Shown one piece after another: positions 1 to 64,000 of a stretch of 64,000 nt of DNA. Each line of letters begins with the position of its first letter. The stretch's first letter is position 1. The position numbers were made by a program, and so were the translations under genes. The notes beneath the pieces were generated by a model. It saw only the letters and a list, made by a program, of their open reading frames with translations, was not told the DNA's origin and did no database searches. This stretch comes from Litoreibacter albidus. Lineage in GTDB: Bacteria; Pseudomonadota; Alphaproteobacteria; Rhodobacterales; Rhodobacteraceae. The DNA lies in assembly GCF_900107015.1 (NCBI RefSeq), contig NZ_FNOI01000004.1, forward strand, positions 62,001 to 126,000, written 5' to 3'.

Positions 1-73
1 CCACGTGAAATTTGGAATAAGGCGCATGCGCGTTCTCGCGAACCGAAAGCGCGTGTGGCAGCAGATCAGACAT
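1..73 (-). CDS. cdd: Cytidine deaminase, N-terminal fragment (cut by window edge)
   Basis: An ATG at 71-73 on the minus strand opens a frame that stays open to the window edge and gives 24 residues. The stretch VRENAHAPYSKFHV matches the opening of cytidine deaminases, where an APYSxFxVGAA segment precedes the zinc-binding HAE and PCxxC motifs; those motifs lie outside the window. A GGGGGA run five bases upstream of the ATG is a plausible ribosome-binding site. The enzyme would deaminate cytidine and deoxycytidine to uridine and deoxyuridine in pyrimidine salvage. It lies downstream of prpE on the same strand, 167 bases away. The call rests on a short but characteristic motif. Confidence 0.75.
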   Translation of the reverse strand, partial: MSDLLPHALSVRENAHAPYSKFHV

Positions 74-240
74 CGGTGTCCCCCAAAGACGTTTGCGCCA
101 ATAGTGAAGCGCGCGGCGCGGAGTTTCAATGCCTCGCTTGCGGGGAAAAGGACGGCAGAAGTGATTTTCTAGCCTGAGGCGCAGAAGACGCCGTGGGGAC
201 GCGGCCCAACTTCACAGCGGGCAGCGCCTGATTTTCGGGA

Positions 241-2133
241 TCATCCCTGCGGGTATCCTAGCCCCTTCAGCGCCACCGCGATCTCGTCAAGGATTGCAGG
301 GTCGTCAATGGTTGCTGGCATCTTGAAGTCCTTGCCATCCGCGATAGAGACCATCGTGCCCCGCAGGATTTTGCCAGAGCGCGTTTTTGGCAACCTGTCT
401 ACGACACACGCCAGCTTGAAGGCGGCGACAGGCCCGATCTGGTCACGAACCCGTTGCACGATCTCTTTGATGATATCACCGTGCGGGCGGTCGACGCCTG
501 CGTTCAAGCACACGAAGCCCATGGGCATCTGCCCCTTCAGCGCGTCGGACACCCCGATAACCGCGCATTCCGCAACGTCTGGGTGGCCCGCCAGCACCTC
601 CTCCATCGCGCCCGTCGACAGGCGGTGGCCCGCGACGTTGATCACGTCATCGGTCCGCGCCATGATGTAGAGATAGCCGTCCGCGTCGATCATGCCTGCG
701 TCGCCGGTCTCGTAGTAGCCCGGGAAGGTCGTCAGGTAGCTTTTGACAAACCGCGCCTCGGCATTCCACAGGTTCGGCAGGGTGCCAGGTGGCAACGGCA
801 GCTTGATCGCAATGGCGCCAAGCTCCCCCGTTTTCATGGGGTGCCCCCCCTCGTCCAGCACCTGCACATCGTAGCCCGGCATGGCGACCGTCGGGGAACC
901 GATTTTCACCGGTAGCGGTTCTATCCCCATCGGGTTGGCAGCAATCGCGAAGCCCGTTTCAGTTTGCCACCAATGGTCAATGATCGGCTTGCCCAGATGG
1001 GTTTGCATCCATTCGATAGTGTCGGGGTCCGCACGCTCCCCCGCGAGGTAGACGGTCTTCAGGCTGGAGAGGTCGTAGTTCTTGATGAGCTCCCCCTGCG
1101 GGTCTTCGCGTTTGACCGCGCGAAAGGCTGTCGGGGCGGAGAAGAAGCTTTTGACTTTATGCTCCTCCACCACGCGCCAGAACGTGCCCGCATCCGGCGT
1201 GCCGATGGGTTTCCCCTCGAACACGACAGTCGTGTTCCCGTGGATCAGCGGCCCGTAGCAAATGTAGCTGTGCCCCACGACCCAACCGACATCGGAGGCG
1301 GCCCAGAACACGTCCCCGCTGTCGACATCATAGAGATTCTTCATCGTCCAGTTGAGCGCCACCAGATGCCCTGCCGTGGGGCGCATGACGCCTTTGGGTT
1401 GGCCCGTCGTGCCGGATGTGTAGAGGATGTACGCCGGATGGTCCCCAGAGACGGGCACGCACTCCGCAGGCTCGACACCGTATTGGAAGCCGTGCCAATC
1501 GTAATCACGCCCCTCACTCAGGTTCGCGACTTCCTGCTCGCGTTGGAAGATAACGCAGAACTCCGGCTTGTGGGTGGCCAGATCAATCGCCCCGTCGAGC
1601 AATGGCTTGTAATGCACCACACGGCCCGGCTCTATCCCGCAGGAACTTGCGATGATGGCTTTGGGCGTGGCGTCGTCAATCCGCACCGCCAGCTCGTTCG
1701 CGGCGAACCCGCCGAAGACCACCGAATGCACCGCGCCGATGCGGGTGCAGGCGAGCATGGCTTCCAGCGCTTCGGGCACCATTGGCATGTAGATGATGAC
1801 GCGGTCGCCCTTCTCAACGCCCTTGGCGCGTAGGGCACCCGCGAGCGAGGCTACGCGGGTTTGCAACTCCGCATATGTGATTTCTTGTTTGGTATGTGTG
1901 ACGGGGCTGTCATAGATGATCGCCACGCGGTCACCGTTGCCTGCCAGAACGTGACGGTCCACCGCGTTATAGCATGTGTTGACCTGTGCATCCTTGAACC
2001 ATTCGTAAAGCGGCGCGTTGTCGGAGAAGAGCGCTTTGGACGGCTTTTGGTCCCAATCAATTGCCTCCGCCTGTTCCATCCAGAAACCTTCTGGGTCATC
2101 AAGCGAGCGTTTATAGATATCGGCATAATTCAT
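241..2133 (-). CDS. prpE: Propionyl-CoA synthetase (acyl-CoA synthetase, ANL superfamily)
   Basis: A cytosolic 630-residue AMP-forming acyl-CoA synthetase that activates propionate (and possibly acetate) with ATP and CoA. The phosphate-binding loop YTSGTTGQPKG is at about residues 238-248, and the acylatable lysine is in the C-terminal motif KTRSGK, about residue 588. The N-terminal start (NYADIYKRSLDDPEGFW) is the acetyl/propionyl-CoA synthetase cap. Length and sequence fit PrpE better than Acs, which is usually about 650 residues. The start is supported by AGGAGGG six bases upstream of the ATG. That ribosome-binding site lies inside a strong inverted repeat (2140-2183), so translation may be controlled. 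Propionate activation feeds the methylmalonyl-CoA or methylcitrate route, whose genes are not in this window. Confidence 0.9.
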   Translation of the reverse strand: MNYADIYKRSLDDPEGFWMEQAEAIDWDQKPSKALFSDNAPLYEWFKDAQVNTCYNAVDRHVLAGNGDRVAIIYDSPVTHTKQEITYAELQTRVASLAGALRAKGVEKGDRVIIYMPMVPEALEAMLACTRIGAVHSVVFGGFAANELAVRIDDATPKAIIASSCGIEPGRVVHYKPLLDGAIDLATHKPEFCVIFQREQEVANLSEGRDYDWHGFQYGVEPAECVPVSGDHPAYILYTSGTTGQPKGVMRPTAGHLVALNWTMKNLYDVDSGDVFWAASDVGWVVGHSYICYGPLIHGNTTVVFEGKPIGTPDAGTFWRVVEEHKVKSFFSAPTAFRAVKREDPQGELIKNYDLSSLKTVYLAGERADPDTIEWMQTHLGKPIIDHWWQTETGFAIAANPMGIEPLPVKIGSPTVAMPGYDVQVLDEGGHPMKTGELGAIAIKLPLPPGTLPNLWNAEARFVKSYLTTFPGYYETGDAGMIDADGYLYIMARTDDVINVAGHRLSTGAMEEVLAGHPDVAECAVIGVSDALKGQMPMGFVCLNAGVDRPHGDIIKEIVQRVRDQIGPVAAFKLACVVDRLPKTRSGKILRGTMVSIADGKDFKMPATIDDPAILDEIAVALKGLGYPQG

Positions 2134-2139
2134 TGGGGT

Positions 2140-2183
2140 CCCTCCTCATTCGTGCGGCGACTAAAGCCGCTGAACGAGGAGGG
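2140..2183 (-). promoter_or_regulatory. Hairpin burying the prpE ribosome-binding site
   Basis: In the minus-strand transcript, 2183-2172 (CCCTCCTCGTTC) pairs with 2151-2140 (GAATGAGGAGGG) over 12 pairs, one of them a G-U wobble. An inner 5-pair stem (GCGGC/GCCGC, 2170-2166 with 2058+100 region 2158-2154) closes a 7-base loop. The prpE Shine-Dalgarno sequence AGGAGGG (2146-2140) is wholly within the outer stem and ends six bases before the ATG. There is no run of T after the stem, so it does not look like a terminator for the DUF533 gene upstream. It could reduce prpE translation on read-through transcripts, or act as a thermometer or riboregulator. The pairing is seen; the function is inferred. 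Confidence 0.6.
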
Positions 2184-2214
2184 CGCAAGGCACACTATGC
2201 CACAGTTTGCGCTA

Positions 2215-2889
2215 TCAGTTGTAAAGGCGCTGGACGCCGAAGCTGTCGTGGATCTCGTTTGCGGTCGCCTGACCGATGCCCAAGGCCGCAGCCAATTCGT
2301 GCAGATACTTCGCCTCGGCGCGGTTGTCCGGCTCAATCGCCATGACGGACATGGAGTAAACCTGTGTCTCCAGCCCCTCTGGCGTGCTCGCGGCCAATGC
2401 GGCTGCATCAACAGGCTCCGCCATTGCGTCGCGCACGAAAGCCATGTCGGCGTCGGTTGCTTCCTCGCCAATGGTCGCCATCAGCGTTTCGCGCTCTGTG
2501 TCGTCGATTTCACCGTCGCAGCGTGCAGCCATGACCATCGCGCGGATCATCAAGCCAGCGGTTTCCTCTTGGGCTGGCTCTTCAACGGGATTGTCCTGAC
2601 GAAGCAAGTCTTCAAGCGACCCGCCCGATCCACCGCGCGCAGATGCCAAGCCGCCAAGCAGACCACCGATGCCGCCAATGCCACCTGCAGCACCGCTGCC
2701 GCCTGTCAGATTGCCAAGCATCCCGCCAAGACCACCGCCGGACCCCGCCTGAGACGCCCCTGCCCCGCCAGCGGCCCCCTTCAAGCTGTCCATCATTTTA
2801 CCGATGCCGCCGGACTGCTGAACCTTTTGCATTCCCTTCGCGACAGCAAAACCGATGGCGACTTTGGTGACCATATTCATCAATGACAT
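2215..2889 (-). CDS. DUF533 / TerB-like protein
   Basis: A protein of 224 residues starting MSLMNMVTKVAIG. A longer in-frame start exists upstream, but the conserved MSLMNM opening marks 2889 as the better start. An N-terminal hydrophobic segment is followed by a long glycine/alanine/serine-rich stretch (about residues 30-90). A C-terminal helical domain of about 120 residues, with RAMVMAARCDGEIDDTE and later acidic turns, resembles the TerB fold of the DUF533 (YebE-like) family. Members are inner-membrane associated with no established reaction; some have been linked to tellurite resistance or stress. The gene lies 81 bases upstream of prpE on the same strand and could be cotranscribed with it. 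No ter genes are nearby, so a tellurite role is not supported here. Confidence 0.75.
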   Translation of the reverse strand: MSLMNMVTKVAIGFAVAKGMQKVQQSGGIGKMMDSLKGAAGGAGASQAGSGGGLGGMLGNLTGGSGAAGGIGGIGGLLGGLASARGGSGGSLEDLLRQDNPVEEPAQEETAGLMIRAMVMAARCDGEIDDTERETLMATIGEEATDADMAFVRDAMAEPVDAAALAASTPEGLETQVYSMSVMAIEPDNRAEAKYLHELAAALGIGQATANEIHDSFGVQRLYN

Positions 2890-2980
2890 TGTGCGTTCTC
2901 CGTACCAGATGCAGGCCACCGCAGCGGGACCCTTCACATTTTAGAATGGGGACGCTGTGGCCAATCGTCTAGGGGGAAAG

Positions 2981-4243
2981 TCAGACCAATTCCGGCTCCC
3001 GACCCAGACGCTTGGCCAAAGGCGCGACCGTCAGCCCCTGCACAATGATCGAGAAGATCACCACCACATAGGTGGCCGTCAGGATGACCGGCTTCCACTC
3101 GCCCTCCGGCAAGGACAAGGCCAGCGCCACAGAGATACCGCCCTTGAGGCCACCCCACGTCATGATCGGGATTACCCCCTTGGAGAACCCGCGGAAGGGG
3201 CGCAACAGCAACACCGGTACCGACACCGCAACAAACCGCGCGACCAAGGCCAGTGCAATCGCGAAGACCCCCGCAACGATCCCGTGGACCGAGAACGCAA
3301 CGGCAAAGACCTCCACCCCGATCAGCAGGAACAACACCGCGTTCAGGATTTCATCAATCAACTGCCAGAACCCGTCCACATAGCGACGGGTGGTTTCCGA
3401 CATGCCGTATTTCGACCCGACATCACCAATCAGCAGACCTGCGCAAACCGCCATAACAGGCCCGGACAGATGCAGATAAACCGCCAACGAATACCCCCCG
3501 AAGGCCAGCGCGAGGGTGATCAAAACCTCAAGCGCGTAGTCATCAATCCGTCGCATGACCCGAAACGTCAAAAAGCCAAGCACCACGCCAAGCAGCGCGC
3601 CGCCCACGGCCTCTTGCAAGAACAACTGCGCGGCGGCGCTCAGCCCGCCCCCGCCATGTGCCTCGCCGTGGGCATCCAGTGCGGGGAAGGCAACGCCGAC
3701 CAGCACAAGGAAGACCACATAGCCCACTCCGTCATTGAACAGGCTTTCTCCCGCGATCTGTGTTTCCATGCTTTTCTTCAGGTTCGCTTGCCGCAGCACC
3801 CCGAGCACCGCGACAGGGTCCGTCGGCGAAATAAGCGCCCCGAACACAAGCGCAATCATGATCGGCATGCCCGTCATCCACGCGAAGCCGAAGCCCGCAA
3901 TTACCGTCGACAGGCCGACGCCCAGCGTCGCCATTAGGGCCACCACGCGCCACTCGCCCTTCAAGTCAGCAAGCTTTACGTGCAACGCCCCCGCAAACAG
4001 CAAGAGCCCCAACATGCCCTCCAGCAGTGCCTCTGAGAAGTCGATGGACTTCACGACGGCACGCACCTCCGTCGCCACGCCCAGTTGCGGCGCAACAAGG
4101 TCAAGCGCCATGATCGCCAAGGATGCCAGCAACGCCACGATCAAAATCCCGATCGCAGAGGGCAGCTTCAGGAACAGGTAGTTGACCGTTCCAAAGGCCG
4201 CGGCCAATACCAGCAGTAGCGATGCGATTTGCAAAATGTCCAT
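2981..4243 (-). CDS. CPA1-family Na+/H+ (or K+/H+) antiporter
   Basis: A 420-residue integral membrane protein with about twelve hydrophobic segments, starting MDILQIASLLLVLAAAFG. It has the cation:proton antiporter-1 signatures SPTDPVAVLGVL and GESLFNDGVGYVVFLVL, which carry the Asp residues of the ion-binding site. It would exchange cytosolic Na+ (or K+/Li+) for protons and contribute to pH and salt homeostasis, fitting a marine organism. No C-terminal TrkA or CBS domain is present, so it is the short NhaP form. The gene stands alone between DUF533 and the divergent EamA gene. Ion specificity cannot be read from sequence. Confidence 0.88.
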   Translation of the reverse strand: MDILQIASLLLVLAAAFGTVNYLFLKLPSAIGILIVALLASLAIMALDLVAPQLGVATEVRAVVKSIDFSEALLEGMLGLLLFAGALHVKLADLKGEWRVVALMATLGVGLSTVIAGFGFAWMTGMPIMIALVFGALISPTDPVAVLGVLRQANLKKSMETQIAGESLFNDGVGYVVFLVLVGVAFPALDAHGEAHGGGGLSAAAQLFLQEAVGGALLGVVLGFLTFRVMRRIDDYALEVLITLALAFGGYSLAVYLHLSGPVMAVCAGLLIGDVGSKYGMSETTRRYVDGFWQLIDEILNAVLFLLIGVEVFAVAFSVHGIVAGVFAIALALVARFVAVSVPVLLLRPFRGFSKGVIPIMTWGGLKGGISVALALSLPEGEWKPVILTATYVVVIFSIIVQGLTVAPLAKRLGREPELV

Positions 4244-4389
4244 GAAGGCTCCGTCATACTGTCCGAGGATGGCGCCCTCTTTGATGGGGCTGTTTGGGAC
4301 AACTTATCGCATTTGCCCCTCCAAGCCAGCCGCAATCTTGCTCGCACCCGCCACGGCTTGCACGCCGCGCCGTCCGCATGCGATTGACA

Positions 4390-4419
4390 GCCCCCGCCAA
4401 AACCACCTAGGGCGGGGGC
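4390..4419 (+). promoter_or_regulatory. GC-rich hairpin in the leader of the EamA gene
   Basis: GCCCCCGCC (4390-4398) is repeated inverted as GGCGGGGGC (4411-4419), with a 12-base spacer. It ends 18 bases before the ATG at 4438 and just before the likely ribosome-binding site CGGAG. No T-run follows, so it is not a typical terminator. It could be a leader structure of the transporter mRNA. The stem is seen; a role is only inferred. Confidence 0.4.
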
Positions 4420-4437
4420 CTATCAGCCGGAGTTCCC

Positions 4438-5343
4438 ATGCCGCCCAAGACCCAAATTGACACCTTTGGTGCCGTCTCGTTGATCGGGCTGGCGTTGCTG
4501 CTGGCGTTCAACCAAGTGGTGATCAAAGTCACCAATGACGCCTTCCAGCCTGTGTTCTTCGCGGGCGTGCGCTCCGCCGGTGCTGTGGTGTGCATCCTGT
4601 TTTGGATGAAGTGGCGCGGGTTGAAACTGGCACTGCCACGTGCTGTGATGCCGTCGGCTCTGCTGATTGGGGTCGTTTTCTCCGTAGAGTTTCTAATGCT
4701 CTTCACCGCGCTTGATCTGACGACGGTGTCCCGCGCATCGGTGATTTTCTACTCCATGCCCCTTTGGATGGCGCTTGCGGCGCATTTCTTCATCCCCGGC
4801 GACAGGCTAACCCCGCGCAAATCTTTGGGCTTAGTTGTGGCGTTCGCGGGTGTGGCATGGGCCATTCTGGACCGCAGCGACGGCGGAGAAGCCTCCTTGG
4901 CCGGTGACTTATGCGCCTTGGGGGCCGCAATAGGTTGGGCGGCCACGGGGCTGTTGGTCAAGGCGACAGCGCTGAAAACCGTGCGGCCAGAGACGCAACT
5001 CTTCTACCAAGTGGCGATCTCTGCGGTGGTGCTGCTGGCGGTTGCGCCGCTCTTCGGACCGTTGATCCGCGACCCTCAGCCGATACATTACGCAGCTGTG
5101 CTGTTTCAGATCGTGGTGGTCGTCACCTTCGGGTTTATCTTCTGGCTGTGGCTCATGTCGGTCTATCCGGCATCTGGTGTTGCCAGCTTCTCTTTCCTGT
5201 CGCCCGTTCTGTCGGTGCTGATGGGGTGGCTGCTACTTGGAGAGCAGGTTGGCACGTCCATCCTTGGCGCACTGGCGCTGGTGGCGGTAGGCATCGTGCT
5301 GATCAACCGCGCACCGAAGGCTCAGGTGCCGCAGAACGTTTGA
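4438..5343 (+). CDS. EamA-family (drug/metabolite) transporter
   Basis: A 301-residue inner-membrane protein with about ten hydrophobic segments arranged as two EamA repeats (residues about 10-140 and 155-290). This is the usual architecture of the drug/metabolite transporter superfamily, whose members mostly export amino acids, nucleobases or other small metabolites. The second repeat carries the typical [19 protein letters not shown] motif. A weak ribosome-binding site (CGGAG) precedes the ATG. Its 3' end overlaps the 3' end of selO, on the opposite strand, by 22 bases. Substrate unknown. Confidence 0.88.
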
Positions 5344-6737
5344 CGCACCATCTGTTGCGCGCTCGGCGCGGCTTCCAGATCGGCGAACTGCGGATCATCT
5401 TCGAACGGCTGCGCCAATGCTTGATTTAGACGGTGGAAAGGCGCGTAGTCGCCTTGCATGCCTGCGGCGATGGCCTCTTCCACACGGTGGTTGCGCGGGA
5501 TGATCGCGGGGTTCGCCGCGTGCATGATCTGCGCGTCGCCACCGCCCCACTTGACCTCCCACTCGTCAAAGCTGGTCGGATCAACAAACTCTTCGCGCGC
5601 GCCCTGCCCGCGCGCCATGGCGCGGAACACCCGCGTGAAATCGGCCTGATTGTCCGCCATACGCGTCAGCAAATCTTGAACCAAAACAACGTGGGCATCG
5701 GTGCCGACAGCAAAACCGATCTTGGCGAAAAACACGCGCTTCCACGACGCCGTATAGACATCCCCGAAGCGCGCCAGCGCAGCTTGCGCGGCCTTCACCG
5801 CCATATCGCGGTCGGCGTCGATTAACGGCAGCAGGCTGGTCGCCAACTGGGCGAGGTTCCACACCAGAACCTCCGGCTGGCCTTGGTAGGCGTAGCGTCC
5901 GGCGTGGTCTATTGAGGAGAACACGGTGGCTGGATGATAGGCATCCATGAACGCACAGGGGCCATAATCAATCGTGAGACCGCCCACATGGGTGTTGTCT
6001 GTGTTCATCACGCCGTGGATAAATCCAAGGCCCATCCATCTGGCAACGAGATCCGCCTGCGCGTCAATCACCGCATTCAAAAACCCGAGCGCGTCGCCCC
6101 CGGCAACCTCGGGGTAGTGGCGGGCGATGGCGTGGTTGAGCAGGATTTGCACCGCCTCATCATCTTGGCGTGCGGCAAAATACTGGAACGTTCCGACGCG
6201 AATATGTGAACGTGCTGCGCGGGTCAGGATCGCCCCGGGCACGCCGGTTTCGCGCTGCACCCGTTCCCCGCTGCTGACTGCTGCCAGCGCGCGGGTCGTC
6301 GGAACACCGAAGGCGTGCATTGCTTCGCTGATGATATATTCGCGCATGACAGGGCCAAGCCCTGCCCGCCCGTCGCCATTGCGCGAATAGGGCGTCGGGC
6401 CGGAGCCCTTGAGTTGGATGTCCCAGCGTGCGCCGTCCGCCCCCACAACTTCCCCCAGCACATTGGCGCGACCATCGCCAAGCTGCGGCGACCAGCCGCC
6501 GAACTGGTGGCCCGCATAGACCTGCGCCAATGGCTCCGCGCCGTCGGGCATCTTGTTCCCCGCCAACATCGCCACCCCGGCGTCGGACTGAAGCCATGCC
6601 GCATCCAGCCCCATGTCCCCGGCCAAATCGGTGTTCAGTGCGATCAGCGCAGGTGCTGCCACGGGTTTTGGCGCGAGCTTGGTGTAGAACCTGTCGGGAA
6701 GGCGCGCGTAAGAGTTGTCAAATATCGGGGCGCTCAC
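5322..6737 (-). CDS. selO: SelO/YdiU-family protein adenylyltransferase (pseudokinase fold)
   Basis: Enzymes of this family transfer AMP from ATP to Ser/Thr/Tyr of target proteins, and in known cases act in redox stress. The signature [17 protein letters not shown] and the metal/active-site stretch [12 protein letters not shown] followed by [12 protein letters not shown] are present. I place the start at the GTG at 6735-6737, giving 471 residues ([14 protein letters not shown]). This start overlaps the stop of the nucleoside hydrolase gene as GTGA, whereas a longer frame would run deep into that gene. The C-terminus ends RQTFCGT. Many SelO proteins end with a conserved Cys near the C-terminus, and the Cys here is third from the end. 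It is the last gene of a three-gene operon with the nucleoside hydrolase and the CNNM/HlyC protein. Confidence 0.9.
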
Positions 6738-7675
6738 AACCGTGCGATCCGCTCGTTCAACAGCGCGAAAAAGCCTTCCGCGTCGATATCGGACATGAAC
6801 ATAGCGTTCGGCTTGCGGTCCGTGACACGCCACCAGTCCGCGACGGTCATGCCCAAGGTTAGCTCCGACGCGGTCTCGATTTCCACGTTGACGTGGCGGC
6901 CGGAAAATAGCTCCGGCTTAATCAGGTAAGCGATCACACAAGGATCATGGAGCGGCGCACCGGCGGAGCCGTATTTCTCCTTGTCGAAACGCTCGAAGAA
7001 GTCCGTCCACTCCGCCACCATGCGGCCCGCTTCGTTGCCGAGGGCGCGAAATGCCTCGACACGGTTGCGATTGGTCAACGCTTTGTGGGTGACGTCCAGC
7101 GGCATCACAACAATCGGCACGCCAGAGCCGAACACGATTTTCGCCGCTTCGGGGTCAACGTAGATGTTGAATTCTGCGGCGGGGGTGATGTTGCCGACCT
7201 CAAAGTATGCGCCGCCCATCAGGACGATTTCCTGCACCCGCTCTATGACGTCGGGCGCACGCTCAAATGCCTGCGCAATGTTGGTAAGCGGGCCAAGCGG
7301 GCACAGGGTGACGCTGCCCGCAGGCTCTGCGCGCAGAGTGTCGATGATGAAGTCCACCGCGTGCTGATCTTGGAGCGGCATCGTCGGGTCCGGCATGACC
7401 GGACCGTCAAGGCCGGTCTTTCCGTGGACATGTTCCGCCGTCACCAGTTTGCGCGACATGGGGGCGTCGCAACCGGCGAACACTTTGGTGTCAGTCCGGC
7501 CTGCCAGTTCACACACAATACGCGCGTTTTTCTCGGTCAGCGGCAGCGGCACGTTGCCCGCAACGGCCGTCACCCCCAGCACGTCAACCTCCTCAGGGGA
7601 GCCGAACGCCAGCAGCATCGCCACCGCATCATCCTGCCCCGGGTCCGTGTCGATAATGATTTTACGCGCGGTCAT
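6734..7675 (-). CDS. Inosine/uridine-type nucleoside hydrolase
   Basis: A 313-residue enzyme of the IunH/RihA family, which hydrolyses ribonucleosides to base and ribose in salvage. The N-terminal Ca2+-binding signature [13 protein letters not shown] is at residues 9-21. A second family block, [11 protein letters not shown], is near residue 125, and the active-site region [10 protein letters not shown] lies towards the C-terminus. The start ATG overlaps the upstream stop as ATGA, and the end overlaps the selO start as GTGA, so the three genes are translationally coupled. Purine or pyrimidine preference cannot be decided. The link with a divalent-metal/CBS membrane protein and SelO gives no obvious pathway. 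Confidence 0.9.
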
Positions 7676-8979
7676 AGGGGTCTCACTTTTAGTTTGGTTA
7701 GGCGGTTTTGCAGGCGCTGAACCACTTCGAACCGGAACCCGTGGAACGAGAAAACCTGCCCCACGGTCGGGATGGATTGCGCTTCGTGAATGACCAAGCC
7801 TGCGACGGTGTTGGCTTCGTCATCTGGCAGCGACCAGTCGGCCATGCGGTTCAGGTCGCGGATAGTCATCGCGCCCTCCACAAGGAAGCTGCCGTCGGTT
7901 TCAGGCTTCAGGGACTCTGCCTCGGCCACGTCGAATTCGTCGGTGATCTCGCCGACAATCTCTTCCAAGATATCCTCCAGCGTGATCAGCCCCTGCAACG
8001 CGCCGTATTCGTCAACGACCAACGCGAAGTGGGTGTGCAGGCGCAAAAACTGGCGCATCTGATCGTCAAGCGCGGTCGTCTCCGGCACGAAATACGGCTC
8101 TCGCACCACATCCATGATGTCAAAACCGCTCAGATCACGGGCCGCCCTATCTTGGCCACGCAGGGTTTTATCAACCGCACGCAGCAAGTCTTTGGCGTGG
8201 ACAACGCCCACGATGTTTTCCTGCTCGTTGCGGTAAACCGGAATGCGGGTGTGCGGGCTGCGCAGGCATTGGCTGATGATTTCCTCGGGCGCGTCTTCGG
8301 CATTGATCATCTCGATTTCGGATCGGTGAAGCATGATCTCCTCTACATCGCGCTCCGACAGGTCTAGCGCGCCCAAAAGGCGGTCGCGCTGCTCTTTGTG
8401 AACAACGCCCTCCTCGTGACCCAACGCTAAGGCCCCCGCGATTTCCTCGTGAACCGACAGGATCTGACTGTCGGGGTCTGTCTCCACGCCGAACAGTTTC
8501 AGCATGCCGCGCACCAAGGCGCGCACCGCCGTCACCATCGGGGCAAAGACCAGCACCACCATGGAGATAGGGCCAGACACCCGTGCGGCGGCGGTCTCCG
8601 AATTGGTGATGGCATAGGTTTTGGGAAGCACTTCCGCGAACACCAACACCAGCAACGTCATGACCAAAGTGGCCCAAGCCACGCCGCTTTCACCGAACAG
8701 CTTGGTGAACAAAGCCGTCGCCAGCGACGCCGCCAGAATGTTCACAAGGTTATTGCCCAGCAATACCGATCCGATCAGGCGTTCCGTGTCTTCGGTGATT
8801 CTCAGCGCACGTTCCGCCCCCGGGGAGCCCTTGTCCGCCTGACTGCGCAGTTTACCACGTGAGGCCGCTGTCAGCGCCGTCTCGGAGCCGGAAAAGAAGG
8901 CCGATAGCAAGAGCAGCACCACAATGCCGCCCGACGTCATCCAAAAAGCAGTGTCAAAGAGTGTTGATCCGTCGTCCAT
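7672..8979 (-). CDS. CNNM/HlyC-CorC-type membrane protein (DUF21, two CBS, CorC domain)
   Basis: This 435-residue protein has an N-terminal DUF21 membrane domain (hydrophobic segments within residues about 10-150, with the SGSETALTAASRGKL motif). A pair of CBS domains follows at about 210-330, and a C-terminal CorC_HlyC domain ends near VQRLQNRLTKLKV. Relatives are called hemolysin-like or CorC/TlyC, but the family is now regarded as CNNM-type Mg2+ or Co2+ transport/efflux proteins; a haemolytic role is unlikely. It is first gene of the operon with the nucleoside hydrolase and selO. The start follows a short leader, facing the divergent phosphoesterase gene 79 bases away. Confidence 0.9.
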   Translation of the reverse strand: MDDGSTLFDTAFWMTSGGIVVLLLLSAFFSGSETALTAASRGKLRSQADKGSPGAERALRITEDTERLIGSVLLGNNLVNILAASLATALFTKLFGESGVAWATLVMTLLVLVFAEVLPKTYAITNSETAAARVSGPISMVVLVFAPMVTAVRALVRGMLKLFGVETDPDSQILSVHEEIAGALALGHEEGVVHKEQRDRLLGALDLSERDVEEIMLHRSEIEMINAEDAPEEIISQCLRSPHTRIPVYRNEQENIVGVVHAKDLLRAVDKTLRGQDRAARDLSGFDIMDVVREPYFVPETTALDDQMRQFLRLHTHFALVVDEYGALQGLITLEDILEEIVGEITDEFDVAEAESLKPETDGSFLVEGAMTIRDLNRMADWSLPDDEANTVAGLVIHEAQSIPTVGQVFSFHGFRFEVVQRLQNRLTKLKVRPL

Positions 8980-9058
8980 CCGGGTTTTCGGTCCTTTAAA
9001 AGAAAGTTAAGTGAGAGTTATGGGGTGCGATGCCCTACGCTTCAAGGGAAACCGCCAC

Positions 9059-9862
9059 ATGACTAATATCAGAGACCTTGGAACACTACACGGCGACGTG
9101 TTGCTGTTTGGCGGTGCCTATTCCAACGCGCAGGCGCTGGACGCGCTGATCGCTGCAGCTGACGATCACGGCATCGCCCCGTCGCAGTGTATCTTTACCG
9201 GCGACGTTGTGGCCTACGGCGCTGATGCCTTGGGTTGCGCAACGCAGTTGGCTGCCTTCGGTTGCCCTGCCATTCGGGGCAATTGCGAACAGCAATTGCT
9301 TGACGGTGCGGACGATTGCGGATGCGGTTTTGGCGAAGGCACGGCCTGCGACGTTGCGTCCAAAACATGGTATACCCATGCTGCGGCGCAGATCGGCCCA
9401 CAGGCCGCCGCGCTATGGGCGGAGACGCCGGACTGGCTCACGTTTACGCACGCTGGCAAACGTTACGCCGTGATCCATGGCGGTGCGGACGCAGTGGCAA
9501 AATTCATCTGGCCGTCTGACGACGACACGGTTTTCATGGCCGAAATTGAGCGGGTAGAGGCGCGAACCGGAAAGGTAGACGGCGTGATCGCGGGGCATAG
9601 CGGGATTGCGTTTGAGCGGGCTTTGCCTGCGCGTGTCTGGATCAACGCGGGTGTCATCGGAATGCCGCCCCATGATGGCCGCTCTGCAACGCGCTATGCG
9701 ATTTTGTCGGACGATGGCGTCCGCTTTCATACGCTGCACTACGCGTATGAGGCCGCGGCCCAAGCAATGGAGGCCGCAGGCTTAACGCAAGGCTACGAGG
9801 TGGGTCTCAGAACCGGCATCTGGCCAAGCGAGGATGTGTTACCCGCGCAACTAAGGCGCTAG
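9059..9862 (+). CDS. Metallophosphoesterase family protein
   Basis: A 267-residue cytosolic protein starting MTNIRDLGTLHGDVLLFGG; an in-frame ATG 48 bases upstream exists but lacks family similarity. The fold resembles the calcineurin-like/YfcE group. The blocks are FTGDVVAYGADALGC (metal site GDxxxYG), AIRGNCEQQLL (GNCE, equivalent of GNH[ED]), VIHGGADAV and VIAGHSGIAF (GH). The first metal block is degenerate, with GGAYSN in place of DxHxN, so one metal ligand set may be altered. It could hydrolyse a phosphodiester or phosphomonoester; the substrate is unknown. Its 3' end lies two bases from the convergent xerD stop. Confidence 0.8.
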   Translation: MTNIRDLGTLHGDVLLFGGAYSNAQALDALIAAADDHGIAPSQCIFTGDVVAYGADALGCATQLAAFGCPAIRGNCEQQLLDGADDCGCGFGEGTACDVASKTWYTHAAAQIGPQAAALWAETPDWLTFTHAGKRYAVIHGGADAVAKFIWPSDDDTVFMAEIERVEARTGKVDGVIAGHSGIAFERALPARVWINAGVIGMPPHDGRSATRYAILSDDGVRFHTLHYAYEAAAQAMEAAGLTQGYEVGLRTGIWPSEDVLPAQLRR

Positions 9863-9863
9863 C

Positions 9864-10802
9864 CTAACCTTTCGCCAGCGGGTGGTGATCAAGCACCAGC
9901 TCTTTCAACCGCTCATCCAGCACATGGGTGTAGATTTCGGTGGTGGAGATATCCGCGTGCCCGAGCAGCGTCTGAATCGCCCGCAGGTCGGCCCCGTTCG
10001 CCAAGAGATGGGTCGCGAAGGCATGGCGCAACGTGTGCGGCGTGACCTTTGAAGGGTCAACTCCGCCCGCTACGGCAAGTTCTTTGATCAGCATATAGAA
10101 ACGGTGGCGCGTCAGATGGCCGCTTTTACCGCGCGAAGGGAACAAAAATTTCGACGTCGGCTTGCCCGCCGCCTGCGCCGCCGCATCTTGTGCGTCGCGG
10201 GTGCTGATCCAGACAGCGACCGCATCACGGGCCGACGCGGCCAATGGCACCATGCGTTCCTTATCGCCCTTGCCCCGCACCAAAAGCATACGAGGATCGC
10301 CCCGTGCGGCGGCGACAGGCAAAGTCACCAGCTCCGTCACACGCATGCCGGTGGCGTAGAGCAGCTCCATCAAGCAGGTGTTGCGCAGGCGGTCTTCGAC
10401 GCTACGCGCGGAGGTTTGCGCGGCGCCAAGCAGGCGATCGACCTCTTCGACACTCAAGGTTTTGGGCAGCGCTTTTTTGCGCCCTGGACCTTTAATCTGG
10501 ATGGCGGGGTTATCCTCACGCCAGCCTTCCTCATACGCAAATCGGTAGATTTGCTTTACCGCAGACAAACGGCGGGCGCGGGTTGAAGGGGCCAGCCCCT
10601 GATTGTCGCAATGGATCAAATAATCCTCAACATCGGCACGCGACGCGGAACCGAACGTGGGGCCACGGGCCGCCAGCCACCCGCCAAAATCCATAAGATC
10701 GCGCCCGTAGGCCAGCAACGTGTTCTCGGACGCGTCGAGTTCCGCAGCCTGCGCATCCAGAAACGTCTGGATCCAGCGTGACATGTCAGGCGTCAAGGTC
10801 AC
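9864..10802 (-). CDS. xerD: Tyrosine recombinase XerD
   Basis: A 312-residue site-specific recombinase that, with XerC, resolves chromosome dimers at dif under FtsK control. An N-terminal SAM-like core-binding domain (about 5-95) precedes the catalytic domain. The catalytic residues are visible: Arg154 (MRVTELV), Lys178 or 181 (GKGDKER), His256 and Arg259 (HTLRH), His282 (LGHADISTTEIY) and the nucleophile Tyr291. The length and the absence of phage genes nearby argue for the housekeeping protein and against an integrase. Its start overlaps the end of the upstream secreted protein gene by four bases, so the two are probably one transcript. Confidence 0.92.
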   Translation of the reverse strand: MTLTPDMSRWIQTFLDAQAAELDASENTLLAYGRDLMDFGGWLAARGPTFGSASRADVEDYLIHCDNQGLAPSTRARRLSAVKQIYRFAYEEGWREDNPAIQIKGPGRKKALPKTLSVEEVDRLLGAAQTSARSVEDRLRNTCLMELLYATGMRVTELVTLPVAAARGDPRMLLVRGKGDKERMVPLAASARDAVAVWISTRDAQDAAAQAAGKPTSKFLFPSRGKSGHLTRHRFYMLIKELAVAGGVDPSKVTPHTLRHAFATHLLANGADLRAIQTLLGHADISTTEIYTHVLDERLKELVLDHHPLAKG

Positions 10803-12376
10803 CCGCGCGGCCGTGTGATCAACGTATGCAGGGCCATGCGGCGCGAAATGTCCTCAAAGCCCAGATGGCGCAACGTACGCAGGCCGTTTTCCAGCGCCAG
10901 CGGGTCAGCCCCTGCCCCGTCCTCCATCATCTTGACCGCTTTGAGCGTCGCAAGGCCCAAATTGCCATCACTGATCAAGGCCGCCAAACTCTCCGCAGGA
11001 CCGTCTGTGGAGGCTGCCGTGGCAATTGCACTTTCTAACGCGTCTAGGTTGCCCGACTGCACAAGCTGTTTGATCGTAGCCGCATCGCCTTTCGCGATTG
11101 CGCCCCACAGCGCGGGCGTGTCAGAGGCAAGCGCATCCGAATTTGCAGCGGCTTCATAGGCCGGTGATAGCAGGACCAAGCGTGTTGCGTCGCTGCGCGC
11201 AGCATCAGGCAGCGATAGCTTCAAAGTGGCCTCGCCAAACATATGCGCCAAGGCAGGCTCCAGCCCCGCACGGCGCATCGCACGTACGGCATCAGGAAGG
11301 CGCGCCGCCACGTCGTCGGCATCGCCGCTCAAGAGCGCGTTTTCATAGCGCTGCACAGCGTCGACGCGGTCCCAAACTCCGCCAGACGCCGCCGGTTGGC
11401 GCTCCGTATAGATGGCAAGAAGCCGCGAGGCCGGAATGGCGCCCGTGCGGGCCAACCGCTCCGCCGCGCTAATGCGTGGCTTCCAACCGCCGTTCTCAGA
11501 CAACCCCGCATAGGCAAACGCGTTGGGCAAGGACGACAGTGGCAAGGCCTCGCCTATCGCCTCGTGCATACGGAACGACAGCGGCGTCACCCGCGCGGGC
11601 GTCGGCAGCGGCGCGTCGCCCTCAAACAGTTCTGGGTCCAAGAAACGCGCCAACAACGCATCCTCAGCGGGTGTCATCGCGTCCAGCGCTTTCGCCGTGC
11701 TAAGCGTCAGGTTTGCCGCGTCCCAGTCACCGGCGCGGGCCATACAGAAAATTCGGGCGGGATAGGTTGGCGACAAATCAGGCTGGCGCAGCATCCGCGC
11801 ACAAGCCGCGTCCTCCTCCCCGATAAGCAAGCTCACGTCGAACCAACGCTGAAACAGCGGCGCGGTGCCAGGGTCGGCACGGTCGAGCAACGCCTTCGCC
11901 TGATCAAGCGCCCCCATGGCCAGTAATTCATCGACGCGGGCCTGAAACAATGTCTCGCTTGCGCCGCTATCAACGGGCGGGGTCAGTTCTGCCAAAAGCA
12001 ACCGCCGCATCAGTTCAGCTAACGGCGCGGGCAAGTCGGGGCGCAAATCCGCCATTGTGGCCGCCAACGTATTCGAGCTGGTCGTGCCCCAAAAGCGCGG
12101 CGGAATACCGGTCACGCTACTGGGCACCAAGCCCACCGCGTCGCGGTTGGGCTTGCCCAAGGTCGTTGTCACAACCGCAGCAGGCGTTGCGGAGCGCGCG
12201 ATGTCGTCCGCAGGTTTTGCTTTCGGGGCTTTAGCACGCGCCACAGGCGCAGGGGCCACGACCGCATTAGACAGCCAGTCGATCGCTGACAGGGGTTCCT
12301 CGGCGCGCGCGCCGGAGATGGGCAGCGCGAAACTGCCTAAAGTCGCAAGTGCCGCGGCAAGTTTTCTAGTTTGCAT
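10799..12376 (-). CDS. Secreted protein of unknown function
   Basis: I do not recognise a characterised family. The 525-residue product begins with a Sec signal peptide (MQTRKLAAALATLGSFALPI) and a likely cut after ARA at residue 25. The mature part is rich in Ala, Leu and Asp with repeating helical stretches, suggesting an all-helical, possibly TPR-like repeat protein of the periplasm. The start overlaps the end of the small membrane protein gene by 11 bases, and its end overlaps xerD. This three-gene order opposite aroK suggests an envelope role coexpressed with xerD, but that is inference only. Confidence 0.7.
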   Translation of the reverse strand: MQTRKLAAALATLGSFALPISGARAEEPLSAIDWLSNAVVAPAPVARAKAPKAKPADDIARSATPAAVVTTTLGKPNRDAVGLVPSSVTGIPPRFWGTTSSNTLAATMADLRPDLPAPLAELMRRLLLAELTPPVDSGASETLFQARVDELLAMGALDQAKALLDRADPGTAPLFQRWFDVSLLIGEEDAACARMLRQPDLSPTYPARIFCMARAGDWDAANLTLSTAKALDAMTPAEDALLARFLDPELFEGDAPLPTPARVTPLSFRMHEAIGEALPLSSLPNAFAYAGLSENGGWKPRISAAERLARTGAIPASRLLAIYTERQPAASGGVWDRVDAVQRYENALLSGDADDVAARLPDAVRAMRRAGLEPALAHMFGEATLKLSLPDAARSDATRLVLLSPAYEAAANSDALASDTPALWGAIAKGDAATIKQLVQSGNLDALESAIATAASTDGPAESLAALISDGNLGLATLKAVKMMEDGAGADPLALENGLRTLRHLGFEDISRRMALHTLITRPRG

Positions 12377-12500
12377 CCAGTATGACCGGTTGATTCACCT
12401 CAACCCGACTTGGTGTCAGGTCGCCTAAATACGCATATCCGATTATACCGATGATGCCTATCACGATCAGAAAAATCAGAGCTTTTAGGAGCCTTATCAC
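12366..12500 (-). CDS. Small single-pass membrane protein, 44 residues
   Basis: A GTG start at 12498-12500 opens a 44-residue frame ending at TAG (12366-12368). The product is VIRLLKALIF followed by a hydrophobic helix (LIVIGIIGIIGYAYL) and a short extracytoplasmic tail, GDLTPSRVEVNQP then VILDAN. A basic N-terminus and one membrane segment predict an N-in protein. AAAAGG about eleven bases upstream could serve as ribosome-binding site. The frame overlaps the following secreted-protein gene by 11 bases (stop within its first codons), which supports a real coupled gene. The pattern of a hydrophobic helix, YAYLGD and a PVxLDAN end is one I believe recurs in Rhodobacterales, but I could not check this. 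Confidence 0.65.
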   Translation of the reverse strand: MIRLLKALIFLIVIGIIGIIGYAYLGDLTPSRVEVNQPVILDAN

Positions 12501-12613
12501 GCTGCATCTGCCTTTTGGTTGAGCACCTTGAGGTGCCGTCTTTTGTGCCTGTATGTTGATTCTTATATGGCTTTTCCACCAAGTTCACGCCATTCAGAGA
12601 AGAAATCAGTAAA

Positions 12614-13183
12614 TTGAGCGAGAGAATGCCACCCAACACCCTGACCCTGACCCGTCCTTTGGTGCTTGTCGGCATGATGGGCGCTGGCAAAACCGCCATT
12701 GGCGGAGCTTTGGCGCGCAAGCTTGGCGTGCAGTTCCTAGATAGCGACGAAGAGTTGGTGCGCGCGGCGGACCGCTCTATCGCAGAAATTTTCGAGCGGG
12801 ACGGCGAGGGCTTTTTTCGCGCGCGAGAGACCGAGGTGATCTCACGCCTGCTGGACGGGGTGCCTGCCGTACTGTCCACTGGCGGTGGCGCATTTCTTAG
12901 CGAGGTCAACCGGAAGTTGATCAACACCAAAGGCATATCGGTCTGGTTGCAAGCCGACCTGCCGCTGCTCTGGTCGCGCGTCCGGCACAAAACGACGCGC
13001 CCGTTGCTGCGCACGGATGATCCGCTCGCCACCCTCACAGAGATATTTAACGCCCGCACGCCGATCTACGCCCACGCACAACTTAGCGTGGAAGCACGGC
13101 CCGAATACTCCATCGACGACATGGCCGACAAAGTTATCCAAACGCTGAAAGACGCGAATTACCTGAAAGAGACCGACACGTGA
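12614..13183 (+). CDS. aroK: Shikimate kinase
   Basis: A cytosolic kinase of the shikimate pathway that phosphorylates shikimate at the 3-position. The P-loop GMMGAGKT is near residue 24. DSDEELV carries the Asp that binds shikimate and Mg2+, and STGGGAFL and the lid Arg region (TTRPLLRTDDP) are present. Two starts compete: TTG at 12614, with GAAGAAA about ten bases upstream, and ATG at 12626, which has GAGAG almost touching it. I keep the TTG because its spacing is better; the ATG form would be 185 residues. The stop overlaps the aroB start as GTGA, so the two are coupled. Confidence 0.93.
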   Translation: MSERMPPNTLTLTRPLVLVGMMGAGKTAIGGALARKLGVQFLDSDEELVRAADRSIAEIFERDGEGFFRARETEVISRLLDGVPAVLSTGGGAFLSEVNRKLINTKGISVWLQADLPLLWSRVRHKTTRPLLRTDDPLATLTEIFNARTPIYAHAQLSVEARPEYSIDDMADKVIQTLKDANYLKETDT

Positions 13184-14301
13184 CCCACACGCATGAAACC
13201 GTCCACGTTGCCTTGGGCGACAGAAGCTACCGCATTGAAATCGGCCACGGGCTGCTGGCGGATGCGGGTAAATGGGTCGCGCCGATGTTGTCACGGCCAC
13301 GGGTCGCGGTTGTAACGGATGACACCGTCGGGCCGCTGCATCTCGACACGTTGCGTGCGGGGCTAGAAGCGTCGGGCGTTGAGATGACGCATCTGACACT
13401 GCCCGCAGGCGAGGCCACCAAATGCTGGCGTTTTCTAAGCGAAACCGTCGAATGGCTGCTGGAGCAAAAGGTCGAGCGCGGCGACATGGTCGTGGCGTTC
13501 GGTGGCGGGGTGATTGGTGATCTGGTCGGTTTCGCCGCCGCGATTTTGCGCCGTGGGGTGCGGTTCGTGCAAATCCCGACGTCGCTTTTGGCGCAGGTCG
13601 ACAGCTCCGTCGGGGGCAAGACTGCCATTAACTCCCCTCACGGGAAAAACCTCATCGGCGCCTTCCACCAACCCGCGCTGGTTCTGGCCGACGTCGCCGT
13701 CCTTGGCACGATGACGGAACGCGACTTTCTGGCGGGCTACGGCGAGGTGGTCAAATACGGGCTGTTGGGCGATGCCGCGTTCTTCGACTGGTTGGAACGC
13801 AACGCCCCAGCTTTGGCGGCAGGCGACATCGACAAACGGATCGAGGCCGTACGGTGGTCGTGCCAGATGAAGGCCGACATCGTCGCGCGTGACGAAACGG
13901 AGCAAGGCGACCGTGCGTTGCTAAACCTCGGGCATACGTTCGGTCACGCGCTAGAGGCTGCGACCGGTTATTCCGACCGACTGCTCCACGGCGAAGGCGT
14001 GGCCATTGGCTGCGCGCTGGCGTTTGAAGTGTCTTCGCGTCTTGGCCTGTGCGCACAAGAAGATCCAAGCCGCGTGCGCGCGCATCTGAAAGCGATGGGC
14101 ATGAAAACGGACCTTAACGACATCGCGGGCGCCCTACCCGACGCGGACACGCTGATGACGTTGATGGGGCAGGATAAGAAGGTCACGCAAGGCACGTTGA
14201 ACTACATCATGGCACGCGGCATTGGCGCAGCTTTTGTAACGTCCGATGTGGACCCCAAGGTGGTCAAATCAGTCCTAGAGGACGCGCTGGCCCTTGCCTA
14301 G
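13180..14301 (+). CDS. aroB: 3-Dehydroquinate synthase
   Basis: This NAD+- and metal-dependent enzyme (373 residues) converts DAHP to 3-dehydroquinate, the second step of aromatic amino acid synthesis. The glycine-rich NAD site [14 protein letters not shown], the substrate block [19 protein letters not shown] and the metal-binding HTFGHALE and LHGEGVAIG histidines are all present. The GTG start overlaps the aroK stop by four bases. Its stop codon shares CTA(G) with the convergent transglycosylase gene. The aroK-aroB order is widely conserved in proteobacteria. Confidence 0.95.
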
Positions 14302-14912
14302 CTTCCCAAGATGACACGCACGTAATTACGCGTCTCGCGGTATGGCGGGACGCCGCCATGCTTCTTCACCGCACCCGGCCCCGCGTTATAAGCCGCAAGT
14401 GCCAGACGCCAACTGCCAAAGATGCGGTACATCTGCTTGAGATACCGCGCGCCGCCCTCAAGGTTTTGCTTGGGATCACGCGGGTTCACCCGCAGCTTCT
14501 TCGCCGTGCCCGGCATCAACTGCGCAAGGCCAATCGCCCCCGCATGGGACACCGCGTGAGGCTTCCAGCCACTTTCCTGCTGCACAAGGCGCAAGAACAG
14601 ATCGGTGGGAATACCATGCTTGCGTGCGGCGCTTTTGGCGTCTTCGAGATACACACCTTTATACGAGCCGCGATAGCGCGGGATCGCCGTAGCGCCCACA
14701 CCGTAAGATATCTTCTTGGTGCCCGGCTGTAGCTTGGTGGAGCCTTTGTATTGCGACGACAGGCGGCCATCCAGAAGGCGCGCTTGCGAGCTAAACAACT
14801 TTGATCGATTGCTTGTCGACCCCGAGGAAACCAGCCCTTCGGCAATTGATTCACGCGGGAACGACGGCGCGGCCAAGGCGAAGGCCATCAATGCAACCAA
14901 GAGCTTACGCAT
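14298..14912 (-). CDS. Lytic transglycosylase (SLT domain), secreted
   Basis: A 204-residue product starting [19 protein letters not shown], a Sec signal peptide. The C-terminal half holds the SLT/goose-lysozyme-like domain with the catalytic Glu in [12 protein letters not shown], then [13 protein letters not shown] and AYNAGPGAV. It would cleave murein glycan strands between MurNAc and GlcNAc with formation of 1,6-anhydroMurNAc, the compound that AnmK (19163-20275) recycles. A GTG five codons upstream is a possible but less likely start. The gene ends on top of the aroB stop on the other strand. Confidence 0.88.
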
Positions 14913-15083
14913 ATTTACAAGATCCACTCACCGACAAGAACTGCGCGCAACATAGCGGATTTGACGGGTTTCGCTACCCCCAGAGCGATATTGCGCGCCA
15001 GCCAGAGTGAGGTTGTAAGTCTCCCATTAACCAAATACCGACGATATAAGATCACCAAAGCAAGATTCGGGAGACGCACGCAT

Positions 15084-15593
15084 ATGGCCGGTTCAGTTAA
15101 CAAAGTCATTCTCATCGGCAACTTGGGGCGCGACCCTGAAGTCCGCAATTTCCAGAACGGTGGCAAGGTTTGTAACCTGCGCATCGCCACGTCCGAGACG
15201 TGGAAAGACAAGAACACAGGCGAACGCCGCGAGAAAACAGAATGGCACTCCGTTGCTATTTTCCAAGAAGGTCTGGTTCGCATTGCCGAGCAGTACCTGC
15301 GCAAAGGCTCCAAGGTTTACATCGAAGGCGCGTTGCAAACACGTAAATGGCAAGACCAAAGCGGCGCTGACCGTTACAGCACCGAAGTTGTCCTGCAAGG
15401 CTTCGGCGGCACGCTCACCATGCTCGACGGCCCGAACGGCGGCGGCTCCGGTGGTGGTGGTGGCGGCGGCAACTACGGCGGTGGCGGTGGCTACGGCGGC
15501 GACCCAATGGGCGGCGGTTACGACAGCGGCCCATCCGGCGGCGGCGGTCAATCCAGCCCGTCGAGCGACATCGACGACGAAATTCCGTTCTAA
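15084..15593 (+). CDS. ssb: Single-stranded DNA-binding protein
   Basis: A 169-residue SSB that coats single-stranded DNA in replication, repair and recombination. The OB fold occupies residues 1-115 ([18 protein letters not shown], then [10 protein letters not shown] and [11 protein letters not shown]). A glycine-rich linker of about 40 residues and the acidic tail DIDDEIPF, which docks partner proteins such as RecJ and the polymerase clamp loader, follow. An upstream in-frame extension to 14961 has no SSB similarity, and the ATG at 15084 is preceded by GGGAG. A strong terminator follows the gene. Confidence 0.95.
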
Positions 15594-15614
15594 GACACAT
15601 AGAACACGCAAAAT

Positions 15615-15641
15615 AAAAGGGGCCTTTCAGGGCCCCTTTTT
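15615..15641 (+). terminator. Intrinsic terminator after ssb
   Basis: AAAAGGGGCC (15615-15624) pairs with GGCCCCTTTT (15631-15640) across a six-base loop, followed by a further T. The symmetry of the A and T flanks means it could also work for the helicase gene arriving on the other strand. Confidence 0.88.
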
Positions 15642-15693
15642 CGTTACTGGTCATGTTCGCGGAAGGCTTACGCCGCCTTCCGCTTTAGGTCAG

Positions 15694-17019
15694 TCATGCA
15701 GCCGCATTTGCCGGACCTTGGCCCCGACGACGACGGTTGCGCTTGCGCTTCGGCGCACCGCCCGACGGGGCTTCGCCGCCTGCGGCTTTGGGTTTGCCTT
15801 GACCGCGGCGAGCACCGCCGCCAGCCGGGCGGCCGCCACCGCGATTGCCACCGCCACCGCGTGCGGGCTTCTTCTCTTCCTCAGACGGGGACCAACGACG
15901 GCCACCGACCACGGGAATTGTGATCTTCAGCAGTTTCTCGATGTCTTTCAACTCGCCCATCTCATCAGGCGCGCAGAAGGCAATCGCCTCCCCTTCGCGG
16001 CCCGCACGGGCGGTCCGCCCGATGCGGTGGACATAGCTTTCCGGCACATTCGGCAGGTCGTAGTTGTAAACGAAGCCCACGCCTGGAATGTCAATACCGC
16101 GGGCCGCAACGTCCGTTGCCACAAGGATTTTCAAGTCGCCCGCCTTGAACGCTGCTAAAGAGCGGTCGCGGTGGTTTTGGGACTTGTTGCCGTGGATGGA
16201 CCCAGCGGCGAAGCCCTTTTTATCAAGCAGCTTCATAAGCTTTTCTGCACCGTGCTTGGTGCGGCAGAACACCAGCGCAAGGTCGTCGCGGTGCTTATCC
16301 ATCAGCTCCACCAGCAGGTCGTTCTTTGCAGCCTTGGCGATATAGTGAACGCTTTGCGTGATCTTGTCCGCAGTCTTGCCCGGAGCTGCAACCTGTACGC
16401 GGCGCGGGTGGTCAAGATATGTCGCGGCGAGTTCTTCCATAAGTTTCGGCATCGTGGCCGAGAACAGCAGCGTCTGGCGGTCTTTGGGCAGCAACGGCGC
16501 AATTTGGCGCAGCGCGTGGATAAAGCCCATGTCGAGCATCTGGTCGGCTTCATCGAGCACCAGATACTTCGCCTCGCCCAGCACCACTGCCTTTTGTTGC
16601 AGCAAGTCAATCAGACGGCCGGGCGTGGCGACCAGAATGTCTGTCCCCCGCTCCAGCGCTTTCTTCTGCGGATTGATCGACACGCCACCAACGACCATGT
16701 TGATCTTCAGATGGCCGCCACCTTGGAACATTTTCAGGTTGTCACAAATCTGCTTTGCCAGCTCGCGCGTCGGCGCAAGGATCAGGCCGCGCACGGTGCG
16801 CGGTGCAGGCTTGGTGCCAAGTTTTACAAGGTTGTGGATGATCGGCAGGCCGAATGCGGCCGTTTTGCCGGTACCTGTCTGGGCCAACCCCATAACGTCG
16901 CGGCCGGTCAGAATGATCGGAATTGCTTCCTCTTGGATCGGGGTCGGGTTGGTAATGCCGTTTTCGACGAGTTTCTCTGCGATTTTCGGGGAAATCCCCA
17001 AAGCTTCAAACTTGTTCAA
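15694..17019 (-). CDS. DEAD-box RNA helicase, RhlE-like
   Basis: An ATP-dependent RNA helicase of 441 residues. It has the Q motif region (FEALGISPKI), Walker A AQTGTGKTAAFG, the VLDEADQML box, SATMP, and the motif VI HRIGRTARAG. A C-terminal tail of about 70 residues is rich in Gly, Arg and Lys (for example RGGGGNRGGGR) and would bind RNA nonspecifically. Such proteins act in ribosome assembly, mRNA decay or cold adaptation. The start is TTG (17019-17017), supported by AGAGGA eight bases upstream. A tiny ATG-ACT-TGA frame lies between that site and the TTG. Confidence 0.9.
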   Translation of the reverse strand: MNKFEALGISPKIAEKLVENGITNPTPIQEEAIPIILTGRDVMGLAQTGTGKTAAFGLPIIHNLVKLGTKPAPRTVRGLILAPTRELAKQICDNLKMFQGGGHLKINMVVGGVSINPQKKALERGTDILVATPGRLIDLLQQKAVVLGEAKYLVLDEADQMLDMGFIHALRQIAPLLPKDRQTLLFSATMPKLMEELAATYLDHPRRVQVAAPGKTADKITQSVHYIAKAAKNDLLVELMDKHRDDLALVFCRTKHGAEKLMKLLDKKGFAAGSIHGNKSQNHRDRSLAAFKAGDLKILVATDVAARGIDIPGVGFVYNYDLPNVPESYVHRIGRTARAGREGEAIAFCAPDEMGELKDIEKLLKITIPVVGGRRWSPSEEEKKPARGGGGNRGGGRPAGGGARRGQGKPKAAGGEAPSGGAPKRKRNRRRRGQGPANAAA

Positions 17020-17091
17020 GTCATGTCCTCTCGTGACATGTGGGCCCCACGCCTAAAGCGGCGGTGAGGTCGCGTTAAATTGGTCGTGGAG

Positions 17092-17269
17092 GCGTATCCT
17101 CCACCGGACCCATTCGCGTGAATATCGGGAACGTCTCTGCTGCGGCGGTGCAGGCCTTGCCTATTATGCAAAGCTCACGCGGCACCATAAGTGCGCAGGC
17201 TTGTCACGCAAATGCGCCCTACGCAGACATAAGTCAAGCCCAAGGCCGGATTTGGGGTGGAGGATACGC
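17092..17269. repeat. 14-base perfect inverted repeat spanning the helicase/mur intergenic region
   Basis: GCGTATCCTCCACC at 17092-17105 recurs inverted as GGTGGAGGATACGC at 17256-17269. The left arm is also part of a local hairpin, GTGGAGG-CGTAT-CCTCCAC (17086-17104). The 298 bases between the two divergent genes (17020-17317) hold no convincing frame and otherwise only promoter-like AT-rich patches. The arms could be paired operator sites, long-range RNA pairing, or ends of a small non-coding mobile element; no flanking target duplication is evident. Confidence 0.5.
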
Positions 17270-17317
17270 ACCGCCGCGCTTAAAATGTATCTCAACGACG
17301 TGGGGGGCCTCAATCCG

Positions 17318-17725
17318 ATGGGAAAATCAATTATCAGCCGGTCGGCCGAACGCGGCCTACGGATGACCGGCCAGCGCCGCGTTATCGCCAAGGTGCTGGA
17401 AGAGGCCGAAGACCACCCCGACGTTGAGGAGTTGCACGCCCGCGCCTCGGCGCTGGATGCGGGGATTTCCATTGCCACGGTGTACCGCACGGTCAAGCTG
17501 TTCGAAGAGGCCGGCCTGCTTGAGCGGCTGGAGTTCGGCGACGGGCGCGCGCGCTACGAGGACGCTGAGCGCGAACACCACGACCATCTGATCGACATGC
17601 AAACCGGCGAAGTCATTGAATTCGTCGACCCCGAGATCGAAGAACTGCAAGAACGGATCGCCAAACGCCTGGGCTACAGCCTGAAGGGCCACCGCTTGGA
17701 GTTATATGGGGTGAAGGACAGCTAG
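17318..17725 (+). CDS. Fur-family metalloregulator, Mur-like
   Basis: A 135-residue Fur-family repressor (MGKSIISRSAERGLRMTGQRR). The winged helix covers residues about 1-80, with ISIATVYRTVKLFEEAGL as the recognition region, followed by a metal-binding dimer domain with EHHDHLID. There is no cysteine in the whole protein, so the structural CxxC zinc site of classical Fur is absent; this matches Mur, the Mn2+/Fe2+-responsive regulator of alphaproteobacteria. The start is chosen at 17318 because GGGGGG lies about eight bases upstream. It lies 100 bases upstream of eno. Targets cannot be read from this window. Confidence 0.85.
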   Translation: MGKSIISRSAERGLRMTGQRRVIAKVLEEAEDHPDVEELHARASALDAGISIATVYRTVKLFEEAGLLERLEFGDGRARYEDAEREHHDHLIDMQTGEVIEFVDPEIEELQERIAKRLGYSLKGHRLELYGVKDS

Positions 17726-17736
17726 GCACCGGCGCC

Positions 17737-17748
17737 GTTAGCGCTAAC
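17737..17748. promoter_or_regulatory. Palindromic operator candidate upstream of eno
   Basis: GTTAGCGCTAAC is a perfect 12-base palindrome with a central CG step, 10 bases before the proposed -35 box of eno. The shape is typical of LacI-family operators. A central-carbon regulator of the CceR/PckR kind is one possibility (inference). Confidence 0.5.
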
Positions 17749-17758
17749 TGCACGCGAC

Positions 17759-17787
17759 TTGCCCTTGTCACATTGGCCCTCTATACC
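17759..17787 (+). promoter_or_regulatory. Sigma-70-type promoter for eno
   Basis: TTGCCC (17759-17764) and TATACC (17782-17787) are separated by exactly 17 bases. The -10 box ends 38 bases before the eno ATG. Both hexamers are good matches for alphaproteobacterial housekeeping promoters. Confidence 0.6.
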
Positions 17788-17807
17788 CTGCCGCAACGGT
17801 AACCTGA

Positions 17808-19103
<1,296 letters not shown>

Positions 19104-19116
19104 GCGCCCCTCACGC

Positions 19117-19149
19117 GGCGGCGGGCTTGGTTTTCCTTGGCCCGCCGCC
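19117..19149 (+). terminator. Hairpin between the convergent eno and anmK genes
   Basis: GGCGGCGGGC (19117-19126) pairs with GCCCGCCGCC (19140-19149) around a 13-base T-rich loop. There is no clean T-tract after the stem, so it may be a weak or factor-assisted terminator, or a 3'-end stabiliser for eno mRNA. Confidence 0.5.
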
Positions 19150-19162
19150 TGTCGTTCCCGCG

Positions 19163-20275
19163 CTATGGATGGCTGATCGTGCCCCCGCCGACATTGGCCG
19201 CAACGCCCGTGGTACTCGGGCAACTGGTGGGCAATCCGCGTGCGACACGCACCGCGAGATAGGCAAACGCCTGCGCTTCCAGCATATCCCCATCAAGCCC
19301 GTGGTCATCAATATCGTCCACCCGCAGCCCAGTTAGGGCACGAAGACGCGCCATGATATGTGCATTCCGCCGCCCCCCGCCGCACACCAGTATTTGCGCG
19401 GGCGTCTTTGGCATATGCTCCATCGCGCGGGCAACGGCAGCCGCGCAGCACTCCGCAAGCGTCGCTGCAGCGTCCGCATCCTCAAGATCCGCCACGCGAT
19501 CCGAGAGCCCGTTGAAGTCGTCACGGTCCAGCGATTTAGGCGGCATCTTGTGAAAATACCCGTGGTTCAAAAATGCGGTCACAATCTCCGTATTGGCCGT
19601 GCCCTGCGTCGCAAGCGCGCCGTTTTGGTCGTATGCTTGGCCCAAGCGCGCCTGCATGAGATCGTTGAGAGGCGCATTCGCCGGCCCAGTGTCAAACGCC
19701 AAAAGCGCCCCCGATTGCTGAGGGGCGTCATAGCTCGGGTCAACATAAGTGACGTTGCCCACCCCGCCGAGGTTCAGAAAAACGGTCGGCGCGGGCAGCT
19801 TCAGATATTTGGCACACGCAAAGTGGAAAAACGGCGCCAGCGGCGCCCCCTGCCCGCCCAACTGAACATCAGCGGTGCGAAAGTCCCAAACGACAGTGCG
19901 TTGCAATATCTCTGCCAGCAAAGCGCCATCACCGGTTTGGTGCGTGCGCTGGTTCGCTGGGTCATGCGCTAGGGTTTGCCCGTGAAACCCGATAATTTCC
20001 GGCGCTTGTTCCAGATCAACAGTCATCATGCGCGACAAAAGCGCCGCGTGAACAGTCTCCACCATTTCTGCGGCTTGGGCGACATCAGCGCCATCACTCC
20101 ACTGCCCCAAGGCCGCCGCGATCTTCGCGCGTTCCTCAGGGCTATACGGGCGGTAGTCACTTTCCCCGAACGCGGTGATGGTCTCCCCGTCGGTGCGAAG
20201 CAGCGCGGCATCGACCCCGTCAAGCGATGTGCCCGACATTGCGCCGAGCGCCCAGATTGGACCTGCTATTTTCAA
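19163..20275 (-). CDS. anmK: Anhydro-N-acetylmuramic acid kinase
   Basis: Phosphorylates and opens 1,6-anhydroMurNAc to MurNAc-6-phosphate in cell-wall recycling. The 370-residue product has the ASKHA-type N-terminal ATP motif [13 protein letters not shown], the segment [27 protein letters not shown] with the catalytic region [12 protein letters not shown], and [11 protein letters not shown] near the C-terminus. These fit AnmK throughout its length. It is divergent from tyrS, an arrangement I recall as common in Rhodobacterales. Confidence 0.93.
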
Positions 20276-20342
20276 TGGCTTTCCCTTCGCCCTGCGCGCG
20301 CCTATAAGGCGCGGAACACTGTTTTGTTGGGACGATACTCTA

Positions 20343-21593
20343 ATGACCTACCATGCCAAATCCGAATTTCTGACCGTGATGATAGAACGTGGCTTTCTGG
20401 CCGATTGCACTGACTATCAAGGTTTGGATGAGGCGTTGATCAAAGGTGTGGTGCCCGCCTATATCGGCTATGACGCGACGGCGAAATCGCTGCACGTCGG
20501 CCACCTCATGAACATCATGGTATTGCGCTGGTTCCAAAAGACCGGCGGCAAGCCAATTACCCTTATGGGCGGCGGCACAACCAAGGTGGGTGACCCAAGC
20601 TTCCGCTCCGACGAGCGCCCGTTGCTCGATGATGCGGCTATCGCGTCCAACATTGAGGGCATGCAGCAGGTTTTCGCTAAATACCTCGCCTATGGCGAGG
20701 GTGGCACCGACGCCATCATGCTGAACAACGCTGAGTGGCTGGACGGGCTCAACTACCTCGATTTCCTGCGCGACATCGGGCGGCATTTTTCGGTGAACCG
20801 GATGCTCAGCTTCGAGAGCGTCAAATCGCGGCTGGATCGCGAGCAGTCGCTGTCATTCCTCGAGTTCAACTACATGATCCTGCAAGCGTATGATTTCCTA
20901 GAGATCAATCGCCGCTATGGCTGCCTGTTGCAGATGGGCGGCTCCGACCAATGGGGCAACATCGTGAACGGTATCGACCTGACGCGGCGCGTCTTGGATC
21001 ACGAGATCTACGGCCTCACAACGCCGCTGCTGACCACCTCTGACGGTCGCAAGATGGGCAAGTCGCAAGGCGGCGCGATCTGGCTGAACGGCGACATGCT
21101 GTCGCCCTATGAGTTCTGGCAATTCTGGCGCAATACAACCGACGCGGATACCGGCAAGTTCTTAAAAATATTCACCGAACTGCCAGTGACTGAATGCGAC
21201 CGCTTGGGCGCCCTTGAGGGTTCCGAAATCAACGCGGCCAAAATCATTCTCGCCAACGAAGTGACGGCGATGCTGCACGGTCGTGCCGCCGCAGAGGCGG
21301 CGGAAGCAACAGCGCTCGAAGTCTTCGAGAAGGGCGGCACAGGCGATGATTTGCCAACACTGGCGCTGACGGCTGAGGACTTGGGCGAAGGCATCTCTAT
21401 CGTCCAACTGATCGTGCGGTCCGGCCTTGCTGGGTCCGGCAAAGAAGCCAAGCGCCTGATCTCCGACAACGGCGCGAAGCTGAACGACGAGATCATCACA
21501 GATGCAGGCCTGTTCATCACCGCAAATGAATTGGCAGAACCGCTGAAGCTCTCCGCAGGCAAAAAGCGCCATGCGCTGGTGACATTGAGCTAA
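20343..21593 (+). CDS. tyrS: Tyrosyl-tRNA synthetase
   Basis: Class I aminoacyl-tRNA synthetase of 416 residues, starting [19 protein letters not shown]. An ATG far upstream would lie in the anmK start region and is rejected. The HIGH motif appears as HVGHLMN and the KMSKS motif as KMGKSQGG. The tyrosine-binding blocks [16 protein letters not shown] and [12 protein letters not shown] are clear. A C-terminal S4 RNA-binding domain ([23 protein letters not shown]) completes the protein. A GC-rich hairpin follows the stop. Confidence 0.96.
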
Positions 21594-21609
21594 CGGCCGA
21601 AAATTTCCA

Positions 21610-21630
21610 GTCGGGGGCCGCGCCCCCGAC
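21610..21630. terminator. Hairpin between convergent tyrS and maeB
   Basis: GTCGGGGGC (21610-21618), loop CGC, GCCCCCGAC (21622-21630). On the minus strand the stem is followed by TGGAAATTTTC, on the plus strand by CCAAATAAAATC. Neither is an ideal T-tract; it probably marks the shared 3' end. Confidence 0.5.
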
Positions 21631-21667
21631 CCAAATAAAATCGGGCCGAAGGCACATTGGGATCAAG

Positions 21668-23962
21668 CTACCCGTAATGCGCGACTGGCGTACCGGCAAT
21701 CGCCGACACGTTCAGCAAGCCACGCGCTGTGATAGACGGCGTCACGATATGTGCCTTATTGCCCATCCCCATCAGGATCGGCCCAACCTCCAAGCCGCCG
21801 GCCTTCATTTTCAAGATGTTACGCACACCGGACGCGGCGTCCGTGTTTGCAAACACCAGCACATTCGCCGCGCCGTCGAACCGGCTGTCGGGCATGATAC
21901 GGGCGCGCAGATCCTGATCCAGCGCCGCATCCGCGTGCATCTCGCCTTCGTACATGAAATCCCTTGGCGACGCGTCCAATATATCCAACGCCCCCCGCAT
22001 GCGGCGGCCGGTATCGCAATCAAGATTGCCGAATTGGGAATGCGAACAAAGCGCTATTTTCGGGTCCAGCCCGAACCGGCGCACGTGTCGCGCGGCCGCG
22101 ATCACTGTCTCGGCAATTTGCTCGGATGTCGGCTCCGGATGGACATGGGTGTCCGCGATGAACAGCGGCCCATCTTCCAAAATCATTAACGAAAGCGCCC
22201 CGACGGGGTGTAACTCTTGCGTGCCCAAAACCTGCGTGACGTAGTTCAGGTGCCACAGGTACTGACCGAAGGTGCCGCAAATAAGGCTATCCGCATCGCC
22301 GCGATGCACCATGACCGCGCCAATGGCGGTCGTGTTGGTGCGCATGATGGCGCGGGCCAAATCCGGCGTCACGCCGCGACGCGCCATAATGCCGTGATAG
22401 GTCTGCCAGTAGTCGCGGTACCGCGGGTCGTCGCTTGGGTCGACCAGTTCAAAATCGCGCCCGGGCTTAATGGATAGCCCTGCACGCTCCGCGCGGCGCT
22501 CGATCACTTCTGGGCGGCCAATCAGGATAGGCTTGTCAGTGGTGTCTTCCAGCATTGCGTTCGCTGCACGCAGCACGCGCTCACTTTCGCCTTCGGTAAA
22601 CACAATCTTGCGCGACACGGTGCTGGCGGCCTCAAAAACAGGCCGCATGATAAGCGCCGATTTAAAGACGGACCCGTCCAGTTCCGCCTTGTAGCTTTCC
22701 AGGTCTTCCAACGGGCGCGTCGCCACGCCGCTGTCCATCGCGGCCTTCGCCACAGCGGAGGCCACGACGCCGATCAGGCGCGGATCGAACGGTTTGGGGA
22801 TCAGGTAGTCAGCACCGAAGGTCAACTGCTCGCCCTGATAGGCAGCGGCTGCCTCGGCAGAGGTGGTCGCGCGCGCCAAGGCCGCGATGCCCTCAACACA
22901 GCCGATTTTCATCTCGTCATTGATCGTTGTCGCGCCGACGTCCAGCGCCCCACGGAAAATGAACGGAAAGCACAGCACGTTGTTTACTTGGTTCGGGTAA
23001 TCGCTGCGCCCCGTGGCAATGATCGCATCGGGTGCAATCTTGCGCGCCTCGTCCGGCATGATCTCCGGTGTGGGGTTGGCCAATGCAAAAATGATCGGCT
23101 GGGACGCCATTTTAGCAACCATTTCCGGCTTTAGAACGCCGGGGCCAGACAGGCCAAGGAACAAATCCGCGCCATCCATAACGTCATCCAGCGTGCGCAG
23201 GTCCGAGGCTTGGGCGAATGCGGCTTTCTGCGGGGTCATCTCTTCGGTGCGGCCCTCATAAACCAGACCCGCAATATCGCAGAGCCACACGTTCTCGCGC
23301 TTCACACCAAGCTTGAGCAGCATGTTGAGACAGGCAATACCAGCGGCCCCGCCGCCCGTGGAGACGATTTTTACGTCCTCGAACTTCTTACCCGCCACCA
23401 GCAGCGCGTTTGTTGCCGCCGCACCGACCACGATGGCCGTGCCGTGTTGGTCGTCGTGAAAAACCGGAATATCCATTCGCTCGCGGCAAATATCTTCCAC
23501 AATGAAACAGTCGGGGGCCTTGATGTCCTCAAGGTTAATCGCTCCGAATGTCGGCCCCAAGGCGCAAACGATTTCGGCCAGTTTTTCTGGGTCCTTCTCG
23601 TCCACCTCAATGTCGAAGCAGTCGATATTGGCGAATTTCTTGAATAAAACCGCCTTGCCTTCCATCACCGGCTTGGACGCCAGTGCGCCGATATTCCCAA
23701 GCCCCAGAACGGCCGTCCCGTTGCTGACGACGCCCACTAGGTTGCCGCGAGAGGTATAGTCCCGTGCGGTGTCTGGGTCCGCTTTGATCTCGAGGCAGGC
23801 TTCTGCGACGCCGGGTGAATAAGCCCGCGCCAAGTCGCGCCCGTTGGCAAGCGGCTTGGTCGCGCGGACCTCCAGCTTGCCCGGTTTAGGGAAGCGGTGG
23901 TAATCCAAAGCAGCCTGACGAAGGGCATTTTGGCGGTCTTCTTCGGTGCGTTCATCTGACAT
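21668..23962 (-). CDS. maeB: NADP-dependent malic enzyme with phosphotransacetylase-like domain
   Basis: Oxidatively decarboxylates malate to pyruvate, yielding NADPH. The 764-residue protein has the malic enzyme catalytic domain first ([40 protein letters not shown]). A phosphotransacetylase-like C-terminal domain of about 330 residues follows; in MaeB this domain usually regulates through acetyl-CoA instead of acting catalytically. The start is set at 23962 ([11 protein letters not shown]) because AGGAGGG sits just upstream; the seven residues before it are unlikely to be translated. A perfect 22-base palindrome directly upstream suggests regulation. Confidence 0.94.
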
Positions 23963-23982
23963 GATGGCCCTCCTTACTCGCA

Positions 23983-24004
23983 ATTAGTTTAACGTTAAAC
24001 TAAT
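23983..24004. promoter_or_regulatory. 22-base perfect palindrome upstream of maeB
   Basis: Each half is ATTAGTTTAAC read inward, meeting at a central C|G step. The element lies 20 bases upstream of the maeB ATG, so a bound protein would cover the promoter or the start of the transcript. The form (AT-rich arms, central CG) is typical of LacI-family operators. It differs in sequence from the palindrome at 17737-17748 but shares GTT(A) arms and the CG centre. Confidence 0.6.
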
Positions 24005-24098
24005 CTGATTTTTTCCTGCTACTTCGCGCAAAACGGTACTCAAGGCAAGCCTTGCATCTTACGTAGCGTCGGCCCACTCTGCGCAAAACGGAGGGGTC

Positions 24099-25175
24099 AT
24101 GCCAGACATCATTGCAGAAATTCGCCTACCCACAGAGGAATTGCGCAACGACATTCCATTCTTCACAAAAACGCTCGGCATGCGGATGGATAGCATCTAC
24201 CCCGCTGATGATCCAACAGTCGCCGTGTTTTCGGGATACGGCATACGACTACGCATAGAAAAAGGCGCGCCGGAACCTACGGGCACCCTTCGCATCCTCA
24301 CCGACGCGCCCGACAGTTTTGCGGATGGTGCGCGCGAGTTGATAGCGCCAAACGGCACCCGAATTGAAATTGATGTGCGCCACCCGCCCCTTGTCATGCC
24401 GGAGACCCAGCACGCCTTCGTCGTGCGCCGTCTTGCCGACCAAGCCCCGTGGGTCATCGGGCGCGCGGGCATGCACTACCGCGACCTGATCCCAGACCGC
24501 CTTGGCGGGTCAATCATAGCGTCGCACATCCGCATTCCCGACGGCGGCCCCGTGCCCGACATGGTGCATTATCACACCGTCGGGTTTCAGCTGATTTTCT
24601 GCTACCGAGGGTGGGTTGATCTGGTCTACGAAGATCAAGGCGAGCCATTTCGCCTCCATGCTGGCAACTGCGTGATCCAGCCGCCGGAAATTCGCCACCG
24701 CGTGCTCTATGCCTCCGACAATATCGAGGTCATTGAAATCGGCGTCCCTGCGGAACATGTCACCACCATTGAGCACGACATGGCACTGCCAAACGGTCCC
24801 GCGAACCCGGACCGTGAATTCCAAGGGCAAAAGTTCGTCCACCACAGGGCGGAGGAAGCCACATGGCAACCCTTCCGCGTTCCAGGGTTCACCGCTCGCG
24901 ACACAACGATAGCCCAGAACACGCGCAACGTCGCAGGCGTTCAGGTGGTTAAGCCAGACGGGAACGCCGGTTGGTCAAGCCACAACGCGGACATCTTGTT
25001 TACCTTTGTGATGGACGGCACGATGGTGCTGCATGGTGAGGGCAAAGAACCCTACAAACTGGAACCCGGCGATGCTTTCGTCATCCCCCCTGGCATGAAA
25101 ACCAAATACGCGGAGGCGTCGGAAGATCTGGAGCTTTTGGAGGTGTCCCTCCCCGGCGTGTTCGAAACCACTTAG
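24099..25175 (+). CDS. VOC (glyoxalase-like) - double cupin fusion protein
   Basis: A 358-residue cytosolic protein with three domain-sized parts. Residues 1-95 (IAEIRLPTEELRNDIPFF and following) resemble one vicinal-oxygen-chelate module. About 140-225 form a first cupin (VHYHTVGFQLIFCYRGWVD, then PPEIRHRVLY), and about 265-350 a second (HNADILFTFVMDGTMVL, LEPGDAFVIPP). The His-x-His of cupin 1 could bind a metal. The double cupin recalls oxalate decarboxylases and ureidoglycine aminohydrolases, but no diagnostic motif settles it. It sits divergent from maeB and its stop overlaps nadK, so context gives no pathway. Function unknown. Confidence 0.75.
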   Translation: MPDIIAEIRLPTEELRNDIPFFTKTLGMRMDSIYPADDPTVAVFSGYGIRLRIEKGAPEPTGTLRILTDAPDSFADGARELIAPNGTRIEIDVRHPPLVMPETQHAFVVRRLADQAPWVIGRAGMHYRDLIPDRLGGSIIASHIRIPDGGPVPDMVHYHTVGFQLIFCYRGWVDLVYEDQGEPFRLHAGNCVIQPPEIRHRVLYASDNIEVIEIGVPAEHVTTIEHDMALPNGPANPDREFQGQKFVHHRAEEATWQPFRVPGFTARDTTIAQNTRNVAGVQVVKPDGNAGWSSHNADILFTFVMDGTMVLHGEGKEPYKLEPGDAFVIPPGMKTKYAEASEDLELLEVSLPGVFETT

Positions 25176-25939
25176 GCGAACTGCTCTTGGATTAGACGCT
25201 CTTCTAACCCGTGGCCCGGATCAAACAGGATGCGGTGCGTGACATCCGGCTCGGACGTGATCTCAACAGACACGACATTGCCAGCAGATCGCCCGTCGGC
25301 ATCAGCCATCACGGGCCGCTTCTTGGGCTGCAACACATCGAACCGCACCTTTGCCGCCTTTGGCAGCAACGCGCCTCGCCATCGGCGGGGGCGGAATGCG
25401 GACATTGCGGTTAATGCCAAAACGCCGGAGCCGATGGGCAAGATAGGACCGTGGGCGGAATAGTTATAGGCGGTGGACCCTGCAGGCGTGGACACCAGCG
25501 CGCCGTCGCACACCAACTCCCCTAACCGCTCACGCCCATCCACAAAAATACGCAACTTCGCGGCTTGCGATCCTGCGCGAAGCAACGACACCTCGTTGAT
25601 CGCAAGCGCCTCATGTACCGTCCCGTCCTCTCGGATGGCCTTCATACGCAACGGGTTGATGTCTTCTTCTTCGGCTTGGGACAGCCGGTCGCGCAAATTC
25701 GGCTCGTGGTATTCGTTCATCAAAAACCCGACGGTGCCGCAGTTCATACCGTAGACCGGCGTGTCCAGATGCTGCGTGCTGTGCAGCGTTTGCAGCATGA
25801 AACCGTCCCCCCCCAAGGCCACAATCACCGCGGCCTCCTCCAGCGGTGTGTCGCCATAGGCGTCGATCAGGGCCGCGCGGGCTTCCGTCGCCACATCCGT
25901 GTCAGAAGCCAAGAACGAGATTTTGTTTACGTCGAGCAT
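25172..25939 (-). CDS. nadK: NAD kinase
   Basis: Phosphorylates NAD+ to NADP+. The start MLDVNKISFLASD at 25939 gives 255 residues, typical of the alphaproteobacterial short form; a longer frame upstream has no similarity. The diagnostic GGDGF motif (IVALGGDGFMLQ) and NE/D motif (INEVSLLR) are present, as are STPAGSTAYNYSAHGPI and the C-terminal DPGHGLEERLI. It overlaps the end of the cupin gene by four bases on the other strand. NADP supply fits its proximity to the NADP-linked malic enzyme, although that may be coincidence. Confidence 0.93.
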   Translation of the reverse strand: MLDVNKISFLASDTDVATEARAALIDAYGDTPLEEAAVIVALGGDGFMLQTLHSTQHLDTPVYGMNCGTVGFLMNEYHEPNLRDRLSQAEEEDINPLRMKAIREDGTVHEALAINEVSLLRAGSQAAKLRIFVDGRERLGELVCDGALVSTPAGSTAYNYSAHGPILPIGSGVLALTAMSAFRPRRWRGALLPKAAKVRFDVLQPKKRPVMADADGRSAGNVVSVEITSEPDVTHRILFDPGHGLEERLIQEQFA

Positions 25940-26121
25940 AGGGGCCAAGTTTCCATGTATTTCCAAGACCTTCGCGTGCGCTAGCCGGAAACACAAGCAC
26001 ATCATAGGCAACTTTGGGGCGTGACAGAGTGTCGGGAGGCCATTTTGGTGGCTTCCGGTTCCGTCCTTTTGCCCTTAAAAGACCCCCAATTCTTGCGCTG
26101 CCCTTAGGGAAGGAAATTCCA

Positions 26122-27417
<1,296 letters not shown>

Positions 27418-27437
27418 TCCGAGCCTAAACCTTTCGA

Positions 27438-27464
27438 TAAAGCCCCCTGTTTCAGGGGGCTTTA
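27438..27464. terminator. Bidirectional intrinsic terminator, glyA / exonuclease
   Basis: TAAAGCCCCCTG (27438-27449), loop TTT, CAGGGGGCTTTA (27453-27464). A/T-rich flanks on both sides suit termination in both directions. The exonuclease stop codon TAA (27464-27462) is built into the stem. Confidence 0.88.
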
Positions 27465-28361
27465 TAGTTTCAGGCCCGCTATCTCCATGAGTTGCCGGAA
27501 GTCCGCTTCGCTTAGGATTTGGACATGGCCGCCAAATTCCGACGGATCAGGCACGCGCCCTGCGAACAACGGCATGGCGCCATCGCCGACAATCACATGC
27601 GTGGTTTTGCGCGTCACTTTCGGGCGCACGGACATACCCGCGCGCGCGGCGAGGTTCGCGGCCCGCTCCCGCGGCATATCCAGCTGTCCCGAAAACACAG
27701 CTACAGCACCGAAATAAGGCCCGTCAGGGTTGGCCTCTCGCTTGGGGTTGGTCGTGCTGCGCGGTTTTGATTGCGGGGTCAGCAAATCCTCAAAGGGAAC
27801 ATTCAGGCGCTGCTCCGCATGCAGAACAACCTGCGCGGCGGCACGTGCGTCCTCCCCCGCGTCATGGTGCAGGAACTCTAGGCGGAGCACCTTTTTCAAG
27901 TTCGCCAATCCATGCCCGCCATTACCACGTAGCTCCGGCCACGCGCGCCGCGCAATTTTAACACTATCGTCCCAACGTAAATCTGGCGTCGGCAGCTTGT
28001 TGACCCGACAAGCCGCGCCAATGGCCTTTTGGTCAAAACTGCTATGCTGGATGAGAGTATGCGCGCGAAGGAGGGGCAAGATCTGTTCAAGCGCCGCGAC
28101 AAATCCGGGTGCCCCCCGAACGGTCTGCGGCCCTATCCCGTGTAGCTGGATATTGAACGGTTCAAACCGCGTCCGTGGATCGACCAGCATGGAAAACGAC
28201 TGGATTTCATTATCTTGCTGCACACAAGCCAAACCGATCTGGCAAATGCTGGAGGCATTGGCGTTGGCTGTTTCCACATCCAATGCCACGAAGCGGAAGC
28301 TTCCGGTCGGAACCTCGGTTAGGTGGTTTAGGGTGGCGCGCGCCTCCGGCGAAAATGGCAT
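27462..28361 (-). CDS. DEDDh-type 3'-5' exonuclease with C-terminal BRCT domain
   Basis: A 299-residue protein. The N-terminal domain has the DnaQ-type exonuclease motifs: ExoI FVALDVETANA (DxE), ExoII QHSSFDQKAI and ExoIII HDAGEDARAAA, with the HxxxxD pattern. After a short linker with TTNPKREANPDG, residues about 210-297 form a BRCT domain (AVFSGQLDMPRERAANLAARAGMSVRPKVTR, split here as the characteristic glycine-containing turn, then THVIVGD). BRCT domains are known from NAD-dependent DNA ligase and bind DNA ends or phosphoproteins. The fusion suggests a repair nuclease that resembles DNA polymerase III epsilon subunits but is not the replicative proofreader. Confidence 0.85.
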   Translation of the reverse strand: MPFSPEARATLNHLTEVPTGSFRFVALDVETANANASSICQIGLACVQQDNEIQSFSMLVDPRTRFEPFNIQLHGIGPQTVRGAPGFVAALEQILPLLRAHTLIQHSSFDQKAIGAACRVNKLPTPDLRWDDSVKIARRAWPELRGNGGHGLANLKKVLRLEFLHHDAGEDARAAAQVVLHAEQRLNVPFEDLLTPQSKPRSTTNPKREANPDGPYFGAVAVFSGQLDMPRERAANLAARAGMSVRPKVTRKTTHVIVGDGAMPLFAGRVPDPSEFGGHVQILSEADFRQLMEIAGLKL

Positions 28362-28367
28362 CCTGCC

Positions 28368-29006
28368 CTACTCCGCGGCCTGCTTCGCCTCAAGTTTGCG
28401 CTGGCGTTCCTTCCAGCGCGGCATACGCACAGCCTTGCCGGCCATGTCGGAATATATGGACTCCACACGCGCCAGCGACAGCCGACCATCCGGCTTGTAC
28501 CAGCTTGTCACACCGTTCAGCATGGAAATCAGCGCCAATGTGGTCAGCTTGGTATCATCGACATCGAACAGGCCTTCGTCTTGGCCGCGCTTCAATATCC
28601 CCTCAAGCGCATTCTCGTACTGGCGACGCATCTGGCCCAACGCCTCAAAGTTGTCGGGCTCCAGATTGCGCAGTTCCATGTAAGAGATGAACACTTTCTC
28701 TGGCCGCTCTAAGTGGAACCGAATGTGGAACCGTGAAAATGTCTCCAGCTGGGCCACGGGCCCCTCCGGCTTCTCCTCAGCCTCCCATGCGTCCAGAACT
28801 TCTTGCATGTGGTCGCGCAACAGATCGAACAACAGTGACTGCTTGTCGGGCGTGTACAGATACAACGCGCCCGCCTGAACGCCGACCTCCGCCGCGATTT
28901 GGCGCATGGAGACAGCAGCGAAGCCATGCGCCGCAAAAAGCTTGAGTGCCGCCGCGCGAACGCGCGGACCAGTGATGTCGGAGTGTGATCCGGTTTTACG
29001 TGCCAT
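28368..29006 (-). CDS. TetR/AcrR-family transcriptional regulator
   Basis: A 212-residue one-component regulator. The N-terminal HTH (residues about 15-60) reads LKLFAAHGFAAVSMRQIAAE then VGVQAGALYLYTPDKQSLL, the standard TetR signature. The C-terminal ligand domain is of a type common in regulators of acyl-CoA metabolism, but no ligand can be assigned. An inverted repeat TGAAC-N4-GTTCA 15 bases upstream of its start could be its own operator. The neighbours (exonuclease, small lipoprotein) give no clue about targets. Confidence 0.87.
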   Translation of the reverse strand: MARKTGSHSDITGPRVRAAALKLFAAHGFAAVSMRQIAAEVGVQAGALYLYTPDKQSLLFDLLRDHMQEVLDAWEAEEKPEGPVAQLETFSRFHIRFHLERPEKVFISYMELRNLEPDNFEALGQMRRQYENALEGILKRGQDEGLFDVDDTKLTTLALISMLNGVTSWYKPDGRLSLARVESIYSDMAGKAVRMPRWKERQRKLEAKQAAE

Positions 29007-29020
29007 GAGCGCATGCTATC

Positions 29021-29034
29021 TGAACACACGTTCA
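29021..29034. promoter_or_regulatory. Operator candidate TGAAC-N4-GTTCA
   Basis: TGAACACACGTTCA lies in the 109-base gap between the TetR gene and the divergent small lipoprotein gene. It sits just upstream of the TetR start, so autoregulation is plausible. Confidence 0.45.
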
Positions 29035-29115
29035 TATCAAGCCCATATGTCGTGCTGGACGCCCGCGCCCCGTTCAGCCTATTGTGCGGCCTTGTATTAT
29101 ACCGGACGAACATCA

Positions 29116-29415
29116 ATGCGCTGCATCCTTTCTTTCCTCGTTTTCGCGCAGCTTTGCGCCTGCACCGCCAATCTTCCGGCTATCGACGACACCATCGGCG
29201 CGGCGGCGCGCAATGCCGATTACCCCAACCTTCAGCCGCTACCGGATTTGATCGCGCGGTCCTCCGCAGGCAGTACCATTGAGGTCGAGACGGAAGCCTT
29301 GGCCGCCCGCGTGGCCCGCTTGAAGGCCCGCGCCAACGCTTTGAAAGGGCGCACGATCATCGACGGCGCAACACGGCTGAGATTGCTGAATGCCGTCAAG
29401 GACCGCCCAGCATAA
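29116..29415 (+). CDS. Small putative lipoprotein
   Basis: A 99-residue product starting MRCILSFLVFAQLCACTANLP. The hydrophobic start followed by LCAC resembles a lipobox (cleavage before the second Cys), so it may be a lipid-anchored periplasmic protein. The rest is hydrophilic and alpha-helical, with a leucine/alanine heptad-like stretch (EALAARVARLKARANALKG). I do not recognise a family. It lies 73 bases upstream of hom and could share its transcript. Confidence 0.6.
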   Translation: MRCILSFLVFAQLCACTANLPAIDDTIGAAARNADYPNLQPLPDLIARSSAGSTIEVETEALAARVARLKARANALKGRTIIDGATRLRLLNAVKDRPA

Positions 29416-29488
29416 GCGCCTGCGCATTGCACCCTCACACAAATCGCGTTAACGAGCGCGCAACACCTTATTTTGATGGAGCATCCCT

Positions 29489-30772
29489 ATGTCTGAACCC
29501 CTTCGCCTTGGCATTGCAGGTCTGGGCACCGTGGGCGTTGGCGTCATACGGATCATCCGCCAGAAAGCCGCACAACTGGAAGCCCGCACAGGCCGCAAGG
29601 TCGTGATCACGGCGGTATCCGCGCGCTCCCAAAAAGATCGCGGCGTCCCTCTGGACGGTTACGCTTGGGAAGCGGACCCCGTGAAGCTGGCGACCCGCGA
29701 CGATGTCGACGTGTTTGTGGAACTCATGGGCGGCGCCGACGGCCCCGCGAAGGAGTCGACAGAGGCCGCGTTGAAAGCGGGCAAGGACGTCGTGACAGCC
29801 AACAAAGCGATGCTTGCGGAGCACGGCCAAGAGTTGGCCCTATTGGCTGAAGGCGAAGGCCGCGTTTTGCGGTTTGAAGCTGCGGTCGCAGGTGGCATCC
29901 CCGTTATCAAAGCATTAACCGAAGGGCTGGCTGGCAACGACATCACGCGCGTAATCGGCGTCATGAACGGCTCTTGCAACTACATCCTGACCCGCATGGA
30001 AAACGCCAACCTCACCTATGAGGAAGCCTTCGCGGAGGCGGACGGGTTGGGCTATCTGGAAGCCGATCCGGAGCTGGACGTGGGCGGCATCGACGCAGCG
30101 CACAAGCTGGCCTTGCTGGCCGCGATCTCGTTCGGAACACAGGTCAAGTTTGACGGCGTGCAGCTAGAGGGCATTGGCCGCGTCACCATCGAGGACATCC
30201 GCCAAGCCGCCGATATGGGCTACAAGATCAAACTCTTGGGCACCGCACAGATGACGGGGCGCGGGTTGGTGCAATCCATGTCGCCATGTCTGGTTCCCGC
30301 CACCTCGCCGCTGGGCCAGCTTGAAGGCGGCACCAACATGGTGGTGCTGGAGGGCGACCACGTCGGGCAAATCGTCCTTCGCGGCGCAGGTGCAGGCGAA
30401 GGCCCGACCGCCTCGGCGGTCATGTCGGACGTTATTGATATCGCGCGCGGGCTGCGCCTGCCGACCTTCGGTCAGCCTGCCAACACACTGAAAACCACCC
30501 CCTCGGCCAACTCCGGCACACCTGCGCCCTATTACTTGCGAATGACGCTGCACGATAAGCCAGGGGCATTGGCCAAGGTCGCAACCTGCTTGGGGGACGC
30601 TGGGGTGTCCATCCACCGCATGCGCCAATACGACCACGTCGACGACAAGGCCCCCGTCCTGATCGTCACGCACACTACGTCGCGTGACGCGCTGGACGCT
30701 GCCTTGACCAAGCTGCCAGCGACGGGCGTTCTCGCCTCGGAGCCAGTGGCGCTTCGCATCGAAGAGGTCTGA
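29489..30772 (+). CDS. hom: Homoserine dehydrogenase
   Basis: NAD(P)H-dependent reduction of aspartate semialdehyde to homoserine on the way to threonine and methionine. The 427-residue protein has an N-terminal Rossmann domain (LGIAGLGTVGVGVIR), the catalytic core with GSCNYILTRM and the substrate segment GLGYLEADPELDVGGIDAAHKLA, and a C-terminal ACT domain (from LRMTLHDKPGALAKV) that usually gives threonine feedback inhibition. The ATG follows GATGGAGCATCCCT. It is read with glpX and recJ in the same direction. Confidence 0.95.
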   Translation: MSEPLRLGIAGLGTVGVGVIRIIRQKAAQLEARTGRKVVITAVSARSQKDRGVPLDGYAWEADPVKLATRDDVDVFVELMGGADGPAKESTEAALKAGKDVVTANKAMLAEHGQELALLAEGEGRVLRFEAAVAGGIPVIKALTEGLAGNDITRVIGVMNGSCNYILTRMENANLTYEEAFAEADGLGYLEADPELDVGGIDAAHKLALLAAISFGTQVKFDGVQLEGIGRVTIEDIRQAADMGYKIKLLGTAQMTGRGLVQSMSPCLVPATSPLGQLEGGTNMVVLEGDHVGQIVLRGAGAGEGPTASAVMSDVIDIARGLRLPTFGQPANTLKTTPSANSGTPAPYYLRMTLHDKPGALAKVATCLGDAGVSIHRMRQYDHVDDKAPVLIVTHTTSRDALDAALTKLPATGVLASEPVALRIEEV

Positions 30773-30855
30773 TCCGGCGGCGCTCAGCTCGCGTCCTTGA
30801 ACCTGCGCCGTCCGCTCGTTAAACGAGATGCAACTGCAAATTGAGGATTTTGTTC

Positions 30856-31824
30856 ATGAGCGTTTCCACCGATCAATTCCAAGACCGTATGTTGTCACTC
30901 GGCCTTGCCCGTGTGTCCGAAGCCGCAGCGCTGGCCTCCGCCAAGCTGATCGGGCGCGGCGACGAGAAAGCCGCTGATCAGGCCGCAGTCAACGCCATGC
31001 GTGAGCAGCTCAACCTGCTCGACATCGCAGGTGTCGTGGTCATCGGCGAAGGGGAGCGCGACGAGGCACCGATGCTCTTTATCGGTGAAGAGGTTGGCAC
31101 AGGAAACGGCCCCGGCGTTGATATCGCGCTTGACCCCCTCGAAGGTACCACCCTTACGGCGAAGGACATGCCGAACGCCCTGACCGTCATTGCAATGGGC
31201 CCGCGCGGCTCCATGCTGCACGCGCCGGACGTCTATATGGACAAGCTGGCCATCGGGCCCGGCTACGCCACGGACACCGTGACCATGGATATGTCGGTCA
31301 AAGAACGCGTCGGGGCTTTGGCAAAGGCAAAAGGATGCGCGGCTGAGGACATCACCGTCTGTGTGCTGGAACGCCCGCGTCATGAGCAAATGATCGAAGA
31401 CATCCGCGCAACCGGCGCTGCGATCCGCCTGATCACCGACGGCGACGTCGCGGGCGTCATGCATTGCGCCGAGGCCGCCACAACAGGCATCGACATGTAT
31501 ATGGGCGAAGGCGGCGCGCCGGAGGGCGTGTTGGCCGCTGCGGCGTTGAAATGCATGGGCGGGCAGATGTACGGCCGTCTGTTGTTCCGCAACGATGACG
31601 AGCGCGGCCGTGCCGCGAAGGCGGGCATCACTGATCTGGCTAAAATCTATACCCGCGACGACATGGTGACCAAGGACGTCATTTTCGCGGCCACCGGTGT
31701 CACCGACGGCTCCATCCTGCATGGCATCCGCCGCGAGGTCGGGTATCTGACCGCCGAGACCATCCTTATGCGCTCCAAAACCGGCTCGGTCCGGCGCATG
31801 ACCTACCGAAATCCGGTCAGCTAA
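30856..31824 (+). CDS. glpX: Class II fructose-1,6-bisphosphatase
   Basis: Hydrolyses fructose-1,6-bisphosphate in gluconeogenesis; 322 residues. The metal-binding blocks GEGERDEAPMLFIGEEVG and DIALDPLEGTTLTA are characteristic of GlpX, and the C-terminal part carries GEGGAPEGVLAAAALKCMG. I chose the ATG at 30856 because TGAGGA lies eight bases upstream; an upstream TTG in frame would place that site inside the coding region. The stop TAA overlaps the recJ ATG as TAATG, so both are one transcript. An odd palindrome CTCGTT-A-AACGAG lies at 30815-30827 upstream. Confidence 0.95.
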   Translation: MSVSTDQFQDRMLSLGLARVSEAAALASAKLIGRGDEKAADQAAVNAMREQLNLLDIAGVVVIGEGERDEAPMLFIGEEVGTGNGPGVDIALDPLEGTTLTAKDMPNALTVIAMGPRGSMLHAPDVYMDKLAIGPGYATDTVTMDMSVKERVGALAKAKGCAAEDITVCVLERPRHEQMIEDIRATGAAIRLITDGDVAGVMHCAEAATTGIDMYMGEGGAPEGVLAAAALKCMGGQMYGRLLFRNDDERGRAAKAGITDLAKIYTRDDMVTKDVIFAATGVTDGSILHGIRREVGYLTAETILMRSKTGSVRRMTYRNPVS

Positions 31825-33578
31825 TGAGCACGGCCTTCCTTGGCGTAGAGCAATCTTTGACGGGCCGCCGTTGGGTCGGCCTGTCAATTGAGCAGACCCG
31901 CCAAGCGGAAGCGATGGCCCAGCAAACAGAGTTGCCACGCCCGTTGTGCGCAACGCTCGCACGTCTCGGTGTTCCGGTTGACGCCGCTGAAAGCTACCTG
32001 ACCCCTGCCCTGCGTGACCTGTTGCCCGATCCATCTGTTCTGAAGGATATGGACGCAGCCGCCGACCGTTTGGCCGATGCCGTGCGCAAGCGTCAGAAGA
32101 TCGCGATTTTCGCCGATTACGACGTCGACGGTGGCTCTTCTGCTGCCCTGCTGATTTGCTGGCTGCGCGACATGGGACTTGCCGCAACCCTCTACATTCC
32201 CGACCGTATCGACGAAGGGTACGGCCCCAACGCACCTGCCATGTCCGGCCTCGCCGCGGATCACGATCTGATCATTTGCGTCGATTGCGGCACGCTATCC
32301 CACGATGCGTTGGCCGCGGCGGTGGGCGCAGATGTCGTCGTGCTGGACCACCACTTGGGCGGCGAGACGCTGCCCCCCGCCGTTGCCGTCGTGAACCCGA
32401 ACCGCCAGGACGAAGACGGCTCTCTGGCCCATCTTTGTGCGGCAGGCGTCGTCTTCCTTTTGCTTGTCGCGACCAACCGCGTGATGCGTGCGGAGCGCCC
32501 CGTGCCGGACCTGATGTCGATGCTCGACTTGGTTGCGCTCGCGACTGTCGCCGATGTCGCGCCACTGGTGGGCGTGAACCGCGCGTTAGTGCGGCAAGGC
32601 CTCAAGGTTATGGCCACACGCCAGCGCGTTGGCTTGCGTGTCCTGTCGGACGTCGCCCGCATGGACACGGCCCCCACGTCCTACCACCTTGGCTTTTTGC
32701 TCGGGCCACGCATCAACGCGGGCGGGCGGATTGGCGCGCCGGATTTGGGGGCGCGCCTGCTCTCAACAGATCAAGAGCACGAGGCCCAAGCCATGGCCGA
32801 ACGCTTGGATGCGCTCAACAGTGAACGGCGCGAGATTGAGAACGCCGTTCGGATCGCGGCACTCGCACAGGCCGAGGAGCGCGGGCTGGATGCACCCTTG
32901 GTCTGGGCGGCAGGCGAAGGCTGGCACCCCGGCGTGGTCGGCATCGTGGCCGCCCGCCTGAAAGAGGCAAGCAACCGCCCCGCTGTGGTGATTGGCTTGG
33001 AAGGCGACGAAGGCAAAGGTTCCGCGCGCTCCGTCACGGGCATAGACCTTGGCGCGCAGATACAACGCCTCGCGGCTGAGGGCTTTCTGATCAAGGGCGG
33101 CGGGCACAAAATGGCCGCTGGGCTGAGCGTGAAGCGCGAGATGCTGGAGCCCGCGATGGCGCGCCTGACGGAGATGATGGAAAAGCAAGGCGCGGGCCTC
33201 TTAGGCCCCTCAGACTTGCGGCTGGACGGGATCATGATGCCCGAGGCAGCCTCCGTCGATTTAATTGAGCTGATTGAACAAGCAGGCCCGTTTGGCGCGG
33301 GGGCCGCTGGTCCGCGATTCGTCTTTCCCGATCAGCGAATCCTTTTCACCAAACCTGTCGGTGACGGACACCTCAAAATCAGCTTCGGCGACGGAAAACC
33401 GTCTAAAATGGATGCGATCGCCTTCGGGGCGTTCAACTCTGACATGGGCCCTGCGCTCGAAGCACACGCGGGGCGGCGCTTTCACCTCGCAGGACGCGTT
33501 GAGATCAACACTTGGCAAGGTCGGCGCTCGGCACAACTACGTCTGGAAGACGCATCGTTGGTGCAATCACCCGCCTAA
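31824..33578 (+). CDS. recJ: Single-strand-specific exonuclease RecJ
   Basis: A 584-residue 5'-3' exonuclease on single-stranded DNA, acting in RecF recombination, base excision and mismatch repair. The DHH phosphoesterase motifs are IAIFADYDVDGGSSAAL (motif I), ICVDCGT (II), VVLDHHLGG (III, the DHH) and NRQDEDGS (IV). A DHHA1 domain with VWAAGEGWHPGVVGIVAARLKE and GGGHKMAAG follows, then an OB-type C-terminal region. It is translationally coupled to glpX. The next feature downstream is tRNA-Glu. Confidence 0.95.
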   Translation: MSTAFLGVEQSLTGRRWVGLSIEQTRQAEAMAQQTELPRPLCATLARLGVPVDAAESYLTPALRDLLPDPSVLKDMDAAADRLADAVRKRQKIAIFADYDVDGGSSAALLICWLRDMGLAATLYIPDRIDEGYGPNAPAMSGLAADHDLIICVDCGTLSHDALAAAVGADVVVLDHHLGGETLPPAVAVVNPNRQDEDGSLAHLCAAGVVFLLLVATNRVMRAERPVPDLMSMLDLVALATVADVAPLVGVNRALVRQGLKVMATRQRVGLRVLSDVARMDTAPTSYHLGFLLGPRINAGGRIGAPDLGARLLSTDQEHEAQAMAERLDALNSERREIENAVRIAALAQAEERGLDAPLVWAAGEGWHPGVVGIVAARLKEASNRPAVVIGLEGDEGKGSARSVTGIDLGAQIQRLAAEGFLIKGGGHKMAAGLSVKREMLEPAMARLTEMMEKQGAGLLGPSDLRLDGIMMPEAASVDLIELIEQAGPFGAGAAGPRFVFPDQRILFTKPVGDGHLKISFGDGKPSKMDAIAFGAFNSDMGPALEAHAGRRFHLAGRVEINTWQGRRSAQLRLEDASLVQSPA

Positions 33579-33680
33579 ATACCAAGGTTTTGGTGCTCTC
33601 GAAATTTTTGTGCACTTTGGTGTCATTTTCCTCTTGCCAGCGCCCCGCACCTTGCCTAAACAGCGCCTCACGATCCCGGT

Positions 33681-33755
33681 GCTCCCTTCGTCTATCGGTT
33701 AGGACGTCAGGTTTTCAACCTGAAAAGAGGGGTTCGATTCCCCTAGGGAGTACCA
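33681..33755 (+). tRNA. tRNA-Glu (anticodon TTC)
   Basis: A 75-base cloverleaf. The acceptor stem GCTCCCT pairs with AGGGAGT (first pair G-U wobble), followed by discriminator A and an encoded CCA. The anticodon stem TCAGG/CCTGA encloses TTTTCAA, giving anticodon TTC. The T arm reads AGGGG-TTCGATT-CCCCT. The 102 bases between recJ and the tRNA contain no frame and presumably its promoter. Confidence 0.95.
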
Positions 33756-33834
33756 GATCGTTTTCTCCGAATTACATGCGAACCAAGACGCGGCACCGAC
33801 TCAGGCGGCGTTTCATGACGTTAAGTCTTGGCGT

Positions 33835-34959
33835 TTACTCCTCGACAATCTGCGCGTCCGCTGGGTCAAATACGGTGTGACAGGCACGCCCCTTGCCCTT
33901 GGATGAGTATAACGCGCGGTCTGCATCTTGCAGCATGCGGTCCGCCATCGGTTTCGCGTAAAAGCTGGAGAGCGTCGTCCCGATACTGGCAGATATACGG
34001 CACACATCGTCACCGTAAGGCACCGGCTGCTCTAGCCGCGAGATAATCCGCCATGCGATTCCCTCAAGCACCGCCAGATCAACGCAGCCCCTGAAAACCA
34101 GCACAAATTCGTCCCCTCCGACCCGTGCCACCAGATCACCGGCGCGTGTCTCGTCCTGCAAAACGCCGGAGACATGTTTCAGCACGTAGTCCCCCGCCCC
34201 ATGCCCGAAGGTATCGTTGACCTGCTTGAAGTAATCCAGATCCAGATGCATTAGCCCGAACGGTTGATCGGACTTTTCAAGCTCGTGCAGAAGTGCGTCC
34301 ATGCTTCGGCGGTTTTGCAGGCCCGTCAACGTGTCGGTAAAGGCCTGCACCTCCGCCGCAACCCGCGCGCCCTCTAACCGCGCGTTAAGGCGTTTGGATT
34401 CCTCCAGCGCAACGGATTTGGCCTCTATCAGATACAGCATGTCGACCGTTGGGTCGGCTGGCGCAAAATCCGCGCCACTCAGGCGATAGCGCTGCACTGC
34501 GTCCACGACATTGACGCCAAGCGACAAGTTGATCAACGCCCCGCGTGATGGCTGCAAGCTGCGCGCGGCTGATCGCTCCGATGTGGGGCGCAGAACAAGG
34601 TCGCTGTCCGACGCCCCACGCCGATCGGGTTGCAGCGGCGGCTGCGCACTAAGGGGCACAAACAAGCCCTTCATGCCCAGCCGATCCCCCTTCCTAAATC
34701 GCGTCCTGATCAGACAGCTTTCATGTTCCAGCAGATCGCTAAAATGGTTGACGTGTAGGGGGCGCTTGATCTCAAACACCTCTAGAAGCCGTTGGCCAAC
34801 CAAATCATCGTTGGGCCGCAACTTCGCCAAAGTCGGCCCCACGGATGCAATATGGCCAGTGGGAGAGATATGCAGATGCATGGGCATCAACGCGCCAAGC
34901 ACATCCTGATCAAAGGGCACATAGCTTGCGGGCGCATCAATCGCTCCCGCGCTGTTCAT
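33835..34959 (-). CDS. Diguanylate cyclase with H-NOX-associated (HNOBA) sensor domain
   Basis: A soluble 374-residue protein. Residues about 20-180 (MPMHLHISPTGHIASVGPTL, later RLGMKGLFVPL) look like a heme-NO-binding-associated PAS-like domain. A short coiled coil (IEAKSVALEESKRLNARLEG) joins it to a GGDEF domain. The signature GGDEF is intact at 281-285 with RAGD (272-275) five residues before it, the inhibitory I-site for c-di-GMP. It should make c-di-GMP from two GTP. Its ATG overlaps the stop of the H-NOX gene as ATGA, so the two proteins are probably made together and interact. No transmembrane segment is seen. Confidence 0.9.
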   Translation of the reverse strand: MNSAGAIDAPASYVPFDQDVLGALMPMHLHISPTGHIASVGPTLAKLRPNDDLVGQRLLEVFEIKRPLHVNHFSDLLEHESCLIRTRFRKGDRLGMKGLFVPLSAQPPLQPDRRGASDSDLVLRPTSERSAARSLQPSRGALINLSLGVNVVDAVQRYRLSGADFAPADPTVDMLYLIEAKSVALEESKRLNARLEGARVAAEVQAFTDTLTGLQNRRSMDALLHELEKSDQPFGLMHLDLDYFKQVNDTFGHGAGDYVLKHVSGVLQDETRAGDLVARVGGDEFVLVFRGCVDLAVLEGIAWRIISRLEQPVPYGDDVCRISASIGTTLSSFYAKPMADRMLQDADRALYSSKGKGRACHTVFDPADAQIVEE

Positions 34960-35558
34960 GACGCACCGGTTTCGGCGATAAGCCCAAAGTCGCGGCCAGA
35001 GCTAAAATCCGCCTCGAACAGCTCCACAGTGACCCACTCCGCCGCCTTTCCATCGCGTGTGGCGCGCGCAAGGTTGAGAACCACCAGCGCACCGTAGTCA
35101 TCCCCCATCGCCCTGAGAATGCCCAGCAGCACTGCGCCAAACCCCGGTTGTCGCGTGTAAAGCACGACGCTGAACGACGTGTGCGAATGAACATCAACTT
35201 CCAACTGCGGCAAATCCAGATCGGGTAAGGCAAGTTTCACGCGGTCATGCAGGTCGTCCAGCGACAACACGAACTCTTCAAAGGTCGTCCCGCCGAAGCG
35301 CAAAAGCCTGCGCACCGGCTCCATCCGGTCGTGGGTCACAAGATAGGCCCCGACGTCTTCAGACACCTGCGCTACCGTGCGCCCAAGATGCGTGGACAGT
35401 GCGGCCAGCACGCTCTCCAGCTGGTCGTCCGGATACATAAGCATAGCCTCGTATTCGCGCAGCTGAAGCCCCGCGTCGTCGACCACCTTTAACCACAGCT
35501 CCTCACCGTAGATGTCCTGTGCAAAGCATTGAAGCGCGCGATGAACCAAGCCGTACAT
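34956..35558 (-). CDS. H-NOX (heme nitric oxide/oxygen-binding) protein
   Basis: A 200-residue stand-alone H-NOX domain (MYGLVHRALQCFAQDIYG; SEDVGAYLV; RRLLRFGGTTFEEFVLSL). His104 in DDLH matches the proximal heme ligand, His102 of the Thermoanaerobacter protein, with an offset of two. The heme-propionate motif Y-x-S-x-R should then be at 133, 135 and 137, but here these are Leu, Thr and Gln. Heme binding may be altered. In other bacteria H-NOX proteins bind NO and control an adjacent diguanylate cyclase or histidine kinase; the coupled cyclase here fits that scheme. The 180 bases upstream hold no gene. Confidence 0.88.
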   Translation of the reverse strand: MYGLVHRALQCFAQDIYGEELWLKVVDDAGLQLREYEAMLMYPDDQLESVLAALSTHLGRTVAQVSEDVGAYLVTHDRMEPVRRLLRFGGTTFEEFVLSLDDLHDRVKLALPDLDLPQLEVDVHSHTSFSVVLYTRQPGFGAVLLGILRAMGDDYGALVVLNLARATRDGKAAEWVTVELFEADFSSGRDFGLIAETGAS

Positions 35559-35738
35559 GTGATGCCTCTCGTCAATTCTGAGGCCACATCTGGCGCAAAA
35601 CTATTAAGGAAAAGCCAAAAACCTCCGGAAAAACCCTAAAAACCTTCACGCTTGCCGGTGCGGCACCAGTCGGCATTCAGCGGACAACCTTCCGTCAAGC
35701 GCCCGAGACCTGTGCCTAAGGCTGCCTTCACCGCAAGC

Positions 35739-36443
35739 TTAACCGGTATGCCCATCAAGCCAGTCAGGCAGGTCCGCCACGCTGTTCAGCACAACATCGG
35801 CATGTGGGGTTAATTCCTCGCGGGTTGCAGGCCCTGTCAGAACACCGACGCAGACCATCCCAGCGGCGCGCCCCGCGTGCAAGTCATGCGTGCTGTCGCC
35901 GATCATGGCGACCTGTGCAGGCTCCAGCCCGCAGTGACGAGAGAACGCCCAGAGCATTTCTGGCGCGGGCTTGCCCCCATAGCCGGAATCGAACCCCAGA
36001 ACGCGGGCGAACCGTCCTTCCAGCCCCAGCGCCCGCACGTGAGCGATGGCGGAGCTTTCCGCGTCATTGGTGGCAACGCCAACGGCCAGCCCCCGCGTGT
36101 CGAACTCATCGAATAGCGCAGACAGCGGGCACGGGGCGACGAGGGGCGCCCGCGCGGCGGCGGCGTTGCCGTGCTCGAGCAGCGCCGCACGCTCCCAATG
36201 CGGCAAGAACGGGAGCAACAAGTCAATCGCCACGTCCGAGGTGCCTGCAATCACGGGACTGCTTGGGTGAAACATTCCCGCCGCCACGTCGTAGCCGATA
36301 GCGTCGCCCATACGCGTCACCAGCGCAGCGTCACCCGCCGCCAACTCCCCCAGAAATCCGGCGGCCCACTGCCCCCATGTCGCGTTAAAATCCAGAAGTG
36401 TCCCGTCCTTATCGAACAGCAAGCCTTTGATCTGCCCCGTCAT
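35739..36443 (-). CDS. HAD-superfamily phosphatase, phosphoglycolate phosphatase-like
   Basis: A 234-residue HAD hydrolase starting MTGQIKGLLFDKDGTLLDF. Motif I is DKDGTL (Asp nucleophile and acid/base Asp), motif II VATND (Thr), motif III the Lys of GGKPAPEM and motif IV MIGDSTHDL. The helical cap between motifs I and II is of the C1 type found in phosphoglycolate phosphatase. It would dephosphorylate a small phosphate ester; 2-phosphoglycolate is the family default, unproven here. GAGAGGAA about ten bases upstream supports this start over a longer frame. It is divergent from the reductive dehalogenase gene. Confidence 0.85.
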   Translation of the reverse strand: MTGQIKGLLFDKDGTLLDFNATWGQWAAGFLGELAAGDAALVTRMGDAIGYDVAAGMFHPSSPVIAGTSDVAIDLLLPFLPHWERAALLEHGNAAAARAPLVAPCPLSALFDEFDTRGLAVGVATNDAESSAIAHVRALGLEGRFARVLGFDSGYGGKPAPEMLWAFSRHCGLEPAQVAMIGDSTHDLHAGRAAGMVCVGVLTGPATREELTPHADVVLNSVADLPDWLDGHTG

Positions 36444-36556
36444 ATCGCGCCCGTTCCTCTCTTGACCCGCTTCCTTCGCTCCGTGACAGTGCCGATGAAC
36501 AGCGGCGAGAACAAGCGTTACACGCCGCGTGCCAACGGAACGATGAAACTGCACCC

Positions 36557-39500
36557 ATGACAAAACTCTTCTCCTACAAAGATCGCCCGGTACATCTGGG
36601 CCCCTACCCGCTGGAAAAGCTGGATCGGGCCAACAGTGTTCAGCTGGATGGGGTACCCGGCATGGAGCAGGTGAGTTTCCGACGCCCAGATGACACGCTA
36701 AGCATCGTTAACGCGATGCAAGACTACCAAGCCATGCTTGACGCCACCCGCGACGGGTTGGTCAAAAAGGAAATCGCTGAAATCCCATCGGACCTGACCG
36801 AACGCGCCAATCATCTAAAGGCCTTTGGGTACTTCTGTGATGCGTCCATGGTCGGCACATGCGCCATCCCGCCTGAGGCATGGTTGGATACCCCGCTGGC
36901 AAATCCGGACGTCGACCGGCTGGCCGAAAAGCTGCGCACGTTGCAGCCGAAAACCTTGGCCGCTGGTATCGACGTGATCATGGCGGGGCTGCGCGAAAGC
37001 ATGCGTGCCTCCCCGCAAGCCTGCGATCATCACACCAATGCGCTTGTGTTTCTTTATGACATGCCCCGCGACCCCGAAACGGGGGAGGATGGCACGGACT
37101 GGTTCAAAGACGCCCAAGACCAACGCGCTTGTCTACGCGGAATGGAAAGCGCGGTAACGCTCGCCTCCTACATCCGAACGCTGGGCTACGATGCGCGGGC
37201 GCATTCCATGGCGGCGACTGACGTGCATCTTGGAAAGCTCGCCGTCGCCGCAGGGCTGAACCGCGCGGATGGGTCCAACCCGTTCCTAGGCACACGGTAC
37301 GGGCTGGCGGTAGTGACCACGACCCTCGCCATGGCCCCCGACGCGCCATTGGCCAGCGCCGCCAAACCCGGGCGCGAATGGCGCTTGGGGCTGGGAAGCC
37401 AAGCCAAAACCGCCCGCACGCATGACCCGTTTGCAAAACGCCGCTTTGCCGATGGCCCGCACCCCTTCGAGACGCTGAAGCGCGTGGACAGCCCGACCAC
37501 CTATATTGACGCGCCGAATGTCGCGCGTGTCCCAAAACGGGCAAACCTGTTCGTGCGCGGCCTGTTCGGCGATATGGGGAAAACTGTGCAGGACGCCACG
37601 AAAAACGGTAACTTCGTACGCAAATCCGCCTCCGCCTTCGCCTTTCGCACCTCGCTTGGTGCGCTGGTCTTACTACAAGACGGCGATGCCGCCCCCGTGC
37701 ACGACAGCACGCGGGACGCCGACCGCAATGCCGCGAACATCAAGGCCCTGCTCTATTGGCTCGGGGTGGATGCCGCAGGCCTTAGCGTCTGCCCCGATTG
37801 GACCTATTACAGCCACGACGCGGCTGGGCAGCCGATCACGCCCTATCATACCAATGCCATTTCCATGGTTATCGACCAAGGCCACGAAACCATGGAGGGC
37901 GCGTCCGGCGACGACTGGATTGCCTGCGCCCAATCCATGCGCGCCTACCTGCGCTTCTCGTTACTGGGCGGCGTTTTGGCGCAGCACTTGCGCAACCTTG
38001 GCTACACCGCCCGCGTGCACTCTTCCATGGACGACGAGGTGCTGCACCCGCCACTGTTGCTACTGTCCGGCTTGGGAGAGGTATCTCGCATCGGCGAAGT
38101 CATCCTGAACCCGTTCCTTGGCCCCCGCCTGAAATCCGGCGTTGTCACCACGAACATGCCGATGACGCATGACAAGCCCATCGACTTCGGCCTGCAAAAG
38201 TTCTGCGATGCCTGCAACAAATGCGCCCGCGAGTGCCCGTCGGGCGCGATCACCGCAGGGCCGAAGCTGATGTTCAACGGCTATGAAATCTGGAAGTCAG
38301 ATAGCCAGAAATGTACGACCTACCGTGTCAGCCAGAAGAACGGCGCAATGTGCGGGCGCTGCATGAAAACCTGCCCGTGGAATCTGGAAGGTCTGTTCTC
38401 CGAGGCCCCATTTCGCAAACTGGCCATGACAGTCCCGCAGGCCGCCAAAGCCTTGGCCAAGCTCGACGACATGGCCGGTCAGGGTCAAATTAACGCCGTG
38501 AAAAAGTGGTGGTGGGATCTGGAGATGGTTGACGATGGCGCCTACCGCCCGTCGCCCCATCCGGTGAACGCGCGCGGTCTGCAAACCGATTTGGAACTGC
38601 GCTACGAGGATCAGACACTCGCCGTCTATCCCGCGCCGCTAGCACCGCCGCCCTATGCCTACCCCTACCCCATGGACCGCGAAGCCGGCATCGCCGCGTA
38701 TGAGGCCATGATCCCAGCGGCAGAGCACAAAGCGCGCCGTGCGGCAGGACAACCAACAGAGCACATCTACACCGCCGACCAAACAGAGAGCCCTGTTCTG
38801 GGCGTGATCATCTCGAAAGTAGAAAAGCTGAGCGGTGGCGTGACGAAGTACGAGTTTTCCATGCCCGACGGCTCCGACATGCCACCAGTGGAGGCTGGCG
38901 CCCACATTGACGTTGTCGTCGCCCCCGAATTCTTGCGGCAATACTCGCTGTCCGGCGACCCTGCGGACCGAAGCAAATATCAGATCGCGGTTCTGCGCGA
39001 AGATGGCGGGCGTGGCGGCTCCAAACTGATGCACCGCGTCTTTGAAGAAGGCCGCCGTGTCCACATCTCCAAACCGATCAACCACTTCCCCCTGATCGAA
39101 GACGCCTCTTTTAGTTACTTGATGGGCGGCGGAATCGGCGTCACACCAATGATCGCCATGGCGCATCGCTTGCATGCCTTGGGCCGCGACTTCGCGGTCC
39201 ATTACTCGTGCTCTACACGCGAAGGCGCAGGTTTCATCGGCGATCTGTCCGCGATGCCGTGGTCCGACAAAGTCCATTATCACTTCTCTGACGAAGGCTC
39301 GCGCTGCGACCTAACGGCAACGCTGAAACCCCGCACCAACGCACATGTCTACACCTGCGGCCCAGAGGCCTATATGAACGCCGTTATGGACACCGCAGAG
39401 GTTAACGGCTTCCCAGAAGACACGCGCCACTTGGAGTTCTTCTCGGTCCCAGAGCAGCCGGACTATGTGAACCACGACTTCACCCTCCGGCTGGCGCAAT

Positions 39501-39739
39501 CGGGCAAAGATATTGCCGTCAGCAAGGACGAGGCCCCGACCGACGCCCTGCTGCGCGCGGGTATCCATGTGGATGTGAAATGCGCCGACGGGCTGTGCGG
39601 CGTGTGTAAGTGCGGTCTGATATCCGGCGACGTGGAGCACCGCGACTTCGTGCTCTCGAACGCCGACCGCGCCAAATCCATCATCCTGTGCCAATCCCGC
39701 GCAGCCGCTAAAGACGGAGTCGTGGAGATCGACCTTTAG
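36557..39739 (+). CDS. Self-sufficient reductive dehalogenase (RdhA fused to FMN/[2Fe-2S] reductase)
   Basis: A 1060-residue multidomain protein. Residues 1-640 are a cobalamin-dependent reductive dehalogenase, with an N-terminal degenerate half (about 190-265) that mirrors the catalytic half (about 455-535). Two [4Fe-4S] ferredoxin motifs follow: Cys550/553/556/560 (CDACNKCARECP) and Cys586/599/602/606 (CGRCMKTCPW). Residues about 745-965 are a ferredoxin-reductase module: flavin motif RQYSL at 794, nucleotide motif GGGIGVTPM at 857, CGP at 934. Residues 970-1060 are a plant-type [2Fe-2S] domain with Cys1009, 1014, 1017 and 1045. No Tat signal or membrane anchor gene is present, so it is a cytosolic catabolic form, like BhbA of Comamonas. 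It would remove halogen from an organohalide using NAD(P)H. Substrate unknown; likely a halogenated aromatic. Confidence 0.9.
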   Translation: MTKLFSYKDRPVHLGPYPLEKLDRANSVQLDGVPGMEQVSFRRPDDTLSIVNAMQDYQAMLDATRDGLVKKEIAEIPSDLTERANHLKAFGYFCDASMVGTCAIPPEAWLDTPLANPDVDRLAEKLRTLQPKTLAAGIDVIMAGLRESMRASPQACDHHTNALVFLYDMPRDPETGEDGTDWFKDAQDQRACLRGMESAVTLASYIRTLGYDARAHSMAATDVHLGKLAVAAGLNRADGSNPFLGTRYGLAVVTTTLAMAPDAPLASAAKPGREWRLGLGSQAKTARTHDPFAKRRFADGPHPFETLKRVDSPTTYIDAPNVARVPKRANLFVRGLFGDMGKTVQDATKNGNFVRKSASAFAFRTSLGALVLLQDGDAAPVHDSTRDADRNAANIKALLYWLGVDAAGLSVCPDWTYYSHDAAGQPITPYHTNAISMVIDQGHETMEGASGDDWIACAQSMRAYLRFSLLGGVLAQHLRNLGYTARVHSSMDDEVLHPPLLLLSGLGEVSRIGEVILNPFLGPRLKSGVVTTNMPMTHDKPIDFGLQKFCDACNKCARECPSGAITAGPKLMFNGYEIWKSDSQKCTTYRVSQKNGAMCGRCMKTCPWNLEGLFSEAPFRKLAMTVPQAAKALAKLDDMAGQGQINAVKKWWWDLEMVDDGAYRPSPHPVNARGLQTDLELRYEDQTLAVYPAPLAPPPYAYPYPMDREAGIAAYEAMIPAAEHKARRAAGQPTEHIYTADQTESPVLGVIISKVEKLSGGVTKYEFSMPDGSDMPPVEAGAHIDVVVAPEFLRQYSLSGDPADRSKYQIAVLREDGGRGGSKLMHRVFEEGRRVHISKPINHFPLIEDASFSYLMGGGIGVTPMIAMAHRLHALGRDFAVHYSCSTREGAGFIGDLSAMPWSDKVHYHFSDEGSRCDLTATLKPRTNAHVYTCGPEAYMNAVMDTAEVNGFPEDTRHLEFFSVPEQPDYVNHDFTLRLAQSGKDIAVSKDEAPTDALLRAGIHVDVKCADGLCGVCKCGLISGDVEHRDFVLSNADRAKSIILCQSRAAAKDGVVEIDL

Positions 39740-39771
39740 TTTGACGCGGTTGATGGCAGCGCATAATTCGG

Positions 39772-39798
39772 CCTGCGCCGAAGTGTGATTGGCGCAGG
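39772..39798 (+). terminator. Weak hairpin after the reductive dehalogenase gene
   Basis: CCTGCGCC (39772-39779) and GGCGCAGG (39791-39798) are inverted copies with an 11-base loop, in the gap before the convergent znuB. TGTCTAG follows, so the T-tract is poor. Confidence 0.4.
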
Positions 39799-39859
39799 TG
39801 TCTAGATTGAAAGCCCTCCGAAACCCGCAAGTCACCCGCGGTCCGCAACCCTCTTGAGG

Positions 39860-40648
39860 TTAGCCACGCACCAGACTGACGACACTGCTTAGCGCGAACA
39901 TCACGGCGGCCACGCAGACCATCGTGGGGCCAGCGGGCGTGTCGAACGTATACGCAAGGTGCAAGCCCCCCAAAGCCGACAGCGCACCGATCACCGCCGC
40001 GATTGCGGCCATGCGTTCTGGGGTTTGCGATAGTGGCCGCGCCGCTGCGGCTGGGATGACCAGCAAGGCCGCAATAAGCAGGACACCGACGACTTTGATG
40101 GCAACGGCCACAACCACCGCAAGGGCGATGGTCAACACCAGCTGTTCGCGCTTCGGGTCGATCCCGTTGGCATAGGCCAAGTCTGGGCTCACCGTCGCCG
40201 TCAGCAGCTTTTGCCACCGCCAACCAACAAGGGCTATAACCAGCAGCGCACCGCCCCAAATGACCGCCAAATCCGTCCGCCCCACCGCAAGGATGTCACC
40301 AAACAGATAGGCCATCAGGTCGATGCGCACACCTTCCAAGAACGACACGGCGACCAAGCCGAAGGCAATGGCCGAATGCGCCATGACCCCCAGCAGAGTG
40401 TCCATTGCATAGCCGCGCCCCGACAGGGTCGACACGGTCGTCGCCATGATGAGCGCCACGACCAAGACGCCTGTGAACACCGACATGTTGAAGCTCAACG
40501 CCAATGCGACGCCCAAGATTGACGCATGCGCTGTCGCATCACCGAAATACGCCATCCGGCGCCACACCACAAAGCACCCGAGCGGCGCAGCGGCCAAGGC
40601 GACGCCAAGCCCTGCAAGGGCCGCGCGGGCAAGAAAACTGTCTAGCAT
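39860..40648 (-). CDS. znuB: Zinc ABC transporter, membrane permease
   Basis: A 262-residue inner-membrane protein with about eight hydrophobic segments and the ABC-3 permease fold. It has GDATAHASILGVALALS near residue 40 and LLVIPAAAARPLSQTPERMA for contact with the ATPase. It would move Zn2+ delivered by ZnuA across the inner membrane. Its ATG overlaps the znuC stop, and it is last in the zur-znuC-znuB operon. Relatives also import manganese, but the zur and His-rich ZnuA context points to zinc. Confidence 0.92.
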   Translation of the reverse strand: MLDSFLARAALAGLGVALAAAPLGCFVVWRRMAYFGDATAHASILGVALALSFNMSVFTGVLVVALIMATTVSTLSGRGYAMDTLLGVMAHSAIAFGLVAVSFLEGVRIDLMAYLFGDILAVGRTDLAVIWGGALLVIALVGWRWQKLLTATVSPDLAYANGIDPKREQLVLTIALAVVVAVAIKVVGVLLIAALLVIPAAAARPLSQTPERMAAIAAVIGALSALGGLHLAYTFDTPAGPTMVCVAAVMFALSSVVSLVRG

Positions 40649-41400
40649 TATTCTGCTGCCTCATGGCTGTGATCGTGATTGCATCCGTCGCCATGTGCAT
40701 GGTCGTGATCGTGACGGTAAAGCGCCAGTGCGCCCCTCGTGCCGGAGCCGAACAAGGCGCGGTATTCGGGCGCGGAGGCCACAACGTCTGGCTTACCCTC
40801 GCAGCACACATGCCCGTTCAGGCAGATCACACGGTCAGACGCGCTCATCACCACGTGGAGTTCATGGCTGATCATCAGCACCGCGCAATCCAGCTCGTCG
40901 CGCACCTTCTCGATGTGGCGGTAGAACGCGGCGGAGCCTGGCTGGTCCAGCCCTTGCGTTGCCTCATCCAACAGCAGCAGCTGCGGTTTGTGCAGCAACG
41001 CCCGTGCAAGCAAGACGCGCTGAAACTGCCCACCCGACAGGGTCGACATCTGCCGCGACGCCAAGTCCGGCACACCGGCCTGTATCAGAGCCTCGGTCGC
41101 CACCTTATCCGTGATCTTGCGCGGCATACTCAGAAACCTGCGCACGGTCATCGGCAAGGTGGGGTCAATGTGCAGTTTTTGCGGCACGTAGCCGATACGC
41201 AACCCCTCCGCGCGCTCGATACGACCGGACGCAGGGGTCAGTGCGCCGATCAGCGCACGCAACAGGGACGATTTGCCAGACCCGTTGGGACCGACAATCG
41301 TGACGATCTCCCCCGCGACGATGTTTATATTCACATCGTCCAGAACGTGCTGCGCGCCGTGGCGCAGGTTCACGTTTTTGAAGTCGACCAGTACCGTCAT
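40648..41400 (-). CDS. znuC: Zinc ABC transporter, ATP-binding protein
   Basis: A 250-residue ABC ATPase energising zinc import. Walker A is GPNGSGKSSLLRALIG, the signature LSGGQFQRVLLARALL, Walker B LLLLDEATQGLD, and the H-loop MISHELHVVMS. The C-terminus ends in a His/Asp-rich tail (YRHDHDHAHGDG then CNHDHSHE), which probably binds zinc and is typical of ZnuC proteins. It overlaps zur upstream as ATGA and znuB downstream by one base, so the three genes are coupled. Confidence 0.94.
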   Translation of the reverse strand: MTVLVDFKNVNLRHGAQHVLDDVNINIVAGEIVTIVGPNGSGKSSLLRALIGALTPASGRIERAEGLRIGYVPQKLHIDPTLPMTVRRFLSMPRKITDKVATEALIQAGVPDLASRQMSTLSGGQFQRVLLARALLHKPQLLLLDEATQGLDQPGSAAFYRHIEKVRDELDCAVLMISHELHVVMSASDRVICLNGHVCCEGKPDVVASAPEYRALFGSGTRGALALYRHDHDHAHGDGCNHDHSHEAAE

Positions 41401-41876
41401 TCAGGCTTTCCTTGGCAGTTCGGGCAGACGCCCTCCGCCTCTAAAACCGTGCGTTCGATAGTGAATCCGGTTTCCTCTGCCGCCTGCCCGAGCCGCCCCC
41501 CTGCCGCGACCGTTGCGGTTTCTGCAACCGCGTCGCAACTGCGGCAAATCAGAAATGCCGGTGAGTGGTTGTCGCCGGGATGGGCGCAGGCGATGAACGC
41601 GTTCAGACGCTCAATCTTATGGGCGAAGCCGTGCTTCACCAAGAAATCCAACGCGCGGTAGGCGACGGGCGGTTGGGAGCCCAATCCTTCCTCACGCAGG
41701 GTATCCAGAATCTCATACGCACCAACCGCGCGGTGACGCTCCAGCAGGAGTTCCAGCACACGCTTGCGAACCGGTGTGAATTGAAGCCCCGCCTCTTTGC
41801 AGCTCTGGATGACAGCAGCCACCCCGCCAGAAATGCAGGTCGAATGATCGTGATGCTTAAATCCGAGCGAATCCAT
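41397..41876 (-). CDS. zur: Zinc uptake regulator (Fur family)
   Basis: A 159-residue Fur-family repressor that, with Zn2+ bound, shuts off zinc uptake genes. The start MDSLGFKHHDHS at 41876 fits; a longer frame would cross the operator region. The winged helix carries FTPVRKRVLELLLERHRAV and PPVAYRALDFLVKHGF. The structural zinc site CRSC/CPNC is present in the C-terminal half, unlike in the Mur-like protein at 17318-17725. It is first in the zur-znuC-znuB operon and divergent from znuA; two Zur-like boxes lie between. Confidence 0.93.
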   Translation of the reverse strand: MDSLGFKHHDHSTCISGGVAAVIQSCKEAGLQFTPVRKRVLELLLERHRAVGAYEILDTLREEGLGSQPPVAYRALDFLVKHGFAHKIERLNAFIACAHPGDNHSPAFLICRSCDAVAETATVAAGGRLGQAAEETGFTIERTVLEAEGVCPNCQGKPE

Positions 41877-41904
41877 GGCGGCTCCTAAATCTTGGGGTTG
41901 ATGT

Positions 41905-41949
41905 GTTATAGGGTAACGTGTAGCAAAGCGCGACACGTTATACAATAAC
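41905..41949. promoter_or_regulatory. Two Zur operators in the zur/znuA intergenic region
   Basis: Box 1 is GTTATAGGGTAAC (41905-41917, GTTA/TAAC arms). Box 2 is GTTATACAATAAC (41937-41949, perfect GTTAT/ATAAC arms). Between them ACGTGT and ACACGT extend the symmetry, so the whole region is a large imperfect inverted repeat centred near 41927. Alphaproteobacterial Zur boxes have this GTTATA-type core. One box serves each divergent transcript. Confidence 0.8.
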
Positions 41950-41960
41950 ACAGGTGCCCC

Positions 41961-42992
41961 ATGATCCGTCCAACACTCGCCACGCTTTTCGCGACTATTC
42001 CTACGCTGTCGATGGCAGACGTCCCACGCGTCGTCACCGACATTGCCCCCGTGCATTCCTTAGTGGCGCAGGTCATGGGCGACTTGGGCAAACCTGAGTT
42101 GCTGCTGCCGGCAAATGTATCCCCACACAGCTTCGCCTTGCGCCCGTCTCAAGCCGCAGCGCTAGAGCAAGCGGACGCGGTTTTCTGGATGGGCGAAGCA
42201 TTGACGCCCCCTCTGGAACCGATGCTGAAGAAGCTCGCGTCGACGGCTGCGAACGTGGCGTTTCTGGACTTGGCACAGACCCAGACACATGAGTTCCGCG
42301 ACCATGATGCAGCGATTGAAGACGCGCACGATGAGCACGAAGAAGAGCATAAACACGACGCCGAGCACGACCACGGCGAGCATGAGCACGAGGAAGAGCA
42401 CAAACATGACGCCGAGCACGACCACGGTGAGCATGAGGCGGAGCATGACCACGGTGGGCATGAAGGCCATGCGCATGATCACGAAGGAACCGACCCGCAC
42501 GCTTGGTTGAACCCCGACAACGCGCTCGCGTGGCTGCCGGTTATCGTGGCCGAGCTATCCGCGTTGGATCCAGAAAATGCCGCGACCTACACGGCCAACG
42601 CAGAGGCCGCACAGGCAGAACTTGAAGCCACGATCAACGACATCACCGAAATCCTGACGCCCGTAAAAGGTAAGGCTTTCGTCGTCTTCCACGACGCCTA
42701 CCGCTACTTTGAGGACAGGTTCGACGTGGGGTCCAAAGCGTCGATCTCCATTAGCGACGCCTCCGCTCCTGGCCCGGCGCGTGTGGAACGCATCCAAACT
42801 TTGGTCCGCGACCTGAAGGTGTCCTGCGCCTTCTCTGAGCCGCAGTTCTCCGCTGGGCTGGTGGACACCGTATTGGAAGGCACCGACGCCAACGCGGCTA
42901 TCCTCGACCCGATGGGGGTGAACCAGACTGCAGGCCCAGACCTCTACAACAACGTTCTACGGGACATGGCACAGGCCATAGCTCACTGCTAA
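41961..42992 (+). CDS. znuA: Zinc ABC transporter, substrate-binding protein
   Basis: A 343-residue periplasmic zinc-binding protein with a signal sequence (MIRPTLATLFATIPTLSMA). Zinc ligands are expected at His56 (NVSPHSFAL), His180 (TDPHAWLN) and a His in VFHDAYRYF. Between the first two lies a His/Glu/Asp-rich loop (about 110-175) typical of ZnuA, which captures zinc for the central site. It contains an exact tandem duplication of 17 residues (125-141 and 142-158). It stands alone on the plus strand, next to a Zur box, and is followed by a terminator. Confidence 0.95.
   Translation: MIRPTLATLFATIPTLSMADVPRVVTDIAPVHSLVAQVMGDLGKPELLLPANVSPHSFALRPSQAAALEQADAVFWMGEALTPPLEPMLKKLASTAANVAFLDLAQTQTHEFRDHDAAIEDAHDEHEEEHKHDAEHDHGEHEHEEEHKHDAEHDHGEHEAEHDHGGHEGHAHDHEGTDPHAWLNPDNALAWLPVIVAELSALDPENAATYTANAEAAQAELEATINDITEILTPVKGKAFVVFHDAYRYFEDRFDVGSKASISISDASAPGPARVERIQTLVRDLKVSCAFSEPQFSAGLVDTVLEGTDANAAILDPMGVNQTAGPDLYNNVLRDMAQAIAHC
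42333..42434 (+). repeat. znuA: 51-base tandem duplication inside the znuA His-rich loop
   Basis: Two consecutive copies encode the same 17 residues, EHEEEHKHDAEHDHGEH. The DNA copies differ at a few third codon positions, so the duplication is not brand new. Confidence 0.85.
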
Positions 42993-43040
42993 CGGCAGGA
43001 CACCATCAGTGGCGGCTCGACCCTGTCCGCCGCCACTGCA

Positions 43041-43060
43041 AGCCCCGTTCGGGCTGTTTT
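43041..43060 (+). terminator. Intrinsic terminator after znuA
   Basis: AGCCC-CGTTC-GGGCT followed by GTTTT. A larger inverted repeat (CAGTGGCGG at 43007-43015 with CCGCCACTG at 43030-43038) lies just before it. Confidence 0.65.
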
Positions 43061-43138
43061 GCAAGACCGCATGGCATCTGAATACGGCATGGCTTAACAT
43101 CTCGTTGTGCACGCCAACGCGATATGAGGAACAGGCCG

Positions 43139-43975
43139 ATGTCGACCCCATGCATAATATGCGCCGCCATCACGGGATCCGTTCCCACACAGGCAGATAA
43201 CCCTGCTGTACCCGTGACCGTTTCCGAGCAAATTGAAAGCACCCACGCCAGTTTTGAAGCAGGCGCGTCGATCGCGCACTGCCACGTTCGCGATGAGGCT
43301 GGCAAGCCCACCTCCGACCCGGAGCGATTTGCCCGCCTGAAAGAGGGCATTGAGAAACATTGCCCCGGAATGATCGTACAGCTCTCCACCGGCGGGCGCT
43401 CCGGTGCGGGGGTGGAGCGTGGCGGCATGCTGCCCCTTGCGCCGGACATGGCCTCGCTGTCAGTGGGGTCAAACAACTTCCCCAAGCGGGTCTATGAAAA
43501 CAGCCCCGATCTGGTGGACTGGCTTGCCGCAGAGATGATCAAATACGACATCAAGCCAGAGATAGAGGCCTTCGACCTGAGCCACATCGTACAAGCCACC
43601 CGCATGGCGCAAGACGGGCGACTGAAAGGTCCGCTCTATGTGCAGTTTGTCATGGGGGTGAAGAACGCGATGCCCGCGGACAAGCGCATCTTTGACTTTT
43701 ATATAGAGACGTTGAACCGGCTCGCCCCTGACGCGCAATGGTGTGCTGCGGGCGTTGGGCCTGCACAGATACAGGTCAACGAATGGTCAATCTTGCAGGG
43801 TGGGCACACGCGCACGGGGTTGGAGGATAACATCCGTCTGGACCGGAACACGTTGGCCCCGTCAAACGCGGCGTTGGTGCAACGTGCGGTTGACCTGTGC
43901 GAAAAATACGAGCGCCCCGTCGCCACATGGCAACAGGCGCGCGCGATTTTGGGCCTTAGATCAACCGCCGCGTAG
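43139..43975 (+). CDS. BKACE family enzyme (3-keto-5-aminohexanoate cleavage-like, DUF849)
   Basis: A 278-residue TIM-barrel enzyme starting MSTPCIICAAITGSVPT, with AGGA ten bases upstream; an in-frame ATG five codons earlier overlaps that site. The family condenses a beta-keto acid with acetyl-CoA and splits off acetoacetate, using a zinc ion held by two His (here HCHVRD) and a Glu. The Kce signature GSVPTQ and ARAILGL end are present. Members act on many beta-keto acids, so the substrate is open. It is the only plus-strand gene of the catabolic island before lacI. Confidence 0.88.
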   Translation: MSTPCIICAAITGSVPTQADNPAVPVTVSEQIESTHASFEAGASIAHCHVRDEAGKPTSDPERFARLKEGIEKHCPGMIVQLSTGGRSGAGVERGGMLPLAPDMASLSVGSNNFPKRVYENSPDLVDWLAAEMIKYDIKPEIEAFDLSHIVQATRMAQDGRLKGPLYVQFVMGVKNAMPADKRIFDFYIETLNRLAPDAQWCAAGVGPAQIQVNEWSILQGGHTRTGLEDNIRLDRNTLAPSNAALVQRAVDLCEKYERPVATWQQARAILGLRSTAA

Positions 43976-43979
43976 GCCG

Positions 43980-44747
43980 CTAGCGTGCGGCCATACGAAT
44001 TGCCCCATCAAGGCGGATCACTTCGCCGTTCATCATGGTATTTTCGCAAATCGTGCAAACCATCGACGCGAACTCCGCAGGATCACCTAGGCGTTGGGGG
44101 AACGGCGTTTTGTCGGCGAGCGAGTCCTGCACCTCTTGTGGCAACCCCTTCATCATGGGGGTGCCAAACAGGCCGGGCGCAATTGCCATGACCCGCACGC
44201 CGGAGCGGCTAAGATCCCGCGCCATTGGCAAGGTCATCCCCACAATGCCAGCTTTCGAGGCCGCATAGGCGATCTGGCCCATTTGCCCGTCAAACGCCGC
44301 GATGGAGGCGGTGTTGATGATAACCCCGCGCTCGCCGTCATCGTTCAACGCTTCGGCCTCCGACATGCCAGCCGCAGAGAGAGATGACGCCAAAAAGACG
44401 CCGTAGAGGTTGATATCCAGCGTTGTGCGGAACAATTGCGCGTCGTGCGGCTCCCCCTTGGAGACTGTCTTGGCCCCTGGCGCGATCCCCGCGCAGCTAA
44501 CCAAAACGCGTTCTTGCCCGTGGGCTGCGCGCGCGGCACCAAAGGCCGCCGCCATGCTGTCAGCATCTGTCACATCGGCGTTGCAAAACAAACCGCCGAT
44601 ATCAGCGGCAACGGCTTCGCCAGCCTCGGCATTGCGGTCAAAAATGGCGACCTTCAACCCCTTGTCCGCCAGCGCACGCGCGGTGGCTTCACCAAGCCCA
44701 GAACCGCCGCCAGTCACAACCGCGGCCATACCTTTGTCTAAAATCAT
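43980..44747 (-). CDS. SDR oxidoreductase, 3-hydroxyacyl-CoA dehydrogenase type
   Basis: A 255-residue short-chain dehydrogenase. The cofactor loop TGGGSGLG is at 12-19 and Asp37 at the end of beta-2 indicates NAD(H). The catalytic set is Ser148, Tyr161 and Lys165 (YAASK). The overall sequence, including GVIINTASIAAFDGQMGQIA and the C-terminal NGEVIRLDGAIRM, is close to the type-2 3-hydroxyacyl-CoA dehydrogenases (HSD17B10-like), which oxidise short branched 3-hydroxyacyl-CoAs. It is the last gene of the minus-strand series, 123 bases after the CMD gene, with a good AGAGGAG ribosome-binding site. Confidence 0.88.
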   Translation of the reverse strand: MILDKGMAAVVTGGGSGLGEATARALADKGLKVAIFDRNAEAGEAVAADIGGLFCNADVTDADSMAAAFGAARAAHGQERVLVSCAGIAPGAKTVSKGEPHDAQLFRTTLDINLYGVFLASSLSAAGMSEAEALNDDGERGVIINTASIAAFDGQMGQIAYAASKAGIVGMTLPMARDLSRSGVRVMAIAPGLFGTPMMKGLPQEVQDSLADKTPFPQRLGDPAEFASMVCTICENTMMNGEVIRLDGAIRMAAR

Positions 44748-44774
44748 AGTGCTCTCCTCTTATGGAGGCAGCAT

Positions 44775-44861
44775 ACCTGCTTCGGGTGCGGGAAAGCTAG
44801 CCGAAGCAGGTGCGCCTCGTGGCCATTTTTCTGCGGTCCTGCGGGAGGGCTCAGGACCGCA
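44775..44861 (-). repeat. Two strong inverted repeats between the CMD-like and SDR genes
   Basis: Repeat 1: ACCTGCTTCGG (44775-44785) with CCGAAGCAGGT (44801-44811). Repeat 2: TGCGGTCCTG (44832-44841) with CAGGACCGCA (44852-44861). Both stems are perfect. On the minus-strand transcript neither is followed by a T-run, so they look more like mRNA-processing or stabilising stems, or read-through-limiting structures, than intrinsic terminators. Confidence 0.6.
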
Positions 44862-44870
44862 CGGCCAGAG

Positions 44871-45467
44871 CTAGCCGTGTTGGCCCACGTCCCACCCCTT
44901 GGTGCCGATGGTTTTCTCTGCCGCCGCGCGGGGGCCTTCCTCCAACGTCGTTGCAAGGGTGTCATTCCAACGGTTCATGAAGCCCATCACCGACACGCAG
45001 GCCAGCAGCTCCACAATCTCGTCATCGGTAAAATGCTCGCGCATCTCAGCCATCATGTCGTCGGTTACAAGATTGGGCACGGCAGCAGCCGACATGGCAA
45101 ACCTTAGCGCCGCACGTTCGGCCTCGGAAAACAGATCGTTGGTTTCGAACTCCCATATCTGGGTCATCTTTTGCTCGTCTTCACTAAGCTCCGCCACGAT
45201 CTTCGCAGTATGGGCCTGACAGTAGAGGCACCCAGCCGCGAAGCTTGCCATGTGCTGCACCATCCGCCGCAGAATGACAGGCGTTGTCATTTCGGGGCCG
45301 AAGATGACGGCGTCAGACAGCTTAACGTAAGCCTCCCCTACACTGGGGCGCCGCGCCATGACTTTGATGGAGTTCGGCACGAAACCAAGTACCTCCTCGC
45401 GCGCTTGCAAGAAGGCCTTCGTCGCGTCCGAATACGCGTTCGGGTCAGCTGGGGGAATGCGGGTCAT
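44871..45467 (-). CDS. Carboxymuconolactone decarboxylase-like (AhpD fold) protein
   Basis: A 198-residue protein starting MTRIPPADPNAYSDATKAFL. It carries the CxxC-x-x-H redox motif (GCLYCQAHTAK) of AhpD-like proteins, which reduce peroxides or act with alkylhydroperoxide reductase. Other members are lactone decarboxylases that lack this Cys pair, so a redox role is more likely here. The ATG overlaps the end of the osmC gene as ATGA, suggesting a joint function in peroxide or electrophile defence during growth on the island's substrate. Confidence 0.85.
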   Translation of the reverse strand: MTRIPPADPNAYSDATKAFLQAREEVLGFVPNSIKVMARRPSVGEAYVKLSDAVIFGPEMTTPVILRRMVQHMASFAAGCLYCQAHTAKIVAELSEDEQKMTQIWEFETNDLFSEAERAALRFAMSAAAVPNLVTDDMMAEMREHFTDDEIVELLACVSVMGFMNRWNDTLATTLEEGPRAAAEKTIGTKGWDVGQHG

Positions 45468-45985
45468 TTTATGTCCTTTTGTGCTGAGGCGGCGGTTGGA
45501 CGCGTGCGCCACGTAACGTTCATCTCTACATCGGCGCTTTCGAACAGATTCATAACAGGGCAACGCTGCTCCACGTTTCGGCGCAGTAGCTCAAGACGCT
45601 TGCTGTCCTCGTCGGTGGTCAACTCAATCACCAATGTGACGGAGGAAAAATAGGGCCGCACGCCTTTAACCCCGCGCGCGCCGCGCATGTCTGCCGTGCC
45701 CTCGCAGTCGATTGTAAGCTCGTCGTAGGCAAAACCAATGGCTTGCGCGACAAGCTTCAAGACAACACTTTTGCACCCCACAAGGGAGCCGAGTAAAGAT
45801 TCCAGCGGTGTCGGGCCAAGGTCGGTGCCGCCTTTAATTTCCGGCTCGTCGATGATCCAGCGGTGCGACCTGCTGCTGACCGATACCAACGTGCCGTCTT
45901 TGCTGCGCGACGATACTTTAGGCCGCACGAAGGTCGCGGTTTTGGTGTTCTCTATGCTTGGGGCGATCTCGTATTCAGTGTCCAT
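45464..45985 (-). CDS. OsmC-family protein
   Basis: A 173-residue OsmC/Ohr-type protein. Family members are thiol peroxidases with two reactive cysteines. Here they are visible as LVGCKSVV (about residue 91) and QRCPVMNLF (about residue 141), with the flanking block GPTPLESLLGSLVGC typical of OsmC-like proteins. It could remove organic hydroperoxides. It is translationally coupled to the downstream AhpD-like gene and starts 14 bases after the SMP-30 gene, so it is part of the same transcript. Confidence 0.87.
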   Translation of the reverse strand: MDTEYEIAPSIENTKTATFVRPKVSSRSKDGTLVSVSSRSHRWIIDEPEIKGGTDLGPTPLESLLGSLVGCKSVVLKLVAQAIGFAYDELTIDCEGTADMRGARGVKGVRPYFSSVTLVIELTTDEDSKRLELLRRNVEQRCPVMNLFESADVEMNVTWRTRPTAASAQKDIK

Positions 45986-45998
45986 GAGGGGTGTCCTT

Positions 45999-46889
45999 CT
46001 AGATCATCGCAAGGCCCGTAAGCCCTGTCTCGATGCGGTAAACGGATGTGGAGGCGGTGATGTACAACGTGCTGAGAGCGTCCCCGCCGAAGCAAAAGTT
46101 GGTCGACTTCTGCGGCGTCAGGATCACACCGAGGCAGTCCGCCTCGGCGTTAAACAGATGCACACCACTCGGGCCGTTGCACAGGATGTGACCGTCGGTG
46201 GTTGTCTTCATACCGTCTGGCACACCGTCGCCGTCGCCAGTTACGTCCGCCCACACGCGGTCGTTCGTTGTGCTGCCGTCGTCGGCCACGTCCATCACAC
46301 GGATGTGCCCACCCCAACTGTCGTTCACAAACAACTGCGTCTCATCCGCTGACAGGCAAAGCCCGTTGGGCTGCTGGAAATCATCACAGACCAGATGAAG
46401 GGTGCCATCGGGATCAAGGCGGAACACACCTTGAAACGCCATATCCTGATCGCGCAGGACACCCAGATCGGCGCGGATGCGACCGAAGCTGGGGTCAGTA
46501 AACCACAGGCGACCCTTGCTATCACAAATGACATCGTTCGGGCTGTTCAACGCCCTACCCTGATACTCCGTCGCGATGGGCATCACGCGTTTTCCACCGT
46601 GATCATGGCGGACCAAATGGGACGTTGCGTGTTCGCAGCTGATCACCTGCCCGTCGCGGTCAAAGCAGTTGCCGTTCGCCTGATTGGAAGGTGTGCGAAA
46701 CACGCTCAGCCCCTGTTGCTCACTCCACTTGTACTGGTGGCTTTCCTGTATGTCGGAAAAGATCAGCCAGTGTTCCGTCGGGTGCCAGATCGGCCCCTCA
46801 GTGAAACCCAGACCGCTGGCGATTTCTTCGAGCTTGGAAGTTTCGGGGACAGCGGCGGTGAAGCCACCAGATCGGATGTCGAAAGGCAT
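45999..46889 (-). CDS. SMP-30/gluconolactonase-like lactonase
   Basis: A 296-residue six-bladed beta-propeller hydrolase. Expected metal ligands are visible: Glu in GFTEGPIWHPTEHWLIFSD, Asn in LNSPNDVICDSKG and Asp in LFVNDSWGG. Family members open aldonolactones to sugar acids. With the TRAP transporter directly upstream and a LacI regulator nearby, the island may import and oxidise a sugar or sugar acid through a lactone. No signal peptide is seen, so it acts in the cytosol. Confidence 0.9.
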   Translation of the reverse strand: MPFDIRSGGFTAAVPETSKLEEIASGLGFTEGPIWHPTEHWLIFSDIQESHQYKWSEQQGLSVFRTPSNQANGNCFDRDGQVISCEHATSHLVRHDHGGKRVMPIATEYQGRALNSPNDVICDSKGRLWFTDPSFGRIRADLGVLRDQDMAFQGVFRLDPDGTLHLVCDDFQQPNGLCLSADETQLFVNDSWGGHIRVMDVADDGSTTNDRVWADVTGDGDGVPDGMKTTTDGHILCNGPSGVHLFNAEADCLGVILTPQKSTNFCFGGDALSTLYITASTSVYRIETGLTGLAMI

Positions 46890-46904
46890 AGGTGCCTCCT
46901 TTTG

Positions 46905-48215
46905 TTAGCCTGCACCAAGTACGAGGTTGGGCAGGAACAACGTGATGGATGGGAAAATGATCAGCAAAGCGACCGTGAGGACGTCGATCATGACGAAGGG
47001 CCAGATGGCGCGGAAAATTCCGTTGATCGGTATGTCCGGCCTGATCCCTGCAACGACGTAGACGTTCAGCCCAACCGGCGGCGTGATAAAACCGATTTCG
47101 ACCATTTTGATCACAAGGATGCCAAACAGGATCGGGTCAATGCCCAGCTCGACGATGGCGGGGAAGATGACCGGCAGGGTCAGCAACATCATACCCGATG
47201 CGCTGAGGAACATGCCTAGGAACGCGTAGCCTGCCAAGACGGCGCACAAAATCGCGGTTGTCGGGTACGGCAGGGCAACCAGCCACTCCGCGATTTCTGT
47301 GGGTAACCGCGTGAAGGCCAAGAAGCGGGAGAATATGAAGACACCCCAGAAGGTGGAGAAGATCATGACCGTCAGCTTGGCCGTCTCAATCAGCGACGTT
47401 TGCAGCCCCTCCAGTGACATTTTCCGGCGCAAGATCGCGTAGGTGAACACAATGGCAGCACCTGTGGCACCTGCTTCTGTCGGGGTTGTCCAGCCCGTGG
47501 ACATACCGCCCAAGATCATCAGCATCACAAGGATGATAGGAAGCACACCACCGATGGACTTGCCCCGCTCCGCCCAACCGATGCCCTTGATCGGGCGGCC
47601 AAGTTCAGGGTTCGCGGAGAAACGCAACATGATGAAGCCCGCGTATAAAACCGCGGAGAATATGCCGGGGATAAAGCCCGCCAGCAGCAAGCGGCCGATA
47701 CTTTCATCCACAATGGCGCCGTAGATCACCAATGCGGCGGACGGCGGGATCAAGGATGCGAGTGTACCCGACGCGGCAACCGCCGCCGCAGAGATCGACG
47801 GGTTATATTTCAGCTTCAACAGCTCCGGTATGGCAACGCGCGCAAACACCGCCGCCGTCGCCTGACTGGCGCCGGAGACCGCGCCGAAGCCACCAGCAGC
47901 CAAGACGGTCGCGACAGCCAACCCACCCGGCATCCAGCCGATCCAAGCCCGCGCCGCGCGGTACGCCCCACCCACCATACCTGATGAATGGGCAAAGAAG
48001 CCGATCAGGATAAACATCGGCAGCACGCTAAACAGGTAGTTCGATCCGGCGCTGTGCGGAATGATCCCCGCGATGTTGACCGCGACGACCCAACCTTTGA
48101 GGGCGACAATGCCCAGAAATCCGGTAATCGCCGTTGCGAATACGATGTGAACGCCACTCATCACCATGACGACAAGGCCGATGAAACCGAGGGCTCCGAT
48201 TGTAGTAGGGTCCAT
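46905..48215 (-). CDS. TRAP transporter, large permease (DctM)
   Basis: A 436-residue inner-membrane protein with about twelve hydrophobic segments, the Na+-coupled transport subunit. Family landmarks are GAVSGASQATAAVFARVAIPEL, ASGTLASLIPPSAALVIYG, and the C-terminal FITPPVGLNVYVVAGI. It forms a complex with DctQ and is supplied by DctP. The gene starts ten bases after dctQ. Confidence 0.94.
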   Translation of the reverse strand: MDPTTIGALGFIGLVVMVMSGVHIVFATAITGFLGIVALKGWVVAVNIAGIIPHSAGSNYLFSVLPMFILIGFFAHSSGMVGGAYRAARAWIGWMPGGLAVATVLAAGGFGAVSGASQATAAVFARVAIPELLKLKYNPSISAAAVAASGTLASLIPPSAALVIYGAIVDESIGRLLLAGFIPGIFSAVLYAGFIMLRFSANPELGRPIKGIGWAERGKSIGGVLPIILVMLMILGGMSTGWTTPTEAGATGAAIVFTYAILRRKMSLEGLQTSLIETAKLTVMIFSTFWGVFIFSRFLAFTRLPTEIAEWLVALPYPTTAILCAVLAGYAFLGMFLSASGMMLLTLPVIFPAIVELGIDPILFGILVIKMVEIGFITPPVGLNVYVVAGIRPDIPINGIFRAIWPFVMIDVLTVALLIIFPSITLFLPNLVLGAG

Positions 48216-48224
48216 GATTTGTCC

Positions 48225-48773
48225 TTACACGTCCATGTCTTCGAGGGGATTGGGGACCTTGGGCACCCCGATAGGGTCGCGCGTGGGGTCAAGGACCAAG
48301 CGCCCGAACACCCACAACTCCAGCGTGAGGCGAACAGCGAGGATGCCAAGCCCGACGGGCGCCGCGAGCTTCGAGGGCCATGTGGGGAGCCCTATGCCGA
48401 TTGTGCTGTCCCCCAGTGTCCACGCCCGCATGAAGTGCGTCCATGTCCCTGGCAGGATGGCAAGGATCAGGAACAGCCCAATGCAGGTTGCCAACAGATG
48501 CGTGGCCCATGCCAACCGTCCGCTGAACGCGTTTTGCAACATGTCCATCCGGATATGCCCCGCTTGGCGGTAACAGTACGAGATGCACAACAGGCTGAAC
48601 GTCACCATCGCAAGGGAGATGAAGTCGACCTGACCTTGAATTGGCGCATTGAACAATCGGCGCATCAAAACTTCGGCGGTGACAAGCACCATGACAACAA
48701 AGATCGTCAGACCTGCTATCCATGCGCTGAGATATTCGACCCGCATGAGAGCCCTATCTAGCTTCTCCAGCAT
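48225..48773 (-). CDS. TRAP transporter, small permease (DctQ)
   Basis: A 182-residue protein with four hydrophobic segments and the DctQ pattern (ALMRVEYLSAWIAGLTIFVV, then VLMRRLFNAPIQGQVDFISL). It is required for the stability or function of DctM. GGAGG precedes the ATG. It follows dctP after a hairpin at 48827-48848, which may set the subunit ratio. Confidence 0.9.
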   Translation of the reverse strand: MLEKLDRALMRVEYLSAWIAGLTIFVVMVLVTAEVLMRRLFNAPIQGQVDFISLAMVTFSLLCISYCYRQAGHIRMDMLQNAFSGRLAWATHLLATCIGLFLILAILPGTWTHFMRAWTLGDSTIGIGLPTWPSKLAAPVGLGILAVRLTLELWVFGRLVLDPTRDPIGVPKVPNPLEDMDV

Positions 48774-48826
48774 TATGCCTCCTGCCGGCGTATGCCGGGC
48801 ATGTTTTTGGGTGGGATCAAGGGAAT

Positions 48827-48848
48827 GAACGGGGGCAGCCCCCCGTTC
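48827..48848 (-). promoter_or_regulatory. Hairpin between dctP and dctQ
   Basis: GAACGGGGG (48827-48835) pairs with CCCCCGTTC (48840-48848) around a four-base loop, right after the dctP stop. Such stems after a binding-protein gene commonly protect the upstream mRNA and reduce downstream expression, giving more DctP than permease. Confidence 0.65.
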
Positions 48849-48854
48849 ACCGCA

Positions 48855-49859
48855 TCAAGGCTTAGCGTTCAGCACCAGATCGAGCAGCTCTTGGCCCGGC
48901 AGGCCTTTCGCGGCCATGTCGGCGACATAGGCATCCCATACAGGTTTGGCCGCCTCGTCACGCAGCTTGGCAATCGTCTCGTCGCTGATTTTCACCTCTG
49001 TCAGGCCGTGCTTTTCCAGATCGGGCAGATAATCCTCAGCCGCATTGTTCTGCGCCTTGATGGTCTCAGCCGTCGCGTAAGCTTTGGCATCTTGGAACAG
49101 GGCTTTCATATCGTCTGGAAGGGCTGCGTAAGCGGCCTCATTCCCGACCAATGTGACATGGGCGGTGCCAGCCGCCATTCCGGTTGTGTACCAGTCCGAC
49201 AGCTCAAACAGCTTGTATCCGCCGTGCGCCGATGGCGTTGCAGCCACCGCGTCGATGACGCCTGTTTGCAGCGCGTTGTACTGCTCCGGCCCGCTGACAT
49301 TCACGAGGCTTGCCCCATAGGACGCCAGCGCGTTGCCGATGCCACTTGTTGCCTTTAGCCGCATGCCCGAAAACCCCTCCAGATCTTCCGGCGGCGTCCC
49401 CTTGCCCATGACTTCATAGTTGGGTTGCACGACGGTCATCACCGGCACGATCCCCCAGCTTGCGAATTCCTTTTTCACTGCGGCGTTCTCATAAACCATG
49501 TCCGCGACCGCAACGCGGTCTTCCATCGTGTCGAGTGGCAGGAACGGCAGGTCCATCACCGATAGCAACGGGTTCTTGCCGGGGTGGTAGCTTGAAATGA
49601 CATAGCCAAGCTCAAACGCGCCGATGGAGACATTATCGAGAACCTCGCGCGTCGGCGACAAGGTGCCATTATGGACGGTGATCTTCATGTTGCCGCCGCT
49701 GTTCTCATTCACATATTCCGCGAACTTCTCCCCAGAGACGCGAAATGCGGGGCTGCCATATAACGCCAGATCCCAGTTGATGTCTTGCGCTGACGCTGTT
49801 CCAACCATCATCAACATGGTGGCGCCGGCGGTGATCCCTTTGGCCAATTGAGCCTTCAT
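48855..49859 (-). CDS. TRAP transporter, periplasmic solute-binding protein (DctP)
   Basis: A 334-residue periplasmic protein with a signal peptide cut near TASAQ (residue 25), starting MKAQLAKGITAGATMLMMVG. GGGAGGAAGACAA before the ATG supports the start at 49859. DctP-family blocks include RLKATSGIGNALASYGASLVNVSG, with the Arg that usually binds a carboxylate of the ligand. This hints at an acidic substrate. The aromatic/aldonic nature of the ligand cannot be decided. First gene of the minus-strand TRAP-lactonase transcript. Confidence 0.92.
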   Translation of the reverse strand: MKAQLAKGITAGATMLMMVGTASAQDINWDLALYGSPAFRVSGEKFAEYVNENSGGNMKITVHNGTLSPTREVLDNVSIGAFELGYVISSYHPGKNPLLSVMDLPFLPLDTMEDRVAVADMVYENAAVKKEFASWGIVPVMTVVQPNYEVMGKGTPPEDLEGFSGMRLKATSGIGNALASYGASLVNVSGPEQYNALQTGVIDAVAATPSAHGGYKLFELSDWYTTGMAAGTAHVTLVGNEAAYAALPDDMKALFQDAKAYATAETIKAQNNAAEDYLPDLEKHGLTEVKISDETIAKLRDEAAKPVWDAYVADMAAKGLPGQELLDLVLNAKP

Positions 49860-49911
49860 TTGTCTTCCTCCCTTGAAATCTACAGATGCGAGCTTGCTCT
49901 CCGTCAATTTA

Positions 49912-49925
49912 TGCACACGCGTGCA
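49912..49925. promoter_or_regulatory. LacI-type operator candidate in the dctP/lacI gap
   Basis: TGCAC-N4-GTGCA (TGCACACGCGTGCA) lies 53 bases upstream of the dctP ATG in the 210-base divergent region. This is where the adjacent LacI protein would repress the transporter operon. The rest of the gap is AT-rich promoter-like sequence. Confidence 0.55.
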
Positions 49926-50069
49926 ACAATCAGTGCGTACAGACCCACATACAGTCAAGTATAACTTTGTTTGACTGAATTATTTCAGTGAACGCGCAAC
50001 CACTAATCATGTAGACAAAGGCCGCCCTAATGCTGCAATATATTGTGACACCTACCTAAAAGGCCTCCA

Positions 50070-51068
50070 ATGTCAGATGTAAGAGTGACCGCCGACGATG
50101 TAGCGCTGCGCGCGGGGGTCTCCCGCTCCACCGTGTCGCGCGCCTTCTCGCCCGACCGACCTGTGCAAAAAGAAACCCGTCAACGGATACTGAAGGCCGC
50201 GGAGGAGTTGGGCTATCAACCAAATGCGCTGGCCCAAGCCCTGACATCGCGGCGATCACAGATCGTGGGAATCCTGATGGGGGAGTTGAGCAACCCTATT
50301 CATGCGGTTTTGCATCAGTCCTTGAGCCACGCGCTGCAAATGTGCGGCCTTATCCCCATCTCTGTGCAGATGGGGCCGGAAGACGACATCAAGCAAATGA
50401 TCGCGACCTTTAAGCAGTATCAGGTCGGCGTTGTTATCCTCACCTCCATGAACATCCCCACAGATTTGGTCCGAACCTTTCAGGACGCCGGATTGCAGGT
50501 GCTTTTGGTGAACAGGGTAGATGAGGACGGCGTTACGGCCTCCGTCTGCGCGGATGTCACCCAAGGCGGTGCGCTCGCCGCGCGGCTTTTGGTTGAACGC
50601 GGATGCAAGCGCATCTGGGTGGCGAAGGGCGCCACGGGCAGCTGGACCAGCGAAGCCCGACTGGCGGGACACCTTGCCGGATTGCAGCGGCTCGACAGCG
50701 TGCCCGCTAAAGTCGTCGCGGGCGGCTACACCTATGCAGACGGCGCCGAGATGGCAGACGACATACTCGCCTCCAAAGAACCGCGTCCTGACGGATTGCT
50801 GTGCCCCAACGATCTGTTTGCCATCGGCTTCATGGACCGGCTGCGCAAAGCCAGCGGCGCATCATTTCCGGACGATATCAAGGTCGTGGGGTTCGACGAC
50901 ATACCTATGGCGAATTGGGAAGGGAACCAACTGACGACGATCCGCCTTCCCGTATCCGCAATGGCATCGCGCGCGGCGGACCTGATCACCCGAATTTCCA
51001 CCAACGCCGAGGTGGTGGAAGAAAAGATATGGATACCCTGCCGTTTGGTGCAACGGGCGTCGGCGTAA
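50070..51068 (+). CDS. LacI-family transcriptional regulator
   Basis: A 332-residue regulator. The N-terminal HTH reads VTADDVALRAGVSRSTVSRA with the hinge helix PNALAQALTSRRS, followed by a periplasmic-binding-protein-like ligand domain to the end. It probably senses a sugar or sugar acid and controls the divergent TRAP operon. A palindrome lies in between. The RBS is weak (GGCC TCCA region), perhaps keeping the level low. Confidence 0.92.
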   Translation: MSDVRVTADDVALRAGVSRSTVSRAFSPDRPVQKETRQRILKAAEELGYQPNALAQALTSRRSQIVGILMGELSNPIHAVLHQSLSHALQMCGLIPISVQMGPEDDIKQMIATFKQYQVGVVILTSMNIPTDLVRTFQDAGLQVLLVNRVDEDGVTASVCADVTQGGALAARLLVERGCKRIWVAKGATGSWTSEARLAGHLAGLQRLDSVPAKVVAGGYTYADGAEMADDILASKEPRPDGLLCPNDLFAIGFMDRLRKASGASFPDDIKVVGFDDIPMANWEGNQLTTIRLPVSAMASRAADLITRISTNAEVVEEKIWIPCRLVQRASA

Positions 51069-51155
51069 GCCCTCCCCTGCGTAACTGGAAAGCCTAAGAA
51101 CATCGACATCACGCCCCCCTCCCGCGCAACCAGACGCGACCGCCTTGGCGGCCAG

Positions 51156-52517
51156 ATGATCGTCGGAACGCTGCTGACCACAGCCGCCTATGAGTTTACG
51201 GGCGCGCCCATTTTGTCCTATCTGGCGGCGCTGTTCACACTATTGGGCCTCGTGTGCTTTACACCGCAGGTGCCGCGCACCGTGCAGTTGTTTGTCGCCA
51301 TCGGCGTCGGCTTGGTATTCTTCGCAGTCGGGACACTGGATGACTGGCAAGGCGCGGTCCTCACCGCCCTATCCCGCGCCAGCTTCATCGCGGCGTTCTT
51401 CACCGCCCTGACGGCCATCAGAAGCGCCGCGATTACTGATCCCAACATTCTAGAGTGCGGCCGTTTTCTGGTGAGCCAACCACCCGGGCGGCGCTACATC
51501 GCGCTCACCATAGGCAGCCACCTGTTCGGGTTATTACTCACCTACGGGTCGATTTCCCTGTTGGGCGCGCTGGCCACAGATACTGCATCCCTCGAGACCA
51601 ACCCAGAGGTCCGCAGGCACAGAACCCGACGTGTCTTGATCGCAGTTCAACGCGGCTTCATCGCGACCTTGCCTTGGTCGCCACTTGCCTTTGCTTCCGC
51701 TATCACGCTTTCCGTCATACCGGGGGCGTCATGGGCGGACGCCCTGCCACTGACAATCGTGAGCGGCGTGTTACTGGCTGGCATTGGCTGGGGGCTTGAT
51801 ACAGCATTCAAGCCACGCCTTACCACGCCACCGCCAAAACGGGGACCAGCCGAGGGCGGCTGGTTTGAGCACATGAAGTCGCTCTATCTTCTGCTGTTGC
51901 TTCTTGGCCTATCCACCGCCGCCATTCACCTGATGACCGGCGTGCGCATCTTTGGCGTGGTGATGGCGCTGGTGCCCGCCGCGTCAGTCCTTTGGATCGC
52001 GCTTCAGCACCGTAACCGCCCCGCCCCGCTGCAAAACATAACCAGCCGCGTGCGGGCTTTCGCCACGTCCGACATACCGAACCTCAAGAAAGAGCTGACG
52101 CTTTTGACAATGGCAGGCTTCATCGGCTCACTGGGTGCCGCCACGCTCTCCCCGTTTATTGAAGGCGCAGGGATAAACTTTGCAGCCATGCCGACGTGGA
52201 TATTGGTCCTTTGCGTTTTCTGGTTCATCCCCGTCACCGGCCAGCTGGGCATGAACCCCATTCTAGCGGTGTCGTTGTTTGCGCCGTTCCTGCCCTCACC
52301 GGACGTGTTGGGGATCGACCCCGCGATATTGGTCTGCGCAATGACGAGTGGCTGGGCACTTAGTGGCGTAACCTCCCCGTTTACGGCTTCGGTCTTGCTG
52401 ATCGCGGCATTCGGCAAAGTCAGCCCGCTGCACGTCGGCCTGCGCTGGAACGGCGTCTATGCGTTGGTCTGCGGCGCGACGCTGTCTGTCTGGTTGTTTT
52501 TGCTGACTTACATCTGA
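51156..52517 (+). CDS. Polytopic membrane protein, transporter-like, unknown substrate
   Basis: A 453-residue protein with about eleven or twelve hydrophobic segments and two re-entrant-looking polar loops (TPPPKRGPAEGG and PAPLQNITSRVR). The C-terminal half, with VTGQLGMNPILAVSLFAPFL and AMTSGWALSGVTSPFTAS, resembles the transport domains of the ion-transporter superfamily, but I cannot name a family. The annotated ATG follows a reading frame that stays open further up (PPSRATRRDRLGGQ) without a clear start codon, so the real N-terminus may be about 20 residues longer. It lies 87 bases after lacI and could be cotranscribed. Confidence 0.6.
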   Translation: MIVGTLLTTAAYEFTGAPILSYLAALFTLLGLVCFTPQVPRTVQLFVAIGVGLVFFAVGTLDDWQGAVLTALSRASFIAAFFTALTAIRSAAITDPNILECGRFLVSQPPGRRYIALTIGSHLFGLLLTYGSISLLGALATDTASLETNPEVRRHRTRRVLIAVQRGFIATLPWSPLAFASAITLSVIPGASWADALPLTIVSGVLLAGIGWGLDTAFKPRLTTPPPKRGPAEGGWFEHMKSLYLLLLLLGLSTAAIHLMTGVRIFGVVMALVPAASVLWIALQHRNRPAPLQNITSRVRAFATSDIPNLKKELTLLTMAGFIGSLGAATLSPFIEGAGINFAAMPTWILVLCVFWFIPVTGQLGMNPILAVSLFAPFLPSPDVLGIDPAILVCAMTSGWALSGVTSPFTASVLLIAAFGKVSPLHVGLRWNGVYALVCGATLSVWLFLLTYI

Positions 52518-52537
52518 CCCCAGAAAGCGCGGCAGCC

Positions 52538-53026
52538 TTAGTGCGGGTCGTCGTCCAAGGAGCCGTGGATCGCGAATTGTTCCAGCCCAGCCGCTTGCGC
52601 CTCTATCGAGCGATAGCTTTCACGCACGCCAACCTCCGCAAGCTCCCGCGCGACGGTCAGCAAAGTATTCGCATCATGCTCTTCACACAGATCGGCCATC
52701 TGGGACAGCTCCTCCAACGCGACCTTGCGGGCGACGTCGATGCTGGGTGCGCCGTAAATCTCGACAAAATGCTGAGCGAGACGATCCGCCAAGACATCAC
52801 GTTCCGCAGGTTCGATCTGGGTCACAGCCACAAAGCTGACACGACCAAAGGTCTCGCAGCCCATCCAGCCGTTCGCAAAGGCCTGCCGCGCCTTGCCCGT
52901 CAGGTCAGCCTCTGACCAGTTAGAGAACTCAAAGCCGCCGGAAATGCACCATTCCCCCGTGCGGGCCGGATTGTGAAACACGCGAGTGTCGCTTTCATCG
53001 AAGTGGATAGCGCGGGCAAGTTTCAT
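52538..53026 (-). CDS. DUF6505-like protein
   Basis: A 162-residue soluble protein (MKLARAIHFDESDTRVFHNP) without signal or membrane segment, containing an FSNWSEADLTGKARQAFANG stretch and a C-terminal helical part. I assign it to the DUF6505 group of Rhodobacterales from memory of the pattern; no reaction is known. It overlaps the biotin/lipoate ligase-like gene by four bases, the last of the minus-strand group from the polyferredoxin, so it may serve cofactor or formate dehydrogenase maturation. Confidence 0.65.
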   Translation of the reverse strand: MKLARAIHFDESDTRVFHNPARTGEWCISGGFEFSNWSEADLTGKARQAFANGWMGCETFGRVSFVAVTQIEPAERDVLADRLAQHFVEIYGAPSIDVARKVALEELSQMADLCEEHDANTLLTVARELAEVGVRESYRSIEAQAAGLEQFAIHGSLDDDPH

Positions 53027-53724
53027 GTGGCCTCCGTCAGCAGGTCAGTCAGGGGGATCAGTTGTGAACCCTCGTGGGTCTTCAACAGCAGACCCAGATT
53101 TTCATCAAGGCCAATGAACGTGCCTTGGCGTCCGACAACCGTCATTTCCGTGTCGCGCCCATGCGCCACCGCGAGCCAGTTGCGGTGCAACCGCGCTGGC
53201 CCATCATCTGCCCAAGCGTTAATTTCAACCAATGTGTGCCTGATCCACGCCTCAAGCAGGGTGACGGCGTCAACCTCCCCACAGCCTTCCGCGTAGAGTG
53301 CTGTGGCATCCATTGTGAGGCCGGTTTCTTCTGACGGAGGCCATAGCTCCAGCGACAAGCCAATGACCAGCCATTCGGGCAATTTGTCTGGATCATCGTT
53401 CGACGCCGCCATTTGCAGCCCACCGCAACGCGCGCCGTTCACGTAGATGTCGCCGTCCCATCCAAGGTGTACCGCGACCTCGGGCGGGGCCAATGCGCCC
53501 AACGCGTTTTGGAACCCCACACCGCAAAGCGGCAACATACAAGCCGCTTCACGCAACGGCACCTCCGGCGCAAGCACCACCGCTGCCCGTAATCGGTCGT
53601 GCGCCAGATCATAGGTCACCAAGCCCGCATCACACACATCTGCGGCCTTCGCGCAGGCGAGCGCGAACGGATCCGCGCCACCTGCATCTAAGCCAGTAAA
53701 CAATGGCGGGAAGGATGGCGTCAT
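53023..53724 (-). CDS. Biotin/lipoate-protein ligase family protein
   Basis: A 233-residue protein. The middle (VGFQNALGALAPPEVAVHLGW, then GARCGGLQMA and LVIGLSLEL) resembles the catalytic core of biotin/lipoate ligases of the BPL_LplA_LipB group, with a C-terminal DUF4444-like domain. The RxxLGR-type biotin loop is absent, so its target is uncertain. It overlaps Mrp upstream and DUF6505 downstream by four bases each, an arrangement that suggests cofactor handling. Standard BirA would be longer and carry an HTH. Confidence 0.7.
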   Translation of the reverse strand: MTPSFPPLFTGLDAGGADPFALACAKAADVCDAGLVTYDLAHDRLRAAVVLAPEVPLREAACMLPLCGVGFQNALGALAPPEVAVHLGWDGDIYVNGARCGGLQMAASNDDPDKLPEWLVIGLSLELWPPSEETGLTMDATALYAEGCGEVDAVTLLEAWIRHTLVEINAWADDGPARLHRNWLAVAHGRDTEMTVVGRQGTFIGLDENLGLLLKTHEGSQLIPLTDLLTEAT

Positions 53725-54788
53725 GCGTGGCCTTGGGCGATCAATTGCTGCGCGACAGAGCGGAAGCCAGCAGCCTGCGCGCTATCAGGTTTAGACACCA
53801 CGATCGGCGCCCCTCCGTCTGCCGCCAGTCGGATATCCAGATGCAGCGGAATTTCGGCGAGCAAGGGAACGCCCAGCTTCTCAGCCTCTGCCGCGACACC
53901 GCCGTGCCCGAAGGTATGTTCCTCGTGCCCGCAGTTGGAGCAGATGTGGGTCGACATGTTCTCTATCATTCCAAGGATTGGCGTGCCCAATTGGTTGAAC
54001 ATATCAATCCCCTTGCGCGCGTCCAAAAGCGCCACATCTTGGGGCGTGGAGACGATGATTGCGCCATTCAGCTGGGACTTTTGCGCCAGCGTCATCTGCA
54101 CATCGCCTGTGCCCGGTGGCAAGTCCACGATCAGCACATCCAATGCGCCCCATTGAACCTGTGTTAGCATCTGCTGAAGTGCGCCCATCAGCATAGGCCC
54201 ACGCCAGACAACGGCTTGGTCGTCATTGGTCATCAGACCGAGGGACATCATGGTCACGCCGTAATTGCGCATCGGTAGAATGGTTTTCCCGTCCGGTGAC
54301 GCCGGTCGGCCCGACACGCCCAACATGCGCGGCTGCGACGGCCCGTAGACATCCGCATCCAGAAGCCCAACGCGACGCCCCTCCGCCGCCAATGCACACG
54401 CCAGGTTGGAGGCCACAGTGGATTTACCCACGCCCCCCTTGCCCGAAGCCACTGCAATGATGCGGTCAACGCCGGGTATTTTCTCGGGACCGGCGGGTTC
54501 CGCTGGGCGGTTGAGCTTCAGATCAGGTGGCGCGGATGGCGCGCTGTGCGCGGTCATAACAACGGACAGCTTTTTAACGCCATCCAACGCGCCGATCTTC
54601 GCCTCGACCTCATCCTTCAGCGCGCCGTAGGCGGCCGCGTGGTTGCCACTGACCTCCAACACGAAACGCACCGCGCCATCCTCTACGGTCAGCGCTTTGA
54701 CCAATCCGGCCTCCACCAACGGTGTGCCGCTGACCGGATCGCTAAGTGTGTTAAGCGCGGCCAGTACATCCTCACGTGCAAGTGTCAT
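53721..54788 (-). CDS. Mrp/NBP35-type Fe-S cluster carrier ATPase (ApbC-like)
   Basis: A 355-residue P-loop protein that carries and delivers [4Fe-4S] clusters. The deviant Walker A is SGKGGVGKSTVASNLA near residue 115. CxxC appears in HICSNCGHEEHTFG (about residue 280), where the dimer holds the bridging cluster. The N-terminal MIP18-like domain (residues 1-90) is present. It lies between the DUF6494 protein and the biotin/lipoate-like gene, beside a formate dehydrogenase cluster that needs several Fe-S clusters. Confidence 0.92.
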   Translation of the reverse strand: MTLAREDVLAALNTLSDPVSGTPLVEAGLVKALTVEDGAVRFVLEVSGNHAAAYGALKDEVEAKIGALDGVKKLSVVMTAHSAPSAPPDLKLNRPAEPAGPEKIPGVDRIIAVASGKGGVGKSTVASNLACALAAEGRRVGLLDADVYGPSQPRMLGVSGRPASPDGKTILPMRNYGVTMMSLGLMTNDDQAVVWRGPMLMGALQQMLTQVQWGALDVLIVDLPPGTGDVQMTLAQKSQLNGAIIVSTPQDVALLDARKGIDMFNQLGTPILGMIENMSTHICSNCGHEEHTFGHGGVAAEAEKLGVPLLAEIPLHLDIRLAADGGAPIVVSKPDSAQAAGFRSVAQQLIAQGHA

Positions 54789-54795
54789 ATGCGGC

Positions 54796-54984
54796 TCAAC
54801 CCTTGATCGTGCCGGTCACAACGTGTTCCAGATCTACACCGTCAACAGTCAGCACCACGCGTGCCTCGAATTCCTTACCTTCGGTGCCATCGGCGGTGCG
54901 AAAGGCTTCCTCGATCGCTTGCTGCGACGTCACGCCAACCTGCTTGAGGAACTTGCGCATGGACATGTTGAGATCATCACTCAT
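54796..54984 (-). CDS. DUF6494-like small protein
   Basis: A 62-residue soluble protein (MSDDLNMSMRKFLKQVGVTSQQ). It is seven bases upstream of mrp, so the two are cotranscribed. I recognise the family only as a domain of unknown function. The order DUF6494-mrp next to an Fe-S enzyme suggests a role as adaptor, but nothing in the sequence proves it. Confidence 0.7.
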   Translation of the reverse strand: MSDDLNMSMRKFLKQVGVTSQQAIEEAFRTADGTEGKEFEARVVLTVDGVDLEHVVTGTIKG

Positions 54985-55007
54985 TTTATCGTCTCCTGTA
55001 ATCTGGG

Positions 55008-56963
55008 TTAGTGGTCTTTACGCTTGGACAGGTAATCGTCTGTCGTGCGTACAGCCGGACGCTCCGCGCCGGTAAATGGGTTATTTTGCGAATGGAATTG
55101 CGCCTGAACGCGGCAGTTGTCACACATCTGGATCATCCGCGATGTCGCGGAGTTGGCAAACATCGCGTGGTTGCCCGCCAACTTTTCCATGATCTTCTCG
55201 ACAGTGGACTTCACCCCGAAGAGGCTGCCGCACTCAACACAGGCGAACGGCTCTTCTTCGTTCAACACCTCTTGGCTGAGGGCCGCGTCCGTTAGGTTCA
55301 TCTGTGGCTGCAATGTAATCGCATCCTCCGGGCAAACATTGGAACACAACCCGCACTGCAAACAGGCGTCTTCTTGGAAACGTAGCTGCGGCATATCGGG
55401 GTTATCCACCAATGCGCCGGACGGGCATAGGGACACACAAGCCAAGCAGAGCGTGCAGGCGTCGGTATCGACGAGGACAGCGCCGTAGGGTGCATGATCC
55501 GGCAATGACAAGGTTTCCGCCTCTGGTGACAATGCCTTTGCGGACAGCCGTGCGATTTGGCGGCGCGAGCCGAGCGGCAGGATAGGGTTCGTCACCTGCG
55601 CCCCTGCCACGTCGCGGGCAAACAGATGCGCCGACAACGCATCGGGGTCCGCGATATCAAGCAAAGCGACCGCGTCAGCCGCGCCCATAGCCGCCGCCAA
55701 TTCCGCCTGCGCTTGCAGCACGTCACGGTCGCTTTGGGGGGCCAAGACCACATCAACACCGGTGAAGCCCGTCGCCAATGCGGCAAGCATCTCGGCATGG
55801 CCAAACATGGCCAACGCGTCAATTTCCATTGGGATAACATGTGCTGGCAGGCCATCGCCGTAGCGCGCTGCGAGGCGGATCATCTCTGCGCCGTGCGCGT
55901 CATGCACCAGTAAAACGCCCCCCTGACCGCCAGCCTTGCGGTAGGTAGAGGCCAGTGCACTAATCCTACGGAACACATGATCCACGGGCGGCGCATCATA
56001 GCTTATGGCACCAGACGGGCACACCGCCGAACACGCGCCACAGCCAGCACAGACCAACGGATCAATCGTCACATGTTCGCCCGCCGGTAGAATCGCGCCA
56101 GTCGGGCAGACATTCAGGCAGTTTGAACACGCAGGCTGCTCCGCCCGCGAATGCGCGCAGAGCTGCGTCTCGAGCCGAATATGAAGCGGCTTCTCGAAGG
56201 TTCCGAGCATCTGGCTGGCCTCTAGAATGACGTCCGCCACAGCCGTTAGACTTGCAGGGTCGGCGCGCAGGTAGCCGTCACGTTTTTCATGCGCCGGAAA
56301 CAGCGGCGTCTCGCCAGACAGATCAAGGATCACATCGCAATCCGACTGCGCCCCGTCGCGTGCCGCAGTCAGGGTCGCCGCGCCGCGTCCACCAGGCAGA
56401 ACTTGTTGGAATGCATCGATAGAGACGTGAAACTGACCCAACGTGCCTGCTGTGCGGTGCAACCGGCCCACGCAAATATCATACCCACTCACGACGCGTA
56501 CGTCTTCGGCAGATGGCACCAGCACCGTCACCGCAAGAATGTCGGACAATTTTTCAGCCGCCTCGAACGACGCCTCCGTGCCCCCGACGATGAGGCACAC
56601 TCCGTCGGACACAACGTCCAGCGTCTTCGGCAAAGGTTGCCCTAACGCGGCATCAGCCACCAGCGCAGCCATCTTCGGGGCGGTGTCGCGCGTGTCGGCG
56701 GTCCAGCCGGCGCGGTCACGGATGTCAACAAATGCGGGCATTTCGGTGCCAAGCTCTTCGGCCAGATCGGCAAAACGCGGGACTTCCTGCTGGCAGGCGA
56801 TCATGACATCGCCACCCGCCATCGCCTTGGCCGCGACATCTATCTCGGACTGGCAAAGCGCCGTGTGCAACTTGGAGCATTGACGGCCAGTTGCCACGCC
56901 CAACGCGGCCGCGTCGACAGCTTGCGTTCCCAAACAATCGCAGATCAGCAGAGTTTTTGTCAT
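55008..56963 (-). CDS. Large polyferredoxin (4Fe-4S protein) of the formate dehydrogenase locus
   Basis: A 651-residue cytosolic protein with no signal. One ferredoxin pair lies at Cys279/282/286 (plus 269) and 305/308/311/315, a second at 503/506/509/513 and 534/537/540/544. Two further CxxC pairs, CVEC (575/578) and CDNC (614/617), lie in the C-terminal 80 residues and could hold zinc or a cluster. The N-terminus also has a CDC at 8-10. Together it could bind four [4Fe-4S] clusters and carry electrons, or serve in assembly of the dehydrogenase. It is divergent from the fdh operon, separated by 233 bases without a gene. I do not know a characterised homologue. Confidence 0.8.
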   Translation of the reverse strand: MTKTLLICDCLGTQAVDAAALGVATGRQCSKLHTALCQSEIDVAAKAMAGGDVMIACQQEVPRFADLAEELGTEMPAFVDIRDRAGWTADTRDTAPKMAALVADAALGQPLPKTLDVVSDGVCLIVGGTEASFEAAEKLSDILAVTVLVPSAEDVRVVSGYDICVGRLHRTAGTLGQFHVSIDAFQQVLPGGRGAATLTAARDGAQSDCDVILDLSGETPLFPAHEKRDGYLRADPASLTAVADVILEASQMLGTFEKPLHIRLETQLCAHSRAEQPACSNCLNVCPTGAILPAGEHVTIDPLVCAGCGACSAVCPSGAISYDAPPVDHVFRRISALASTYRKAGGQGGVLLVHDAHGAEMIRLAARYGDGLPAHVIPMEIDALAMFGHAEMLAALATGFTGVDVVLAPQSDRDVLQAQAELAAAMGAADAVALLDIADPDALSAHLFARDVAGAQVTNPILPLGSRRQIARLSAKALSPEAETLSLPDHAPYGAVLVDTDACTLCLACVSLCPSGALVDNPDMPQLRFQEDACLQCGLCSNVCPEDAITLQPQMNLTDAALSQEVLNEEEPFACVECGSLFGVKSTVEKIMEKLAGNHAMFANSATSRMIQMCDNCRVQAQFHSQNNPFTGAERPAVRTTDDYLSKRKDH

Positions 56964-57196
56964 TTGGCCCCCTAACGGCGATATACGTAAGACGGAATGA
57001 CATCGGATGAAAGACGATCCGGCGATTTAGGCCAACGATTTTCTCGCTGCTGTCTGGCGATGCCTCCGAATTGCTGCAGCGCGGCTGAAAAAACCGTTCA
57101 AAAACGAGTGTTCAATTCTACATGGACCTTTGAATTTCGCCTGAAATCAGTACACTGTCGTCGAATCCTAATTATCTACAGCCAGCGGGTGCCAGC

Positions 57197-57766
57197 TTGT
57201 CCTTCGTCTTCCCCAACTCCCAGTCCATCCCCGTTGGGGTTGTGATCCGCAAGTCACCGGGCGTGACGCGGTGGGCCAAATGGGCTTGGCGGGCGATCGA
57301 TATGCTGCCAGGCGCGGGCCCTGCGGACTGGACGGTATTGCGGCGCGACGGCGACTCAACCGAATTCCACGCGGCCACCCTGCCCCTAGAACTCTATGTT
57401 TCAGACACCGAGGCCTATGTGCACGAGCTGCAAACGCGCCAGCCGTCGATCTATGTTGTGTTAAGCCCGAACGCGGCCTCAACGGATATCCCGTGGAAAG
57501 TTTCACTGGTCACGGCCTCCCCCTATGAGGCGCAAGATTACTGCGACTCCTCTGAGGTTTTGGTCGAGAAGCTGCCAATGCCGGAAGGTATGCAAGCTTG
57601 GGTCGGGGACTTCGTGAGCCGCCACCACGAAGAAGATGCCTTTGTGAAGCGCAAACGCAGGAATTGGCGCGACGATGACGCCGAGGACGGTATTGGTGAT
57701 CCGCGCATATCAAAGGATAGTGACGTTTACAGCTCCCCGCGCCGACGCAGGGAAGCGCTAAATTGA
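57197..57766 (+). CDS. DUF3305 protein of the formate dehydrogenase operon
   Basis: A 189-residue soluble protein. The start is TTG at 57197 (LSFVFPNSQSIPVGVVIRK); a GTG at 57241 in VGVVIRK would also be possible. The IPVGVVIRKSPGVTRWAKW block is typical of DUF3305. Homologues accompany formate dehydrogenases and are thought to help maturation, without a proven role. The stop overlaps the DUF3306 start as TTGA. Confidence 0.85.
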   Translation: MSFVFPNSQSIPVGVVIRKSPGVTRWAKWAWRAIDMLPGAGPADWTVLRRDGDSTEFHAATLPLELYVSDTEAYVHELQTRQPSIYVVLSPNAASTDIPWKVSLVTASPYEAQDYCDSSEVLVEKLPMPEGMQAWVGDFVSRHHEEDAFVKRKRRNWRDDDAEDGIGDPRISKDSDVYSSPRRRREALN

Positions 57767-58347
57767 GCCGCAATGCCACATTTTGGGAACGACGCCGCGC
57801 CGCCGTTCAGGCCGAGGAAGAGGCCGCCGTTGTCGCGCAGCAAGAAGCTGCGGACGCGGAGCATCAACAGGCCTTGGCGGAGCGGAGCGACGAGGACATC
57901 CTGTCAGAGCTTGGCCTGCCCCACCCAGACACCCTGACAAAAGGCGACGACTTCGCCGCGTTTATGGTCAAGGCCGTGCCAGAGCATCTGCGCAAACGTG
58001 CGCTGCGCAAGCTATGGCGCAGTGATCCGGTTCTGGCCTGTGTTGACGGGCTAAATGACTACGACGACGACTACCTGACCGGCAGCTTCAACAACGCCCC
58101 GATCAAAACAAACTATCAGGTCGGCAAGGGACTGCTGGAACATGTGTTGGATACCATGCGTCCGGATGAAGCAGCGACGCCAATTGCGCTCGACAAAGAG
58201 GACATTCTGGCCGAAGATGCCCCAAGGGAAGATCCGGTGGAGCTTGAGGAGGCATCCGCGCCAGACACGCCAACGGTGTTGGCGGAGGCCCCTGATCATA
58301 GCAAGCCACGCAGGATGGTGTTTTATTTCGACGGGGGCAGCACATGA
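57763..58347 (+). CDS. DUF3306 protein of the formate dehydrogenase operon
   Basis: A 194-residue soluble protein that also starts with TTG (57763) and opens SRNATFWERRRAAVQAEEEA, a charged coiled-coil-like stretch. The LRKRALRKLWRSDPVLACVDGLNDYDDDY region is the DUF3306 core. It is coupled to DUF3305 and to the TorD gene. Function is unknown but the association with Fe-S/molybdenum formate dehydrogenases is consistent. Confidence 0.85.
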   Translation: MSRNATFWERRRAAVQAEEEAAVVAQQEAADAEHQQALAERSDEDILSELGLPHPDTLTKGDDFAAFMVKAVPEHLRKRALRKLWRSDPVLACVDGLNDYDDDYLTGSFNNAPIKTNYQVGKGLLEHVLDTMRPDEAATPIALDKEDILAEDAPREDPVELEEASAPDTPTVLAEAPDHSKPRRMVFYFDGGST

Positions 58348-58952
58348 CAGTGGCGCACGCACATTCCGACATTGCCGAAGAGGACCGCCTGCGTGCTGAC
58401 CTCTACAATTATCTTGGCCTAATGCTGGCTGGCCCACCTGACGAATTGCTATTGGCACAGACGGCAGACCTTACCGGTGACGCCTCCCCCTTGGGCGAAG
58501 CAATTGGCGGCTTGGCGCGGGTTGCAAAAGTGACAAAGCCGAAAGCCGTGAGCACAGAGTACAACGCATTGTTCATCGGCCTTGGACGCGGCGAACTTCT
58601 TCCCTACGCCAGCTACTACATGACCGGCTTTCTGAACGAAAAACCCTTGGCGAACCTGCGCGCAGATATGGCGGCGCTTGGCATCACGAGGGCGGAAAAC
58701 ACGTTTGAGCCAGAGGACAACATCGCCTCCCTGATGGAGATGATGGGTGGCATGATTGTCGGGCGATTTGGCGCGCCAGCGACTTTGCAACGCCAAAAAG
58801 ACTTCTACAACAAGCACATCGGACCATGGGCCACGCATTTCTTCACTGATTTGCAGGGCGCCAAGGGATCGGTGCTTTATGCATCTGTCGGGGCCGTCGG
58901 CTCTGAATTTCTGAACATAGAGCAAGAAGCATTTCGAATGATGACAGGCTGA
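58344..58952 (+). CDS. TorD-family molybdoenzyme chaperone
   Basis: A 202-residue all-helical chaperone of the TorD/DmsD family, which binds the Tat leader of a molybdoenzyme and holds the protein until cofactor insertion. The family core EYNALFIGLGRGELLPYASYYMTGFL is clear. Its ATG overlaps the DUF3306 stop as ATGA. The likely client is the Tat-exported FdhA encoded downstream. Confidence 0.9.
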   Translation: MTVAHAHSDIAEEDRLRADLYNYLGLMLAGPPDELLLAQTADLTGDASPLGEAIGGLARVAKVTKPKAVSTEYNALFIGLGRGELLPYASYYMTGFLNEKPLANLRADMAALGITRAENTFEPEDNIASLMEMMGGMIVGRFGAPATLQRQKDFYNKHIGPWATHFFTDLQGAKGSVLYASVGAVGSEFLNIEQEAFRMMTG

Positions 58953-59020
58953 CGGCCTGTCGCGCAACCGGCGGCAAGGGCCGCCTTATTATAAAGACAA
59001 CGGGAAAAGGACGTAACAAA

Positions 59021-59212
59021 ATGACCGATGAAAAACAGGGCACGACCCGTCGAAACTTCCTTAAGATTGCTGGCGCCGCTGCACCAGGCGCCGTGGCAGT
59101 CGCGACTGGCAGCGCTGCACAAGCCGCCGAGCCTGCGCAGGTCGATCTGGCGTCACAAACCATGCAAGACACCGAACACACCCGCGCCTACCTCGAAAGC
59201 ACCCGCTTCTAA
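59021..59212 (+). CDS. Small twin-arginine signal protein
   Basis: A 63-residue product consisting almost only of a Tat leader (TRRNFLKIAGAAAPGAVAVA, cut after AQA) and about 27 further residues, DLASQTMQDTEHTRAYLES and more. It would be exported folded or as a passenger with FdhA. Such small Tat proteins are found in many fdh operons with no known role. AAAGGA before the ATG supports translation. Confidence 0.8.
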   Translation: MTDEKQGTTRRNFLKIAGAAAPGAVAVATGSAAQAAEPAQVDLASQTMQDTEHTRAYLESTRF

Positions 59213-59299
59213 AGTAGTGCATGTTTCCGGCGCAACGCTGGGATATACAATCAAGATCAGTACCAAGACTGCGGCAAAGCAGATGTAGGGAGAACAACC

Positions 59300-62200
59300 A
59301 TGCTGAGGAAAAAGACAAACGGCAGCGCACGCCGGTCCGCGAGACCAGCCGTCGCAAGCGCCTCTTCAACCACCGTTGACCGCCGGACCTTCCTGCGCGG
59401 CTCTGGGCTCGCAATCGGCGGCTTGGCCGCAGTTGCAGCCACAGGCGGTACTGTTTCGCAGGCCACAGCACAATCGGCTGCGGAGCGCGCGATTGAGATT
59501 AAGAAAACTGTCTGCACCCATTGCTCTGTCGGCTGTACGGTCATCGCCGAGATCGACAACGGCGTCTGGACCGGCCAAGAGCCTGGCTTTGATAGCCCGT
59601 TCAACCTCGGCTCGCACTGCGCCAAAGGCGCATCGGTTCGCGAGCACGCCCACGGCGAGCGTCGCTTGAAATACCCGATGAAGAAAGAAAACGGAGAGTG
59701 GGTTCGTCTAAGCTGGGAACAGGCGATCAACGAGATCGGCGACGGCATGATGAAAATCCGCGACGAGAGCGGGCCAGATTCTGTTTACTGGCTGGGGTCT
59801 GCGAAGCACAGTAACGAGCAAGCGTATCTGTTCCGCAAGTTTGCCGCGTATTGGGGCACCAATAACGTCGACCACCAAGCGCGCATCTGTCACTCCACTA
59901 CCGTGGCTGGCGTCGCGAACACATGGGGCTACGGCGCCATGACCAACAGCTACAACGACATTCACAACTCCAAAGCGATGTTCTTGATCGGCTCCAACCC
60001 CGCAGAGGCGCACCCCGTTTCGCTTTTGCACATCCTGAAAGCCAAAGAAGAAAACAACGCGCCGCTGATTGTCTGCGACCCACGCTTTACCCGTACCGCG
60101 GCCCATGCCGACGAATATGTCCGCTTCCGCCCCGGCTCCGACGTGGCGCTGGTTTGGGGCATCCTGTGGCACATCTTCGAGAACGGCTGGGAAGACAAAG
60201 AGTTCATGCGCACCCGCACATGGGGCATGGATGAAATCAAAGACGAAGTGAAACGCTGGACGCCGGAAGAGGTTGAGCGCGTAACGGGCGCCCCGGGCGA
60301 GCAACTGGAACGCGTGGCACGCACGCTGGCCAACAACCGTCCCGGCACCGTGATCTGGTGTATGGGGGGCACTCAGCACTCCAACGGTAACAACAACACC
60401 CGTGCTTACTGCATTTTGCAACTGGCCCTTGGCAACATGGGGACAGCAGGTGGTGGCACGAACATTTTCCGTGGCCACGACAACGTGCAGGGTGCGACGG
60501 ACTTGGGCGTTTTGGCTGATACATTGCCAGGTTACTACGGTTTGTCAGCTGGCTCTTGGGCGCACTGGGCGCGGGTTTGGGACGAGGACCTTGATTGGCT
60601 CACGGGACGGTTCTCCGACGCCACTGTGGGCGACACGAAGATGATGAACCTGACCGGTATTCCGGTCAGCCGCTGGATTGACGGGGTACTGGAAGACAAG
60701 GCGAACTTGGACCAGCCCGACAACACCCGCGCGATGGTTCTTTGGGGCCACGCCCCTAACTCGCAGACCCGCATGAAAGAGATGAAGACCGCGATGGAAC
60801 GGCTCGACATGCTGGTCGTGGTTGACCCCTACCCGACGGTGTCTGCTGTTATGCAGGACCGCACGGACGGCGTTTACCTTTTGCCAGCCTGCACGCAGTT
60901 CGAGACACGCGGCTCCGTGACCGCTTCCAACCGGTCGCTGCAATGGCGCGAGCAGGCGATTGAGCCGCTATTCGAGTCCCTGCCCGATCATACAATTCTT
61001 GCGAAGTTCTCCGAGAAGTTCGGGTTCCACGACAAAATCTTCCGCAACATCGCGATCGAAGAGAACGGCGAGCCGAACGTTGAGGACCTGACACGCGAAT
61101 TCAACCGCGGCATGTGGACCATCGGTTACACGGGACAAAGCCCTGAGCGCATGAAAATGCACATGGCCAACCAGCACACCTTTGACCGCACTACGCTACG
61201 CGCCAATGGTGGCCCCGCGGACGGTGACGTTTACGGGATGCCATGGCCATGCTGGGGCACCCCAGAGATGAACCACCCGGGCACCCCGATCCTTTACGAC
61301 ATGTCGATCCCAGTAGCCGAAGGTGGCCTGACATTCCGCGCCCGCTTTGGCGTGGAGCGGGACGGCGACAACCTTCTGGCCGAAGGCGTCTATTCCAAAG
61401 GCTCCGAGATCAAGGATGGCTACCCAGAGTTCACCATGAAAATGCTGATGGATCTGGGCTGGGAAGGTGATCTGACCGAGGAGGAGAAAGCCAGCATCAA
61501 CAGCGTTGCGGGTTACCCCGAAGGTGCGCCTTTAACGACTGAACCAGCGGACACTGGCGACGCCGGCGCCAACGAAGAAGTTGGCGAGACGTCGCAGCAA
61601 GGTGAGCTGCCGTCCGACTACGACCAAGCCGTCGGCGGCGTGAACTGGAAAACCGACCTTTCAGGCGGCATTCAGCGGGTCGCGATCGCGCACGGTTGCG
61701 CGCCATTCGGCAACGCCAAGGCGCGCGCGGTTGTTTGGACCTTCCCTGATCCGGTCCCCCTGCACCGCGAGCCGCTCTATTCGAACCGTCGCGACCTCGT
61801 GGCCGACTATCCAACCTACGAGGACAAGAAGTTCTGGCGCGTGCCCACGATGTACAGCTCCATCCAACAGAACGACTTCTCCGGTGACTACCCGATCATC
61901 CTGACCTCCGGCCGCTTGGTCGAATATGAGGGCGGCGGTGAAGAGACACGGTCCAACCCATGGCTGGCTGAACTTCAGCAAGACATGTTCGTCGAGGTGA
62001 ACACCCGCGATGCCAACAATCTGGGCATCCGTGACGGTGAGCAGGTTTGGGTCGAAGGTCCGGAAGGCGGCAAGGTCAAAGTTATGGCCATGGTGACAGA
62101 GCGTGTTGGCGAGGGCGTGGCGTTCATGCCGTTCCACTTCGGCGGGCACTTTGAGGGCAAGGATTTGCGCGACAAGTACCCAGAAGGCGCCGACCCATAT

Positions 62201-62302
62201 GTTTTGGGTGAATCCACCAACGTCGCACAAACCTACGGCTATGACAGCGTAACTCAGATGCAAGAGACCAAAGCGACTCTTTGCAAAATCTGGACAGCAT
62301 AA
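59300..62302 (+). CDS. fdhA: Formate dehydrogenase, catalytic alpha subunit (Mo/W-bis-MGD, Cys type)
   Basis: A 1000-residue Tat-exported enzyme oxidising formate to CO2. The Tat leader VDRRTFLRGSGLAIGG is followed by the [4Fe-4S] motif at Cys72/75/79/107 (CTHCSVGC). The active site is Cys197-His198 in ARICHSTTVAGVANTWG, where some homologues have selenocysteine; the codon here is TGT, so no Sec machinery is needed. The molybdopterin-binding regions and the C-terminal domain (GEQVWVEGPEGGKVKV) complete it. Electrons go through FdhB and FdhC to quinone. Confidence 0.96.
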   Translation: MLRKKTNGSARRSARPAVASASSTTVDRRTFLRGSGLAIGGLAAVAATGGTVSQATAQSAAERAIEIKKTVCTHCSVGCTVIAEIDNGVWTGQEPGFDSPFNLGSHCAKGASVREHAHGERRLKYPMKKENGEWVRLSWEQAINEIGDGMMKIRDESGPDSVYWLGSAKHSNEQAYLFRKFAAYWGTNNVDHQARICHSTTVAGVANTWGYGAMTNSYNDIHNSKAMFLIGSNPAEAHPVSLLHILKAKEENNAPLIVCDPRFTRTAAHADEYVRFRPGSDVALVWGILWHIFENGWEDKEFMRTRTWGMDEIKDEVKRWTPEEVERVTGAPGEQLERVARTLANNRPGTVIWCMGGTQHSNGNNNTRAYCILQLALGNMGTAGGGTNIFRGHDNVQGATDLGVLADTLPGYYGLSAGSWAHWARVWDEDLDWLTGRFSDATVGDTKMMNLTGIPVSRWIDGVLEDKANLDQPDNTRAMVLWGHAPNSQTRMKEMKTAMERLDMLVVVDPYPTVSAVMQDRTDGVYLLPACTQFETRGSVTASNRSLQWREQAIEPLFESLPDHTILAKFSEKFGFHDKIFRNIAIEENGEPNVEDLTREFNRGMWTIGYTGQSPERMKMHMANQHTFDRTTLRANGGPADGDVYGMPWPCWGTPEMNHPGTPILYDMSIPVAEGGLTFRARFGVERDGDNLLAEGVYSKGSEIKDGYPEFTMKMLMDLGWEGDLTEEEKASINSVAGYPEGAPLTTEPADTGDAGANEEVGETSQQGELPSDYDQAVGGVNWKTDLSGGIQRVAIAHGCAPFGNAKARAVVWTFPDPVPLHREPLYSNRRDLVADYPTYEDKKFWRVPTMYSSIQQNDFSGDYPIILTSGRLVEYEGGGEETRSNPWLAELQQDMFVEVNTRDANNLGIRDGEQVWVEGPEGGKVKVMAMVTERVGEGVAFMPFHFGGHFEGKDLRDKYPEGADPYVLGESTNVAQTYGYDSVTQMQETKATLCKIWTA

Positions 62303-62314
62303 AGGAAACCAATC

Positions 62315-62908
62315 ATGGCTAGAGCAAAGTTTCTCTGCGACGCTGAACGCTGCATCGAATGCAACGCCTGCGTAACGGCATGTAAAAACGAACATGAGGT
62401 CCCTTGGGGCATCAACCGTCGCAAGGTGGTCACCGTCAACGACGGGAAGCCGGGCGAACGCTCCATTTCTGTCGCATGTATGCACTGCTCCGACGCACCC
62501 TGCATGGCCGTGTGCCCTGTAGACTGCTTCTACCAGACGGCCGACGGCATCGTGCTGCACTCCAAAGACCTGTGCATCGGTTGCGGCTACTGCTTCTACG
62601 CGTGCCCGTTCGGCGCGCCGCAGTATCCACAAGCGGGCAACTTCGGGTCGCGCGGGAAGATGGACAAATGCACGTTCTGTGCAGGTGGGCCGGAAGAAAA
62701 CCACTCCTCCGCTGAATTCGCCAAGTATGGCCGCAACCGCATTGCGGAGGGCAAACTGCCAATCTGCGCGGAAATGTGTTCCACCAAGGCGCTGCTTGCA
62801 GGGGACGGTGACACCGTGTCCAGCATCTACCGCGAGCGCATCGTTGCACGCGGCTTCGGCGCAGGCGCTTGGGGCTGGGGTACAGCCTACGATCAAAAAG
62901 GCGGCTAA
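62315..62908 (+). CDS. fdhB: Formate dehydrogenase, iron-sulfur beta subunit
   Basis: A 197-residue ferredoxin-like subunit with four [4Fe-4S] motifs: [43 protein letters not shown] and CTFC with the later CAEMC. It lacks the C-terminal membrane helix of E. coli FdnH, so FdhC should anchor it. It starts twelve bases after fdhA. A strong hairpin lies after its stop. Confidence 0.95.
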
Positions 62909-62932
62909 CCCCGCCCGTCAGGACTAAATTGA

Positions 62933-62964
62933 ACGGGCGGCCAAATTCTGGCCGCCCGTCTTTT
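62933..62964 (+). terminator. Terminator-like hairpin between fdhB and fdhC
   Basis: ACGGGCGGCCA (62933-62943) pairs perfectly with TGGCCGCCCGT (62949-62959), loop AATTC, then CTTTTG. The stem is strong but the T-run short. It would give partial termination before fdhC. Confidence 0.75.
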
Positions 62965-62988
62965 GCGAAACACTAGAGGATTGCTCAG

Positions 62989-64000
62989 ATGCTTCGTCTA
63001 TTTGCAGCTTTTTTGCTTATCTGCAGCCTTATGGCCCCCGCTTTGGCGCAAGAGGCTGCCCCGAACCCGCGCGCGGAAACTGGCGGGGCTCAAACGCTTG
63101 AAGACATTATGCGGCGCCAATCGGCGCAGCAGGTCGACGAGACCTTCCGCAGCTCTGTAACTGGTGACCCGGACGCCGCAGCCCCGACGACGGCGCCGCT
63201 GGGCACGCGTGGGGGCCAGTCCGATCCTGATCTGTGGCGCGCCCTTCGCTATGATACCGCCGATGTACGTACCCAGACACGTGGCCCTGCTGCGAAAACC
63301 TTGATCCAAGACGGCGGCATGTGGTGGTTGCGGTTCCGCGAAGGCCCGCTGCTGACCTATGGCGCGGCCCTCTTGGGCATAACGCTGGTTTTGCTGGCGC
63401 TGTTCTACCTGATCCGTGGGCGCATCCGTATTGACGGCGAGAAGACCGGCCGCACAATCACCCGCTTCACGAGTGTTGAACGCTTTGGCCACTGGTTGCT
63501 TGCAAGCTCCTTCCTGATCCTTGGCGTAACCGGCCTGATCTCCTTGTTCGGGCGAAAGGTGCTGATACCTGCCTTCGGGCACGATGCGTTCTCAACCGTC
63601 GCCATTGCCACAAAGTGGATTCACAACAACATCTCATGGGCCTTCATGCTGGCCTTGGTCATCATCTTTGTCTTCTGGATCGTCCACAACCTACCAGACA
63701 AGACTGACCTGAAATGGCTGGCCCAAGGTGGCGGTATTTTCGGGGGCGGACACCCGCCTGCGAAGAAGTTCAACGCCGGTCAAAAGCTCATCTTCTGGTC
63801 CACCATCGTGCTCGGCACATCCATCTCGGTCTCCGGTATCGCCTTGTTGTTCCCGTTTGAGTTCAACTTGTTTGGAGCGACGTTCAGCACGTTGAATGAT
63901 TGGGGCGTTCCGGGCTGGGTCGGGCAAGACGCCCTACCCCATCCACTCGCACCACAAGAAGAAATGCAATACAGCCAGCTCTGGCACGCTATTGCGAGCT
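62989..64000 (+). CDS. fdhC: Formate dehydrogenase, cytochrome b gamma subunit (cut by window end)
   Basis: The frame opens at an ATG at 62989 (AGAGGA upstream) and runs off the window after 337 residues. A signal peptide (MLRLFAAFLLICSLMAPALA) and an extended periplasmic part of about 100 residues precede a membrane helix (TYGAALLGITLVLLALFYL). The cytochrome b core follows: TSVERFGHWLLASSFLILG with a heme-ligand His, a second segment WIHNNISWAFMLALVIIFVF with further His, and a third SVSGIALLFPFEF. The remaining histidine near LWHAIAS is at the cut. It passes electrons from FdhB to the quinone pool. Confidence 0.92.
   Translation, partial: MLRLFAAFLLICSLMAPALAQEAAPNPRAETGGAQTLEDIMRRQSAQQVDETFRSSVTGDPDAAAPTTAPLGTRGGQSDPDLWRALRYDTADVRTQTRGPAAKTLIQDGGMWWLRFREGPLLTYGAALLGITLVLLALFYLIRGRIRIDGEKTGRTITRFTSVERFGHWLLASSFLILGVTGLISLFGRKVLIPAFGHDAFSTVAIATKWIHNNISWAFMLALVIIFVFWIVHNLPDKTDLKWLAQGGGIFGGGHPPAKKFNAGQKLIFWSTIVLGTSISVSGIALLFPFEFNLFGATFSTLNDWGVPGWVGQDALPHPLAPQEEMQYSQLWHAIAS

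Follow-up and report, generated by a model that had tools for sequence, protein, structure and literature searches.

A probable self-sufficient reductive dehalogenase of the BhbA/JtRdhA class in Litoreibacter albidus

Introduction

A single gene of Litoreibacter albidus, here called rdhA, raises the question of which reaction its 1060-residue product performs, on which halogenated compounds, and for what use to the host. The gene lies in a stretch of 64,000 nucleotides, referred to below as the window. The original prediction, read from the sequence, described a catabolic reductive dehalogenase (RdhA) which carries its own reductase and is related to BhbA. The architecture, the residues, the kinship and one cofactor-synthesis gene of the genome are established here. 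Very probably the product is a reductive dehalogenase of the BhbA/JtRdhA class, soluble in the cytoplasm, tolerant of oxygen and driven by NAD(P)H, with ortho-bromo- or ortho-iodophenols as its likely substrates.

Results

Gene and domain architecture

The reading frame runs from an ATG start to a stop over the same coordinates as originally predicted (Table 1). The other two forward frames contain 36 and 25 stops across it, and its G+C content of 0.611 (0.742 at third positions) resembles that of the seven neighbouring genes compared, which marks rdhA as a resident coding gene rather than a chance reading frame. Recent horizontal transfer was considered and is disfavoured, since the G+C content is that of the neighbours and the same setting recurs in the nearest Litoreibacter loci. 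The host genome, 3.58 Mb in 12 contigs with the window on contig 6 and an estimated completeness of 99.9%, gave one match to the RdhA protein at E <= 0.001.

Table 1. Features of the rdhA locus, in window coordinates.
Feature	Coordinates	Strand	Basis
rdhA, self-sufficient reductive dehalogenase of the catabolic type, 1060 aa (RdhA half at residues 1-730, PDR-type reductase at about 747-1060)	36557..39739	+	ORF, profile and structure searches, residues, tree
Fused-type insert, about residues 111-157	36887..37027	+	alignment sampled every 4th residue
Stretch with the six active-site residues known from the literature: F332, S460, M461, Y464, K526, R590	37550..38326	+	alignment
Two [4Fe-4S] motifs, Cys 550, 553, 556, 560 and 586, 599, 602, 606	38204..38374	+	alignment
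Phthalate-dioxygenase-reductase-like module	38795..39736	+	profile and structure searches, motifs RQYSL at 794, GGIGVTP at 858, CGP at 934
Divergent HAD-type hydrolase	35739..36443	-	profiles; likely start 36443, the first Met of ORF 35739-36563
Intergenic region between the HAD gene and rdhA, common to both	36444..36556	.	expected site of rdhA control

One chain holds an RdhA half, reaching to about residue 730, and a phthalate-dioxygenase-reductase module at about 747-1060. The NCBIfam reductive dehalogenase model TIGR02486 scored 192.8 bits against a cut-off of 160.35, with its best stretch at residues 427-639. In a sequence search of solved structures, NpRdhA (4ras) aligned to residues 3-107 and 156-731 (E 1.3e-161) and phthalate dioxygenase reductase (2pia) to 747-1056 (E 2.7e-56), the next matches being the reductase ends of two P450s. 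A profile built from 36 fused sequences recovered the same domain order, and Pfam-A at E <= 0.001 returned only Fer2 and two overlapping 4Fe-4S models in the rdhA product. The predicted fusion of an RdhA with two [4Fe-4S] clusters to an FMN, NAD(P)H and [2Fe-2S] reductase is thereby borne out by profile and solved-structure searches. Residues 1-640 fall inside the RdhA family by TIGR02486, by the NpRdhA match and by the tree described below; the opposite placement, named beforehand as the outcome that speaks against the prediction, was not seen.

The AlphaFold model had a mean pLDDT of 70.8 and a pTM of 0.63, with pLDDT below 50 over residues 549-620, the [4Fe-4S]/cobalamin region; the model thus bears on the overall fold rather than on the cofactor pocket. 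When the predicted structure was searched against the PDB, the 14 best matches were all NpRdhA chains (the best 6zxx, E 3.4e-46, TM 0.75 by target length), followed by the reductase ends of P450s and then by the PDR enzyme. The vestigial duplicated N-terminal core is present, judged by the alignment of residues 3-107 and 156-731 to NpRdhA, an enzyme described as having an N-terminal duplication (PMC10463259). As predicted, no twin-arginine (Tat) leader is visible before the core in the N terminus read by eye, where the NpRdhA alignment begins at residue 3.

Active-site, cluster and pocket residues

The NpRdhA residues F291, S422, M423, Y426, K488 and R552 are reported as conserved in JtRdhA (PMC10463259). 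Their window equivalents are F332, S460, M461, Y464, K526 and R590, respectively, and all six are invariant in 115/115 fused relatives, as are the eight [4Fe-4S] cysteines. In the reductase module the [2Fe-2S] cysteines are 1009, 1014, 1017 and 1045, kept in 113 to 115 of the 115 fused relatives, the remainder being gaps. The cofactor roles of these cysteines and of the RQYSL, GGIGVTP and CGP motifs are those usual in the family. Judged from its similarity to NpRdhA, the product would bind its cobalamin base-off.

According to PMC7565698, S422, K488 and R552 of NpRdhA lie close to the substrate hydroxyl, Y426 is the proton donor and A419 is placed at the second bromine. In the alignment the residues around the cobalt and the substrate known from NpRdhA are kept, which agrees with the original prediction, and the pocket wall varies: F290 is replaced by L331, P311 by V354, A419 by C457 and N452 by S490. 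Two of these window residues are the commonest choice among the fused relatives, with C at the position of C457 in 83/115 and V at that of V354 in 97/115. L331 has its like in 24/115, M being found in 89/115. Uncommon are F353 (Y in 109/115 fused relatives, F in 3) and S490 (V in 113/115, A in 2, S in none), and these two unusual pocket residues suggest that the substrate may differ.

Kinship of the fused enzymes

From the loci, 158 RdhA proteins were collected, 135 with a reductase part and 23 without. The alignment held 140 rows after removal of duplicates, the window and NpRdhA included. The tree was built from 51 of these rows, picked by hand (27 fused and 24 unfused, NpRdhA among the latter) and rooted at the midpoint; L041, L055, L065, L099 and L106 were left out as identical to earlier alignment rows. 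In this comparison of fused and unfused homologues, which the original prediction had proposed, the 27 fused rows formed one side of a single branch (100/99) with BhbA and the window inside. The reading of the gene as a self-sufficient catabolic RdhA and kin of BhbA is supported. At the base of the branch stood BhbA and a plasmid copy from Nitratireductor, the window grouped with Litoreibacter, and the nearest row outside was L159, an unfused protein of 751 aa. The topology fits one origin of the RdhA-reductase fusion among the sampled rows. The nearest named relatives are four Litoreibacter loci with 84-87% identity in RdhA; other loci labelled Litoreibacter reach 76-78%. The gene of L. arenae DSM 19593 (L034) stands at 84%. 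Counter to a simple story of a resident gene, the RdhA of the same-genus genome G171 is only 65% identical.

The fused proteins share an insert (Table 1), whose sampled positions 112-156 are filled in 98-100% of fused rows vs 6-61% of full-length unfused rows. In the window it resembles the insert of JtRdhA, which is reported to fold across the active site (PMC10463259); the likeness was drawn from that published description rather than from the JtRdhA sequence.

Comparison with known enzymes

JtRdhA comes from a marine host that we take to belong to the same broad group as the host of the window. This enzyme (Jhaorihella thermophila, WP_104007082), the fused homologue characterised in detail, was produced in E. 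coli with the btuCEDFB uptake plasmid and debrominates and de-iodinates phenols with NADPH, both with and without air (PMC10463259). In the same report it turned over no chlorinated compound tested, chlorophenols being inhibitors only, and 3,5-dichloro-4-hydroxybenzoate inhibited it competitively with a Ki of 13.7 uM; whether all fused enzymes share these halogen limits was left open by its authors. Like the window protein, JtRdhA is an RdhA fused to a PDR-type reductase, without a Tat leader and with Y426, K488 and R552 (NpRdhA numbers). It is an assayed enzyme, whereas the window protein is known from sequence, and the two were compared through the published description of JtRdhA (PMC10463259).

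BhbA (Comamonas sp. 7D-2 plasmid pBHB, WP_015585978, L111) is likewise fused, belongs to the same clade and has all six active-site residues, at an identity to the window of 49.6% over the RdhA half and 51.1% over the reductase half. At the second-bromine position it has S where the window has C457. Its plasmid-borne gene has protocatechuate 4,5-dioxygenase genes and transposases in the vicinity. Ring-cleavage genes and pobA lie close to the Nitratireductor OM-1 copy, whereas the window gene sits beside HAD and znu-like genes. NpRdhA (Nitratireductor pacificus, PDB 4RAS, 6ZXU-6ZY1) is similar to the window protein in being an RdhA of the catabolic type, in its vestigial duplication and in the same catalytic and [4Fe-4S] residues, with 45.3% identity over 569 aligned positions, but it lacks the reductase domain and the insert at 111-157 and has another hydrophobic pocket wall. 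Ros_A3X954 of Roseobacter sp. MED193, assayed in PMC13101508, is also a Roseobacter-group debrominase without a Tat leader. It is reported as oxygen-sensitive and, to judge by the published position of its Fe-S motifs (283-345), is probably short and differently built. MED193 carries a fused RdhA as well (L110, 65%).

Gene neighbourhood and regulation

The scan of neighbours covered a chosen set of ORFs, not every ORF of the window. On its upstream side rdhA is flanked by the divergent HAD hydrolase, followed by genes for an H-NOX and a GGDEF protein. The downstream side holds genes resembling znuB, znuC, zur and znuA, all of which score below their curated equivalog cut-offs. No cobalamin or MarR gene adjoined rdhA among the ORFs scanned, and the only TetR among them was at 28368-29006, about 7.5 kb away. 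That no cobalamin, TetR or MarR gene sits beside rdhA is therefore right for the ORFs scanned in the window, but as to regulators it does not extend to about half of the relatives: of 80 related loci compared (five of them with less than 2.6 kb of upstream DNA), 42 have a MarR gene upstream of rdhA at a distance of up to 700 bases. Neither the window nor any of its four nearest Litoreibacter loci has a MarR gene at that distance. The same is true of many loci from Yoonia and Loktanella, while the Litoreibacter-labelled L036 and L069 have one.

The HAD gene had a tblastn match (E <= 1e-6) somewhere in the flank examined in 63/80 related loci. It was rejected as evidence of dehalogenation: the haloacid dehalogenase type II model gave 30.5 bits against a cut-off of 125.4, the best matches were phosphoglycolate-phosphatase-like and under cut-off, and the models passed were general HAD-IA ones. 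Its start is unsure, as some matches to kin extend slightly further upstream. Whether the H-NOX/GGDEF pair might act as a sensor that controls rdhA was also weighed; the pair recurs in only part of the loci listed, and no link was found. A corrinoid-methyltransferase-like MTTB gene (PF06253) lies near rdhA in 49/80 related loci. It was rejected as a functional partner, and the linkage is read as inherited gene order. MTTB matches at E <= 1e-150 occur in 272/394 family genomes, and at least 90 genomes thus carry MTTB without rdhA, given 182 with any RdhA match (E <= 1e-50). The window's own genome has distant MTTB relatives only, the best with 36% identity.

Distribution among genomes and plasmids

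Within the family, 182/394 genomes had an RdhA match at E <= 1e-50, and the 149/394 with a match at E = 0 were taken as carriers. The 33 genomes set aside had best E values from 2.5e-138 to 1.7e-51, many of them probably matches to the reductase only; two, G033 (2.5e-138) and G160 (3.4e-125), may hold a true but partial RdhA. Among the matches listed, nearly all span from the first residues to about 1060, and several are partial (among them G099, G102, G269 with a stop, G287 and G340). Matches to the RdhA half at E <= 1e-60 were found in 31/385 genomes of a class-level sample and 18/398 of a phylum-level sample, genomes of the same family included. Among 72,556 plasmid records, 8 had a match that spans 80% or more of the query, that of BhbA included.

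The weight that the original prediction gave to the gene does not stand, for it is no rarity: E = 0 matches occur in 149 of the family genomes, and enzymes of the class have been published from Roseobacter-group bacteria. PMC13101508 refers to bhbA homologues as being widespread across the Roseobacter clade, and RdhA genes from Ruegeria pomeroyi, Tropicibacter and Pseudovibrio are named in a tree legend of PMC10463259. The class is already known and common, its generality is largely in print, and the window rdhA is an ordinary further member. Carriers make up over a third of the sampled family genomes, which suggests that debromination is a common trait here, and the enzyme class ties vitamin B12 and oxygen-tolerant chemistry to the marine bromine cycle. 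The window itself adds two unusual pocket residues and a genome in which the search for the usual downstream gene came up empty, so that the natural role can be put to the test.

Discussion

Proposed reaction and alternatives

The electron route, the preference for bromine and iodine and the oxygen tolerance proposed here are carried over by analogy from JtRdhA and NpRdhA. NAD(P)H would reduce the FMN of the C-terminal module, from which electrons would pass singly through the [2Fe-2S] cluster, then through both [4Fe-4S] clusters in the RdhA half, to base-off cobalamin. The hydroxyl of an ortho-bromo- or ortho-iodophenol would be gripped by S460, K526 and R590, and the halogen would go to the cobalt while Y464 donates a proton, so that halide and the dehalogenated phenol are released. 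The N-terminal ~300 residues would form a vestigial second core in place of the dimer partner of the respiratory enzymes.

A dechlorinase, or a general dehalogenase acting on chlorophenols, might be argued for from the pocket wall, which in the window is not identical to that of the other fused enzymes. We consider it quite unlikely, for JtRdhA has the same fused build and was inert on the chlorinated compounds tested (PMC10463259). The predicted dehalogenation of marine halophenols in oxic water is thus narrowed: aerobic use is plausible and debromination follows by analogy with JtRdhA, but dechlorination is unsupported, chlorophenols being inhibitors there (PMC10463259). That the protein is a cobalamin reductase of a non-halogenated substrate, merely resembling RdhA as epoxyqueuosine reductase does, is very improbable. 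The QueG model does match weakly at residues 494-609, and the variable residues of the pocket wall would suit such an enzyme, but that match has 22.7 bits against a cut-off of 200, the reductive dehalogenase cut-off is passed, and the hydroxyl-binding and proton-donor residues do not vary among the fused relatives. A respiratory RdhA of organohalide respiration shares the RdhA core, and the rdhA product has a distant match to PceA; its probability is nevertheless close to nil, since it is already contradicted by the architecture, with no visible leader, a duplicated N-terminal half and a fused NAD(P)H reductase, in a clade with BhbA.

Role in the host

The reading as an NAD(P)H-driven debrominase and de-iodinase needs cobalamin, which the host can probably make: cobN, the sole cobalamin-synthesis gene sought, scored 1604 bits against a cut-off of 822, with one TGA inside the match. 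Of the three ring-attack families sought in the host genome, pobA was not found over cut-off in a profile search (best 31 bits), and hmgA and HpaB-1 had no match at E <= 0.001, so that for this strain "catabolic" stands as the label of the class. Another ring route may exist, since the genome has two intradiol-dioxygenase-like places under the protocatechuate 3,4-dioxygenase beta cut-off (one of them Dioxygenase_C) and the window has a 3-oxoadipate:acetyl-CoA acetyltransferase at 43124-43975.

In this strain, which shows neither pobA nor the adjacent MarR gene that 42 of the related loci have, the enzyme might have departed from bromobenzoate catabolism. It might then be a constitutive or differently controlled detoxifier of halophenols, or an eraser of halogenated signals, with the S490/F353 pocket suited to a natural substrate outside those so far tried on fused RdhA enzymes; we hold this reading to be rather unlikely.

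At the level of the family a role of rdhA in growth on bromophenols is plausible, and for this strain it is conjectural. At E <= 1e-100, pobA was counted in 263/394 family genomes (253 over cut-off), in 117/149 genomes with an E = 0 rdhA match vs 146/245 others, an odds ratio of 2.5 that is uncorrected for kinship and genome size. With the 33 weak matches left out, pobA occurs in 123/212 of the others and the odds ratio, likewise uncorrected, is 2.6. The enrichment tips somewhat towards a connection with catabolism within the family and was not used as proof of function.

A rival as to role, compatible with the proposed enzyme, is that rdhA serves to detoxify marine bromophenols or to strip their halogen co-metabolically rather than to allow growth on the product; to this we give slightly less than an even chance. 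It would account for a genome of such completeness in which the three ring-attack families were not found as sought, and 32/149 of the E = 0 genomes are without pobA at E <= 1e-100. No aromatic-catabolic genes were found among the scanned neighbours within about 3 kb of rdhA, unlike the situation around BhbA and the Nitratireductor OM-1 copy. The enrichment of pobA with rdhA in the family and the possible other ring route argue against it. The literature found on Litoreibacter and dehalogenase was limited to the L. arenae genome report, which in its accessible text names haloacid dehalogenases and not rdhA. Two further observations from the genus stand against detoxification: that report gives a homogentisate 1,2-dioxygenase for L. 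arenae, and G171, the one other same-genus genome in the sample, combines its RdhA with pobA.

Variant Architectures of RdhA

The RdhA encoded at L159 (G1113:C5), a protein of 751 aa without a reductase part, took a place in the tree adjoining the forms in which RdhA and the PDR-type reductase share one chain. No PDR-type match was found beside it within roughly 1.5 kb on each side, and this locus is a candidate for the state that preceded the fusion of RdhA with the reductase.

A different partner was recorded at L139, where an AMP-binding (acyl-CoA ligase-like) domain follows an unfused-type catabolic RdhA in frame (Pfam, 7.7e-63). The reading frame stays open up to the edge of the available sequence, and that of its sister L140 is closed by a stop; the arrangement may therefore be a genuine fusion of another kind, or it may stem from the assembly. 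Three further loci, L143, L144, and L146, encode proteins of 423–438 aa, with the match confined to residues from about 295–299 onward. They are RdhA proteins of the catabolic type that lack the vestigial N-terminal half.

Neighboring and Related Genes

Features are listed in the table below. Equivalents of the MTTB-family methyltransferase gene of the related locus L031 were found near the HAD-type hydrolase gene and rdhA in 49 of the 80 loci, and no close relative was found in the window's own genome. The H-NOX and GGDEF/HNOBA pair is perhaps engaged in NO- or oxygen-to-c-di-GMP signaling. The window's genome carries a second BKACE gene elsewhere (L166), close to an intradiol dioxygenase, and its match to the cobalamin-synthesis gene cobN was reported with one TGA inside.

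Location of the features
Feature	Location	Strand	Remark
BKACE enzyme, 3-oxoadipate:acetyl-CoA acetyltransferase-type	window 43124-43975	+	492 bits vs cut-off 350
H-NOX (haem-NO-binding) protein and GGDEF/HNOBA protein	window 33835-35558	-	adjacent
Unfused-type catabolic RdhA with AMP-binding domain (L139)	G601:C14, 1-3570	-	alphaproteobacterium
MTTB-family methyltransferase gene	L031 6531-8087		near HAD gene and rdhA
cobN match (L163)	G000:C4:262586-266254
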